DNA of 64,000 nt from Leuctra nigra. Its lineage: Eukaryota > Arthropoda > Insecta > Plecoptera > Leuctridae. Under the pieces are notes generated by a model. That model worked only from the letters and a program-made list of their open reading frames with translations, did no database searches and had not been told where the DNA came from. A program made the translations under genes and the position numbers. Positions 1 to 64,000 of this stretch are shown piece after piece (the first letter of the stretch is position 1; every line of letters begins with the position of its first letter). The stretch covers positions 14,540,345-14,604,344 of the forward strand of contig OW203762.1 in the NCBI GenBank assembly GCA_934045905.1. The letters run 5' to 3'.

Positions 1-422
1 GTATTTTGTTTTTATAAAATTGTCTTAGAATTGTGTTATATTTTTATTTTCCTAATTCCTATAGTGATATTTGGGATTATATTTTTATATGTTTTTTAGA
101 GACTCATTGATTTATATTTTTATTTTTATTTCTAAAATGTAGTTTTAATATTTTTTAATTTAAGAATTTGTTATTATTTCTTACTCTGTAATGCACACAG
201 TAGTAGTGTAGTAAACTGATTTTCTCTATTATAGTTCGTCGACCCTCGAGTACCCTGGAATGAAGTATGTGGTTAAGGACTTGTAATTATAATATAATAT
301 ATAAAAAAAGATTTCAGCGATTATGTGTAAATTTACTTTCTTACTAAAGCTTCGTTGCAGCGTCTTCATTTAAAAATCGTGGTTAATCTTACACCTACTC
401 TTATCATCATAACACCTCATCA
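1..422. other. AT-rich intergenic DNA, no gene seen
   Basis: Strongly AT-rich sequence with poly-T and poly-A runs. I see no coding signal, RNA gene or recognisable repeat before the transposon that begins at 423. Confidence 0.6.
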
Positions 423-1406
423 CAGTGGCGGCGCCAGGAAATAATCGTTGGGGGGGCAGAGCAGGGGTAAGGCAATTACTTGAGGGGGCAAAGCGAAAAG
501 TCGGCATATTTACCAAAATCATGACCCCCCCCCCCCCCCTCACCACAGGGTTCAGCAAAACCACAAAATACATTTTCACTCAAGGGCGTATCCAGGATGA
601 AATTTCGGGGGAGGGGACATTACTAATATTTTGAAAACCACAGTGGAAGAAAGGGGTTCGGGGGCGCAGCCCCTGAAAAAATTTTGGATCAAGGTCATTC
701 GTTTAGGTGCAATTTTGAATCGAAGTGTATAGCTATTTTGGGGAATTATTAATTACAAATTATTCAAAAATTGGTCTAAGAGGTTTAAGAATAGTCAAAT
801 ATCTTCAATGAAAACATGTAAGTCCGGGGCGATTAGCCCCGGAAAATTTTTGGAATTTTAATTCAATTCTAGCCATTTTGGAACGTTTTTGACATGATCT
901 GTCTATTTTATAAAGTTATTTTTTCACACATTATTTTAAATGTGCATATTTTTTTAGATAACCCCTGATTTCGGGGTGGGGGGGGGGGGGCTGCGCCGCC
1001 CCCCTGAATACGCCCTTGGGTTCACTAGTATATAAAAATTATCGTTGTGCAGGTTTTATCACGATATAAGAAAGAATCATAGAATGCTTCCTCAGGAAAA
1101 CAGTATAGAAAGGCGAGGGGCATGAAATGCCACACGTGCAAAAAAATTCACGTTTCTATTCAGACAAAAGGTGTTGGGAAACGTAAAAGTGTCGTCCATG
1201 GTATAACCATTGGTATAACTTTATGCTTTTTAGGTTTAATCTGGATAATTATTGTAGTTGTAATTTAATTATGATTTTATATTATTTTTGCCAGGTATAG
1301 TGTGCATATATGGGAGTCGTCAAGTGGGGGGGCAACCGGGGGGGCAAGCCAAGTTTTTGGGGGGGGGGCAGTTGCCCCCCCGTGCCCCCCCGTAGCGCCG
1401 CCACTG
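423..1406. mobile_element. hAT-like MITE (outer element)
   Basis: The ends form terminal inverted repeats, CAGTGGCGGCGCC at 423 and GGCGCTACGGGG-type sequence finishing in CCGCCACTG at 1406. CAGTGGCG is a usual hAT start. Both subterminal regions are G-rich or C-rich with long homopolymers. No transposase is encoded. No convincing 8-bp target duplication flanks it, so the superfamily call rests on the terminal bases only. It is split by a second MITE at 581-1018. Confidence 0.5.
581..1018. mobile_element. hAT-like MITE nested in the outer element
   Basis: Terminal inverted repeats CAAGGGCGTATCCAG at 581 and CTGAATACGCCCTTG ending at 1018. The flanking 8-mers ttttcact (573-580) and ggttcact (1019-1026) match at 6 of 8 positions, as expected for an aged hAT target duplication. 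It has no coding capacity and is younger than the element it interrupts. Confidence 0.6.
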
Positions 1407-4298
1407 ATAAGCCTCATCAGAAACATCAGTTCCCTTGCCCCAACCCTATTGAAAAGTCAGTACCTAATAATCAGCCCATCACCCCAAGAGCAAGCTTTCA
1501 CGGGTATTATCACCTTGTGGGCATTCGCCGACATTACGCTGCCTCCTCATTGATTCCCAAAGTCACGGATGACGTTGGGTCGGCGACCGGTGTGCGTGCC
1601 GTGACGTAATAACGGCACCCCTCGACCGTGCAGCATTAACTCCAGATTTAGGCAACATGGCAGCTACCACTTTACACTAGATTCTCTCTGCGGAATATTA
1701 CGGAGAGAACTATAAGTCATTTTGTTATGTGAAAGGCGAAGTCTTTATTCGTATGGAAAATAGATTATTCAGAGTTATTTTGGATCTTTGACGTTGAATG
1801 AATGAAATTTGATTACGAATGTTATTGATGTAGTGCATGACGTATGTTAGATTCACATGCAAGGCCTTTCTTTGTGTGACTCTGATATTTATCATGTATC
1901 ATGATCTATAGCTCCAACCTGTATTTTTAAGTGAAGGTCTCATTTTGAAACTTTTAAGACGGGCGCGGGGACGATTTTTTCTCCAATTTTCGGTGCGATA
2001 CAATTTCTCTGATCGAGGAGAAATTTTACATACATGTAAAAATATCTTATCTGGTTAGCTCCACAACATTTTAATCTAAATCCACTAATTGATTCAAAGT
2101 GAAAACAAATTCCTATTATTGGCTGAAAAAATTAAAAAGTTTCATTTTAGTTGGCATTTCCTTAGAACCAATATTTTACATTTTTTTACAAACCTTATTT
2201 TCAAAATGTCGAGGTGTTGTACTTACCGAAGCATGTGCAAGGGTAGCGAAGGGTTGCGTATGGTTATATATTTTAATATTTTAATTAAAAATATTTATAT
2301 GTTTCTATTTGGTTTTACGATAATCTGGACATCTGGAAATTGGTTCACAATCACAACGTCGGTCTTATTATTGTCAACTTAAATGTCAAAAAAATTCAAT
2401 ATACGTATAGTTCCATGTGTTGGGTCGATTTGAACAATTTGCATCACGTGTTTGTTAAATATAACTTTTTAATACTGCTTTGCTAATAAAATATAATTGC
2501 ATTGCAACCACATTTAGATTACAGAAAAATTATTTTATTAGCAAAAGAAAAGCACTATACCACAAATTAAATCTTAATAGTAAATGTGATTTATTTATAA
2601 TATTCAATTTAATTACCTACAGTAAATAAAACAACTATTTTGTATGAAGCAAAATGGCTTCCAACATTCTTATCATCTTTCCATACGAAAGAATCACGGA
2701 ACTGTAATAATTTATTTATATAACAAAACTATATTACTTTTTCCCAATAAACGATATTAAAACTTGTTACTCTCAACAACAAAAAATCCTCACAACCAAC
2801 TCGAGTGGCATAAAAGAGTAATATTCCACGACAGCCGCCTTGATAATATTGAAGACAATGAATATTTATTACCTATTAATGCAGCTGAGACGACGGGGAT
2901 GATTGATGCGAGTTGATGTACAAGACGCCGACGCCGACGCCGACGACGCCGATAACCGGCGCCCAGCGACGTCGCAGATGCACTGGAGTGATGGATAGAC
3001 CGTCTGAGAGCAAACTGCACTCGCCGAGGTGATATTTCAATACAGAGATCTGATTGAGATTGATCTCAGTATTGGATAGTTTATCTTTGTAAAAGTACTG
3101 GGAGAATAGAACTGAGTTTAACAATTAAATATGGATTTGAGAGCGATGGCAGTTGGACTTTTGAGAGACGAATTTATACAACAAACTATCGTAATGGGTA
3201 TATATTATGTACAATATTAGTTTACAAAATAAATGCACAATTTGTATGTAATGTATCGACTTTTGTGTATTGCTTTATCAAGATGTCCAAGACATCCTGT
3301 CGCCAAGGGACCCTATTCCATAACTTTATTTCTGATTTACAGGAAAATGAATCGGGAATTTTTGCGTTGTTTCTAAAGTAAATCCTCTATAAAATCAATG
3401 ATTGCATCAGAATCCGATTCCTGTAGAACGGAGATAGGCCTAACTGAATGGGGGCCCAGGGGTTCCATTTGACTGCGTTCTTAGATTATCATAATCATGA
3501 TAATCATAGATAATCTTAGATAATCATGTCGACAATGTTTAATTAAATAGTATTTCTTGCTGTGTTAGATGACAAATTTTCACGGAGATGATCTTCTTCA
3601 AGAAGAAAATTAAGTTATTTGGATAATATTCTTTGTGTTGTGAATTCATTTTTTTCACAACAAAACGATAAAATAAGTCAATTACATTGGCATTTGATCT
3701 TTCTATCATCGAACTGAATCCTGGAACTGGGACTTCAAACATTGCGTATTTGACAAGAGAATCACCATTCTCCACACACAAACATTACACCATTACACAA
3801 GATTGCTATAATACCTATTTAAGTTATGCTGAAAATGTATATTATTTGATTTTTCATACCAAATTTAATTTGATAACTTTTACCTAACGACTACACCTTT
3901 TTTAGGAATTGTTTAAGTAACAAAATACACACAGTTTTATTTAAATCATTAGAATGAAGGCGGCGGATTGAGGTATCGCAAAATTACAGTACTTTTGCAA
4001 ACCTAGTTAAATTGATAGTTTGAGATAATATGGGAAACCTTCGATATACCTTGACAAGTTATAACCCCCCCCCCCCTCCATTTGTTTACATCGCAAGTTC
4101 GAAGAGGAGCCCATGTACGCGAATCGTCGCGAATTCGAATCTCAAAACGATTTCGCGACGCCGTGATTCAAGATCTCATTGGCTGTGCCTTTGAATATTC
4201 AATCCTTAAAATATTCAAATGCTCGACCAGTTCGCGTAACCATGGAGTTGCTGCTCGATATCGCGGCCATGAGAGTGAATGTCTCCCTCTACTGCTAT
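1407..4298. other. Intergenic DNA, no gene seen
   Basis: AT-rich DNA with only short chance open frames. A short GCCGAC microsatellite lies at about 2924-2952, and imprecise ATAATCATGATAATC-type repeats lie near 3485-3530. A C-homopolymer sits near 4067. I found no splice-consistent exon set, tRNA or known repeat family. Confidence 0.5.
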
Positions 4299-4395
4299 CG
4301 TGTCACTTGGCGCAATTATAACTAGGCTACGTGTCACTTGGCGCAATTATAACTACCTAGGCTACGTGTCACTTGGCGCAATTATAACTAGGCTA
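4299..4395 (+). repeat. Three-copy tandem repeat, about 31-35 bp
   Basis: Three consecutive copies of a unit starting CGTGTCACTTGGCGCAATTA and ending ACTAGGCTA. The middle copy carries a 4-bp CTAC-type insertion. Copies are otherwise identical, so the expansion is recent. Confidence 0.85.
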
Positions 4396-6574
4396 GGATG
4401 CTTAGGACCTATGATACGACCAAAATGGCAGGCGAATAGTACCTTAAAACTATTAAAAAAATACCATAAAATCCCGAAAAAGGATCCCAGGCTTTTTAAT
4501 ACTTGGCAACAATAACATATTATTCGATTTATTGGTTTAGGAGATGAATTTGGAGTAAGATATTAAAATGTACTCAAATTATTGTACGAATGTGTCAATT
4601 GTGTCAAGTATCGTTGTTTTGTTGGCCATCCAAGTGGAGGATGGCAAATTTGTGAAGACTGTTGTAGAACTTGAAACAAATATTTGATATTAATTTCCCC
4701 AATAATTAAAAAAATGACAAAAAGACCTTAAAATTGCAAGAAAAGGACTGCATTCATAAAAACAATTGAGAAAAAGGCATTTTCAGGCAAAATAAAACAC
4801 ATATTTTTGAAACCAGGAACACTTGAAACATTATGTGTCATTTTTAGACTTGTCTGAACAAAAAATTAAAAAAGGATATGTCCTAAACATCCTAGGCCTA
4901 ATTATAACGCATGTAGTGGATGGCTATGTCGAGGTTGTTGTGTGTATTGTACGCCCGGCACACTTCACCCCAGCTCGCCCGGCTGACCAAGTGCCGGTGT
5001 ATCCGGCGGAACTGTAATGCTTGGGTGACAATGCGTGTCCTCGCCAGTCTTGGATCATCTTACCTACCTCTTCTGGCATCTCAAAGCGATTACATCCGTC
5101 CGCTCGTGCGATCAACGTACACAGCGATGATCAAGATGTGGCGTGATTAGATTCAAACGTTTTCCAAGATGTTATTTGTCGGTATCGTCGGCCTGCGCTG
5201 AGAGTAGATAACTCCATTTCGTAGTTTGAGATAATTGATACAATGTACTTATATTGGAAAATAAAACCTGTATCTGCTCACATCATAGGCAGTGCAAGAT
5301 TGGATAGATAATCACTAAGATTTACCTATAATTAGTTTTCGATAAAGACTCTTTTTGTGGAGTTAGTTAAATCTACAAATTTCATTTTTCAATGGAATTA
5401 TGAAGCGAGCTACTTTTTCCAAACTATGAGATACGAAGTGTAATTTTTTGTTTTTCTTAATACTAATATTTAAAAAAAAAAATGCCACAATAGAGTACTT
5501 TTACGACCTCTCAAAACGTAAATACGATATCAATCGTTAAATAATCGTATGTTTTGAGGACATAGCAGAGGTCGTTATGTACTTCAGTGTGTGTCATTAT
5601 TTAATTCGGTTAGTCTGAATATGCTCGATTTTTTAAATAAAATTGGTGTGAAGAAACACTACAAATAGAAAAAACACCTCTGAGCATCAGCAAGTTTGTT
5701 TCTCGACGTCTGAGATAAAACCGAAGTCTGAAAGTTCGGTCACGGGAGTCGAACCCATGGTCTCCGAAATACAAGTCCAGCGCGTTTCCGCTTGAGCCAA
5801 CTCCACTGACAAGTTATAAAAAGTATGACAAAACGATGACGTTTTTTTTAAACGATGGAAGAACTTAATAAATGTGCATTATTATGTACTCTTAGTTGCA
5901 TGCTGAATGCTATCTATAAAGTATTTTGCGCAATCGGAAGGTATACAATCCTGACATGTTGACATATATTTTCTCGAAATGATTTAATAGCATTACGTAG
6001 CATCTGAATTGAAATGACTGAACGTCATAAAAGTGACGTATATTTGCGATTTAGCGCTCTTAAACACAGCTGGCTTCTGCGTGTAAATTACTGTCAAAAG
6101 TAGATTCAGTTCTGGGCATAGCACGTAACCTTATTTACATTTCTTTCCACCTGGACGTAGATTTGCATGTCTGGAGATATTAATGCACTTAGTGAGGATT
6201 CTGGAAATAGAACTGAAAGTAAGAACACATTAACTGCATCCTCCACTGATTTCATTATGAAATGCATGTTTATTACGAACCATAAATCGCATTATTTAAC
6301 ATTTTACGTGTTTTCGTTCGTTTTTTCGTATAAGATTCACTTAATTGCTCATCATCCATGTTCATTTCACTTTTTTGTCACAATCTATCGTTGGCTTAGT
6401 CTTAGCCTCTTACAAAATTAGGATTAGCAAATTATTTTGTTCTAATTGCCGCCATTTTTTGAATTTTTACTGCTAATTTCACTAAACAAATGAAGCAAAA
6501 AGTTTTAGAGAATGAATTGCCCTTTGTAAAGAATGGATCAATAATTTAAAAAAATCTTCTAAAATTATTGATTA
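4396..6574. other. Intergenic DNA, no protein gene seen
   Basis: No coding exon can be supported. The interval holds a tRNA-like SINE head (annotated separately at 5730-5812) and otherwise unremarkable AT-rich DNA. Confidence 0.5.
5730..5812 (-). repeat. tRNA-derived sequence (SINE head or tRNA pseudogene)
   Basis: Read on the minus strand, this holds an A-box-like TGGCTCAAGCGG and a B-box-like GGTTCGACTCC about 45 nt apart, the spacing of an internal RNA polymerase III promoter. I could not fold a convincing complete cloverleaf by eye and see no clean target duplication. A SINE head or decayed tRNA is more likely than a functional tRNA gene. Confidence 0.5.
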
Positions 6575-6716
6575 CAAATGTTATACTTTCCATATCGACA
6601 AGTTTGTCACATCAACATAATCTTCAACGAGAATGTCATCAATCTCAAATGTTATACTTTCCATATCGACAAGTTTGTCACATCAACATAATCTTCAACG
6701 AGAATGTCATCAATCT
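6575..6716. repeat. Perfect 71-bp tandem duplication
   Basis: The segment 6575-6645 is repeated immediately at 6646-6716 with no difference that I can see. It is a recent duplication of non-coding sequence, or an assembly artefact. Confidence 0.85.
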
Positions 6717-8689
6717 CAAAATGGCGGACGAATGAAGATATGTGATAATTCCAGAAACCTCCACAGCTTCCTCAATCCTATTTCAATCCATGTGTTTGTG
6801 ATAAGACTGATTTGATGATCCCAAAATCCATTCCAATCTCTTTGTGAGTGTTCGCTCTACAGCGTGATGTCAATAATATTGTCTGAATCCAACATAATAT
6901 AATACGAAATATATAGCAGAAGTAATACCAATGTAGATATTTTATTGTTAACCCAAAAAGCTTTCTTCAGAAAACCAGAAGTATCAAAATGGATATTTTT
7001 CATCTTGAAAGGGGAAAAGAATTTTTAATAAAATAGACTTTATTTGAAAACCCAACGGAAATCTGAATATCTCGACCTTCGACTATTCAATGACATTTTG
7101 ATATTGAAGTTCACGAACACAAAGATCGGGCTCAATGGAAACCAACAATACAAAGAAGAATAACCTTTTTGTTAATATGAAAACGCTCTGTGAACTCGGT
7201 AATAAGCAAGGCTGCGAAATGCAATGGAATGTATGCTGTCATCGCGGAACACTTTTTTAATAACATGTAAACCTTTTTTTGCACTCGAGCAGTCTTGAAA
7301 TTACATGCTGAGAAATCAAGGTACACCCGCGGTCACATAAATTGCTTGCACAATTCTAATTCATATTAAAAACTTGATTATCCAGACGGAAACACGTTTT
7401 TGAGGGTAAACGCAGATTTTGAGCATCTGGGGTTGGAGGGTTTGATTATAGGAACAAGCAGACCATCCTCATATTATATAATAATTATTTTCCCATTTAA
7501 CAAAAATTTACGGTAATTCGAGCTCCAGCTTAGCAGTTTACCGTCATTTTTTTATGACCGTGGGGATCATTCTATGAACATGTCATAAATAATTTGGTTG
7601 CTATGATATTTAATTAACATTGCAACTAAACCTTATAATGAATGTTCGTCAATTTTGATCTTATTAATTTCGGTGAAACAAATGACCGATCTTGCTACAA
7701 ATCAATAGTAATGTATAGTAATAGTAAATAGTAAATAGTTGATAGTAATGAATCTTTTGTGAGAAAATTTGCCTGATCCATTACTTTGTTTGACCTGTAG
7801 TGCGAAAAGAACACACGAACAAAAAAGAATCGTGCCATAAAAATGAGAGTGGGGAAAATAGTCAACTGCAATTTCCAAAATTCTAATCGAAAATGAGGAT
7901 TTCACTCCATTTGCGTGTATCAGCCACTAACATGCGACCTCGAAATCATCAGTATTGATCTACAAACTTCGTGAATACTTTAATATAACTTTATCTTAAA
8001 GAGCTTTTAAGTTGTTGTTTCCAAAGAAATCGGCAAAATATATTAGCTTTTAACACGCTAATATCAGTTCGAAGTTCGGAAATACATTATTATAAAACGA
8101 TGTCAGTACAACGTCGGTTATATTTGAAACTCCAACGTTGATCTGTTTTTAGGATGTCAATTAATAATTTGATAAAGCCCTGAAGCTTATTGCTGAACAA
8201 CGGAGGTCCAATATTGATTGTTATTTGATAGAACAAATTCGCAGGCCCCGAGGGCTCCATGGTATTTGGCAACGAGAGTGGAGGTTTTTAGGGTGTCTCG
8301 TGGGAATTGAATGCATGCGACGTTTTGAAACAACAAACCATCAACCTAACAGGATATTATTATTAATTTATGAATTCTAATTGAATGGAGCCATCGTTTT
8401 ATGTATACTTTTTGGCACAGAGCTTTATTTAGGTCCTTATTATATAGCTGTGTATAACCATCAGCTGACATGAACTCGCTTTTTTCATTGAAAATTTGAT
8501 ACGTTCATGATCTATGTAAAATTTTAAATTGTTATTTAAATATCTTATCTTTTTTGACCTCATTTTAGATAAATTGTCTGTTTTAAATGTCTATGTACTA
8601 ATGAGTATTACACAAGTGTTTCTTGAACAGAATCAGTAAATAATTATTTTTCGTTAAACTGGAATGTCTTTACCGAACCTTATGATACT
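6717..8689. other. Intergenic DNA, no gene seen
   Basis: AT-rich DNA without supportable exons, RNA genes or recognised repeats. A short TAGTAAATAGTAA-type repeat lies near 7707-7748. Confidence 0.5.
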
Positions 8690-9168
8690 TTTCTCTGTTT
8701 TTTTATTCTTTTATTGGCTGCAATGTCCAGGTAACACCGTTCAACATAACCCCATGGTTCAACCAATCACGATCTGAAATGTTGCATACATTAATGTCAT
8801 ACCTAAGAGCGGTAGTGTGTAGTTTTTGAACGTGATCAAGTGATTGGTTGAAAATTACAAAATGGAACTGTTTCACCGATCAAAGTAAAGTTTTGCATAG
8901 CCATTGGGGTCCAACATTTTAGGTGTTTTTGACAATTTTCATACCAATCAGTCGAGAACTTTAAGACTTACTGACAAAATACGGACATTTATGCTTGTTT
9001 TGAGTAGTCAAATTTATTTAAGAAATTCAAAAACGAATTTTTGACGCATTTTATCAGATTTTCTTCCTCTATTTTGAATGTGTATTATAGAGTAGCAAGT
9101 TTCGCATATTAATTCGCATGCTATAGACGAAGGCTCGCTTATCAACGCGTTACACAGAGCGTTTTCCT
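8690..9168 (-). mobile_element. Family-B non-autonomous element, copy B1 (truncated)
   Basis: The right end carries the inverted head of family B (AACGCGTTGATAAGCGAGC on the minus strand, next to AGGAAAACGCTC). The left part has the internal block beginning tgcaatgtccaggtaacacc, seen in the longer copies at 15.5 and 55.0 kb. The tail with its GCTCGCT repeats is missing. No coding capacity. Confidence 0.55.
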
Positions 9169-9955
9169 AACTAGTATACGAAAAAATACTTCTGTACACA
9201 TTTTTATTATGAACTATCACCTGATTCAGTATTCTGAATTAAATTGAAACTATTCTACGTCCTTTGACCTCGTTATGCTAAGAGTCACTTTGCGTTCTAG
9301 CATATAACAACATAACAGCGTAATCAGCATTCTATATGCTCGTACTCAGTACTCACAACGCTCAACAACGCGTCGACAAAACGCTCTTCCCTCCTCATTA
9401 TCACGCCATTCCGGCAAGTTTTCCATTCTGCATGACCGGCGGAGCCAGCGAGTCGGACGACTATAATTGCTGATGGACTGATTCCATGTGTGTTTTGTTC
9501 GTATTGTTTATTTTCTGAAACGGAAACAAGCTGAAAAGTAGATTTTGCGTCGGAAAGCAGAGTTTCAGACCTGTTGAAGTGACGTAGGAGGTGAGATATG
9601 TGAGCGATACAGTGGGTATTATTCATCAGTACACTTGCACGGTTGTTACACCTCGTACATCCATTGCCATTGCACAGTCAGTAATTACTAATTAGTATGA
9701 GCTGACTTTATGGTATGATATAGCTCATGTATTTTATAAGGAGCACGAGGCATTTTAGTTCTGTGAAAGAGGTAGAAGGCCCGATTTCCATTTTCTCGAT
9801 TTTGCGTTGAACACTTATGGAATGATGCAATTAAGCCCTACCAACTGCATTTTGACTGAAATCAACAAACATAATTATATTGAAGTATTCTCTAGCACAA
9901 TGACTCATGTCACAGTTACAAATACTGCTGACTTGCATTCACTAATTTCTCGGCT
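9169..9955. other. Intergenic DNA, no gene seen
   Basis: No supportable exon or repeat. The open frame at 9324-9626 on the minus strand lacks any recognisable domain or codon signal. Confidence 0.45.
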
Positions 9956-10108
9956 GTCCTTCCTGACTGAGGATTTTTCGTGGTTTTTCTCAGTCGAGAG
10001 CCAATTGGTGGGAAAGTGTTCTTCAAATATGTCACATCCTCCACCTCCCCACTCTCCATCTTTACCTATTGTTCATGACAACAATCATCATCATTATAAT
10101 CATTATTA
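9956..10108 (+). repeat. Diverged SINE body (probable)
   Basis: The segment resembles the middle of the SINE at 19960-20244: a cctgactg block, a T-rich stretch, a ctcagtcga block, a tgggaa block, then a pyrimidine-rich stretch and ATCATC-type repeats. No Pol III boxes are visible, so it is either 5' truncated or a related older family. Confidence 0.35.
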
Positions 10109-10869
10109 ATTGCAGAACTCAAATGAAAAAAAAATAGAAACTTAGAGTACGAGTTCATTATTTTATTTTATAATGTATTAAATGTACGAGGGGTGCCGAA
10201 AGTACTGCAAGTACTACAAGTACTGCAAATTGCACATGGTGACAGGGTAACTTTTCCTCCATAAAACGCTTCCACTCAGAATTCTCTGAGTCACATTGGG
10301 ATGCGTTTGGGATCGTTGAACCCATCACAACTTTCCAATAATAATCGGGCAAAAATATGTGAGGGCTAGCCACTTCATTCACAGCCAAAAATATTGTTTG
10401 TGTCATATTTGCGGGTTGATATATTAATCCCTTATTTTATTTGTTTTGTTTATTTCGTATGGCATTCACTTTTCACGTTCAGACTTCTCGTTGTTCGCTG
10501 ATGCAGGTAGTGAGTCACACGTGGCTTTTCCTGCCGGTTTGCTTGTGTCATTCGAAGCCAGTTTCTCAGAGTGTGTCGTACAGAGCATATTTCGCGTTCG
10601 TTTCAAGTGCAGAACATTTTCCCTATCATTTCCTTTTCCTACCCGAGTTGCAACGTCCTAGCCCTGCTACTTTCCAACTCAGCGAGAACGACGTCAACCA
10701 ACATCGAGAACGACGCCTGACGACGCCGACCAAGGTAAGCCCAAAATACTTTACAGTCCACTCTTTAAATGTCAAATCAAACCCCCCAAAGCGCCATGCT
10801 TAGCGCTAACAATATCAAAGTTACCGAAGTTGCTTTACTTTTCTTACAGCCCTCGCATGTAATTTTCTA
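10109..10869. other. Intergenic DNA with one possible non-coding 5' exon
   Basis: No gene can be assigned. A GC-richer stretch at about 10560-10734 ends in CCAAG|GTAAGC, a good splice donor, and carries GAGAACGACG twice. It could be an untranslated first exon on the plus strand, but no acceptor or coding exon downstream supports it. Confidence 0.3.
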
Positions 10870-13152
10870 TCCCAGAAAAAAACACTCCGTGTAAAAAAAG
10901 GCAGCCAAGTCTCTTTACTTTAAAAAAATTCAACACCGAAAAGGAGTGATATCAAAAAAGGAGCCAAGTCAATGACATTTCCAAATATTTAATCGTATTT
11001 TTGAAATAAAAGAATAAACACCGAGAAATACTTTACAAAAGGACTTGGCGCATCGTTTTTTTAAAGACATAATTCTATCCTAAAAGTGGAAAGAAATTTA
11101 CAAGTAGGTACATTTTCCTCTTTCTATTAGAATTAGATGAATCAAGCTACTTTTAGTAATGGCTATTTTATAGTTTTGTCAATGGCGAGAAGAAAGGATA
11201 AGTAATATAAAGATGGAAGAATTAAATAACAATTGGAAGTGGGCTCATACATATTCTTGCAGTACTGTTAATATGGTGATATTAGAAGGGTATCTTTTCA
11301 TAATTTGATCTTAACTGAAGGAATTCATGAAACGTTGTCAAATAATTACTAACTATCTATGGAACACTATTATATATTTTTAAAGTATAAAGATATTTTT
11401 TTTAATAGAAATACAATGTGACTGTGTACTTTGTGAAATGTATTGTTATAAAATGTGGATTAATTGAAATGTATTTCATGATGAGAAGGTATAACGCATG
11501 AGACTTAATTATGTTGACCACGAAACAATATTACGAAGATAACTATTGTGTATTTATAGAAAACATAGACAACAAGTTTCATCGCGTATATATTCAAATA
11601 GAAAATATTTTACAGTAGGTATGTATAATATGTAATTGAAGGATGTTTCCCTATTATTCTAAAAATTCTTAATGACTGTTGTATATAAATGACTTATGCT
11701 TATGAATAGAAAAATGTCTTTAAAAAAACGATGCGCCAAGTCCTTTTGTAAAGTATTTCTCGGTGTTTATTCTTTTATTTCAAAAATACGATTAAATATT
11801 TGGAAATGTCATTGACTTGGCTCCTTTTTTGATATCACTCCTTTTCGGTGTTGAATTTTTTTAAAGTAAAGAGACTTGGCTGCCTTTTTTACACGGAGTG
11901 TTTTTTTCTGGGATATCACTTCTTTTGTTAGTTTATTCATACAGCTTGTAGCACATGTCCGAGCAGGAACTAATTTCTTTAAAAAAATACGCCTCAACCG
12001 ATTTGGTTACTATGAAAAGTTGCGTTTGGTATAAGATGAAAATGATTATCCAAGAAGAATAGCTTAAGTTTCGTTATAATCGATCCAGCCGTTTTCGATA
12101 CATGACGTCACTTCCGGTTTTGAAATAGCGGCCGAATTCCGGTATAGGTAATAAGAAAACAATCTAGTTTTATCTAGTTGATACCTTCATGAACGACCAT
12201 CTGAATTCCTAATCCCTATATTTCCGTAAAATCGGTCATGCCGTTTGTAATATATGACGTCACTTCCGGTTTCATTTAGTGGTTCCTGCCGCCATTTCCG
12301 GTACCATTAATTTATTTATTCATTTTTCACAATTGATTTTTCAAATAAATAGCAGAATGAATACGCAGGAGCTAGTTCAGTTGCAATCGGTACAGGCGTT
12401 TTAGATATATGACGTCACTTCCGGTTTCAGGAATGGCGGCCGAGAACACTGCTACCTTGAATATATAAATTGTATTGTCTATGTTACAATGTTAGTTAAT
12501 TATGTATGTATTTTAAGTATAATTTGTTGAAATAAGTTAAATATTGCGTATTTATGACGTCACTTCCGGTTTAGAAAATAAGAAAAAAATATTTTTTTTA
12601 TTGATACTTCATATAGATGACCATCTAAATCGAATGGCGCTAATTTCGTTCTAATCGGTCCAGACGTTTTTGAGTTATGACGTCACTTCCGGTTTAAAAA
12701 TGGCGGCACAAAAAATCACAAGAGGCAAGGTATCATCAGACGCCAAAAGTGCATATGTGGTAAAAGTTTCAGGTCGATCGGTTCAGCCGTTTAGGCTGTG
12801 GCCCTGTCAACAATGTTTCCTGATATCTGAATCATCATCATCATCATCATCATCAGATAGCTTTAAGAAGGGGTATAATTTCACTGTTTTCATGGCCCTC
12901 TAGCTCGCAAATGGCAAAACCTGTTGTTCCCAAATTTGGTATATGGGGTGGGGTGGGCCATAGCTCGAAATTAAGACATTTCACAACAATGTGAGATTTT
13001 CCAATTTTAAGATCCAGTAGGCCGAAAATGCCATGTTGTTGCTTACAGTAAAAGTGTTTGGTCTGCTCCTCAGTTTATTAGGCATTTACGGTATGTTGAG
13101 TGACTGTGAGTGTATAGTACGACTTGGCTGGGTGGAGCGACCGCTCCACTAG
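10870..13152 (+). mobile_element. Family-A Helentron-like non-autonomous element, copy A1 (complete)
   Basis: Complete copy used as the reference structure. (1) The 5' end starts TCCCAGAAAAAAACACTCCG and forms a large palindrome: arms 10870-11070 and 11714-11913 are inverted copies around a 640-bp loop. (2) A tandem array (about 12080-12720) carries TGACGTCACTTCCGGT five times. (3) A TCA microsatellite lies at 12831-12855. (4) The 3' end has GACTTGGCTG (13121-13130), then the hairpin GTGGAGCGACCGCTCCAC, then CTAG. The 10-mer CAGCCAAGTC at 10902-10911 is the exact inverse of the 3' one. Subterminal inverted repeats, an internal minisatellite and microsatellite, and a 3' hairpin fit Helentron/HINE (DINE-1-like) elements. 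There is no Rep/helicase gene, so it would depend on a partner elsewhere. The class assignment is inference. Confidence 0.7.
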
Positions 13153-13772
13153 ATGTGTAGTTTATGAACTTGAATTACTATCATTTTCATGACAATTGTT
13201 ATAAGAAAATTATGAATTAACAAGTTGAGTATAATAGTCAGTAGGTTTTATCGAGCATTTATATCAGTTATAAATGAGAGATCACGTTAACAGTAATTCT
13301 CACGTTTGTATTTCTAGCTAACATTTCCTCTGTCACTACGTCGAGAATTGTGGGGAAACTGGATTGCCAGCGATTGCAGTTTATTGAAACGTACAAACTT
13401 TATTTCATATTATACGGCCAGAAAATAGATTGTTTACTTCCGTCGGGAAAAAAAATATAAAAATCCTATTCTCGCTTTTCGCCGATCTTGTGTGAAACTG
13501 TATAAGATTCGATCAAACAGCAAAAAGCGATAACTTTTTATTAAGTTCCATTTTGTCAGGCGATACAATTGATGATGATTTGTCGCCACTGCCTCCGGTT
13601 TCCTCGGCGTTTGAAGGCGTCTCACAGCAGCGTTGTTATGTCGATATGTGTGAATATTTCATATCAAGCTCGGCAGCCATGTTGTCGTTGCGAGTGCACG
13701 GGGTCGACGTGGCGCGTAGTTGAAGAGAAAACGCGTTGATAAGCGAGACTTCGAGATGCATGTTAATATACT
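13153..13772. other. Intergenic DNA, no gene seen
   Basis: AT-rich DNA. A degenerate partial family-B head (gaaaacgcgttgataagcga) lies near 13724, just before copy B2. Nothing else is recognised. Confidence 0.45.
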
Positions 13773-14405
13773 AGGAAAACGCTCAGTGTAACGCGTTGAT
13801 GAGCGAGCACGGGTACGTGCAAATTCTCGAACCGGAAATGCGTACACAACGCAAAGAAAATATTTACATCCATATTTAATTGAAATATGATCACTCAATC
13901 AATAAAAAAGTATATGCTTTTCATCGAAACTTGAAAATAGCATCTAAGCACCCTGGTAAATATAGCAAATCAGATTCAATTCAAGTGGCACTGGCAAACA
14001 TTACTTTCGATACTTCATTACTGACAGATATTAAAAATGTCAATAAGTTTATACGTTCTTAACTGATTGGGATGAAATTTTGTAAAATAAGAGACAATGT
14101 TGGTCTTAATGATCATGCAAAATATGAATTTGATCAGAATTATCGAAGATCGTTTTAATTTTTCAGCCTATCAGGAGATATTTATTTAAATTTTAACCAA
14201 TGAATGGATTTCAAAAAAATTAGGGTCTGCAAACAGAGAAGGTTGGTTTTACATGAGTGCAAAATTCCAGATCGATCGCTGAAACGGTGCAACCTGTGTA
14301 TCGGTTAATAGCAGAAAAAAATAATAATAATAATAATAATAATAAAAATAACAGAGGTCCGTGCCAAAAGAGCCCAAAGGAGACGCTCGCTTCGCTCGCT
14401 CAATA
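13773..14405 (+). mobile_element. Family-B non-autonomous element, copy B2
   Basis: Starts AGGAAAACGCTCAGTGTAAC followed by gcgttgatgagcgagcacgg and ends gacgctcgcttcgctcgctcaat-type sequence. An AT-rich (AATAAT)n stretch lies at about 14320-14350, and the shared block cagaggtccgtgccaaaag sits near the tail. No open frame of note. Confidence 0.65.
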
Positions 14406-15508
14406 ATTAGTGTGTAGCCCCGCAGACAAGCCATTCTATTGGTTTAGCGGGGCTACAATAACATGTAATTTGTACTTTTCTAAATTTAAATAAAATTTAA
14501 AAAAAAAATCATAAAAAGTGTTAAAATCCTGATTTACACGGTACAATTTCTTAAACAACTTATGTGTCACATTCCCATTTATCTTACAATTTTGTATTTA
14601 CACGATGCAGATTCTTGTCACAGAACTTGATCTCAACTTTTATCATTTAGAAAATGTTTTAATTTCCATCAAGAAGTGTGACACAGCAGTGTGACATAGA
14701 AGTGTGACACAGAAGTTGAATAAGAAGCTGCTCCGATTAAATTGGGCTTAAAGTTTTTTTATGCTAAAGCTAAATTTAAATAGTTGATCAGGGCTATTGA
14801 CATAGCAATTGACATTCCTAGAATTACATTTAAGTAACTGTTAAACATAATTACTGATTAAACAGAGATGAACAGAGAATTGAAAAACTAGACCTCAATC
14901 AATTTTCAGGTAAATCCAAGATTCCGATCTTGCTAAAAATCAATAGGTAAATGAAAAGAATAAAATATTTTCTTTTTAAATTGCGTGATCCGTAACTTCT
15001 TTTAACCTGTAATGAGAAAACAAACACACTTGAAAAACAGATAGTTATCTTTCAAATGTAGACGCCTACGCCAGTTGATGTAAGTCCATGAAAGTTCACA
15101 TTTCTCTAAGTAGCTCTAGTAACATGTTCATGCGTTATGCAAACCAAGGCAGACTTTACCGAATCTTCGCGAGGCTTACATGCTAATGTATGCGTCTTTT
15201 CAGAAGTATCGCGCTGTTAGTTGGTATCCATAAACCACCACACCACAGGGTCTTGTTAAATATCATAGACGTATACCGTAACGAAGCAGAACAGTTTTGT
15301 GTTTTACTGATACATGTTTTCTTGCTAAACCAATCACAGGACCAAATAGTTAGTTTTCTCCTTGGGTTGATAAATAAAACGCTCTTCTGCAAAACGCTAA
15401 GCTCTGTGTATTAACATACCTCAAAATTGGTCGATATTTTTAATAGTCTTAGTAGTTATTATATAAAGTTTTATTCAAAATGACTGATGATTTCACTGTA
15501 GGTACGTA
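14406..15508. other. Intergenic DNA, no gene seen
   Basis: AT-rich DNA. Imperfect gtgtgacacagaag-type repeats lie near 14675-14715. No exon or known element is supported. Confidence 0.45.
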
Positions 15509-16313
15509 TAGCGAGCGTCTCCACTTGTCTCTTGCGGTAATTTCTCTCTGTGTGTGTTTTTTGTTGGTTTACCCAGGTCGCACCGTTTAACGTATCGATC
15601 TGAAATTTTGCACACACCTTCACTTTATACTAACATGGACTTTTATATTTTTTGAGAAAAAACGGTCCATAAATAGTGGTTTCCCATATGATTGACATGT
15701 AGGTCCGAGGATTCCGTTGCGGCCGTTCGATGCGCCCCATTCAAATAAACTCGGAAGCAATCAGCTGTCTATTATTGTTAGAATACGTAATAATTATTAT
15801 TATTTCTTTGTGTTAAGTTATAATGAGTAATACGTGCGAGGTTATAGTTTTTCTTTTCTTTTCTTGAAGAAGTAGCCGATTATTTATTGCTTTACTTTCT
15901 TTTCATTCCTTTCAAATGCTAAGCAAACTATTTACTGACCGGCGAAATGTCTGATTGATTTTGTAGAAATAGATTGGTCAGTTGATTATTGAACTTATGT
16001 AGGTATATCAATTATTTTATTTATTCAATCGATATGAAGGGTACAGGGAAAGAACGTTACGAGTCCATTTTAGAAGAAAAAAAATATTTTAAGGTCAAAA
16101 TATCGATCTGTATGGAAGATAGATACAAGTTTCAGCATAAAACCTCGTTTATCTGAGTTTCATCGTACAGTTATTTTTTACATAATTTAGCGGATCGTGC
16201 TTAGCTTTAAGTTGTTTTAGGTATATTATTGCAGTGTTTTAAGGAATTATGGTTCGAGGTGTTGCACGTATCCGTGCTCTCTTATCAACGCGTTACATAG
16301 AGCGTAGTTTTTC
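15509..16313 (-). mobile_element. Family-B non-autonomous element, copy B3
   Basis: Minus-strand copy. The tail (agcgagcgtctccac) is at the left, followed by the shared block ending acccaggtcgcaccg. The inverted head (cttatcaacgcgttacatagagcg) is at the right end. The interior has diverged and encodes nothing recognisable. Confidence 0.6.
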
Positions 16314-16484
16314 AGTAGTTTTTTTTTGTAAATAATTTGTACTATAATATTATGATTGGAAGTAGAAGATATTGATGTTTCATTAGTTTCTAAGTATTCA
16401 AAATCTTTCATTTTTCCGTGTGACTAATTATTTATAACACAATTTTTTGTATTGTGTAAATAAAGATTTTATATAAAAAAAATA

Positions 16485-19400
16485 TTATTCGGTCTTCACA
16501 GACTCAAACAGTTGGGCACTGTTCTCAGCCGACTCTTTGATCTTCGCGTATGCCGTCTCAGCAGCCTGCACAAGAGCTTTAGCAATAGTATCTGCTAATA
16601 ATTCTTTCGCCTTCGCTTCTGCCTTCAGAGCAGCATCGGATATGGAGGCTTGGGCCTTCTTAGCAGCATCAGCAGCCAGTGCAGCGACCTCAGCAGCTGC
16701 TTCCTTTGCTGCAGCTAAAGCCTTAGCAGCTACTTCAGCTGCAGCGGCATAGGCCTCAGAAGCAGCTTTAGCGAGTTTAGCAGCTTGTATCTGCGGAAAA
16801 GGACAGTGCATGTATGTATGGATTGTGTATTTGTGAACATTTCGCATCTCTAGAATCATACTACCCCATATCAATAAATTCAAAAGAGAAACCCAAAATG
16901 GGTACAGAAACTAAAGCTACTGTTTCGTTTATGAGCATATAAATCGGGTTCAATATGGGAAATCATTCTTTACAATGTGTGCTGTTAATTTTTGTGTACA
17001 AATTGTTAAGTATAGAATAATAGAAACTTGCAATTTCCAAATATTGTACTAGGATAACGCTAAGTGTAACGCGTTTATGAAGAAGAACTGTGACCTGTAT
17101 ACCCCCTAGTAAAAGGAATACATCACCAACTGATCACCAACTGATCACATTTTGATAACCGAGGTTACCAATTGATCACCATTTGTAAACCCGACATAAC
17201 CAACCTTCTACAGCAAGCCAACATTCATCACCATTTGATCACCATTTCACGTCAATTCAAACCACACAGACTAAGACAAACCAATACATTACCGATAGAT
17301 AACCGAAGAAATGAAACCAATACATCACCATCTGGTTTACAATTGGTTTACTTTTTTGTAAACCAATGCTAACCAATTAGTCACCAGTTGATAGCCAAAT
17401 ATAGTTAACCATCACATCACCACTGGTTTGCAAATGGTTTATTCTTTCGTAAACCAAATCTTACCAATAAGTCACCGTTTGATAACCAAAGATAGTAAAC
17501 CAATACATCACCACTGGATTGCAATTGGTTTACTCTTTTATCAACATCAAATTATTTTCACACAAATAACTTTATTTAGGTAGATCATTTTATGATGGAG
17601 AAAATGCATGCAAAAACGTGGTTGGAGTGCAATCAGTGGATCGGATCGTTACATTTACTATGAGTTTCATATGAAAACGCATCGACAGGGAGTATTGGAC
17701 AAGAAGAACTTTTGAGTGATGGGATTAAGAATTATTATTTTTATAATGAGCAGGTATACTTATCCATATCAATTATTAAATAATCGAAGGAAAATACTAT
17801 GAACACAGATTGTTCGACAAAATATTGTTTTATGGTAAGTTCCAATGAAATCAATGAATGTCGTAAAAATTATCCAGCTGAGCGGGGCTCGATCAAAGGA
17901 AGGAAGTATGAAGTACAATATACAAATAATTATCGTAATACAGTTTGTTCTAAATTTACCAATTTTGTGTCAACGGAACATTCAAACTTATTGTATTAGA
18001 TTATTAATTATCTAATAGGGTATCAGTTTTCTTGTATTACACAAATTATGATGGTACGATCTGTATAAAATGCCCAAAGTAATAAACACATAGATTAAAA
18101 ATCACTGTTTAATAAATTGTAAAATAAACGTTAAAAATACTATTACAAGCATAAGTTAACAACATACCAGAGCAAGTTATAGGTATAACCCTTTCAGTGC
18201 AAGAAAAGTCAACTGCCTTCATGGCGCAGAGCGTACGCTGTGAGATGTCACGCAGAGGGACCCGCGTTCAAATCTTCGTCGCAGCAAAATAATTTAAATT
18301 AGCATGCTAATTGTAACTGTCCAATTCTCTACAGATATGTGGTCAAATAGTGTATACGAATGTTAATTAAGTTGTAGTAATCAATTAAACTTTCGAATTT
18401 TGTTCTAAATTCTTGGAATGCATTGGTGATCAAATGGTTATCTATTGGTTTGTTTTGGTGATCAAACGGTTACCTATTGGTTAGTTTTGGTGATCAATTC
18501 GTACTCAAAGGTTATCAGTTGGTTTGTTTTGGTGACCAATTGGTTTATAATGGTGATGAATTGGTGTGTTTTGGCTCTAGATGGTTTGTGTTAGCCGAGT
18601 GCTTAGCTATCAGTTGGTTTGTTTTGGTGACCAACTGGTTTATAATAGTGATGAATTGGTGTGTTTTCGCTATCAGTTGGTTTGCGTTAGCCGAGAGCTT
18701 GGCTATCAATTGGCATAAAACTGATCACCAATACATCACATTTTGAAACAAATGTGATGTATTGGTGAGCAAAATGGTTTACAATTGGTGAACAAGTTGG
18801 TTTACAAAAGTGATCAGATGGTGATCAGTTGGTGATCAGTATTTTCTACTAGGGCCGGCAGTAACAGAAAAAAACAAAAAAACAGAGGTCCACGCGAAAA
18901 GAGCCAAAAAGCCATTATCTTCGCTCGCTCAATAATTTATAGTTAATTTGTTTAATTTAAGTGAGGTATAGGTATATTTACTCTTAGGGACTGTTTTTCA
19001 ATGCCTTGCTAACTATTAAACAGTTGATTAGGAGACTAGATTGCCATGGCAACAACCAATGACAATCACTCCACAATATTACCTTTGCCTCCTTAACAGT
19101 GGATTTCCCTGCCTCCTCAATAGCTTTTGCCGCTTCTTTAGCTTTGGCCCAAGCATTATCATTGGCTTCAACAGCTAGTTTAACGGCTGCAGATGCCTTT
19201 TCAGTGAGGCTCGTTTTGATCTTTTTCGCTAAGGCAACGGCGTCTTTCTGAAACGCTTTGAAAGCGGCGATTGCTTTTTCGGCGAGATCCGCAAGGGCCT
19301 TTTTACTGACTTCGAAAATGTGCTTGATGTCAAGGTCTCGTACTTACTACCACCGACGTGTTTTCACCATTTGGCGCATCTGGTTTCTCAGTCGCATTTC

Positions 19401-21194
19401 CACTTTGAGAGGTACCTAGCAAATATTTACTCAGTCAGAGGAATGTTATTCATACGTTTATTTTATTTACATCGTACAAAATGGTAGGACGGCCCCACCG
19501 ATGGCTGCCACCTTAGCGCGGTGGTGGGGTTTGTGTTGGCCAATGATCCATTGCAGCTACGCCGGCGAGCATATGCTCATGTGTAAGGGCTACCCATGCC
19601 GGACAGGTCAGTGGTGAGGTCCAGACAAAGAGCAGCCAGGGTTGGCCTAACCATGTCCTCCCTTGAATTTGAGGTCCCCTCCCCTCCCCTCGGGCCGGCC
19701 TTCCCCGTCGAGATGGTGATCCCCCTGAAATCGGATTCCGCCGGCCCGAATCCTCACACCCCCCGGTCCGTCCCCATTCCGGCCTGGCCTTCCCACCAGT
19801 GTTGGACTCCCCCGGATCGAGCCCGTTAGGACGACCCCTCCCAATGTCCACCACTTATTTCAACAAAGTTAAATGCAAAAATGCAAAAATTAATGTGCGC
19901 AATATAACCTCGTCGTTGACGCGCCGTTAAACCACAATAATCTAATCTAATCTGGTAGGACGGAACAGGTTGGCTGAGTGGTAACGCTCTGAACTTGTAT
20001 TCCGGAGGCCCGGGTTCGATTCCCGCGGCCGTACCTCCTGACTGTTTTTTTTTCGAGGTATTCCCTCAGTCGACAGGCAAATGCTGGGAAGGTACTCTAC
20101 TAATAGGCCACGACCGCCTCCTTCCCACCTTCCATCCGTACCTACTCTTCACCATCATCTCCCAATCATCATCATAATCATTCATCCGTCGCCATTAGCC
20201 TCGCTGCAGAACAGTGCGACGTTAAGCCCCAGACAAAAGGACAAAAAATGGTAGGTAACTTAGGTGACAAGGAATTTCTAATAATACAGTGTAATAACAA
20301 GGAAAACGCTCTGTGTAACGCGTTGAGGAGCGAGCCTGAGTACTGCATACGACTTGATAATGCGTTCACAAGTCTCGGCTCTACAGACCTTGGACCGGAA
20401 GCATCAAGATGGCACTGCTAAAATAATAAAAATTCCTGGCAAAAATTTGCAAATATTTCGAGATTATAGAAAAAATTCTTTAAAATGACAATTACTTTTG
20501 AAGATAACGACAGATTAGTCTGAAAATTGGCAAAGTACCTAAAATGTTGGTCCCAATGAGTATTCAAAGTTTTAAGTTGATGGGTCAAACGGTTCTAGTT
20601 TAAATGTTAAAAATCACAGGAAAGATGATTTAAAATTTTAACCAATGGGAGGATTTGGCTTAAACTTTGTTAGATTGGGGACAATGTTAGTCGTAATGAC
20701 TTGTCAAAATTTCTAATTGATCGGACCAACCAATCGAATTTGTTTTTAAATAAATTTTAACCTTATCAGCGTATTTAAAAAAAAGGTTTTGCAACGCCCA
20801 GTAATGGTCCGTACATGTGTGCAAAATTTCAGCTCGATCGAAGAAAAACTGTGACTTGTATAGCCTCAGTAACATAAAAAAGAGGTCCGTGCCAAAAGAG
20901 CCAAAAGTAGTCGCTTGCTCAAAATAATCAGTCTACACTTTGAAAAACTTAACAAACCCAAAAATATCACATAAACAAGTGTCTGCAACAAGCAGCACAA
21001 TCGCTCGCGCTTGAAGCACCTTAACACCATGAAACAACAGTAGGCAATAAAACAATCTCAATGAAATGCTATGTGACGTCATCATGTTTAAAGATAAGCA
21101 GAAAATGAAATGTAATGAAAGTATTTGTCTTACTTTGAGGTTGAACGCTACCAATCAGACCAAGAATGAAAAGGACACAAAATGTATTCCACAT
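16485..21194 (-). CDS. Secreted alanine-rich helical protein, four exons, possibly broken
   Basis: Family not recognised. Exons on the minus strand are 21194-21134, 19415-19348, 19337-19083 and 16790-16485. Exon 1 encodes a clear signal peptide (MWNTFCVLFILGLIGSVQPQ) and ends in phase 1 at GTAAGA. Exon 2 encodes a short polar segment (STSQSGNATEKPDAPNGENT). Exons 3 and 4 encode about 185 residues rich in Ala, Lys and Glu with heptad- or 11-mer-like spacing, and no Cys, Pro or Gly-rich patches. Exon 3 joins exon 4 in phase 0 (GTAATA donor, ttttccgcag acceptor), and exon 4 ends at TAA. The expected product is about 229 aa. A long amphipathic helix or coiled coil is likely; silk-like coiled coil, LEA-like or lipid-binding roles are all possible. 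Exons 2 and 3 are separated by only 10 nt (gtaagtacga), which shifts the frame, so the locus may be inactive or misassembled. Introns 1 and 3 hold nested transposons. Confidence 0.6.
17104..18854. mobile_element. Foldback-type element with repeat-filled inverted arms
   Basis: The ends are CCCTAGTAAAAGGAATAC and its inverse gtattttctactaggg. Both arms (about 17104-17545 and 18415-18854) continue as degenerate tandem units built from ATCACCAACTGATCAC and TTGGTTTACAATTGG motifs, inverted relative to each other. The 870-bp core is unrelated and contains a tRNA-like segment at about 18214-18285. The CCCTAG start recalls piggyBac-type ends, but no TTAA duplication is present, so the superfamily is left open. 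No transposase is encoded. Confidence 0.6.
18210..18290 (+). repeat. tRNA-like segment inside the foldback element
   Basis: A-box-like TGGCGCAGAGCG and B-box-like GCGTTCAAATC are spaced as in tRNA-derived SINEs. It is probably a SINE head or decayed tRNA carried in the core of the foldback element. A functional tRNA is unlikely. Confidence 0.4.
19493..19952 (+). mobile_element. Non-LTR retrotransposon 3' fragment
   Basis: GC-rich 460-bp segment ending in a (TCTAA)n-type tail. It is flanked by an exact 11-bp direct repeat TGGTAGGACGG (19482-19492 and 19953-19963), the mark of target-primed reverse transcription. It was inserted into the first bases of the SINE that follows. No reverse transcriptase motif remains, so the clade is not assigned. 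Confidence 0.6.
19960..20244 (+). mobile_element. tRNA-derived SINE, copy 1
   Basis: About 285 bp. It starts acggaacagg, then A box TGGCTGAGTGG and B box GGTTCGATTCC, a tRNA-unrelated body with a T-run, an ATCATC stretch and a short A-rich tail. An 11-bp target duplication aaaatggtagg occurs at 19478-19488 and 20245-20255. The LINE fragment at 19493-19952 lies between the left duplication and the SINE body. It sits in intron 1 of the alanine-rich gene. A second copy is at 52.8 kb on the other strand. Confidence 0.8.
20300..20925 (+). mobile_element. Family-B non-autonomous element, copy B5
   Basis: Head AGGAAAACGCTCTGTGTAAC at 20300, shared block agaggtccgtgccaaaagag near the end, tail tcgcttgctcaaaat. 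This uninterrupted copy serves as the empty-site reference for the foldback insertion in B4. Confidence 0.65.
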
Positions 21195-21380
21195 CTTCAC
21201 TTACTCCTGAATATCGTGACTATGAACAAATGCAGCTGAGAAAAATATCATGTATAGGTAGGTACTACATTTTATCTTTAAATACCGTTGTATAAAAGCC
21301 ATTTCGCTTTAACAACTTAACAAAGAAAATAATACAATTGGTAAAAGTTAATTGGAATGGCTATTGCTGTAGTTATGATT

Positions 21381-22035
21381 AGGAAAACGCTATAACGCGT
21401 TGATAAGCGATAGCCTCTCCGTTTTGCATGTGAATTTATAGGAATCCTGCTCGTGACGTCACAGTGGTAGAAAAATGGAGGTTGAAAGGGTAAGGGAAAT
21501 GTGTCAAAGCTATAAATAATAGCTATATGATCATATTTATCAGATGAATATTTAACTTGAAAATGTGTATGGATAAATATTGCGTATTATTATTATCTTG
21601 TACTTACTTAAATATCTTTCTTTCACAAGTAATCACTCTAAATGAGATTTGGATTGCCGCTGTCAGATTTGTTTATTCCCTATACTTTTGTATAGGTCAC
21701 TATAGCAACCTTTTCTCACGCAGGATGCCTATATGCTTGAGAACGTTGTTTATCCACAGGCCTTGGCAACACAAGAGACGACAACCTAATCAAATGCATC
21801 TAGGAGAAGGAACATTTTCTATAACGATGAAACAAATTTGACAAAATCAAATACTAAAATGTAATCAAAAATCAATAATTCGTGAAGCTTTAGTTCGAAT
21901 TGCCTAAAAATTGGCAAAATATCATTAAACTTAAATCCCAATACCATTCAAAATTTAATTCAGTGGAACGTGTTTGGTTGGAAGTGTTGCACGTATCGGT
22001 GCTCGCTTATCAACGCGTTACACTGAGCGTTTCCT
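21381..22035. mobile_element. Family-B element B6, two heads facing each other
   Basis: A forward head (aggaaaacgctataacgcg) lies at 21381 and an inverted head (cgcgttacactgagcgtttc) at about 22015-22035, giving inverted ends around 590 bp of unrelated sequence. It may be two truncated copies or a rearranged one. It lies just upstream of the alanine-rich gene. Confidence 0.5.
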
Positions 22036-22662
22036 TGTATAAAACAATAATTAAAATATTTTGTCTGCATGAGGTTCTGAACGGTGCTGCAGTGCAATCA
22101 ACCCCCAATAAATTGCAAGTGATCAAGGCGACCTGCAGTTTCATGTGATGTATCAAATGTTCATTTGCACATGGAACTGTTAAGACTTGGAGGGTATAGG
22201 TTATTGACTAATTGCGTATCACAAATGCTTCGTTCTGTTTACTGATTTCTCTAAAAATTTGTAAAATATGATAAAATGTTGTCCGCAATGAAGATATAAA
22301 ATATTTTAACTTTACAAAGTTAAAATATAAACTTGACTTTGCAACTTTTCAATCAACCTAAGGATTTTGTTCTAAGACTAAGTAAAGGTCAACTTTAGAA
22401 TGGCATTTTCCATATCGATGTTGATCCTTGTTATCTGGAATGTGTTGCGAATGGAAAATCGAACATGAGAAATGTGTCAAACGTTCGATAGTATCACTCA
22501 TTTCTATCATAATGGTATATTTTCATTAACAACATAAAAACATCACCCTAACTGATGAGCACAACTTTTCTATCCACTTGATAACATGCTTTTACTATTT
22601 TCTACTACCTACTACGATGAGGCCATGAATATTCCTCTCCATTCTCATTCAATTAATAACAA
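22036..22662. other. Intergenic DNA, no gene seen
   Basis: AT-rich DNA between B6 and the family-A copy A2. No exon or repeat is recognised. Confidence 0.45.
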
Positions 22663-23056
22663 CCCAGAAAAAAACACTCCGTGTAAAAAAGGCAGCCAAG
22701 TCTCTTTACTTTAAAAAAATTCAACACCGAAAAGGAGTGATATCAAAAAAGGAGCCAAGTCAATGACATTTCCAAATATTTAATCGTATCTTTGAAATAA
22801 AAGTATAAACACCGAGAAATACTTTACAAAAGGACTTGGCGCATCGTTTTTTTAAAGACATCATTCTATCCTAAAAGTGGAAAGAAATTTACAAGTAGGT
22901 ACATTTTCCTCTTTCTATTAGAGCCAGAATCTATGAATCAAGCTACTTTTAGTAATGACTATTTTATAGTTTTGTCAATGGCGATAGAAGCATGATTTTA
23001 TGCTGTAATATATAAGGAATATAAGGGTGAAAGAATTACATAACAATTGGAAGTGG

Positions 23057-23246
23057 TGAGAATGTAGGTTTCTTTGGAAAACTTCCATGGAGTCAGGAGT
23101 CAGGATCCTCATCAGTGTGTTGTGTCTAATGTCCGCCCGTCCGATCGGGTAGCTCAGTTGGTAGAGCTCTCGCCCGGCAAGTGAGAGGTCCCAAGTTCGT
23201 GCCCCGGTTCGGTCGGATATTTTTCACAACACACATCCCTTCATAT
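23057..23246 (+). mobile_element. tRNA-derived SINE-like insertion in the A2 loop
   Basis: 190 bp flanked by an exact 13-bp target duplication caattggaagtgg (23044-23056 and 23247-23259). Copy A1 has the empty site at about 11231. The insert holds a tRNA-like core (TAGCTCAGTTGGTAGAGC, then a B-box-like AGTTCGTGCC) and short inverted gtgtgttgtg/cacaacacac sequences on either side of it. It differs from the SINE family at 19.96 kb. Confidence 0.75.
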
Positions 23247-24109
23247 CAATTGGAAGTGGGCTCATACATATTCTTGCAGTACTGTTAATATGGCGATATT
23301 AGACTGGTATCTTTTCATAATTTGATCTTGACTGAAGGAAATCATGAAACGTTGTCAAATAATTACTAACTAATGGAACACAATTATATATTTTTGAAGT
23401 GTCAAGTGTATAAAGTTAAATTTTTTAATAGAAATTCAATATGACTGTCTTCTTTGTGAAATGTATTTTTATAAAATGTGTATTAATAGAAATTGTTACA
23501 TGATGAGAAGGTATAACGCATGAGACTTAATTATATTCACCACGAAACAATATTACAAAGATAACTATTGTGTATATTTATAGAAAGCATAGACAACAAG
23601 TTTCATAGCGTATATAATCATATAGAAAATATTTTACAGAAGGTATGTATAATATGTACCTAATTGAAAGATGTTTCCCTATTATTCTAAACATTCAAAA
23701 TGACGGTTGTATATAAATGGCACATGCTTATGAATAGAAAAATGTCTTTAAAAAAACGATGCGCCAAGTCCTTTTGTAAAGTATTTCTCGGTGTTTATAC
23801 TTTTATTTCAAAGATACGATTAAATATTTGGAAATGTCATTGACTTGGCTCCTTTTTTGATATCACTCCTTTTCGGTGTTGAATTTTTTTAAAGTAAAGA
23901 GACTTGGCTGCCTTTTTTACACGGAGTGTTTTTTTCTGGGATATCACTTCTTTTGTTAGTTTATTCATACAGCTTGTAGCACAGCTTGTGTCCGTGCAAG
24001 AACTTATTTCTTTAAAAAAATACGCCTATGCCGATTTGGATACTTAGAAAAGTTGCGTTTGGTATATAAGATTAAAATAATTATCCAAGAAGAATAGCTT
24101 TAAGTTTCG

Positions 24110-25049
24110 TTACAATCGGTCCAGCCGTTTTCGATATATGACGTCACTTCCGGTTTTAGCAATGGCGGCCGAAAATAATGTCGTCTTGAATTCATAATTA
24201 TTACTCCTACACATTTCCAAAATTTGGTTGCAATCGGTACAGCCGTTTTTGATATATAACGTCACTTCCGGTTTTAACAATGGCGGCCGAAAATAATGTC
24301 GTCTTGAATTCATAATCATATGTCCTACATCTTTACATAATTTAGTTGCAATCGGTACAGCCGTTTTCGATATATGACGTCACTTCCGGTTTTAACAATG
24401 GCGGCCGAAAATAATGTCGTCTTGAATTCATAATTATTAGTACAACACATTTCCAAAATTTGATTGCAATCGGTACAGCCATTTTCGATATTTGACGTCA
24501 CTTCCGGTTTTAACAATGGCGGCCGAAAATAATGTCGTCTTGAATTCATAATTATTAGTCCAACACATTTCCAAACTTAGGTTGCAATCGGTACAACCGT
24601 TTACGATATATGACGTCACTTCCGGTTTTAAAAATGGCCGCCGAGAACACTGCAACCTTGAATTTATAATTATTTACAAAGTACGTTTACTTATATCTAT
24701 TTTAAAGTATATAGTGGTGAATTTAGCGTCATTTAGCATATTTATGACGTCATTTCCGGTATAGGTCATAAAATGTGTGACGTCATTTCCGGTTTCGATA
24801 TTTGAATCATCAAATATTACTGATTACATAAAGTTGACCGTCTAAATCGTTTAGCGCTGGTTTTGTTCTAATCTGTTTAGCCGTTTTTGAGACATGATGT
24901 CACTTCCGGTTTCAAAATGGCGGCTTCCGGTTGGTTTTATAACAAGTCAAATGAAATATCAAAAGTACAAACGTTACATAAATATCAAGACAATCGGATC
25001 AACAGTTGTTGCTGAAATGCAAATCGATGTATATTAAATTTCATGACGT
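24110..25049 (+). repeat. 118-bp minisatellite of family A with CRE/ETS/YY1-like motifs (left part)
   Basis: The first units have TGACGTCACTTCCGGT-type cores at 24139, 24257, 24375, 24493 and 24611, an exact 118-bp period; later units are diverged. Most units read TGACGTCA, then CACTTCCGGT, then AATGGCGGCCG. These match the CRE palindrome, the ETS core (inverse ACCGGAAGTG) and a YY1-like GCCGCCATT. The array continues at 30612-31780 beyond the LTR element. The short repetitive open frames across it are by-products of the repeat. Confidence 0.85.
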
Positions 25050-26292
25050 TGTAACAAGTTGGCCTATCTAGGTTAGAAAATTAACTTTAAAAATAATAAT
25101 GTTTGCTTGAAATAGGTTTAAAGAATGAACAAGCTTGTAGCATGGCATTCTTAGAGTCAAGGTTAACTGAACACAAAGTAATTAATTAGAATCATTATGT
25201 AAACTTACAATCTTTAAAATTCAATAGCAATCAAAATATAGACAAAAATATAACGAGTAATCAAATAAGTTTAACAATGTGCAATTATATCAAGAAAGTG
25301 AGTGAATCCATATAAAAAGTATGTGACCTTACCTAAATTGTGATGTCACCACGTAATAACAAGTGAACCAGTCATTGTGATAACGCTACAAAACCAGTCA
25401 GCCAGACTAGTTTTCAGTGATTCCAAGAAAAGCATGGGCCTACGTGCAGAAAGAAAGTCGTTTCGCGGGCTTTAGAAATGACAGAATGCCTAAAAATAGC
25501 TACCACGTGTACGAAACCAACCAATCAGATTCTTTGGAGGGAAAACGATGTCAGAGGGTATAAAACGTCAGGCTACCAGCCAAACATCATCAGTCGGAGT
25601 TTTCTCAGAGCAGTGAGACCTGCCTCGCGAACCGTGAAGCCTTGTGCACGCAACATAGTATAATTTCAGCGAGACAGTGCCGATGTGATCGAAGGTAAAC
25701 ATTAAAATAACATTTTTGTATAAACGTCAACCCAGTAAATTCAAACTTCAAGCCTAATGCTGAGGCAAATAATATCGCATTAAGACAATTTCAAGTTACA
25801 AGTGATCAACTGAACAGTTTCAACATTAAAGTCAGTAAATGTTAAAGTATAAAAGTTAGTGAATTGCAACTCCGGGAGAAACCGACGAGTCTGCAGCCAC
25901 GAACGTCATCAGCCTGAGCCAACTTGATCCAACTGCTCGAGGAGGTCACTCCTTGTGCACGGACTGCTGGACGTCCTGGTAACCAAGGGGTTATTAGACG
26001 ACATCATCGCATCGCATCTGAAGGAGGTGACATATCCAGTCATTTCATTCTGCTGGTGGACTGGAGTTCACGGGACACACTACGCAAGAGTCAACGCCAT
26101 CCACTTGTTTACGCGGAAGTAAACAAACCAGACGACATCATCACTACTGCCGACGTATCGAACGTAATATTGTTTCATAATTTTTGATTGCTCTTTTCAC
26201 ATCAATGAACATTTATTTTCTCTGTAATAAACAAATTATAATATTGCTGATTCTTTGTGTTCTACCCTCTGAGCCAAATCCCGCAGGTTTCA
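25050..26292 (+). repeat. 5' LTR
   Basis: 1243 bp, TG...CA ends. It carries its own promoter: TATAAAA at 25559-25565 and an initiator-like ATCAGTC around 25589-25595, about 33 nt downstream, the spacing of arthropod TATA-Inr promoters. AATAAA at 26226-26231 is a likely polyadenylation signal. The short frames inside it are identical in both LTRs and are not genes. Confidence 0.9.
25559..25595 (+). promoter_or_regulatory. LTR core promoter (TATA plus initiator)
   Basis: TATAAAA at 25559-25565 and TCAGT at 25590-25594 give the TATA-to-start distance typical of RNA polymerase II promoters in arthropods. The same elements recur in the 3' LTR at about 29878-29914. Confidence 0.6.
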
Positions 26293-26293
26293 G

Positions 26294-26313
26294 TGGCGCT
26301 CAACGTGTGGGGC
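26294..26313 (+). other. Primer-binding site
   Basis: TGGCGCTCAACGTGTGGGGC starts one base after the 5' LTR. The TGG start is the complement of a tRNA CCA end, as in Ty3/gypsy elements and retroviruses. I cannot name the tRNA with confidence. Confidence 0.6.
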
Positions 26314-26520
26314 TCGAATAACATTCCTGGGAGCAATTGTTTTGAAAGAAATAATTGTTTTCTTGATTGTGAAAGAGTTACTCAGTTGTTCTGAAACTTG
26401 TGGACACAGGCATTGCGTAAAATTTTCATGTATTTGGAAATTTTACATAGAATCAACCCGTTAACGTAAAGATAAAGCCAACTGTAGATTTGTGCATGTT
26501 AGTTCATTACATCTGTTACG

Positions 26521-28083
26521 ATGGCAGATCGAGATGCAAGTTTAGCGTCAACTGTAGATTTAGATGAGACTGTAGAGGGGGCGGGGGACCAGTCAGTGGT
26601 TAGTGAACTCGAGGTAACTAGGAGCCAGGTGATAGGGGAGGACGAACACGATGACTCGCTACCTCATGTTGAAATGCCAATCTTTGAAGAGAGACAAAAA
26701 GAAGCCAGGGCTGACAGTATATATTCACAATTCGGTGAGAAAGAATCCTCTAATCCAGTTATGGAATTCTTAATGAAAATGCAGCAAGAACAACAGGAAA
26801 AAGAAGCTATCAAGGAAATGAATAGGAAACTAGAGAAAATTAAGGAAAAGGAAGAAAGAGGAAAGGAGATGGAAAAGTTGTTGTTAAAAACTGAAAACGT
26901 CAGGGAGATCGTCAGTGAAATTCAAGCTGGATTGAAAAAGGTCGAAACTAGAGTCTCAAATGTAGAGGAGAGCGTACAGAGAATAAATGATAAAGTCGAC
27001 ACAGAGTTGGAGGTTATTAAGTCTTACATAGAATCAATTGGAGAACAAACGAGCAGTGTAGAGGAAAAAGTAAAATCCGAATTAGTAAAGATCAACACTG
27101 AGATCGATGAGCGTGACAAGAAACTCAGTCTGGAGCTATTTTCATTAAGCTCGCGATTTGAAAGAAAGGATAAAGAGAAGAATGAAAGCATTTCAGCTAT
27201 GAAGGAGAAAATAGAGGACGTAAGTAAAAAGGTAGATGAAAATGCAAAGAAGACTGGAACAACATCAAATGTCATCTGTCACGCAAATAACGAGTTGCAA
27301 TTTGCAAAACATTGTACTGAGTCGCTGATACAAGAGGCAATAAGATTTAATGGGGAAGAGAGTTGCCCAATAAACGCAATGCAATTTTTGAAGCTAATCA
27401 AAGAGCGTTTTTCAACATTCAATGTGAATAACAATCAGAAGCTGGGAATCATTGTCAAGTGTTTACATGGAAAAGCAGCAGACTGGTATGTAAATAATCC
27501 CGTTGAGAATATTGACAAATTTGAAGAGGCTTTTAAAGATAAATATTGGTCGCAAACTGTACAGCATCAGCTAATCAGATCAATCTATGCTGGAGAATAC
27601 AAAATTAGTTCGAACCTAAACATGGTGACCTATGTCAATCGGATTATCAACAAGGCAAAATATGTGACAGAATTGGTCAATATGACGGAACAAGTTTTGG
27701 TTGGAATATTGATTAATCACTTACCACCAAACATCAGGGTGATAGTACGTGGCAAAGTCAAAACTAAAGATGAGTTGATAAAAGAGCTGACTGACTTAGA
27801 GCATGATGAATTCACTGAAAAACTAATCAGAGATCCCAAGCAATATGAGCCAATTCGTAACGGGAACGGTTACAATGACAATAGGAACGGTTATAATAAC
27901 AGGAATAGTTATGACAGAAATTACAATAACAACAACAACGGGAGAAACAGTCATAACAGAAATGGGAATGGTAACGGGAATGGTAACGGGAATAATAATA
28001 ATCGTCCACCAGAGTCCGGTACGAAGGAAACGAAAAATGAAAATTCGGGAAACGAACAGAGGTCGACACAGAATGGAAAGTAG
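26521..28083 (+). CDS. gag: Retrotransposon Gag polyprotein
   Basis: 520 aa. Order of parts: an acidic N-terminal region (1-75); a long Lys/Glu-rich coiled coil (about 80-250); a capsid-like core (about 270-435) with the Ty3-type pattern FNGEE near 276, a hydrophobic segment ending LHGKAADWY, and FKDKYW; then an Asn/Gly/Arg-rich basic tail (about 440-520), probably RNA-binding. No CCHC zinc knuckle is present; the NG/RN-rich tail may replace it. The ATG at 26521 is the first in this frame after the primer-binding site. The stop TAG lies 2 nt before the next frame's ATG. The frame is intact, in line with a young insertion. Expected role: forming the particle that packages the element's RNA. 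Confidence 0.85.
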   Translation: MADRDASLASTVDLDETVEGAGDQSVVSELEVTRSQVIGEDEHDDSLPHVEMPIFEERQKEARADSIYSQFGEKESSNPVMEFLMKMQQEQQEKEAIKEMNRKLEKIKEKEERGKEMEKLLLKTENVREIVSEIQAGLKKVETRVSNVEESVQRINDKVDTELEVIKSYIESIGEQTSSVEEKVKSELVKINTEIDERDKKLSLELFSLSSRFERKDKEKNESISAMKEKIEDVSKKVDENAKKTGTTSNVICHANNELQFAKHCTESLIQEAIRFNGEESCPINAMQFLKLIKERFSTFNVNNNQKLGIIVKCLHGKAADWYVNNPVENIDKFEEAFKDKYWSQTVQHQLIRSIYAGEYKISSNLNMVTYVNRIINKAKYVTELVNMTEQVLVGILINHLPPNIRVIVRGKVKTKDELIKELTDLEHDEFTEKLIRDPKQYEPIRNGNGYNDNRNGYNNRNSYDRNYNNNNNGRNSHNRNGNGNGNGNGNNNNRPPESGTKETKNENSGNEQRSTQNGK

Positions 28084-28085
28084 AG

Positions 28086-28979
28086 ATGGGACACGATTTT
28101 GCGTCGACCGAGAAAACACGTTTCAAAGAGAGAAAAGAAGAAATTAGGAGAATGCAGAAGAAAGAGCGTGAGGATCTTAAAGAGTATATACGCAGATCTT
28201 CAAGACGGTGGAAGAAAGAGATGGATGAGCGAGAAGCTGCCAGAGAAGCAGAGGTTTCTGCAATAGAAAAGCAACTTCAAATAGATTTTTTGCTTTTCAA
28301 GAAAGGGATTGAAGACGCTGCTGCTTGCAAGACGTTGCAATCACAAGAGAGTACAGAGGGGGGCTGTGTGCCAGAAGAAATTGTCCAGAATAAAATTGAA
28401 AGTTTGGATGGACCAGACAAAGAAGAAGTTGATGAAAGTAGGCGTGAATTTACTGAGATGAAGAAAGATGAAAATGTATTTCGAAGGAAGAATTTTGAAG
28501 ACAATTACGAGGTAGTATTGCCACAAGTGAGCGAGAAGGAAGTATTACAGATTCCGATTGCGAATCAAGATGATTTCGACAGAGTTCGAACAGTTGAAGA
28601 AATTGGCGATGTTTTGAAGTCTATAGGCGACTTTAAAAGTAATGGTGAAAAGTTTCACGACGAGAAAAATGACAAGGTGATTATGAATGAAAACGATGAT
28701 GTTTTGAAGAAAGGGTTGAATAATGATTTGAGAGAAGAAGACGAAAATGTTTGCTTGCAAGATGGACTGCAAATGAACGTACGAGAACTGAAGAAGAAAG
28801 CTGACGAAAATGAAAACTACACATCGACCACTGCTCAAGAAAACAGGGAAGATTCTACTTGGAAACAGCTACTTGAAGATATTTCAAGGGTGAAAACTCA
28901 AGACAAAACAGAAGAAGGAACGATTTCATTTCCATTCGATCGTGGACGGAAGAAAGAAATCAATACGTCGAACAAATGA
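28086..28979 (+). CDS. Second retrotransposon ORF, charged coiled-coil protein of unknown function
   Basis: 297 aa, not recognised. The ATG is 2 nt after the gag stop (TAG AG ATG) and in another frame, which suggests termination-reinitiation. The N-terminal third is a highly charged helix rich in Arg, Lys and Glu, probably a coiled coil. The rest is acidic and polar with no motif I can identify. There is no DSG protease motif, YxDD reverse transcriptase box, or HHCC/DDE integrase signature. It occupies the place of pol. It could be an accessory or particle protein of a non-autonomous family, captured sequence, or a remodelled remnant. The intact frame argues that it is or recently was under selection. 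Confidence 0.6.
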   Translation: MGHDFASTEKTRFKERKEEIRRMQKKEREDLKEYIRRSSRRWKKEMDEREAAREAEVSAIEKQLQIDFLLFKKGIEDAAACKTLQSQESTEGGCVPEEIVQNKIESLDGPDKEEVDESRREFTEMKKDENVFRRKNFEDNYEVVLPQVSEKEVLQIPIANQDDFDRVRTVEEIGDVLKSIGDFKSNGEKFHDEKNDKVIMNENDDVLKKGLNNDLREEDENVCLQDGLQMNVRELKKKADENENYTSTTAQENREDSTWKQLLEDISRVKTQDKTEEGTISFPFDRGRKKEINTSNK

Positions 28980-29368
28980 TTCCTACTGATGACAACAGCA
29001 ATGTTATGTTGATTGTTATGGTCGAAGTATGATGACCCAGCAAAAGTAGGTCACTAGGCCAATAACGGGATCGTGAGAGAGGGTTGAGTTGAGCATCGTT
29101 TCCGGGAGGTAGGATGAGGTTTGTTTTTGTTTTGGTAGATGGAGGGGTGAGTTCATTCATTCAGGTTTAGATTAGACAGCTGTAAGGGGAAATAAACTTG
29201 CATCTGTTGAAGGAAACTTTTTGTTTGTCAAAAGGAAGAAATTATTCCTGCTAGATAGTCCAGTCTCTATGTGAATCCTTGTTTTATCACCATTTTCTCA
29301 TTCAAAATTTCAATGTGTTTCAAATTTGACTTCAGTCAAAAGGTGAACAACAAGAATTCAGGGGGCTC

Positions 29369-30611
29369 TGTAACAAGTTGGCCTATCTAGGTTAGAAAAT
29401 TAACTTTAAAAATAATAATGTTTGCTTGAAATAGGTTTAAAGAATGAACAAGCTTGTAGCATGGCATTCTTAGAGTCAAGGTTAACTGAACACAAAGTAA
29501 TTAATTAGAATCATTATGTAAACTTACAATCTTTAAAATTCAATAGCAATCAAAATATAGACAAAAATATAACGAGTAATCAAATAAGTTTAACAATGTG
29601 CAATTATATCAAGAAAGTGAGTGAATCCATATAAAAAGTATGTGACCTTACCTAAATTGTGATGTCACCACGTAATAACAAGTGAACCAGTCATTGTGAT
29701 AACGCTACAAAACCAGTCAGCCAGACTAGTTTTCAGTGATTCCAAGAAAAGCATGGGCCTACGTGCAGAAAGAAAGTCGTTTCGCGGGCTTTAGAAATGA
29801 CAGAATGCCTAAAAATAGCTACCACGTGTACGAAACCAACCAATCAGATTCTTTGGAGGGAAAACGATGTCAGAGGGTATAAAACGTCAGGCTACCAGCC
29901 AAACATCATCAGTCGGAGTTTTCTCAGAGCAGTGAGACCTGCCTCGCGAACCGTGAAGCCTTGTGCACGCAACATAGTATAATTTCAGCGAGACAGTGCC
30001 GATGTGATCGAAGGTAAACATTAAAATAACATTTTTGTATAAACGTCAACCCAGTAAATTCAAACTTCAAGCCTAATGCTGAGGCAAATAATATCGCATT
30101 AAGACAATTTCAAGTTACAAGTGATCAACTGAACAGTTTCAACATTAAAGTCAGTAAATGTTAAAGTATAAAAGTTAGTGAATTGCAACTCCGGGAGAAA
30201 CCGACGAGTCTGCAGCCACGAACGTCATCAGCCTGAGCCAACTTGATCCAACTGCTCGAGGAGGTCACTCCTTGTGCACGGACTGCTGGACGTCCTGGTA
30301 ACCAAGGGGTTATTAGACGACATCATCGCATCGCATCTGAAGGAGGTGACATATCCAGTCATTTCATTCTGCTGGTGGACTGGAGTTCACGGGACACACT
30401 ACGCAAGAGTCAACGCCATCCACTTGTTTACGCGGAAGTAAACAAACCAGACGACATCATCACTACTGCCGACGTATCGAACGTAATATTGTTTCATAAT
30501 TTTTGATTGCTCTTTTCACATCAATGAACATTTATTTTCTCTGTAATAAACAAATTATAATATTGCTGATTCTTTGTGTTCTACCCTCTGAGCCAAATCC
30601 CGCAGGTTTCA
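29369..30611 (+). repeat. 3' LTR
   Basis: Same length as the 5' LTR, with no difference found in the segments I compared. It is preceded by the purine tract aattcaggggg ending near 29365 and followed by the ACGT target duplication. Confidence 0.9.
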
Positions 30612-31800
30612 ACGTCATTTCCGGTTTATTTAAAATAATGTTCAGTCTTTTGATATTGATAATCCATATAGATGACCGTCTGAAACGATTGGCGCAAATT
30701 TCGTTCCGATCGGTCCAACCGTTGACGAGATATGACGTCACTTCCGGTTTTAACAATGGTGGCCGAAAATAATGTCGTATTGAATTCATAATTATAAGTC
30801 TTACACAATTCCAAAATTTAGTTGCAATCGGTACAGCCGTTTTCGATATATGACGTAACTTCCGGTTTTGACAATGGCGGTCGAAAATAATGTCGTCTTT
30901 ATTTCATAATTATTAGTCCGACATAATTCTAAAATTTGGTTGCAATCGGTACATCCGTTTTCGATTTATGACGTCACTTCCGGTTTTAACAATGGCGGCC
31001 GAAAATAATGTCGTATTAAATTTATAATTATAAGTCCTACACAATTCCAAAATTTAGTTGCAATCGGTACAGCCGTTTTCGATATATGACGTCACTTCCT
31101 GTTTTATAAAATGGCGGCCGAGAGCACTGCAACCTTGAATTTATCATTATTTACAATGTATGTTTACTAAATATCTATTAAAAGTATAAAGTGGTGAATT
31201 TAGTGTCATTTAGCATATTAATGACGTCATTTCCTGTATAGGTAATAAGAAAACAATCTAGTTTTATCTAGTTGATACTTCATGAATGACCTTCTGAATT
31301 CAATAGCGCTAATTTCCGTCAAATCGCTCATGCCGTTTTCAATATATGACGTCACTTCCGGTTTCATTTAGTGGTTCCTGCCGCCATTTCCGGTACCGTT
31401 ATTTGTATATTCATTTATCCCAATTGATTTTTCAAATAGATTGCAGAATGAATAGACAGGAGCTAGTTCAGTGGCAATCGGTACAGGCGTTTTCGATGTA
31501 TGACGTCACTTCCGGTTTCAGGAATGGCGGCCGAGATCACTGTGTTTTTGTATTGTCTATGTTACAATGTAAGATAATTATATGTGTATTTAAAGTATAA
31601 TTTGATGAAATAAGCTAAATATTGCAAATTTATGACGTCACTTCCGGTTTAGAATATAAGAAAATTATATTTTTAAGTAACATACTTCATATAGATGACC
31701 ATCTAAATCGAATGGCGCTAATTTCGTTCTAATCGGTCCAGCCGTTTTTCATATATGACGTCACTTCCGGTTTAAAAATGGCGGCACAAAAAATCACAAG
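30612..31800 (+). repeat. Family-A minisatellite (right part of the A2 array)
   Basis: Continuation of the array broken by the LTR element. About ten further units hold GACGTCAnTTCC-type cores (for example near 30732, 30968, 31087, 31348, 31502, 31636 and 31759), more diverged than the left part and interspersed with a second unit type. Confidence 0.8.
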
Positions 31801-31910
31801 AGGCAAGGTATCATCAGACGCCAAAAGTGCATATGTGGTAAAAATTTCAGGTTGATCGGTTCAGCCGTTTAGGCTGTGGCGGTGACAGCGACCTTTTCTG
31901 ATATCATCTG

Positions 31911-31944
31911 AAGAAGAAGAAGAAGAAGAAGAAGAAGAAGAAGA
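31911..31944 (+). repeat. GAA microsatellite at the family-A internal position
   Basis: About 11 GAA repeats directly after GATATCATCT. The same place in other copies holds TCA, CTT or CTGATT repeats. Confidence 0.9.
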
Positions 31945-32232
31945 AAGCGGTGTAATTTCACGATTTTCACTGCCCTCTAGGTCGTAAACGGCATGACTGG
32001 TTGTTGTCGCGTGATGTATATGTTGTCAGGTGGGCCATAGCTCAAAATTAAGACATTTCACAACAATGAGAGATTTTTCATAGTTGAGATCCAGTAGGCT
32101 GAAAATGCTATGTTGTTGCTTACAGTAAAAGTAGTTGGTCTGCTCCTCAGTTTATATAGGCATTTACGGTATATGTAGAGTGACTGTGAGTGTACGGTAC
32201 GACTTGGCTGTGTGGAGCGACCGCTCCACTAG

Positions 32233-33095
32233 ATATTGATGCGTTCCCCTAAGAGAAGAATGAAGTACGGTTGACGCCCTCACTGTAGTTGCTTTCTTTG
32301 TAAGCATTTTCACTGATGATTAAAACATAGAATAACTCTCTTTTAGTCTTTTGATGGAAGGTTCTTCTGAAATGTCAATCCCGTTCCACCCCACTTAGAC
32401 GCAAACAATCTGAGAGCTGTACTGCAAACTTTACTCGAGAGAACGAAGAGTTGGAGCAAGTGAGCTAGAGAGAGGAGGGGAAATGGACGGACGCAGCTTA
32501 CAGGCAAAAAGAACTTAATGCTCCTTGAATAATTGAAGCCTCTTGGCTTGAACTCAGTCTGAGAGGGAGATAGCTTCACCTTCTGAACAATCGACCAGTG
32601 TTGACCGATGGTTGAAGTTATCCATGCCATGCAGACATGTGGTGATTACTGTTCAAGTTTCATGATGATTATTTCGAGTGCATGACGTTCAAGTTTAGAC
32701 ATACAATTGAAGTGGTATACAATTGAAGAATGATTATGAAGTGGTTTAAGTGTTACATAAAATGTGGTTTGGTCATTTTAAAGTGGAATGTATAGTTAAA
32801 AGAGCAAAGATTGTGAGTTACGAAATGTCATAAATGTGAATGTATTAAGTAGCAAATTTGTTACATCAAAACTTTTTGAATTGAATTGAAAATGAATGCG
32901 TAGTATATGTATATATGTAATTTTCATATAAATAGGTACCCCTATGTAAATGTAAATTTATGTACAGACACATTTAGCTTTCTTATTATGTTTTTTTATT
33001 TAGTTTTTTGCTTTAATGGAGATTTACCTTAAGAGAGAGCACGAAAGTGTGTTCGAAACTTCGAATACCTAAACATAATACACATAATACATAAT
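32233..33095. other. Spacer between tail-to-tail A2 and A3, no gene seen
   Basis: 863 bp of mostly AT-rich sequence without a supportable exon. The minus-strand frame at 32343-32630 has no recognisable domain. Short imperfect repeats (tgaagtggt) lie near 32710-32745. Confidence 0.45.
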
Positions 33096-33388
33096 CTAGT
33101 GGAGCGGTCGCTCCACTCAGCCAAGTCGTACCGTACACTCACAGTCACTCAACATACCGTAAATGCCTATATAAACTGAGGAGCAGACCAACTACTTTTA
33201 CTGTAAGCAACAACATAGCATTTTCGGCCTACTGGATCTCAACAATGGAAAATCTCACATTGTTGTGAAATGTCTTAATTTTGAGCTATGGCCCACCTGA
33301 CTACATATACATCACGCGACAACAACCGGTCATGCCGTTTATGACCTAGAGGGCAGTGAAAATCGTGAAATTACACCGCTTTCATCTG

Positions 33389-33518
33389 CTTCTTCTTCTT
33401 CTTCTTCTTCTTCTTCTTCTTCTTCTTCTTCTTCTTCTTCTTCTTCTTCTTCTTCTTCTTCTTCTTCTTCTTCTTCTTCTTCTTCTTCTTCTTCTTCTTC
33501 TTCTTCTTCTTCTTCTTC
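33389..33518. repeat. CTT/GAA microsatellite, about 43 repeats
   Basis: An uninterrupted CTT run. The leucine-only reading frame across it is a repeat artefact. Confidence 0.95.
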
Positions 33519-33654
33519 ATATGATTCCCGAAAAAGTTGCTGTCACCGCCACAGCCTAAACGGCTGAACCGATCAACCTGAAATTTTTACCACATATGCA
33601 CTTTTGGCGTCTGATGATACCTTGCCTCTTGTGATTTTTTGTGCCGCCATTTTT

Positions 33655-35215
33655 AAACCGGAAGTGACGTCATATCTCAAAAACGTCTGGACCGATTAGA
33701 ACGAAATTAGCGCCATTCGATTAAGATGGTCATCTTTATGAAGTATCAATAACAAAAAATTATTTTCTTATTTTCTAAACCGGAAGTGACGTCATAAATA
33801 TGCAATATTTCACTTATTTCAACAAATTATACTTTAAATACGTACATAATTAACTTACATTGTAATATAGACAATACAATTTATAAATTCAAGGTTGCAG
33901 TGTTCTCGACCGCCATTTCTGAAACCGGAAGTGACGTCATATATCTAAAACGCCTGTACCGATTGCAACTGAACTAGCTCCTGCGTATTCATTCTACTAT
34001 TTATTTGAAAAATCAATTGGGAAAAATGAATAAACAAATTAACGGTACCGGAAATGGCGGCAGGAACCACTAAATGAAACCGGAAGTGACGTCATATATT
34101 ACAAACGGCATGACCGATTTTACGGAAATATAGGGATTATGAATTCAGATGGTCGTTCATGAAGTATCAACTATAGATAAAACTAGATTGTATTCTTATT
34201 ACCTATACCGGAAATGACGTCATAAATATGATGATTGATGAATTACGTCATAAATATGTTAAATGACATTAAATTCACCACTTCATACTTTTAAATAGAT
34301 ATTAGTAAACGTACATTGTGAATAATTATAAATTCAAGGTTGCTGTGTTCTCGGCCGCCATTTTTAAAACCGGAAGTGACGTCATGTATCAAAAACGGCT
34401 GTACTGATTGCAACCAAATTTGGGAAATGTGTAGGTCTAATAATTATGAATTAAAGACGACATTATTTTCGGCCGCCATTGTTAAAACCGGAAGCGACGT
34501 CATATATCGAAAACGGCTGTACCGATTGGAACTAAATTGTGTAAATATGTAGGACATAAGAATATTGATTATGAATTTAAGACGACATTATTTTCGGCCG
34601 CCATTGTTAAAACCGGAAGTGACGTCATTTATTGAAAACGGCTGAACCAATTGCAACCAAATTTTAGGATTGTTTAGGACTAATAATTATGAATTAAAGA
34701 CGACATTATTTTCGGCCGCCATTGTTAAAACCGGAAGTGACGTCATTTATCGAAAACGTCTGTACCGATTGCAACCAAATTATGCAATTATGTAGGACTT
34801 ATTATTATGAATTCAAGACGACATTATTTTCCACCGCCATTTCAAAACCGGAAGTGACGTCATATATAGAAAACGGCTGTACCAATTGCAACCAAATTTT
34901 GGAAATGTGTAGGACTAATAATTATGAATTAAAGACGACATTATTTTCGGCCGCCATTGTTAAAACATGAATTTACGTCATATATCGAAAACGGCTGTAC
35001 CGATTGCAACCAAATTTTGGAAATATGTAGGACTAATAATTATGAATTCAAGAAGACATTATTTTCGGCCGCCATTTCAAAACCGGAAGTGACGTTATAT
35101 ATCGAAAACGGCTAAACCGATTGTTATCAATTTATGTAATTTTGTAGGACTTCTAATTATGATTTCAAGAAGACATTATTTTCGGCCCCTATTTCAAAAC
35201 CGGAAGTGACGTCAA
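33655..35215 (-). repeat. Family-A minisatellite array of copy A3
   Basis: Inverted orientation, with cores reading ACCGGAAGTGACGTCA on the plus strand. About 12 cores are present, many followed by GCCGCCATT. One unit near 34970 has lost its ETS/CRE core. Confidence 0.85.
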
Positions 35216-35943
35216 ATATCGAAAACGGCTGGACCGATTGTAACGAAACCTTAGCTATTTTTTTTGGATAATCATTTTAATCTTTTACCAAACGCAACTT
35301 TTCTTAGTACCTATCCAAATCGGTTGAGGCGTATTTTTTTTAAAGAAATTAGTCCTTGCTCGGACATGTGCTACAAGCTGTATGAATAAACTAACAAAAG
35401 AAGTGATATCCCAGAAAAAAACACTCCGTGTAAAAACGGCAGCCAAGTCTCTTTACTTCAAAAAAATTCAACACTGAAAAGGAGTGATATCAAAAAAGGA
35501 GCCAAGTCAATGACATTTCCAAATATTTAATCGTATTTTTGAAATAAAAGAATAAACACCGAGAAATACTTTACAAAAGGACTTGGCGCATCGTTTTTTT
35601 AAAGACGTTTTTCTATTCATAAGCATATGCCATTTATAAACAACCGTCATTAAGAATTTTTAGAATAATAGGGAAACATCTTTCAATTACTTATTACACA
35701 TACCTACTGTAAAATATTTTCTATTTGAATATATACGCGATGAAACTGTTGCCTATGTTTTCTAAATACACAATAGTTATCTTCGTAATATTGTTTCGTG
35801 GCAACATATTAATTAGGTAAGTCTAATGCGTTAATCCTTCTCATCATGAAATAAATTTCTACTGCATTTTATAGCAATACATTTCACAAAGTACACAGTG
35901 AAGTCACATTGTATTTCTATTAAAAAAAATAACTTTATACACT

Positions 35944-36230
35944 CAGTGGCGGCTATTTGGCTTTACAACAGGTGTTCAATTACATAGAAGGACGTAGAAG
36001 AAAGTTCTAAGAGGAGAGCCCCCAGCAGATGCGGGGCTGGGGCGCATAACCCCGGATTTTTTTGTATCTTTAGTTTGAAATTGATGCATTTTTACGTCTT
36101 TTGGAGAGCAAAATGATTAGACAAAATATTTAACTTCCTACTTCCTGGATTAGGGAGCACTTTTAAATAATTTTCTTGGATGATCAGGTGTGCAATTGTC
36201 ACACCTTGCACACTGTAATAGCCGCCACTG
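35944..36230. mobile_element. hAT MITE, perfect 8-bp target duplication
   Basis: 287 bp with terminal inverted repeats CAGTGGCGGCTATT and AATAGCCGCCACTG. It is flanked by TATACACT at 35936-35943 and 36231-36238. It lies in the loop of family-A copy A3 and is absent from the corresponding loops of A1 and A2, so it arrived after A3. Confidence 0.85.
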
Positions 36231-36954
36231 TATACACTTGACACTTCAAAAATATATAATAGTGTTCCATAGATAGTAAGTAATTATTTGACAACGTTTC
36301 ATGATTTCCTTCAGTCAAGATCAAATTATGAAAAGATTCCCTTCTAATATCACCATATTAACAGTAGGTACTGCAAGAATATGTATGAGCCTACTTCCAA
36401 TTGTTATTTAATTCTTCCATCCTTATATTACTTATCTATTACAGCATGAAATCTTTCTTCTATCGCCATTGACAAAACTATAAAATAGCCATTATTAAAA
36501 GTAGCTTGATTAATAGATTCTGGCTCTAATAGAAAGAGGAAAATGTACCTACCTATTTGTAAATTTCTTTCTACTTTTAGGATAGAATGATGTCTTTAAA
36601 AAAACGATGCGCCAAGTCCTTTTGTAAAGTATTTCTCGGTGTTTATTCTTTTATTTCAAAAATACGATTAAATATTTGGAAATGTCATTGACTTGGCTCC
36701 TTTTTTGATATCACTCCTTTTCAGTGTTGAATTTTTTTGAAGTAAAGAGACTTGGCTGCCGTTTTTACACGGAGTGTTTTTTTCTGGGATTATGTTTACC
36801 TATATGAAAATCTTTTCACTCTTGAGTTGGTATGTGTACACAAAATATTACACAAGTATGGCTGGTGTCATGTACAGCAATGTACAGCAGAGGTTGGCTC
36901 ATATCCACTTGGTAGTATCCATAAGCTGTGTTTGCAATCTGGAAAATAGAGATT

Positions 36955-37574
36955 ACTAGCTGACCCGCCCGGCGTTGCTCGTGCTTGTGGGGGAGGGATA
37001 CTGTGATATAGGCAACCCGCATTACACATATGTGAGACGGATTGCCTATGTTGACCGGTGCAGCAACCTTGTCCATAGAGATCCATGTACAGTACCTATT
37101 GGAAATGTGTCTCGATCATCCCTACGCTTATACAATCCCGCCATACAACGGAGCGCTGGTATACCACTTTACGATCTCCGTTGTATGGCGGGATGTTATA
37201 AGCGTAGGGATGACCGAGACACATTTCCAATACTGTACCTATTACACCTGTAATGCCATACTACGCATGTGAGATATGTAACCCAAATGACTTCAAAGAA
37301 ATTATGTTGACGTAAAGTAATCCTTGGAATGTATGTACTACATGACATGTCTACCCGAGTCGAGTCAAAGGTCAAACGTGACTGAGCCGCAATTTCTAGC
37401 ATCAGCAGTTTGTTTGTTTTTTTCAATAAGGGGTGGTTTGCGAAAAATGCTAAGTATACCCTACGATGTGCGCAGCACCCTTTTAGAACTCCATACCAAA
37501 TTTGGTTGAGATCGGTTGAAGGGTGTAGGAGTATATGAAGAACATTCACACATACACTGACAAAAATATATGTT
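36955..37574 (+). repeat. Dispersed repeat, first unit
   Basis: Begins actagctgacccgcccggcg and ends with a ccaaatttggttgagatcgg block followed by a cacatacactgac tail. The same head and tail recur in the next unit. The organisation resembles 3' ends of insect transposable elements, but I cannot name the family. A hairpin MITE is inserted at 37099-37230. Confidence 0.5.
37099..37230. mobile_element. Short hairpin MITE
   Basis: About 132 bp forming a near-perfect palindrome: ttggaaatgtgtctcg at the left, cgagacacatttccaa at the right, with inner arms ccgccatacaacgga and tccgttgtatggcgg. The loop is about 25 nt. No clear target duplication. Confidence 0.65.
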
Positions 37575-37990
37575 AACTAGCTGACCTGCCCGGCGTTGCT
37601 CGTGCTGGTGGGAAGGGGTTCATATAAAAACAGAAAACTCGGAGATAGTTTCACACTTGATAATATTATGCTGTGCATATTGTCATATTGACAAATGTGG
37701 GCAGGTTGACAAAGTACACGTGTGAAATTTTTTATTGAGGTCGGTCGATGGTGAGTATGTGGCCGAAAGTGTCAATTTAATTTTTTTTACTTGGGGTGGT
37801 TTTTTCAATTAGGGGTGGTTTGCGAAATGGGGTAGGTAAGTACCCTATGATTTGCCTAGGACCACATAGAAACTCCTACCAAATTTGGTTGGGAGGGATC
37901 GGTCAAAGGGTCTAGGAGTTTATCAAGAACATACATCCATACATACATACAGACATACAGACATTATACTGTATATATATTGGTAAGGAT
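37575..37990 (+). repeat. Dispersed repeat, second unit
   Basis: Begins aactagctgacctgcccggc and ends with accaaatttggttggga, then a (CATA)n-type tail near 37930-37975. It lies head-to-tail behind the first unit and lacks that unit's hairpin insertion. Confidence 0.5.
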
Positions 37991-38067
37991 TTCCAACTAT
38001 TTTTTCGAATTTACGGTTCTGAATGGCCGTAAATTTACAAATGTACCGTTAAAATCATGAAATCATA

Positions 38068-38359
38068 AGCTGGGTTCCCATACTTCGCATCGAATTCGCT
38101 TCCGGTTCGCTTCCGGTTCGCTTCGCTTTCGCAAAATGGCTACCTTTTAACAAAGGAAATCGTCCATGTTTACATTCCCATGTTCGCGTGTTCGCGTGTT
38201 TCGGTTTCGTCAAAGTTAAAATTGGCTCAACTTTAACGAAACCGAAACACGCGAACATGCGAATGTAAACATGGACGATTTCCTATGTTAAAAGGTAGCC
38301 ATTTTGCGAAAGCGAAGCGAACCGGAAGCGAATTCGATGCGAAGTATGGGAACCCAGCT
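38068..38359. mobile_element. Palindromic MITE with 3-bp flanking repeat
   Basis: 292 bp. Arms of about 135 bp start AGCTGGGTTCCCATACTTCG and are inverted at the right end. ATA flanks both sides (38065-38067 and 38360-38362). Superfamily not assigned. The arms contain cgcttccggttcg repeats. Confidence 0.75.
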
Positions 38360-38364
38360 ATAGG

Positions 38365-38592
38365 TTTGTTGGAATGCTGATTGCAATGACTTGGCAAAAT
38401 TTCAAATTAATCGGACCAATCATTTGGAAGATATTATTTTTTTAAATGGTACGGATTAAAAATTAGGGTCTGCAACGTCCAGAGAGAGAGAACGTACAAA
38501 TTGTCAGCTCAATCGAAGAACAAAATGCCGAAAAAAGGAAAGCACAAAAATACAAAGGGAAAATAACAGAGGTGCGTGCCAAAAGATTCAAT
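38365..38592 (+). mobile_element. Family-B 3' fragment
   Basis: Contains the shared block gcaatgacttggcaaaattt and ends with aacagaggtgcgtgccaaaag, as in copies B2 and B5. The head and the GCTCGCT tail are missing. Confidence 0.45.
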
Positions 38593-38785
38593 ATACAAAC
38601 ATATTATACCTACAAATGTCATGTGCCTATTTTGTAAGCTATTTTTTCTGAGTACCTACATTGGGAAATTTTAATACATTTATCACCAACGTATTTATGC
38701 TTCCTATACAATTAAAAAAAATCGTCTACCCATCATCCCCCAAATTAGTATAATCTTTTTCTTTTAGAGTTTTATGTAAAATGTA

Positions 38786-40117
38786 CCCATAAAAAACACT
38801 CCGTGTAAAAAAACAGCCAAGTCTCTTCAACTAAAAAAAAAATTATGAAATCTAAAAATTCTGCACTGAAACGTAGTGATATCAAAAAATGAGCCAAGTC
38901 AAAACTTTATTTGAAAATTAAAAAATACTTGGCGCATCGTGTATATAAATAGCTTAGAAGTATAGGCTAGATATAAATACATATACTTATAGTACCTATA
39001 CCTACAATGCCCTAAAAAAACGATGCGCCAAGTATTTTTTAATTTTCAAATAAAGTTTTGACTTGGCTCATTTTTTGATATCACTACGTTTCAGTGCAGA
39101 ATTTTTAGATTTCATAATTTTTTTTTTAGTTGAAGAGACTTGGCTGTTTTTTTACACGGAGTGTTTTTTATGGGGATATCACTTATTTTTTTAGTTTATT
39201 TACACAACTTGTAAAACTTATTAGGGCAACAATGGCTAATTCCTTTAAAAAAATACGCCATTTCCGAATTAGTTACTAAAAAAATATTGTTTGGAGCTAA
39301 ATTTAAACTTAAAGTGATATGCCATGAAGAATTGCGAAAGCATCGTTCCAATAGGTCCAGCCGTTTTCGAGATATGGCATCACTTCCGGTTTTCAAAATG
39401 GCGGCTGAAAGCTCTTACACATTGTAGGTATAATTTTTTGTATATAAATACTAATATTTCATTATAAGCCTTCTGAATATATAGTTGGTTTTTATATAAA
39501 GGGAAGTGAATTTAAGCAGATTTCGCTAAACTATGACGTCATTTCCGGTTTCAGTAATTAGAAAACTTTAATTTAACTATTGTTATTTCATAAAGAGGAC
39601 CGTCTGAATCGATTGGCGCAAATTTCGTTCCGATCGGTTAAGCCGTATTTGAGATATGACGTCACTTCCGGTTTCAAAATGGCGACTACCGGTTTGATTT
39701 ATAAAAAGGCACCTCAGACGCCAAAAGTGCACATGTGGTAAAAATTTCAGATCGATCGGCTAAGCTGTTTAGGCTGTGGCGGTGATAGCGGTGTTTCCTG
39801 ATATCATTATCATCATCATCAGATAGGTTTTAAAAGGGGTGTAATTTCACTGTTTTCACGGCCCTCTAGCACGCAAATGGCATAACCTATTGTTCCCAAA
39901 TTTAGTATATGGAGTGGGGTGGGCCATAGCTCGAAATTAAGATATTTCACAACAATGTGAGATTTTCCAATTTTATGATCCAGTAGGCCGAAAATGCCAT
40001 GTTGTTGCTTACAGTAAAAGTGGTTGGTCTGCTCCTCAGTTATTAGGCATTTACGGTATGTTGAGTGCGTGTGAGTGTACGGTACGACTTGGCTGGGTGG
40101 AGCGACCGCTCCACTAG
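38786..40117 (+). mobile_element. Family-A Helentron-like element, copy A4 (short subfamily)
   Basis: 1332 bp. The 5' end starts CCCATAAAAAACACTCCGTG, with arms at about 38786-38945 and 39016-39176 and only a 70-bp loop. Three CRE/ETS cores follow near 39370, 39536 and 39660, then a TCA microsatellite at 39806-39821. The 3' end has GACTTGGCTG, the hairpin and CTAG at 40117. Together with A5 it defines a compact subfamily. Confidence 0.7.
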
Positions 40118-40551
40118 ATGTTTTCGTAAATAATTTTTTATTTCCCTTTTCATAACAATAATTTTTTATAACATATTCAACTTGGGCCTCCTCTTCCCTC
40201 CAAAATGTACAGATTTCATCAGCACCAAGCAAGGCCATCGTTCCTACTCATACCCATTATACTTATTTCGTTTGTTCTATAGCATATATTTTGATAAGCT
40301 ATATTTTTCTAAGAATATGTTGAAATATTTACAGAGATTGAACTGCCTGGACTAGAAGTAGGTCAACATGATATTATATTGTGGAGTTTCGTGTTCAACA
40401 TATTATCTTACAATCATGGGGGAAGACTGAGAAGAACTGTGAAATAATTGATGCTACCTACTTTACCACGTAGCTAAACTGAAGTTACCTCGTCGACCGT
40501 CCAAGCCAGAAAGGACCGTCGTTTTTCCAACTCTGGCGGAGTACGCATGTC
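40118..40551. other. Intergenic DNA, no gene seen
   Basis: No supportable exon. The minus-strand frame at 39819-40238 overlaps the transposon end and has no recognised domain. Confidence 0.45.
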
Positions 40552-41407
40552 CAGGCGCGTAGGAATAGGGAAGGAAAGGGGGGAACGAACCCCCCCTGTC
40601 TGGAGCCTGACCCCCCCTGCCAGAGATCCTGATCCCCCCTGCTAGAGACTCTGACCCCCCTGCTAGAGATCCTGAACACACTCAGATATTCACAAATGTT
40701 GATTAATTGTTGCACAGAATGCACAGATTTGCTCCATGAGGTTGAATTCTCATAATTTTCTCTAGTTTTGCAAAACCAATTGAACAGAGGTATTATCCAA
40801 TGAGACAACTCATTTACTCATTTGTCCAACCTGATCATCCTTATGAATCAAATTAAATAATTACAAGTTAAACTAATAGATTCCAAAACACATACAGATT
40901 TTTCTTTTTGATTGATTATTGCTGTTGCTCTTGCTACCTTTTTCAAAGATCGATTCCAAAATCAATTCATAATCGATTCTCTTTCACTAGAATTCAAGTA
41001 TTTCCCTGTGGGGCCATTTAGGATGTTGTCAAAATTAACAAAATTTTATTTTGTCTCTAGTATCCCCAAGAATATTGCATATAGGACACACTTTAAAAGA
41101 TGCCAAAAAAGAGCTCGAATTCGATTTTTTTTTATCAAGATGTAAAAAAATGCCCTGCGGGGCCATTAGGAATTCTATATAAACAAGTTTTCTTAAGTTC
41201 CCTCAGCATATCACACATTTTACATTTCTTTGAGAAGAATAGCTTAAAATTCGATTATTTTGTATCAAAAATTCAAAAAAGCCCCTGCGGGGCTAACTGG
41301 GGGTGAGTTCCCCAGACCCCTTGTAACAGTGAACTACATTTTCCTGACATCCATCGATCCACAATAATTTTGACCCCCCCTGTCAAAATAAAGTTCCTAC
41401 GCGCCTG
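40552..41407. mobile_element. Non-autonomous hAT element with perfect 8-bp target duplication
   Basis: 856 bp. Terminal inverted repeats CAGGCGCGTAGGAA and TTCCTACGCGCCTG are flanked by CGCATGTC at 40544-40551 and 41408-41415. G/C homopolymers lie near both ends, and repeated ccctgcggggc-like blocks lie inside (about 41005, 41152 and 41283). No transposase frame. Confidence 0.85.
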
Positions 41408-41622
41408 CGCATGTCATTGTTATGTCATACTCGTTAAGGTGATACTAGCGCTCGGCCGTTTTAGAAAATTGAGAGAGAAAAAATGTTTCATAAGTGAGTG
41501 TAACTTTTACAGGATGTTCACATGATCAGTCTGATTGTATATTAGTAGCCCTTTTTAATTTTTGCTTATTGCATCGTTAATTAGGCGCCGGTTATTCAAC
41601 AAAACCGCGTAAAACGATTAAA

Positions 41623-41922
41623 TTTGCGATACGATTGGAGACCAAACCCGTAAACCAATTGATCTCAAATTTTTATCATGATTAGATGAAAGACAAACTT
41701 AGGGTTATCCCTTGGCACATTTTTGAAATTTTGTTTTATACGGCGCCCAGGGAGACGAGAAAATAGCTAATTTTTCACCAAAAATCCACTAATTATTACT
41801 AATTAACGAAACAAAAAATTAAAAATGTACCAAGGGATAACCCTAAGTTTGTCTTTTATCTAATCACGATTAAAATTTCAAATAATTTGGTCTACCCATT
41901 TCATCTCCAATCGTATCGCAAA
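41623..41922. mobile_element. Palindromic element, about 300 bp
   Basis: Inverted arms: tttgcgatacgattggag at the left and ctccaatcgtatcgcaaa at the right. The inner arms share ttagggttatcccttggcac and its inverse near 41820-41850. The segment just outside on the right, up to about 41975, is also found at 20975-21030, so it may be part of a larger dispersed repeat. Confidence 0.55.
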
Positions 41923-42263
41923 AAGTGTCTACAAAAAGCAGCAAAATCGCTCGCGCTTGCAGCACCTTAAGAAGTATTGACAGACAGAGTAGCCAATCCC
42001 GAGTCCACACCGAGTCAGCTGACCCAGACCTTGAGCTCGCAAGGTACATCGTGAGAAAACTCAGAAAATGTACAAACAAATTCGAACATTTCGATGTCCA
42101 TTTGATTTTAGCATCATAAACGACTTTTAGCAAATGATTGTCAAAGAGGACGAGAGCCGCTGCGTTTGATACTCTTGATTCACTCTGTCCGGTTAGCGAG
42201 AATTTTTCTGGTCAAGACTTCGTAAATGGGATTCGTAAATTGGCTGTGACAAAAACATTAACT

Positions 42264-43143
42264 AGGAAAACGCTCTGCGTAACGCGTTGATGAGCGAGCA
42301 CGGATACGCGCAACACCTCGAACCGAAATTCTGTAATTTCGTCACAGACTTGTATAAAAATATCCAAAAACTCCTTAAATATTGGCCCAAATAACTATGC
42401 AAAGTTTTAAGTTGATCGATTGATCAACTTTATGATTGAACGGTTCCGTGTTAATTTTCAAAAATCACAAAATCTCCTTCAAAAAATATATACATGGGAC
42501 CACTCATATGATATAAGTGTGTGTACACAATATCAAATCGAGTGTTGAACGGTCATTATCAGATTCATATTATGCGTTTGAAAGTTTCTACTCTAACTAC
42601 CTTGCCTTGAACTGAAGATTCGAAGTCGCCGTGAATTTGACAGCCAACACGCAAAATGTCCCTAAAATGACAAAAACTTTTGAAAATAACAACAGATTAG
42701 ACTGAAAATTGGCAAAAATACCTTAAATGTTGGTACCAATGACCATGCGAAGTTTTTAGTTGGTCGGTCAATCGGTTCTACTTTAAATGTCAAAAATCAC
42801 AGGAAAAATGGTTTCAAATTTGAACCAATGGGAGGATTTGGCTGAAAATTTTTATGATTGGGTACAATGTTGGTTGCAATGACTTTGCTAAATTTCAAAT
42901 TGATTGAACCAACCAATCGAAAGATAATTTTTCTAAAACTTGAACCAATCACAGGAGCCCGTTCAAAAACGATCCCAGGGACCGCATAGATTACGTTAAC
43001 ATATGTGCAAAGTTTCAGATCGATTGAATTTGCGGTTTAACCTGGGCTATGCGGACAAAAAAACAAAAAAACAAAAAAACAAAAAAACACACAGAGAAAG
43101 TGCCATAAGAGTACCGTGGTGACGCTCGCTACGCTCGCTCAAT
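42264..43143 (+). mobile_element. Family-B non-autonomous element, copy B7 (full length)
   Basis: 880 bp, one of the two most complete copies. Head aggaaaacgctctgcgtaac; internal blocks shared with B8; a run of acaaaaaa repeats at about 43055-43085; tail gacgctcgctacgctcgctc followed by aat. No coding capacity. It shows the standard length of the family. Confidence 0.7.
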
Positions 43144-43972
43144 AACTTACTTATTTATACAAATAGAACTCTGATTTAGAAAGTGTTAGAATACATACTG
43201 TGTTCTGACAGCTATTACACTACATCAGTAAAATGAAGGATATATTGACAGTAAATATGCTCTATTTCGAATACTAGAGGGTTTTCACGACCCCAATTTC
43301 ATCCCAGAACTATCGTGAATGACATTTAAAAACATAATCTAGTTGGATCAACCATTTATTTTACTTCAAAAATGTCTGGAGTTTTATAAAAATAATTTTT
43401 TCTCCCATTTACGAAGTCTCTGCCATGGAAAAATATTCGCGTCCGGTTACTCCAGCATTCCTACGTTGATATTATTGAAAATATCCAGCCAGAGAACGCC
43501 TAAAAGTTTGACTCTATATATTGTTTGAAAAGCTTCAAAACAATTCCCAAGGAACTGTAAATCATTGATAGAAGGCCCGATGTCCATTTCAATCTAGTAA
43601 TTCAACTAATAGTAATTCAACTAGTAATTTTGCGTTCATCCAATAACATTTCCAGTGGCGACACCAGTCATTTTGCAATCGAACTATTCGCTGTCTTCGT
43701 GCAAATGGCAATTGATTGAGGTTAAATCGAGAAAATAGACATAGGGCCTTCTACCTCTGAGGTGCATATAGGTATACGATTAAAAATTAAATTATATGTC
43801 ATTCTATTTATCTACATTATGTAAAGCTAATCCTGCACCAAATAAAACTTTTTAATTTCAGGAGAGATTTCAGTCGTTTGGTTTAGTGTTTGAAAGAAGA
43901 TTGGGAAATGGGAAATGTTATGATCCTGAAGGGACGATTTGGAGCCTTGTAGGTAGATCAGATCTCGAAGTT
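43144..43972. other. Intergenic DNA downstream of the TSSK gene
   Basis: No other gene seen. Short inverted blocks related to agaaggcccgatgtccattt lie at about 43571 and 43732, and a similar block is at 9776. The TSSK 3' untranslated region must lie here; I did not identify its polyadenylation signal with confidence. Confidence 0.45.
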
Positions 43973-46900
43973 TCAGTGTGCCGATTTCTTGCGGTCTTGG
44001 TCCAGTTGGGCCTGGATGTTCCTGGTCTCCTCCTCCTCCAGCGTGGACCGACGTCGGGGGTCGGGCTGACTGGCGGCGTCCCGGAGACTCTGCTTGGTCG
44101 TCAGACGCACGACGCCGGCGTCCTCCGGATTGCTCTTGCCGGCGTCCCTCAGCGCCGAGCCGACTCTCTGTCTGCTGGGGTCTCGCGAATCGGGATCCAA
44201 GCTGTCCTGAAAACATACAGAATACCAATGTGGTATTTATACTTGTTCTCCGTTTTTACCTATTGAAAGGAAAATCATTGACTTTCGCTCTATATGGGAT
44301 TTGCGAGACTGTCGTCGATGTCTAGTGACAAAGAATGTCGACCCGCTCTTACGTACTGACCAAAGTCAAATTCTTCACACGTCTGGGTCAATATATACCA
44401 CCATGGTCTGGCTGAGATCGTCTTGCATTTGAACGGATTTCAGGGAAACCTGACACAGTACAACAATATGCTTATGAGACAGACAGTGCTAATAAACCAA
44501 ATTAATAATAATATGTCTTTATATTGCCCGAATCTTGTAAAGCAAAACGACCTTCGACATCGGCAAAAGCATTCACTGCTGCAGCTATAGCAGTCACGAT
44601 TCCCATGGGTCAATTACATCAGCAACTTGAGCAACTTGGTTATGTATAACATGTTCAGGATTACATTACGGTTGCCAAAGTCGCTCTGCTGAAGAGCAAA
44701 ACCAGGTTGTTCAGCAGAACATTACCGACTGAATCAGCCCTTATAAATATTGGGAAATCAACTGCGTCCAAAGGGGTTAGAGAGTGTTTCCTCAATCTTT
44801 TTGACATCACTTTGTACTCTCTACAGACTTCAAGAAGGACGAGAAGTTGACATTTATTGTGTATCTCTGTCTTTCTCGAACTCATGTGCAATGGTATATT
44901 GGCGACATCTAGCGTCGAGGTTTTGAATTATGCGCAATGCTCTTAGAATATTTTCAACTTGCTGGCAATGTACTATAACCCTTGATTATAAGACCGTTCC
45001 CCCCCCCCCCCCCCCCCACTCAGCAACTTCTGTCGAACTTACCGACGACTCGGCCTTGACGGGATTGTGCACCGGTTCGTGACGGTGGAGCCAGACGTCG
45101 GCGAGGATCTCGGTGAGGATGATGCGCGTGCGCAGCTGGGCGAGGATGCGCGTGATGAGGTTCTTGCACTCGGACGAGACGCGGGGTTCTCGGGGGAACG
45201 CCACGCGTCTCTCCACTTGCTGCAACACGGACAAGCTGGACATGGGGAGGCGAAGAGCGAGACGCGCGGTTCTCGGGGGAACGCCACGCGTCTCTCCACT
45301 TGCTGCAACACGGACAAGCTGGACATGGGGAGGCGAAGACCGAGACGCGCGGTTCTCGGGGGAACGCCACGCGTCTCTCCACTTGCTGCAACACGGACAA
45401 GCTGGACATGGGGAGGCGAAGAGCGAGACGCGCGGTTCTCGGGGGAACGACACGCGTCTCTCCACTTGCTGCAACACGGACAAGCTGGACATGGGGAGGC
45501 GAAGAGCGAGACGCGCGGTTCTCGGGGGAACGCCACGCGTCTCTCCACTTGCTGCAACACGGACAAGCTGGACATGGGGAGGCGAAGAGCGAGACGCGCG
45601 GTTCTCGGGGGAACGCCACGCGTCTCTCCACTTGCTGCAACACGGACAAGCTGGACATGGGGAGGCGAAGAGCGAGACGCGCGGTTCTCGGGGGAACGAC
45701 ACGCGTCTCTCCACTTGCTGCAACACGGACAAGCTGGACATGGGGAGGCGAAGAGCGAGACGCGCGGTTCTCGGAGGAACGACACGCGTCTCTCCACTTG
45801 CAGCAACACGGACAAGCTGGACATGGGGAGGCGAAGAGCGAGACGCGCGGTTCTCGGGGGAACGCCACGCGTCTCTCCACTTGCTGCAACACGGACAAGC
45901 TGGACATGGGGAGGCGAAGAGCGAGACGCGCGGTTCTCGGGGGAACGACACGCGTCTCTCCACTTGCTGCAACACGGACAAGCTGGACATGGGGAGGCGA
46001 AGAGCGAGACGCGCGGTTCTCGGGGGAACGCCACGCGTCTCTCCACTTGCTGCAACACGGACAAGCTGGACATGGGGAGGCGAAGAGCGAGACGCGCGGT
46101 TCTCGGGGGAACGACACGCGTCTCTCCACTTGCTGCAACACGGACAAGCTGGACATGGGGAGGCGAAGAGCGAGACGCGCGGTTCTCGGGGGAACGCCAC
46201 GCGTCTCTCCACTTGCTGCAACACGGACAAGCTGGACATGGGGAGGCGAAGAGCGAGACGCGCGGTTCTCGGGGGAACGACTCGCGTCTCTCCACTTGCT
46301 GCAACACGGACAAGCTGGACATGGGGAGGCGAAGAGCGAGACGCGCGGTTCTCGGGGGAACGCCACGCGTCTCTCCACTTGCTGCAACACGGACAAGCTG
46401 GACATGGGGAAGCGAAGAGCGAGACGCGCGGTTCTCGGGGGAACGCCACGCGTCTCTCCACTTGCTGCAACACGGACAAGCTGGACATGGGGAGGCGAAG
46501 AGCGAGGAGCGCGGTTCTCGGGGGAACGCCACGCGTCTCTCCACTTGCTGCAACACGGACAAGCTGGACATGGGGAGGCGAAGAGCGAGACGCGCGGTTC
46601 TCGGGGGAACGCCACGCGTCTCTCCACTTGCTGCAACACGGACAAGCTGGACATGGGGAGGCGAAGAGCGAGACGCGCGGTTTTCGGGGGAACGCCACGC
46701 GTCTCTCCACTTGCTGCAACACGGACAAGCTGGACATGGGGAGGCGAAGAGCGAGACGCGCGGTTCTCGGGGGAACGCCACGCGTCTCTCCACTTGCTGC
46801 AACACGGACAAGCTGGACATGGGGAGGCGAAGAGCGAGACGCGCGGTTCTCGGGGGAACGCCACGCGTCTCTCCACTTGCTGCAACACGGACAAGCTGGA

Positions 46901-49900
46901 CATGGGGAGGCGAAGAGCGAGACGCGCGGTTCTCGGGGGAACGCCACGCGTCTCTCCACTTGCTGCAACACGGACAAGCTGGACATGGGGAGGCGAAGAG
47001 CGAGACGCGCGGTTCTCGGGGGAACGCCACGCGTCTCTCCACTTGCTGCAACACGGACAAGCTGGACATGGGGAGGCGAAGAGCGAGACGCGCGGTTCTC
47101 GGGGGAACGCCAAGCGTCTCTCTACTTGCTGCAACACGGACAAGCTGGACATGGGGAGGCGAAGAGCGAGACGCGCGGTTCTCGGGGGAACGACACGCGT
47201 CTCTCCACTTGCTGCAACACGGACAAGCTGGACATGGGGAGGCGAAGAGCGAGACGCGCGGTTCTCGGGGGAACGACACGCGTCTCTCCACTTGCTGCAA
47301 CACGGACAAGCTGGACATGGGGAGGCGAAGAGCGAGACGCGCGGTTCTCGGGGGAACGCCACGCGTCTCTCCACTTGCTGCAACACGGACAAGCTGGACA
47401 TGGGGAGGCGAAGAGCGAGACGCGCGGTTCTCGGGGGAACGACACGCGTCTCTCCACTTGCTGCAACACGGACAAGCTGGACATGGGGAGGCGAAGAGCG
47501 AGACGCGCGGTTCTCGGGGGAACGACACGCGTCTCTCCACTTGCTGCAACACGGACAAGCTGGACATGGGGAGGCGAAGAGCGAGACGCGCGGTTCTCGG
47601 GGGAACGACACGCGTCTCTCCACTTGCTGCAACACGGACAAGCTGGACATGGGGAGGCGAAGAGCGAGACGCGCGGTTCTCGGGGGAACGCCACGCGTCT
47701 CTCCACTTGCTGCAACACGGACAAGCTGGACATGGGGAGGCGAAGAGCGAGACGCGCGAATCTCGGGGGAACGACACGCGTCTCTCCACTTGCTGCAACA
47801 CGGACAAGCTGGACATGGGGAGGCGAAGAGCGAGACGCGCGGTTCTCGGGGGAACGCCACGCGTCTCTCCACTTGCTGCAACACGGACAAGCTGGACATG
47901 GGGAGGCGAAGAGCGAGACGCGCGGTTCTCGGGGGAACGCCACGCGTCTCTCCACTTGCTGCAACACGGACAAGCTGGACATGGGGAGGCGAAGAGCGGT
48001 ACGCGCGGTTCTCGGGGGAACGACACGCGTCTCTCCACTTGCTGCAACACGGACAAGTTGGACATGGGGAGGCGAAGAGCGAGACGCGCGGTTCTCGGGG
48101 GAACGCCACGCGTCTCTCCACTTGCTGCAACACGGACAAGCTGGACATGGGGAGGCGAAGAGCGAGACGCGCGGTTCTCGGGGGAACGCCACGCGTCTCT
48201 CCACTTGCTGCAACACGGACAAGCTGGACATGGGGAGGTGAAGAGCGAGACGCGCGGTTCTCGGGGGAACGCCACGCGTCTCTCCACTTGCTGCAACACG
48301 GACAAGCTGGACATGGGGAGGCGAAGAGCGGTACGCGCGGTTCTCGGGGGAACGCCACGCGTCTCTCCACTTGCTGCAACACGGACAAGCTGGACATGGG
48401 GAGGCGAAGAGCGAGACGCGCGGTTCTCGGGGGAACGCCACGCGTCTCTCCACTTGCTGCAACACGGACAAGCTGGACATGGGGAGGTGAAGAGCGAGAC
48501 GCGCGGTTCTCGGGGGAACGCCACGCGTCTCTCCACTTGCTGCAACACGGACAAGCTGGACATGGGGAGGCGAAGAGCGAGACGCGCGGTTCTCGGGGGA
48601 ACGCCACGCGTCTCTCCACTTGCTGCAACACGGACAAGCTGGACATGGGGAGGTGAAGAGCGAGACGCGCGGTTCTCGGGGGAACGCCACGCGTCTCTCC
48701 ACTTGCTGCAACACGGACAAGCTGGACATGGGGAGGCGAAGAGCGAGACGCGCGGTTCTCGGGGGAACGCCACGCGTCTCTCCACTTGCTGCAACACGGA
48801 CAAGCTGGACATGGGGAGGTGAAGAGCGAGACGCGCGGTTCTCGGGGGAACGCCACGCGTCTCTCCACTTGCTGCAACACGGACAAGCTGGACATGGGGA
48901 GGCGAAGAGCGAGACGCGCGGTTCTCGGGGGAACGCCACGCGTCTCTCCACTTGCTGCAACACGGACAAGCTGGACATGGGGAGGCGAAGAGCGAGACGC
49001 GCGGTTCTCGGGGGAACGCCACGCGTCTCTCCACTTGCTGCAACACGGACAAGCTGGACATGGGGAGGCGAAGAGCGAGACGCGCGGTTCTCGGGGGAAC
49101 GCCACGCGTCTCTTCACTTGCTGCAACACGGACAAGCTGGACATGGGGAGGCGAAGAGCGAGACGCGCGGTTCTCGGGGGAACGCCACGCGTCTCTCCAC
49201 TTGCTGCAACACGGACAAGCTGGACATGGGGAGGCGAAGAGCGAGACGCGCGGTTCTCGGGGGAACGCCACGCGTCTCTTCACTTGCTGCAACACGGACA
49301 AGCTGGACATGGGGAGGCGAAGAGCGAGACGCGCGGTTCTCGGGGGAACGCCACGCGTCTCTCCACTTGCTGCAACACGGACAAGCTGGACATGGGGAGG
49401 CGAAGAGCGAGACGCGCGGTTCTCGGGGGAACGCCACGCGTCTCTCCACTTGCTGCAACACGGACAAGCTGGACATGGGGAGGCGAAGAGCGAGGAGCGC
49501 GGTTCTCGGGGGAACGCCACGCGTCTCTCCACTTGCTGCAACACGGACAAGCTGGACATGGGGAGGCGAAGAGCGAGGAGCGCGGTTCTCGGGGGAACGC
49601 CACGCGTCTCTCCACTTGCTGCAACACGGACAAGCTGGACATGGGGAGGCGAAGAGCGAGACGCGCGGTTCTCGGGGGAACGCCACGCGTCTCTCCACTT
49701 GCTGCAACACGGACAAGCTGGACATGGGGAGGCGAAGAGCGAGACGCGCGGTTCTCGGAGGAACGCCACGCGTCTCTCCACTTGCTGCAACACGGACAAG
49801 CTGGACATGGGGAGGCGAAGAGCGAGACGCGCGGTTCTCGGGGGAACGCCACGCGTCTCTCCACTTGCTGCAACACGGACAAGCTGGACATGGGGAGGCG

Positions 49901-52514
49901 AAGAGCGAGGAGCGCCTGGTCTTGTTTGATTCTGACCACTTACCCTGACCAGCCGGCTGTAGCTGCTGTCGTCGAAGGGAAGTCTGCCGTAAACCATGGC
50001 GAACAAGACGACGCCTGTCGACCAGACGTCGGACATGCGAGGGTTGTACGGCGTGCCGCGGAGGATCTCGGGCGAAGCGTAGGCATAGCTGCCGCAATAT
50101 GTCTCGCACAGGTCCGGCATTCCGCGCGAGTTGATCGAGTGGTTGCGCGCGAACCCAAAGTCGGACAGCTTTATGTTGTACCCCGCGTCCATCAGCATGT
50201 TTTCACATTTGATATCTCTGAAATGAGGTTGTTATAATTACTTGATGATGGTGTCCTTGTATTCGTTATTTCTCCATCTCTTTTTACATTTTCAGGTTTG
50301 ATGGTAATATTTATATAATTGGTCTGTTGTAGTCGAAATTTCCCGTATATTTGAATATTTATACCATGGTAATTAAGGTGATCACATAGTTTTTAATAGT
50401 ACTTTTGAATTGTACTATTTAAACCTAGATAAAAACCTAGACCTAACCTAGATAGCCCTTAACTTAACTATCTAACCTAACCCTTAACCTAGATAGCTGT
50501 CTAGCTAGAACGTAGATACGTGTCTAAAACGTAGATTTTATCTTATTTAACGTCACACATCTCACGATCTCAAATCACAAGTTCTGATCACAAGACAAGT
50601 GGACGAACCTGTGGACCACCTCTTGGCTGTGACAATAACCCACAAGACAAGTGGACGTACCGGTGGACCACCTCTTGGCTGTGACAATAACCCACTGCCT
50701 CAACCAGCTGGCGAAACCACTTCCTCGCTCGCACCTCGTCTATTTGGAGATCCCTTCTGATCACATCTAGGAGGCTCCCGTTGTCGGAGTACTCCATCAC
50801 GATGTAAACGCTGGCGAACACAGAACATCGCGTTACCTAGCGTCCAGTACACATGACGCATTCGATCGAATTGGATGCGTGGATTTTAATGTTAAATTGT
50901 TCAAGGCCACAAAGGATTCTACAATCCAAGGTCATATCCAATGTTCAAGGTGGATGTGTCGTGTGTACTGGGCTTAATAGCTACACGACACACTCACCTC
51001 GAGCTAATTGTATACTTTATTATTGTATGAACCCAACACTATAATGTTTCAAAGCGCGCAGGTGTGACCTTGAACGTATAATATAACGCATAGCCCTAGC
51101 AGTAATGGATTTAAGTTCAACCAAACCTACGGCCTCCATTCACCCCCACCATATTCAAACAACTTTTCCAGTGATAACGTTCGAGGAGATTGATCTAATC
51201 CATACCTAATCTAACGTTAATGTATGGAAAGGGTGGAAGGGTTTGGTCAGGTGTGTACTTGTACTTGAACAATTTGACATTGCGTTCCCCACCAATTCTT
51301 GCTTCCAATGCGTTGTGTGTATTCATCACAATTACAAGATGCACTGCTTATGCAACCACAGCATCTCCAGCAATAGTTTTTGAATCTTAAAATGTTTTAA
51401 TTACTTTTACTTACCGGTGGGTGGTTTCGATTGCTTGCAGAAATTTGATCAAATTAGGATGTCTCAGGCCCTTGACAACCTCAATTTCTCTCGGCAGAAA
51501 TCTCTTCAGATAGTCGTCGGGAGCTCGAATTTTTGAAACTATTTTTACTGCTACAGTGCTTTGGTGCTTTTGTGAGTATGCCTTCTGTAAAATTAGGACA
51601 GGCAGTTTACTATCTGCATTCTGCACATGGAGCGACTATAGGTACTATCTAGTATCTGCAGATACTATCTGCACATACTAGCTATCTGCACATAGAGCGA
51701 TATTCATGAATTTGACTGGTCAAGTCGATTGGGAAATTGGACCGTATTCTCTGACCTTGAAGTTAAGAGTTTAAGCATCGGAAGCTACTAAAAAGGAAGG
51801 CATAATATAGGTATAGGAATTATGAATTAGCTCAAGGTATCAAATTTCCAATCCACAACTCTTTTGAATTAAAAAAATACAATTCCATATTATGGCAATA
51901 TCCCGATAAAGTTAGCGGCAGGATTTATTGGTTGAAACCTTGGCACAAGCCAAATCTACGCCGCATGTAAAAAGTTAAATGTTGCAGAAACTCATATAAT
52001 ATACCAGCCATATTGCAAATGCCAAAATAGAACTAGCAAGATCAACAAAATCCATGTTGATGATCCCATGAAGCCATGGCATCCATGTTGGATCAGAAAG
52101 CCCGGGCTCTTAAGTTAGGGCAGATGGGCACAGGTTTGAGCTCGTTTGTTGACGCCGCAAGTTTGATTTAACCCGTAAATCCTATGGTGACGTCACACGC
52201 CCAACTCACCCCGTTGTGGAACTCACCTTGACTTCGGCGTAAGAGCCGGAACCGATAACCACGCCCATGGCATATCCATGTGCCTCCATCACCGTCTGTC
52301 GCCTCTCCTCTTGAGGCGCCGCCGCCACATCAACGACGGGAGGCTGCGACACCGCCTGAACACCGCCAGGAGGTTGCGCCGTCGCATGATCTCGGACGGG
52401 AGGAGGCACTGTATCCAAGGACGAGGTGACGCTAATCTTCGCTGCGATGCCAACAGGCGGGGTTTTGGGTAACTTTGGAGGAGGAGTGATTTTTTCTGGG
52501 CCAGATCTTTTCAT
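43973..52514 (-). CDS. Testis-specific serine/threonine kinase (TSSK) family protein
   Basis: Six minus-strand exons: 52514-52227, 51584-51415, 50810-50661, 50217-49944, 45219-45043 and 44206-43973. Phases agree at every junction and give 430 aa. All donors are GT (GTGAGT, GTAAGT, GTACGT, GTAAGT, GTAAGT) and all acceptors AG. Domains: Pro/Ala-rich N-terminus (1-78); glycine loop IGSGSYAEV (87-95); VAVK lysine K110; TSSK-like [14 protein letters not shown] with probable helix-C Glu 129; HRDIKCEN (202-209); DFG (222-224); SPE in place of APE (251-253); kinase C-lobe to about 345; charged tail (354-430). All catalytic residues are present, so it should be active. TSSKs act in late spermatogenesis; testis expression here is inferred from the family. 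The start ATG has G at -3. Intron 4 is 4724 bp, nearly all 83-bp satellite. Confidence 0.9.
44999..45017. repeat. 19-nt C homopolymer beside the exon 5 donor
   Basis: A G-run on the transcribed strand, starting about 25 nt after the exon 5 splice donor (45042). The length is probably variable or imprecise in the assembly. Confidence 0.8.
45175..49915 (-). repeat. 83-bp satellite, 57 units, spanning the intron 4/exon 5 boundary of TSSK
   Basis: The motif CTGCAACACGGACAAGCTGG recurs at 45220 and then every 83 bp to 49868: 57 units, with total spacing exactly 56 x 83 and no net indel. On the transcribed strand each unit is 38 nt of intron end (cttgtccgtgttgcag acceptor) plus 45 nt matching the start of exon 5 (CAAGTGGAGAGACGCGTGGC onward). 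Only the last copy continues into unique exon sequence. Removing 56 units leaves a 76-bp intron. Variants are few (cgcc/cgac, aggcg/aggtg, gagac/gagga). Because 83 is not a multiple of 3 and the unit lacks stops on the transcribed strand, long frames of 600-1700 codons run through it; I do not regard them as genes. Confidence 0.95.
50591..50694 (-). repeat. 52-bp tandem duplication of the TSSK exon 3/intron 3 junction
   Basis: Copies at 50643-50694 (functional: exon end CCACCG, donor GTACGT) and 50591-50642 (inside the intron: CCACAG, GTTCGT). They differ at only three positions in the donor area. The second copy duplicates the last 34 nt of exon 3 and its donor and may serve as a weak alternative donor. 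Confidence 0.85.
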
Positions 52515-52830
52515 TGCTGTGGACACACTCAATTGCAAAGGTAATCATGCATTGGTAATTCAAAAGAGGCAAAAGTCTATCGCACGCAACGGTTTGGTTT
52601 GGATTGATGTTGGTTGGTTCACAACTGACACTCTGAGTTGCGCGGAAAGCACCGTTTCCGTTTCCTGTTATTCACCATTGGTCAGTTCACGTCACGTGGT
52701 ACCACAACAAATTGTTGGAACTTCTATTTTTCAAACCGTCCCGCGAAATGACGTAATTCAGTCTCTCATATGCACACCAGTCACGGGTTTCAGACACGGG
52801 TTCCAGCCGAGGGTATGGTCTTGGAAATGT

Positions 52831-53129
52831 ATTTTTTTTTGTCTGTGGCTCTACGTCGCACTGTTCTGCAGCGAGGCTAATGGCGACGGATGAATGATTA
52901 TGATTATGATTGGGAGATGATGGTGAAGTGTAGGTAAGGATGGAAGGTGGGAAGGAGACGGTCGTGGCCTATTAGTAGGGTACCTTCCCAGCATTTGCCT
53001 GTCGACTGAGGGAATACCACGAAAAAACCCCAGTCAGGAAGGACGGCCGCGGGAATCGAACCCCGAATCGGGGAATCGGGCCTCCGGAATACAAGTTCAG
53101 AGCGTTACCACTCAGCCAACCTGTTCCGT
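52831..53129 (-). mobile_element. tRNA-derived SINE, copy 2
   Basis: Same family as 19960-20244, reversed. It has the A box, a B box within ggttcgattcccgcg, the T-run, the tcagtcgacaggcaaatgct block, the ATCATA stretch and a T-rich end at 52831 (A tail on its own strand). A short duplication (ccgaatcggggaat type) interrupts the B-box area, so it is probably transcriptionally weak. It lies about 320 bp upstream of the TSSK start codon. Confidence 0.8.
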
Positions 53130-54520
53130 CTGTTGTCGATCAACGTCCTTCTTCCCGTTCCATGCATTTACGTTCTATTCTCCCCCCTCCGGCAACCGAT
53201 AGCATGGTAAACTCGTTTAAATGTGGGGGGGGGGGTGAATGGAGGGTGAGAGACACACTATTCCCAGACTGTACAGCTTCTCGGATAGGCCCTATTTCTC
53301 GGGGATAGGGCTAGTATAGGGCAAAGCTAGGGTAGGTTATGCTCGATTTTCCTATGTAATGCCCAGTTTTCTTAGGTTACTACCCAGACCGGATTACGCA
53401 CGCACAAAACAATGGCCGGACGAGTAAAATCACTCTATTCATCTGGCTGGCAGGACGACTAACCATAGACATATTATACCTACTCAATACCTACACAACT
53501 TCAGGATTGCAAAAATCGATTCAACTAATTTGCAATTTTTTACACGATGTTACTCATTAAATTACGTGATTATTATTGTGTACCTCTAACCAAATGACCA
53601 ATATGTACCTACTTACCAACGTCGTTCTAAAAATCAGGAAGAAAACGATGGAATTTGCAGCGGAGATCTAGAGGTTCCAAAGGCATGCCATAATCCAAGC
53701 CGGATGATGTGGATAGATGTGGATGGGGATTCAAGGGAATGATGTTTACTGACAATATTTATACCAAGGTGTTTACCAATGCCATGGAATTAAAAGCAAT
53801 CCCTGCGCTGTTTTGCAGTACGAGATGAAAATTTAAGTTGCTATTTTGACGTTGGAACAATTTTTAGCTTTGCTAGCATTTTAAGTGGCAGTGATCTCAG
53901 TTACATAAAATCTGACCAAAGTTCAATGATTATGTACATTTCTTTCACATGATTGACTGTGGAGTTGCTCATTATTAACATATCAGAAAAACGCTTGCTT
54001 TTCGTTGATAAACGAGCGTCGTAATTTAGTAATTTAGCAAATTTTCTCTATCTGTAATGCTAGAAAAGAGACCTTCAGTGAAGTGAGTGAGACAAATCAT
54101 GGTGCTTATATCGCTCATTCAAAACTAAAAAAAAGAGGATGGGGAATAAAATACACACAAATATGATCCATTTCTTCAGATATTTACCATTTTTAAGTCA
54201 CCAAAATGTCAGATTAAAAGAAAAAAATGCGGAACCAATCGAGTTTCCCTGACGAAGTTACTTTTGACAAGTTAAAAGTTGTAAAATTACCAGGAAATTT
54301 AGTATTTTGTAGTAAAATGCTACATTTCCGGGGCATGACCACTAGGCAATACCCGAAAAATTATGTTATTGAACGTGATTAGTTTTGAATATCAAAACTT
54401 TAATTAACCATTTTGTTCGGGAAACGTTCTTCAATGCGTATTTTTCAATTTTGTCTTCAAACTAACAGAATTTAAAAAAACGGATATTCGTGACCATCAC
54501 ACATGGAGTACATAAACTTA
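53130..54520. other. Intergenic DNA, no gene seen
   Basis: G-homopolymer near 53224 and otherwise AT-rich DNA. A short family-B-like fragment (gaaaaacgcttgcttttcgt) may lie near 53988. No exon is supported. Confidence 0.45.
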
Positions 54521-55020
54521 TACCAAACGCAACTTTTTTTAGTAACCAAATCGGTTGAGGCGTTTTTTTAAAAGTAATAAGTTCTTCTTCCTACGACATG
54601 TGTTACAAGCTTTATGAATAAACTAACAAAAGAAGTGATATCCCAGAAAAAAACACTCCGTGTAAAAAGGGCAGCCAAGTCTCTTTACTTTAAAAAAGTC
54701 AACACCGAAAAGGAGTGATATCAAAAAAGGAGCCAAGTCAATGACATTTCCAAATATTTAATCGTATCTTTGAAATAAAAGTATAAACACCGAGAAATAC
54801 TTTACAAAAGGACTTGGCGCATCGTTTTTTTAAAGATATTTTTCTATTCATAAGCATAATATGCCATTTATATACAACCGTCAATTAGAATTTTTAGAAT
54901 AATGGGGCAAATCTTTCAATTACATATTATACATACCTACTGTAAAATATTTTCTATTTGAATATGTACGCGATGAAACTTGTTGCCTATATTTGTAATA
55001 AATATACAATAGTTATCTTC

Positions 55021-55920
55021 ATTGAGCGAGCGTAGCGAGCGTCACCACGGTACTCTTATGGCACTTTCTCTGTGTGTTTTTTTTTTTTTTTTTTTTTGCC
55101 TGCACTGCCCAGGTCAAACCGCACAACCAATCGATCTGAAATTTTGTACACATACTAACGTAATCTATGCGATCCCTGGGATCTTTTCTGAACGGTATCC
55201 TGTGATTGGTTCAAATTTTATAAAAATTATCTTTCGATTGGTAGGTTCGATCAATTTGAAATTTAGCAAAGTCATTGCAACCAACATTGTACCCAATCAA
55301 AAAAAATTTCAGACAAATCCTCTAATTGGTTCAAATTTGAAACCATTTTTCCTGTGATTTTTGAAATTTAAACTGGAACCGATTGACCGACCAGCTACAA
55401 ACTTCGCATGGTCATTGGTACCAACATTTAAAGTATTTTTGCCAATTTTCACTCTAATCTGTCGTTATTTTCAAAAGTTTTTGTCATTTTAGGGACATTT
55501 TGCGTGTTGGCTGTCAAATTCACGGCGAGTTCGAATCTACAGTTCAAGGCAAGGTAGTTAGAGCAGAAAGTTTTAAACGATATGAAACTAATAATGACCG
55601 TTTAACAGATTGATCTGATATTGTGTACACACACTACATATCATATCATATGGGTGGTCCCAGGTATATTTTTTGAACGAGATCCTGTGATTTTTGAAAA
55701 TTAACAAGGAACCGTTCAATCATAAAGGTTTAATCGATCAACTTAAAACTTAGCAAGGATTGGCACCAATATTTTTGGAGATTTTGGAGATTTTTATAGA
55801 AGTATGTGACGAAACTAAAGAATTATTGGCTTTTAATGACATTCGATAGACATAATTTCGGTTCGAGGTGTTGCGTGTATCCGTGCTCGCTCATCAACGC
55901 GTTACACAGAGCGTTTTCCT
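55021..55920 (-). mobile_element. Family-B non-autonomous element, copy B8 (full length)
   Basis: 900 bp. Tail attgagcgagcgtagcgagc at the left, then a T-run and the shared cccaggtcaaaccg block; head gcgttacacagagcgttttc at the right. It is inserted in the A6 loop. Compared with the intact loops of A1 and A2 (gaaacaatattacgaagata), no target duplication is visible. It is closely related to B7. Confidence 0.7.
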
Positions 55921-56285
55921 AGTATTATTGTTTCGTGGTCAACATAATTAGGTCTCATGCGTTATACCTTCTCATCATGAAATAAATTTATATTAATCCA
56001 CATTTTATAAAAATACCTACATTTCACAAAGTACTGCAGTGAAGTCACATTGAATTTCCATTAAAATTTTTAAGTTTATACCTACACTTGACACTTCAAA
56101 AATATATAGGTAATAGTGTTCCATAGATAGTTAGTAATTATTTGACAACGTTTCGTGATTTCTCTCAGTCAAGATCAAATTATGAAAAGATACCCTTCTA
56201 ATATCACAATATTAACAGTGCTATAAGAATATGTATGAGCCCACTTCCAATTGTTATTTAATACTTCCATCATTATATTACTTAT

Positions 56286-57666
56286 AGACCATGAGCCAGC
56301 CGTAGTGGACCCTCCCCCCCCCCCTGCTACATGAGGTCTGAAAGTGGTTTTGGGTACCTCAAGGTACGCACATAACACTTTCACTTGTTTGACATCTGCC
56401 CGGTGGTGGAACAACCCCCCAGGGGGGTGCAAAGGGTGGTTTTTGGGGTATTTTGTCACACGTTTGATTTTTTTGTGGGCTAACGGGACACGATAATTAC
56501 AATCAGTTTGCATATTTGTATGTAGGTTGACATAAGTAATTTTATCCATATTTGTTTGTAAGGGCAATACCCTTAAATAAAAAAAATTGATTTTTTGGAA
56601 ATCGGGGGAGAATTACCCAAACAAATTTTTTTGTGTGTCAATCGATTCGTATTCAAAAGTTGTTCATAAATGTATTCTATCAATTTTGCAAAATTTTGTG
56701 TTTACAACCTGTTTTAACGGGATTAAGTGTCTCTTATGGGTTTATAATGTTAAATATTTGAATTTTTTTAGGGTCAAAAGTAATATTTTAATCATTTTTT
56801 TTTCAACATTATTAATTGGTATGGCATACGTTAATATATTTACATATTTTTGTTGAGGCAAACCCAATATTTTTAAAAAATTTACAAAAGTTTAGAAAAT
56901 TACCATTAAAAAAGTTAATATTGTCAAAATGTGAGAAATAATGGTTTCACTTCAACAAAAATATATAAATATATTGACTTATGTCATACCAATTAATATT
57001 AAAAATACCGGGTCAGTCTTGCTTGACAAAGTCGATCGAACGCATCGACGAAATATTGCAGACTCTTTTTATTTTATATTTGACAATACCAGTGTTTCTG
57101 TTCAAAATATTTGTGACTTAATACCAATTAATATTGTTGAAAAAAAATTGATTTAATTTTTACATTTGACCATAAAAAAAATCAAATATTTAACATTATT
57201 AACCCATAAGAGACACTGAACCCCGTTAAAACAGGTTGTAAACATAAAATTTTGCATAATTGATGGAATACATTCATGAACAACTTTTAAATACGAATCG
57301 ATTGAATACCAAAAAATTTTTTTTGGAAATTCCCCCCCCCCCCCCCCCGACTTCCAAAAAATCAAAAATTTTGATTTAAGGGTATTGCCCTTACAAACAA
57401 ATATGGATAAAATTACTTATGTCAACCTACATACAAATATGCAAACTGATTGTAATTATCGTGTCCCGTTAGCCCACAAAAAAATCAAACGTGTGACAAA
57501 ATACCCCAAAAATCACCCTTTGCGCCCCCCTGGGGGGTTGTTCCACCACCGGGCAGATGTCAAACAAGTGAAAGTGTTATGTGCGTACCTTGAGGTACCC
57601 AAAACCACTTTCAGACCTCATGGAGCAGGGGGGGGGGGAGGGTCCACTACGGCTGGCTCATGGTCT
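56286..57666. mobile_element. Large palindromic (foldback) element, about 1.38 kb
   Basis: Inverted arms of about 545 bp (56286-56830 and 57115-57666) around a 285-bp core. The ends are AGACCATGAGCCAGCCGTAG and its inverse. Arms differ by scattered substitutions and in C-homopolymer length. The same frame of about 90 residues appears in both arms only because they are inverted copies. The flanks show a possible TA or TTAT duplication when compared with the A3 loop; superfamily not assigned. Confidence 0.7.
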
Positions 57667-58024
57667 ATTATCTATTACAGCATGAAATCTTTCTTCTATT
57701 GCCATTGACAAAACTATAAAATAGCCATTACTAAAAGTAGCTTGATTCGTAGATACTGGCTCTAATAGAAAGAGGAAAATAAATGTACCAACTTATAAAA
57801 TTCTTTCCACTTTTAGAATAGAATGATGTCTTTAAAAAAACGATGCGCCAAGTCCTTTTGTAAAGTGTTTCTCGGTGTATCCTTTTATTTCAAAGATACG
57901 ATTAAATAATTGGAAATGTCATTGACTTGGCTCCTTTTTTGATATCACTCCTTTTCGGTGTTGAACTATTTTAAAGTAAAGAGACTTGGCTGCCCTTTTT
58001 ACACGGAGTGTTTTTTTCTGTACT

Positions 58025-58575
58025 CATTAACTACTGAGAAGTGCTTATGGACTGCCACAATTGCAGTATCATCTGCGTACAAAAATATCGAACTTCTATT
58101 TACCATATTCAACATGTCGTTAACATGTCGTATATAATAAGTATAATAATGGACCTAAAATTGAACCTTGGGGTACGCCTGATTTGATAGGTTCAAGTTT
58201 TGCTACCAAGTTTTACAGTCGTAAATCTATTTGAAACATAATCGCGGAACCAAATAAGAACGGGACCTCTTCCCACCCTTTCCAAAGCACATATTAACTT
58301 ATCATGTAAGAAGGTGTCAAAGGCTTTGGAAAAATCAATGAACACAGCCACAACACATAGATTCTTGTCCAGTGCGCTGTAAATTACATCTGAAAATCAT
58401 TCAAAAGTTGGCCAGTGCTTTTACCTTTATGGAAACCATATTGCTTTGAACTAATCAAATTAAAGGTATATTTAAATAATTCATAATCTGGTCAGCTACG
58501 TGCCCTCCATTATTTTATTTATTGCTGGAAGGATTGCAATAGGACGATAGTTTCATTAAAACATAAACTTTGAGA
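58025..58575 (-). pseudogene. Decayed non-LTR retrotransposon reverse transcriptase fragment
   Basis: Minus-strand translation, with frame breaks, gives successive reverse transcriptase motifs: RPIAILPAINKIMEG, KQYGFHKGKSTGQLL, AVFIDFSKAFDT, GVPQGSILGPLLYLLY and the catalytic box in YADDTAIVAVHK. These are fingers and palm motifs of LINE-type enzymes. At least one frameshift and a stop (between the WFRDYV and GVPQGS motifs) plus missing 5' and 3' parts show that it is dead. It may be of the Jockey-related group, but I cannot place it firmly. It ends next to the family-A copy A6. Confidence 0.8.
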
Positions 58576-59421
58576 AAAACAACGTTTTATAAGAAACGCA
58601 AGTAGTTTAAAGCGTAGGGTACTAAGTTGTTCAGTTGTTCATACTCAGTTGTTTTTACGACTAAAGTTTTTCGTGAGCTTTTGTTCAACAAGACTTCCAA
58701 GCTCCTTCACTGGCTGCATATATCTTATTCGACGAACACTTTTTGACAATTCATACTTATTGTACTTGCACTAGTTATGTATTTAAACAGATGTTATATT
58801 TTATACACCATATTAATACTGATATCTGTCGCTCTGTGATAGATGTGAATATAAAAATAGTATAAGCATGTTGGTCACTGCCAATAGAATTGATAGTTGC
58901 AAAGCTCAACTAAACTCTACGGTTTTTGTGTGTGACAAATGGTCATCTGACGATTCCATGACATATAAATGACATATGAGAAAGATCGGTCATGTTGAAA
59001 TCCAATGAAATGTTTGAAACAATTCTAATGTCTGCATGTTTTATCGGACTGGATATTCGAAATGACGTAACTAGTTTCATAATGTAATAACGAGGACAGG
59101 GGGAGGACAGAAAAGTTGAAAACAAATAGTATTTATAGCAGAGAAGTTAGTTCACTAAACTGCTCGACAAACGTGAATGATTATCTTATTCCGTCTGTCG
59201 GCAGTCTGCCGAAACTTTTCGGATATTTATTATTTAGTTAGGAGAATAAGTTCCATTTGCATATTCTTTTCGGTTTTGGTACTGTCATTCTACATGCATC
59301 ACCTTTCGTTCGTGGATCAAAATGCAACATGTAACATTTTAAAGGAGTAATTCGGTACTCTTTATGCACTATTTTTTGTAAGCTTTGCCCTGTTTAAAGT
59401 TTAAACAAATAATGTACTAAT
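58576..59421. other. Intergenic DNA, no gene seen
   Basis: AT-rich DNA with no supportable exon or known repeat. Confidence 0.45.
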
Positions 59422-60730
59422 CTAGTGGAGCGGTCGCTCCACCCAGCCAAGTCGTACCGTACACTCACACTCACTCAACATACCGTAAATGCATAATAAA
59501 CTGAGGAGCAGACCAACCATTTTTACAGTAAGCAACAACATAGCATTTTCGGTCTACTGGATCTTAAAATTGGAAAATCTCACATTGTTGTGAAATATCT
59601 TAATTTCGAGCTATGGCCCACCCCACCCCATATACCAAATTTGGGAACAATAATAGGTAATAGGGCATAATAGGTTATGCCATTTGCGAGCTAGAGGGCC
59701 GTGAAATACGTAAAATTACACCACTTTCTGATTCTGATTCTGATATCCAGGAAACGTTGCAATCACCGCCACAGCCTAAACGGCTGAACCGATTAACCTG
59801 AAATGTTTACCACATGTGCACTTTTGGCGTCTGATGATTCCTTGCCCTTTAAAATTTTTTGTGCCGCAATTTTGAAACCGGAAGTGACGTCATATCTAAA
59901 AAATTGATGGACCTATCGGGACGAAACTAGCGCCGAACGATTCGGACGGACTTCTTTATAAAATATCAATAGTCGAAATAGAAATGTTCTATTACCAAAA
60001 CCGGAAATGACGTCATAAAAATGTCAAATCTGACTAAAATCATCTCTTAGAACAATAACTACATATTCAGAAGGCAATTATAATGTTACGTAACATTCAT
60101 AGAAACACATTTTAGGTGGCAGTGATGTCAGCCGCCATTTTGAAAACCGGAAGTGATGCTATAACTCGAGAAGGGCTGGACCATTTGAATCGAAACTTTC
60201 GCTATACTTCATAGCATATATTTATAGCATATACATAGTAACAAGCACAATTTTTCTTAGCAATCAAATCACAAAGGCGTATCTTTTTAAGGAATAGTCT
60301 TTGGTGACACAATATCTGTTACAAGTTGTAAGAATAAACTGAAAAAAGGAGTGATATCCCCATAAAAAACACTCCTTGTAAAAATACCAGCCAAGTCTCT
60401 TCAACTAAAAAAAAATATATAAGATATCTAAAAATTAAGCACTGAAAAGTAGTGATATCAAAAAATGGCGAAGTCGAAACTTTTCAAAAAAATACATGGC
60501 GCATCGTTTTTAGGGGATTTTAGTTATATTTTATTATTAGATGAGTAAATTTGATTTCCGGCCTACTTCTTTACTATTTATATGCACGATGCGCCAAGTA
60601 TTTTTTGAAAAGTTTCGACTTGGCCATTTTTTGATGTCACTACTTTTCAGTGCTTAATTTTTAGATTTCTTATATTTTTTTTAGTTGAAGAGACTTGGCT
60701 GGTATTTTTACAAGGATTGTTTTTTATGGG
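59422..60730 (-). mobile_element. Family-A Helentron-like element, copy A5 (short subfamily)
   Basis: 1309 bp, reversed. CTAG plus the hairpin lie at 59422-59443, with CAGCCAAGTC just inside. A CTGATT microsatellite lies near 59726-59745. CRE/ETS cores lie near 59877, 60001 and 60153, some decayed. Arms are at about 60362-60505 and 60590-60730 with an 85-bp loop. Like A4, its 5' end reads CCCATAAAAAACACTCC. Confidence 0.7.
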
Positions 60731-61925
60731 GATATCATACTAGCGGAATAGTTTGTCCAAAAGTTAAAATTTTGTATAACTATAATATTTTTTAATTTAT
60801 GTTTGCAATTTAGTTAAAAAAAAACTTAACGAGTTATTAGCTTACTTTGAAATAGTTGTAAAATGTTATCTATAACAAGACTGATATCAACATCGAGCAC
60901 AGAAACCTCTGTAAGACCGTGCAATTAACGATCCCATTCAAGAAATCAATGATATGTTATCTTCGTACAAAATTGAAGAAGATACATGGAACTTTGTTTG
61001 ATCCAGGCAATCTAATTTCAATATGTATTTGATAACTCTGTGTTACAAAAAAACACGTATTCATATTTATTCAGTCTTCCCCGCATGATTTCATCGAGAG
61101 ATGCGTCCGGGCAATATTCCTTTCATCCACTTCCACACGCAGCTCTGGGAGAAAGGCTAACAAGCAGGACGAAGGCTAACAAGCAGGACGGAGGCTAACA
61201 AGCAGGACGAATTACGTATTCTATTTGAAAGCGATTCAGGCACTAAATCCCAAGGACCTCACATTCATGAACTAAGCAAAGAGCGTCGCATCATTAATCA
61301 AATTCCAGGATCCATTACGGTGTGTAGTTTGAAAATACGGTTAGTGAAGAATAGGTCACAAGTCATGACAAATATCATTGATTTAATTGGCATTTGACTT
61401 GGATGTTTTTAGATCTCGTGATAGTCTTGCTTGATAGACGAGTTCCCAAAGATAATTTATTAAACAATCACAGAACAAAGGTTTCGGAGTTTTATTGACG
61501 TGCACACAACTAGATATTTCTATTATTTATTGTTTTCAAAGTCCTGCACGCTGGTCGGTGGAAAGGCGAAGCTAAATAATTTAGTGGACGTCGAACAGGT
61601 AGCAGATTTCCATGGAAATTCCGTGAGGGTTGATTTATATTCTGTTCCAATTTTATGAAAATATGGAGATTGCTGGGGCATGTTGAGTGGTGAAAGAAAG
61701 TATATAATTATTGTTCTGCTATGAAAAGAAATGTCCAAAATGCTTCAGAAAGTATTTCATTCACTTTACTCACAACGACGCTGCTATATACGAATCACAG
61801 AATGCGTTTAAAATAATGGACGTGTTCATCAAATAAAGCAACATGTAAAATACATTATCGGTGGATTCTTTCATTGGTTAAACGAAATTAGAGACCGAAT
61901 GAACGGCTTCTTTTGACGGGATCAA
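60731..61925. other. Intergenic DNA, no gene seen
   Basis: AT-rich DNA. The only clear structure is a short tandem repeat at about 61157-61210. No exon is supported. Confidence 0.45.
61157..61210 (+). repeat. Three-copy 19-bp tandem repeat
   Basis: Three copies of aaggctaacaagcaggacg with single-base differences. Confidence 0.85.
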
Positions 61926-62180
61926 TTTTTCTTCGGTTGTTAGTTCGATACAGGTCACACAGTTTGAAATTTTGCAGAAATGTAACAAGTGCACTACCTT
62001 AATTTGATTTAAATTAAAAAAAAACACAGGATCCTGTTAAAAACTATATTAACATAATACCGTTTAGATGTGTGCAAAATTTCAGATCGATTGGTTGAAT
62101 GGTTAGATCTGAGCACTGCTGGCAAAAACACACTTGCAGTGTCATAAACCATGGTGACGCTCGCTCTTTTCGCTCAATTA
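61926..62180 (+). mobile_element. Family-B 3' fragment, copy B9
   Basis: Contains the tcgatacaggtcacacagtt block, the atcgattggttgaatggtta-like block and the tail tggtgacgctcgctctttt followed by cgctcaat. The head is missing. Confidence 0.5.
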
Positions 62181-64000
62181 TCTGATAACATTCCTGATTG
62201 TCGAATAATCACATACTATTTAAATTGTTCTTTAATATTTGCCCAACGACATAGCTCTCTGCTCTGGTATCAGTCCCATTATTTAATGATTAATTACCTT
62301 GCTGGCTCTAAATTACACACTTCTCAAAGAGTTGAGTTTTGATGTTGGTTCAAGAACTAAGTAGAATCTAGCTCTCGAACACGCTATTCGGCACTCATGG
62401 GAAGTTGAGCCATTTTGTTCGCTTTTTAGGATATCTGCCTTCAGAGTCGTGTTAACATCCTCATCATGTCATCAATAATGTGCATGTTGATAGCATTGCA
62501 GGCAGCGGAAGCTAAAAGCAAAGTTAATTTCACAAAAAAACATTCAGAAGTTTAACATGATTTATGAATCTTATTCCGACGATGATCTTATATTATGGAC
62601 GTTAGTTGAAATTAAGATTATTAAATCGTGTAATGTTTGGTTATACACACCTCCCCTTTTGCAAAACTATTATCTCTTCAGTGGCAGAGTTGGAAAGATT
62701 AGCGTGATATTGAAAAGGAAACATATAAGTACGATAGTAAATATATAACTAGTTATGTTTTATAAGATAATGTCCGTTATTGGATTTGTAGGTATTTGCA
62801 ATAATATTTTATTTTGGGGCGAACCGATATCTCAAACTTATTTTTAAATTTGTCTTTCTCGTAATAACCCACAATTGTCCAAAATGGATGGACTGTTAGA
62901 GTGAGATTAAGTTACTTGAAATCTGTGAATTATACAAATAAATCCAGAAATAAAGTTACGTATATTATTATCATCGCAATAAAATTACCCGACCACAGCT
63001 TCCACCAAAGTAATTTTAAAACTATGATAACAAAATTGAGAACTTAATTTTAAATTTTATTGAAAATGGAAGACGACAATATCTATAGTTTATAAGAGCT
63101 TATAGTCATGGAATAAATTCATTTTAGTGAATAGCCGATTTTGAAATAATAACTTCCAATTTCACGAGATTCTTGAATAAAAAAACTGTCAAAATCGAAT
63201 GATGCAAAACATGAGATCTTTTGTGCTACATTCAACTCCCCACGCTGAACAAATGAACTTGCCAACTACAACAAGAGCCGAGCAACACCTACGAATGTAA
63301 ACAATACTTCAGTATAAATAGCGGTCGATTATTCAACAGAACTGAGACCAGAGGTTTCCTTTAAACAATTCCTTCTCGTCTCCAGCCTGAAACAAGGGCT
63401 CAAATGTTCCAGGGTTAATTAATTCATAATATTATTCTAAATCATTTCCGAGTAAAACGGCACTTATAGACGCTGGAGAGCAGTGAAAATAGCCTATTTC
63501 TTAGAACTGCAAGATGGCGGATCATAATGGCGTGGATGATGGATTGCATTAATTAGATCAGGTGCACTTTGGACCTGCTAGAGGGCGTGACTCCATCTTA
63601 GACTTGAAACAACAAACCTGTCAATATTCATTTTGTGCGTGTTCTTAGCTTTAATTATTTTACCTATAATCAACAATTTAGAGCGGTTAGGGAGGGGTTT
63701 GTTGAAGCATTGAAGATGGCTGGATTTGGAATCTCTAGAGTTTCGGTCTTCATGTTTGATTTAAAACACATTTGAAAAAAACTTTATTTTACGGGGCATT
63801 TTAAACACAATTAGTGTAAACTTTTGGCCGAAAACTTATTATAATATCAGACTGTGATCTAATATATAATATTAGATAGAACTGAAGGTATTGGACTAAT
63901 TTTTAAGGAGATGTTTATAATAAAAACGACTTACAAATTTGAATATTAGCTTTTCATATTTTTTTGTTTATTTAAATAAGTAAATCAACAAATTTGATTT
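62181..64000. other. Intergenic DNA, one weak promoter-like site
   Basis: No coding exon supported. A TATAAATAG at 63313-63321 in less AT-rich surroundings could be a core promoter on the plus strand. A short frame starts at an ATGGCGGAT near 63513 but stops after about a dozen codons. No gene can be named. Confidence 0.35.

Follow-up and report, generated by a model that had tools for sequence, protein, structure and literature searches.

The window analysed here, a stretch of 64,000 nucleotides from contig OW203762.1 of Leuctra nigra (positions 14,540,345 to 14,604,344), contains on its minus strand, at 43973-52514, a six-exon gene for a TSSK-type kinase (gene A) with a predicted product of 430 aa. 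Exon 1, counted from the predicted ATG (52227-52514), is followed by exon 2 (51415-51584), exon 3 (50661-50810), exon 4 (49944-50217; 274 nt, ending in phase 0), exon 5 (45043-45219; 177 nt) and exon 6 with the stop codon (43973-44206), all on the minus strand. Intron 4 starts with the donor GT at 49943 and holds a tandem array of units that each span the acceptor region. If the last acceptor, directly before 45219, is used, the intron is of the GT...AG type, measures 4724 nt (45220-49943, minus strand) and is followed by exon 5, the first 45 nt of which belong to the last unit as its exonic part. Joining exon 4 to this last acceptor results in a CDS of 1293 nt that encodes 430 aa without an internal stop. 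The gene model thereby bears out a first-pass annotation of this DNA, which had proposed a single upstream donor at 49943, an intron 4 of 4724 bp and an intact 430-aa kinase upon use of the last acceptor.

A complete protein kinase domain was recognized in product A (PF00069, 217.5 bits, residues 83-338, profile positions 3-263 of 263), and the translation contains VAVK, HRD and DFG in this order, which we take to be the catalytic motifs. Among the best 60 of 2706 distinct PDB sequences, the nearest solved relatives were TSSKs (TSSK6 8iyj, E 6.7e-68; 8otz, E 2.4e-67), followed by MARK kinases from E 2e-54 onward. Judged by its sequence, gene A is thus a TSSK-type protein kinase gene. Further TSSK-like kinase genes are located on the same contig (L039-L042 and L047; C2, 14.45, 15.85-15.86 and 18.94 Mb), some of which encode the larger part of the kinase domain within a single open frame, and their presence suggests that the TSSK family has expanded on contig C2. 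A separate 52-bp tandem duplication of 2.1 copies (TRF; 50589-50695, minus strand) lies over the exon 3 donor of gene A and gives rise to two donors, CCG/GTACGT and CAG/GTTCGT (the slash marks the splice joint), only the first of which keeps the frame; it is also present in paralogue B described below, and none was seen at the exon 3 end of paralogue C.

Anatomy of the array

Tandem Repeats Finder reported a period of 83, 57.0 copies, 98% matches, 0% indels and a score of 9176 for window positions 45175-49909, and parsing from 49905 down to 45175 divided the array into 57 head-to-tail units on the minus strand, all 57 exactly 83 bp long (4731 bp in total). The 57 copies in exact register described by the first-pass annotation were thus recovered, as was the composition of the unit: in gene orientation it consists of 38 nt of the end of intron 4 (ctcttcgcctccccatgtccagcttgtccgtgttgcag, polypyrimidine/AG) and the first 45 nt of exon 5. 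The span of 45175-49915 given there was correct at its start and ten nucleotides too long at its end, since the array stops at 49905 and the ten intron bases beside unit 1 (49906-49915, minus strand) only resemble the end of the unit, with 8/10 matching positions that probably represent microhomology. The consensus sequence is present in 28 of the 57 units. A complete 3' splice site had been claimed for every unit; the acceptor AG is kept in 56/57 units of array A, the exception being unit 50 with TG, and in 91/91 units of the second array introduced below, i.e., in 147/148 overall. In both arrays the last unit carries G74C relative to the consensus.

The array crosses an exon-intron boundary and its unit contains a splice site, as expected of a splice-site minisatellite. 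An origin of introns by tandem duplication, by comparison, would call for a unit supplying both donor and acceptor, and the best GT within the unit agrees with the donor consensus at 5/9 positions (6/9 in three mutated units) vs 7-9 for the gene's own donors. A hairpin formed by GAGACGCG...CGCGTCTC in the exonic part of the unit beats most shuffles (z -2.75 to -4.54 in five sequences) and may have helped slippage. As a marker of the last acceptor this hairpin was ruled out because the last unit has it as well.

Other repeats and frames were noted elsewhere in the window. A 118-bp repeat family (with CGGAAGTGACGTCATATATCGAAAACGGCTG) forms three arrays in both orientations within about 11 kb (24105-24674, 30696-31121 and 34351-35248), and a 71-bp unit at 6575-6720 is present in 2.1 copies with 100% matches, which is probably very recent. 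Two long open frames overlap at 26503-28083 and 28041-28979; the former appears Gag-like by eye (KAADWY, Asn-rich tail) and had no match in Pfam. On the minus strand, the frame at 16485-16910 encodes a strongly alanine- and lysine-rich segment (AAKLAKAASEAYAAAAEVAAKALAAAKEAAAE...), and that part had no Pfam match either.

A second array and an array-free paralogue

When the assembly (536 Mb, 144 contigs) was searched for kinases, an unusually long open frame led to a second gene with the structure of gene A, 4 Mb away on the same contig and in opposite orientation (paralogue B; G000:C2:18.58-18.60 Mb). At the junction that carries the array in gene A, paralogue B has 91 units, 89 of 83 bp, one of 82 bp and one of 85 bp; its intron 4 is 7547 nt long and it likewise encodes 430 aa. 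When the whole 536-Mb assembly was searched with the unit, 148 matches were obtained, all of them in arrays A and B (57 + 91); the search skips very common words and might therefore have missed a large satellite elsewhere. Within this scope the unit occurs at two loci and not, like a dispersed satellite, at many.

The flanks of A and B match from about window position 54513 to at least 43275, being 92-98% alike in pieces (best 40 matches) and interrupted by insertions, mostly in B; matches beyond this extent fall among dispersed repeats and were left out. On account of this divergence and of the insertions, the two loci represent, at the level of sequence, copies of a diverged segmental duplication rather than alleles. 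Their coding sequences differ at 14 of 1293 nt, with 10 synonymous and 4 nonsynonymous differences (dN 0.0041, dS 0.032, dN/dS 0.13), and in exons 5 and 6, which follow the array, all 3 differences in 411 nt are synonymous. By comparison, 229 of 4243 aligned noncoding sites (5.4%) are mismatched in a pool of introns 1, 2, 3 and 5 plus 2 kb upstream, from which a poorly aligning downstream stretch of 1.5 kb and the 38 intron nucleotides preceding the array were excluded. The difference between exons 5-6 and the noncoding pool is significant (Fisher p 1.2e-6), also without the 45 nt belonging to the array (p 8.6e-6). The lack of amino acid changes in exons 5 and 6 against 5.4% noncoding divergence indicates that both genes have continued to yield a protein read correctly beyond the array, so that productive splicing across both arrays has been under selection. 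Since both genes look intact, the spliceosome must at least frequently select the correct junction among many near-identical ones.

Gene conversion restricted to the exons is the main alternative to selection for the likeness of exons 5 and 6, and it appears unlikely because the adjacent intron 5 differs at 42/750 sites; yet divergence is uneven along the locus, ranging from 1 to 26 mismatches per 150-nt window, some of the low values also coming from part of intron 1 and from the upstream region. A local A/B conversion tract centred on the array does not stand out: the nearest noncoding windows have 2/150 mismatches in intron 3, 1/40 just before the array and 7/150 in intron 5. Short conversion tracts would be compatible with the sequence data.

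A more distant relative, paralogue C, is located about 133 kb from gene A near C2:14446.0-14451.1 kb. Its exon 4 is 274 nt long, equal to that of A, and the exon 4/5 joint is at the same position (..SRLLR/QAEKRV.. vs ..SRLVR/QVERRV.. in the comparison of C and A). Intron 4 of paralogue C measures 425 nt and has one acceptor with the same core as the unit, gtgttgcag/CAAG; no array was found in C, a single TTGCAGCAAG being present on the gene strand within 14.4 kb of sequence. Moreover, the alignment of TSSK6 (PDB 8iyj) with product A runs without a gap across the exon 4/5 joint. Paralogue C and this ungapped alignment thus independently confirm, by sequence comparison, the junction from which the first-pass annotation had derived the unit. 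As paralogue C shares the junction with one acceptor and no array, the comparison shows the array to be a derived state that arose in the A/B lineage. An expansion from a 76-bp intron to 4724 bp had also been proposed; the latter length holds, and the former is the remainder after collapsing the array to one unit and would describe the ancestral intron only by deduction, paralogue C having 425 nt there.

Origin and turnover of the arrays

The array would have started with a first tandem duplication across the acceptor of intron 4 and the start of exon 5, probably between two imperfect 10-mers 83 bp apart, namely the ten intron bases before unit 1 and the last ten bases of the unit. Seeding by microhomology is suggested by the 8/10 match of these stretches together with the finding that some units of both arrays carry the intron version of the bases at positions 78-79. 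The minisatellite would then have grown by slippage or unequal exchange. Several variants are common to arrays A and B (G57T, G7A, G78T, T79C, C80A, G54T and C72T, in addition to G74C of the last unit), which implies that the array was multi-unit before the A/B duplication or that units were exchanged afterwards. Along the arrays, variant sharing exceeds that of shuffled arrays at distances of 2 to 4 units in A and of 3 units in B, as expected under local amplification of short blocks.

Unit divergence amounts to 2.2% between the arrays vs 1.6% within A and 2.6% within B, and the flanks diverge by 5.4%. Had the arrays evolved neutrally and wholly independently of each other, such a low between-array divergence would not be readily expected; it would be accounted for if both had recently regrown from shared founder units or if the loci had exchanged units. 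Constraint on the intronic part of the units was considered as well and rejected. The raw counts of off-consensus cells are lower in the intronic than in the exonic part (8 vs 34 in A, 22 vs 89 in B), and this deficit is due to five recurrent subtype sites and vanishes without them (A, 8/2166 intronic vs 13/2280 exonic, p 0.39; B, 22/3382 vs 18/3560, p 0.43, 89/91 units). Distinct variants number 17 at 38 intronic vs 25 at 40 exonic positions. Once the five subtype sites are set aside, there is no sign of constraint on the units.

Choice among the acceptors

The consequences of acceptor choice were followed by taking each acceptor in turn and reading through the remaining array, on the assumption that exon 6 is the final one. 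Translation runs to the correct kinase end from 8/57 acceptors in A (units 36, 39 ... 57) and from 17/91 in B, the last acceptor included; in A the internal ones among these add 83 residues per three units, and only the last acceptor yields the kinase of 430 aa. From 14/57 acceptors in A and 41/91 in B, reading halts at a stop codon that precedes the exon 5/6 joint by more than 50 nt, and the remaining acceptors (35 in A, 33 in B) lead in the wrong frame to an end in exon 6 or past its normal stop. The frame entering from exon 4 is open through all units and would encode 1946 aa (A) or 2887 aa (B) if the intron were retained, ending out of frame. Coding read-through of the array was rejected as the main product, since the introns of 4724 and 7547 nt are both 2 modulo 3 and therefore out of frame with exon 5. 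Among 20000 shuffled unit compositions, 12.7% were open in three frames and 0.9% in six; the five stops within the arrays all fall in the other two frames in both arrays, for which the chance is estimated at about 13% (two thirds to the fifth power).

Minisatellites at exon-intron boundaries are a described class: in genes of human segmental duplications they have a mean unit of 30 bp in 4 copies (160 bp) and, as here, differ in copy number between recent paralogues, whereas the units of this study measure 83 bp and are present in 57 and 91 copies (PMC2812944). The nearest published case found is the VNTR in intron 18 of human ABCA7, a long tandem repeat on an exon-intron boundary with a splice site in its unit, in which about 12 to 427 units of 25 bp (up to 10.7 kb) have the exon 18 donor as their first two bases (PMC5954066). 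The exon-adjacent site is still used there and retention of one extra unit is rare (2 +/- 1%) and independent of array size; long alleles show lower expression and more skipping of exon 19 (PMC5954066). In contrast to this intronic donor unit, the present array is an acceptor version with a longer unit that is about half coding (83 bp with 45 coding nt) and occurs in two paralogues. Satellite repeats also enlarge the gigantic introns of kl-3 and kl-5, male germ-cell genes of Drosophila; those introns are megabase-sized and the sections of the source considered here do not mention a splice-junction origin, whereas the introns of A and B are of 4.7 and 7.5 kb in genes with a predicted testis role (PMC6508621). 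As in the intron gain described for a potato RdRp gene, a tandem duplication over gene sequence has multiplied splice signals, with the difference that no intron was gained here and that the unit has an acceptor without a good donor (PMC4974935). A splice-acceptor minisatellite of this kind was not found among the literature matches listed, outside which the subscription literature largely falls, so that absence is not implied.

We consider it probable that a minisatellite was seeded over the splice junction, has been tolerated there and is removed as an intron via the last acceptor by exon definition. In both genes the single exon 4 donor would pair with the last acceptor, at any rate in productive transcripts. 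Within the unit, A15 is predicted, and presumably acts, as the likeliest branch base, and the AG at 21-22 would then be too close to the branch for use. Because the branch point of the last acceptor must be near and the sequence upstream is repeat, units 2 to 57 would carry the same signals. Under exon definition, the last acceptor alone would form an ordinary 177-nt exon with the downstream donor, and an internal acceptor could open only a long exon because the units have no good donor. This mechanism would pick the last acceptor often enough for the array to be tolerated, and the array needs no function of its own to fit the data.

The two modes of splice site pairing pull to opposite ends of the array, as the first acceptor of A gives an intron of 76 nt and an exon of 4825 nt and the last one an exon of 177 nt with the exon 5 donor. 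In human genes, splice sites of introns longer than 250 nt tend to find their nearest partner on the other side of the exon, and those of shorter introns on the other side of the intron (PMC9225289). The section of that study on 3' splice sites lends less weight to the last acceptor than the abstract does: overall, the upstream one of competing 3' sites is preferred, strongly so in short introns and to a significantly reduced degree, though without reversal, in long ones, and where the upstream intron is short, events follow intron definition (PMC9225289). With an intron of 76 nt, the first acceptor should thus compete well. Conservation of exons 5 and 6 and the rarity of unit retention in ABCA7 make use of the last acceptor likelier (PMC5954066), and some share of unproductive transcripts is well possible.

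Were this share sizeable, the first and internal acceptors would send transcripts out of frame and partly to degradation, and array length might tune the dose of kinase. Such leaky choice would fit the loss of the kinase end with 49/57 acceptors in A and 74/91 in B, the early stops from 14/57 and 41/91 acceptors, the short first intron in view of the upstream preference of human 3' sites (PMC9225289) and the behaviour of the long ABCA7 alleles (PMC5954066). On the other hand, dN/dS of 0.13 and the unchanged amino acids of exons 5 and 6 argue for enough productive message in both genes, and use of the second donor in ABCA7 does not change with VNTR size (PMC5954066); we therefore regard leaky choice as possible but unlikely. 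It is quite improbable that the array works more generally as a ladder of dozens of equal acceptors, on which intron and exon definition compete and whose length sets the amount of kinase or adds 83-aa blocks.

The addition of such blocks by itself, in which in-frame internal acceptors at each third unit from the end would produce a family of kinases of different length, draws on the frame being open to the correct end from 8/57 and 17/91 acceptors, the last one counted. It is hardly credible, given that 12.7% of shuffled units have three open frames, that the insert would lie within the conserved kinase fold at a place where neither TSSK6 nor paralogue C has one, and that stops occur in two frames of the arrays and two indels in B. 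Stepwise removal, finally, would start from the joining of exon 4 to a near acceptor. As considered for the exon 4/5 joint (49944 to 45219), exon 4 and the consensus unit together form CAG/GCAAGT, a perfect donor of the GC type that fits the donor consensus at 9/9 positions with C standing for T and could be spliced to a later acceptor; the second step loses one G, by which a message ending at the last acceptor would be out of frame, and this route is barely conceivable. An assembly artefact, i.e., a short real intron with an array multiplied by the assembler, is very improbable, since the array is present at two separate loci that differ in its length, have unit variants of their own and are flanked by diverged sequence. 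Among these readings, removal of the array as an intron ending at the last acceptor remains the one we favour.

Work on how a donor chooses between competing acceptors usually deals with two sites at a time. Arrays A and B offer 57 and 91 nearly identical natural acceptors, of which the first is alone in having an upstream context of its own and the last in having a downstream one. The two ends of this series are favoured by intron definition and exon definition, respectively, and the frame together with the conservation of exons 5 and 6 points to use of the last acceptor at least often. New here are the second array of 91 units, an array-free paralogue with the same junction and the conserved exons behind the arrays, beside an already known class of minisatellites (PMC2812944). 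The two loci show how far a coding gene tolerates a satellite on its splice junction. If the array did act as a ladder, a change in minisatellite copy number would tune a sperm kinase, and genes A and B, with 57 and 91 rungs, would provide a natural series for comparison.
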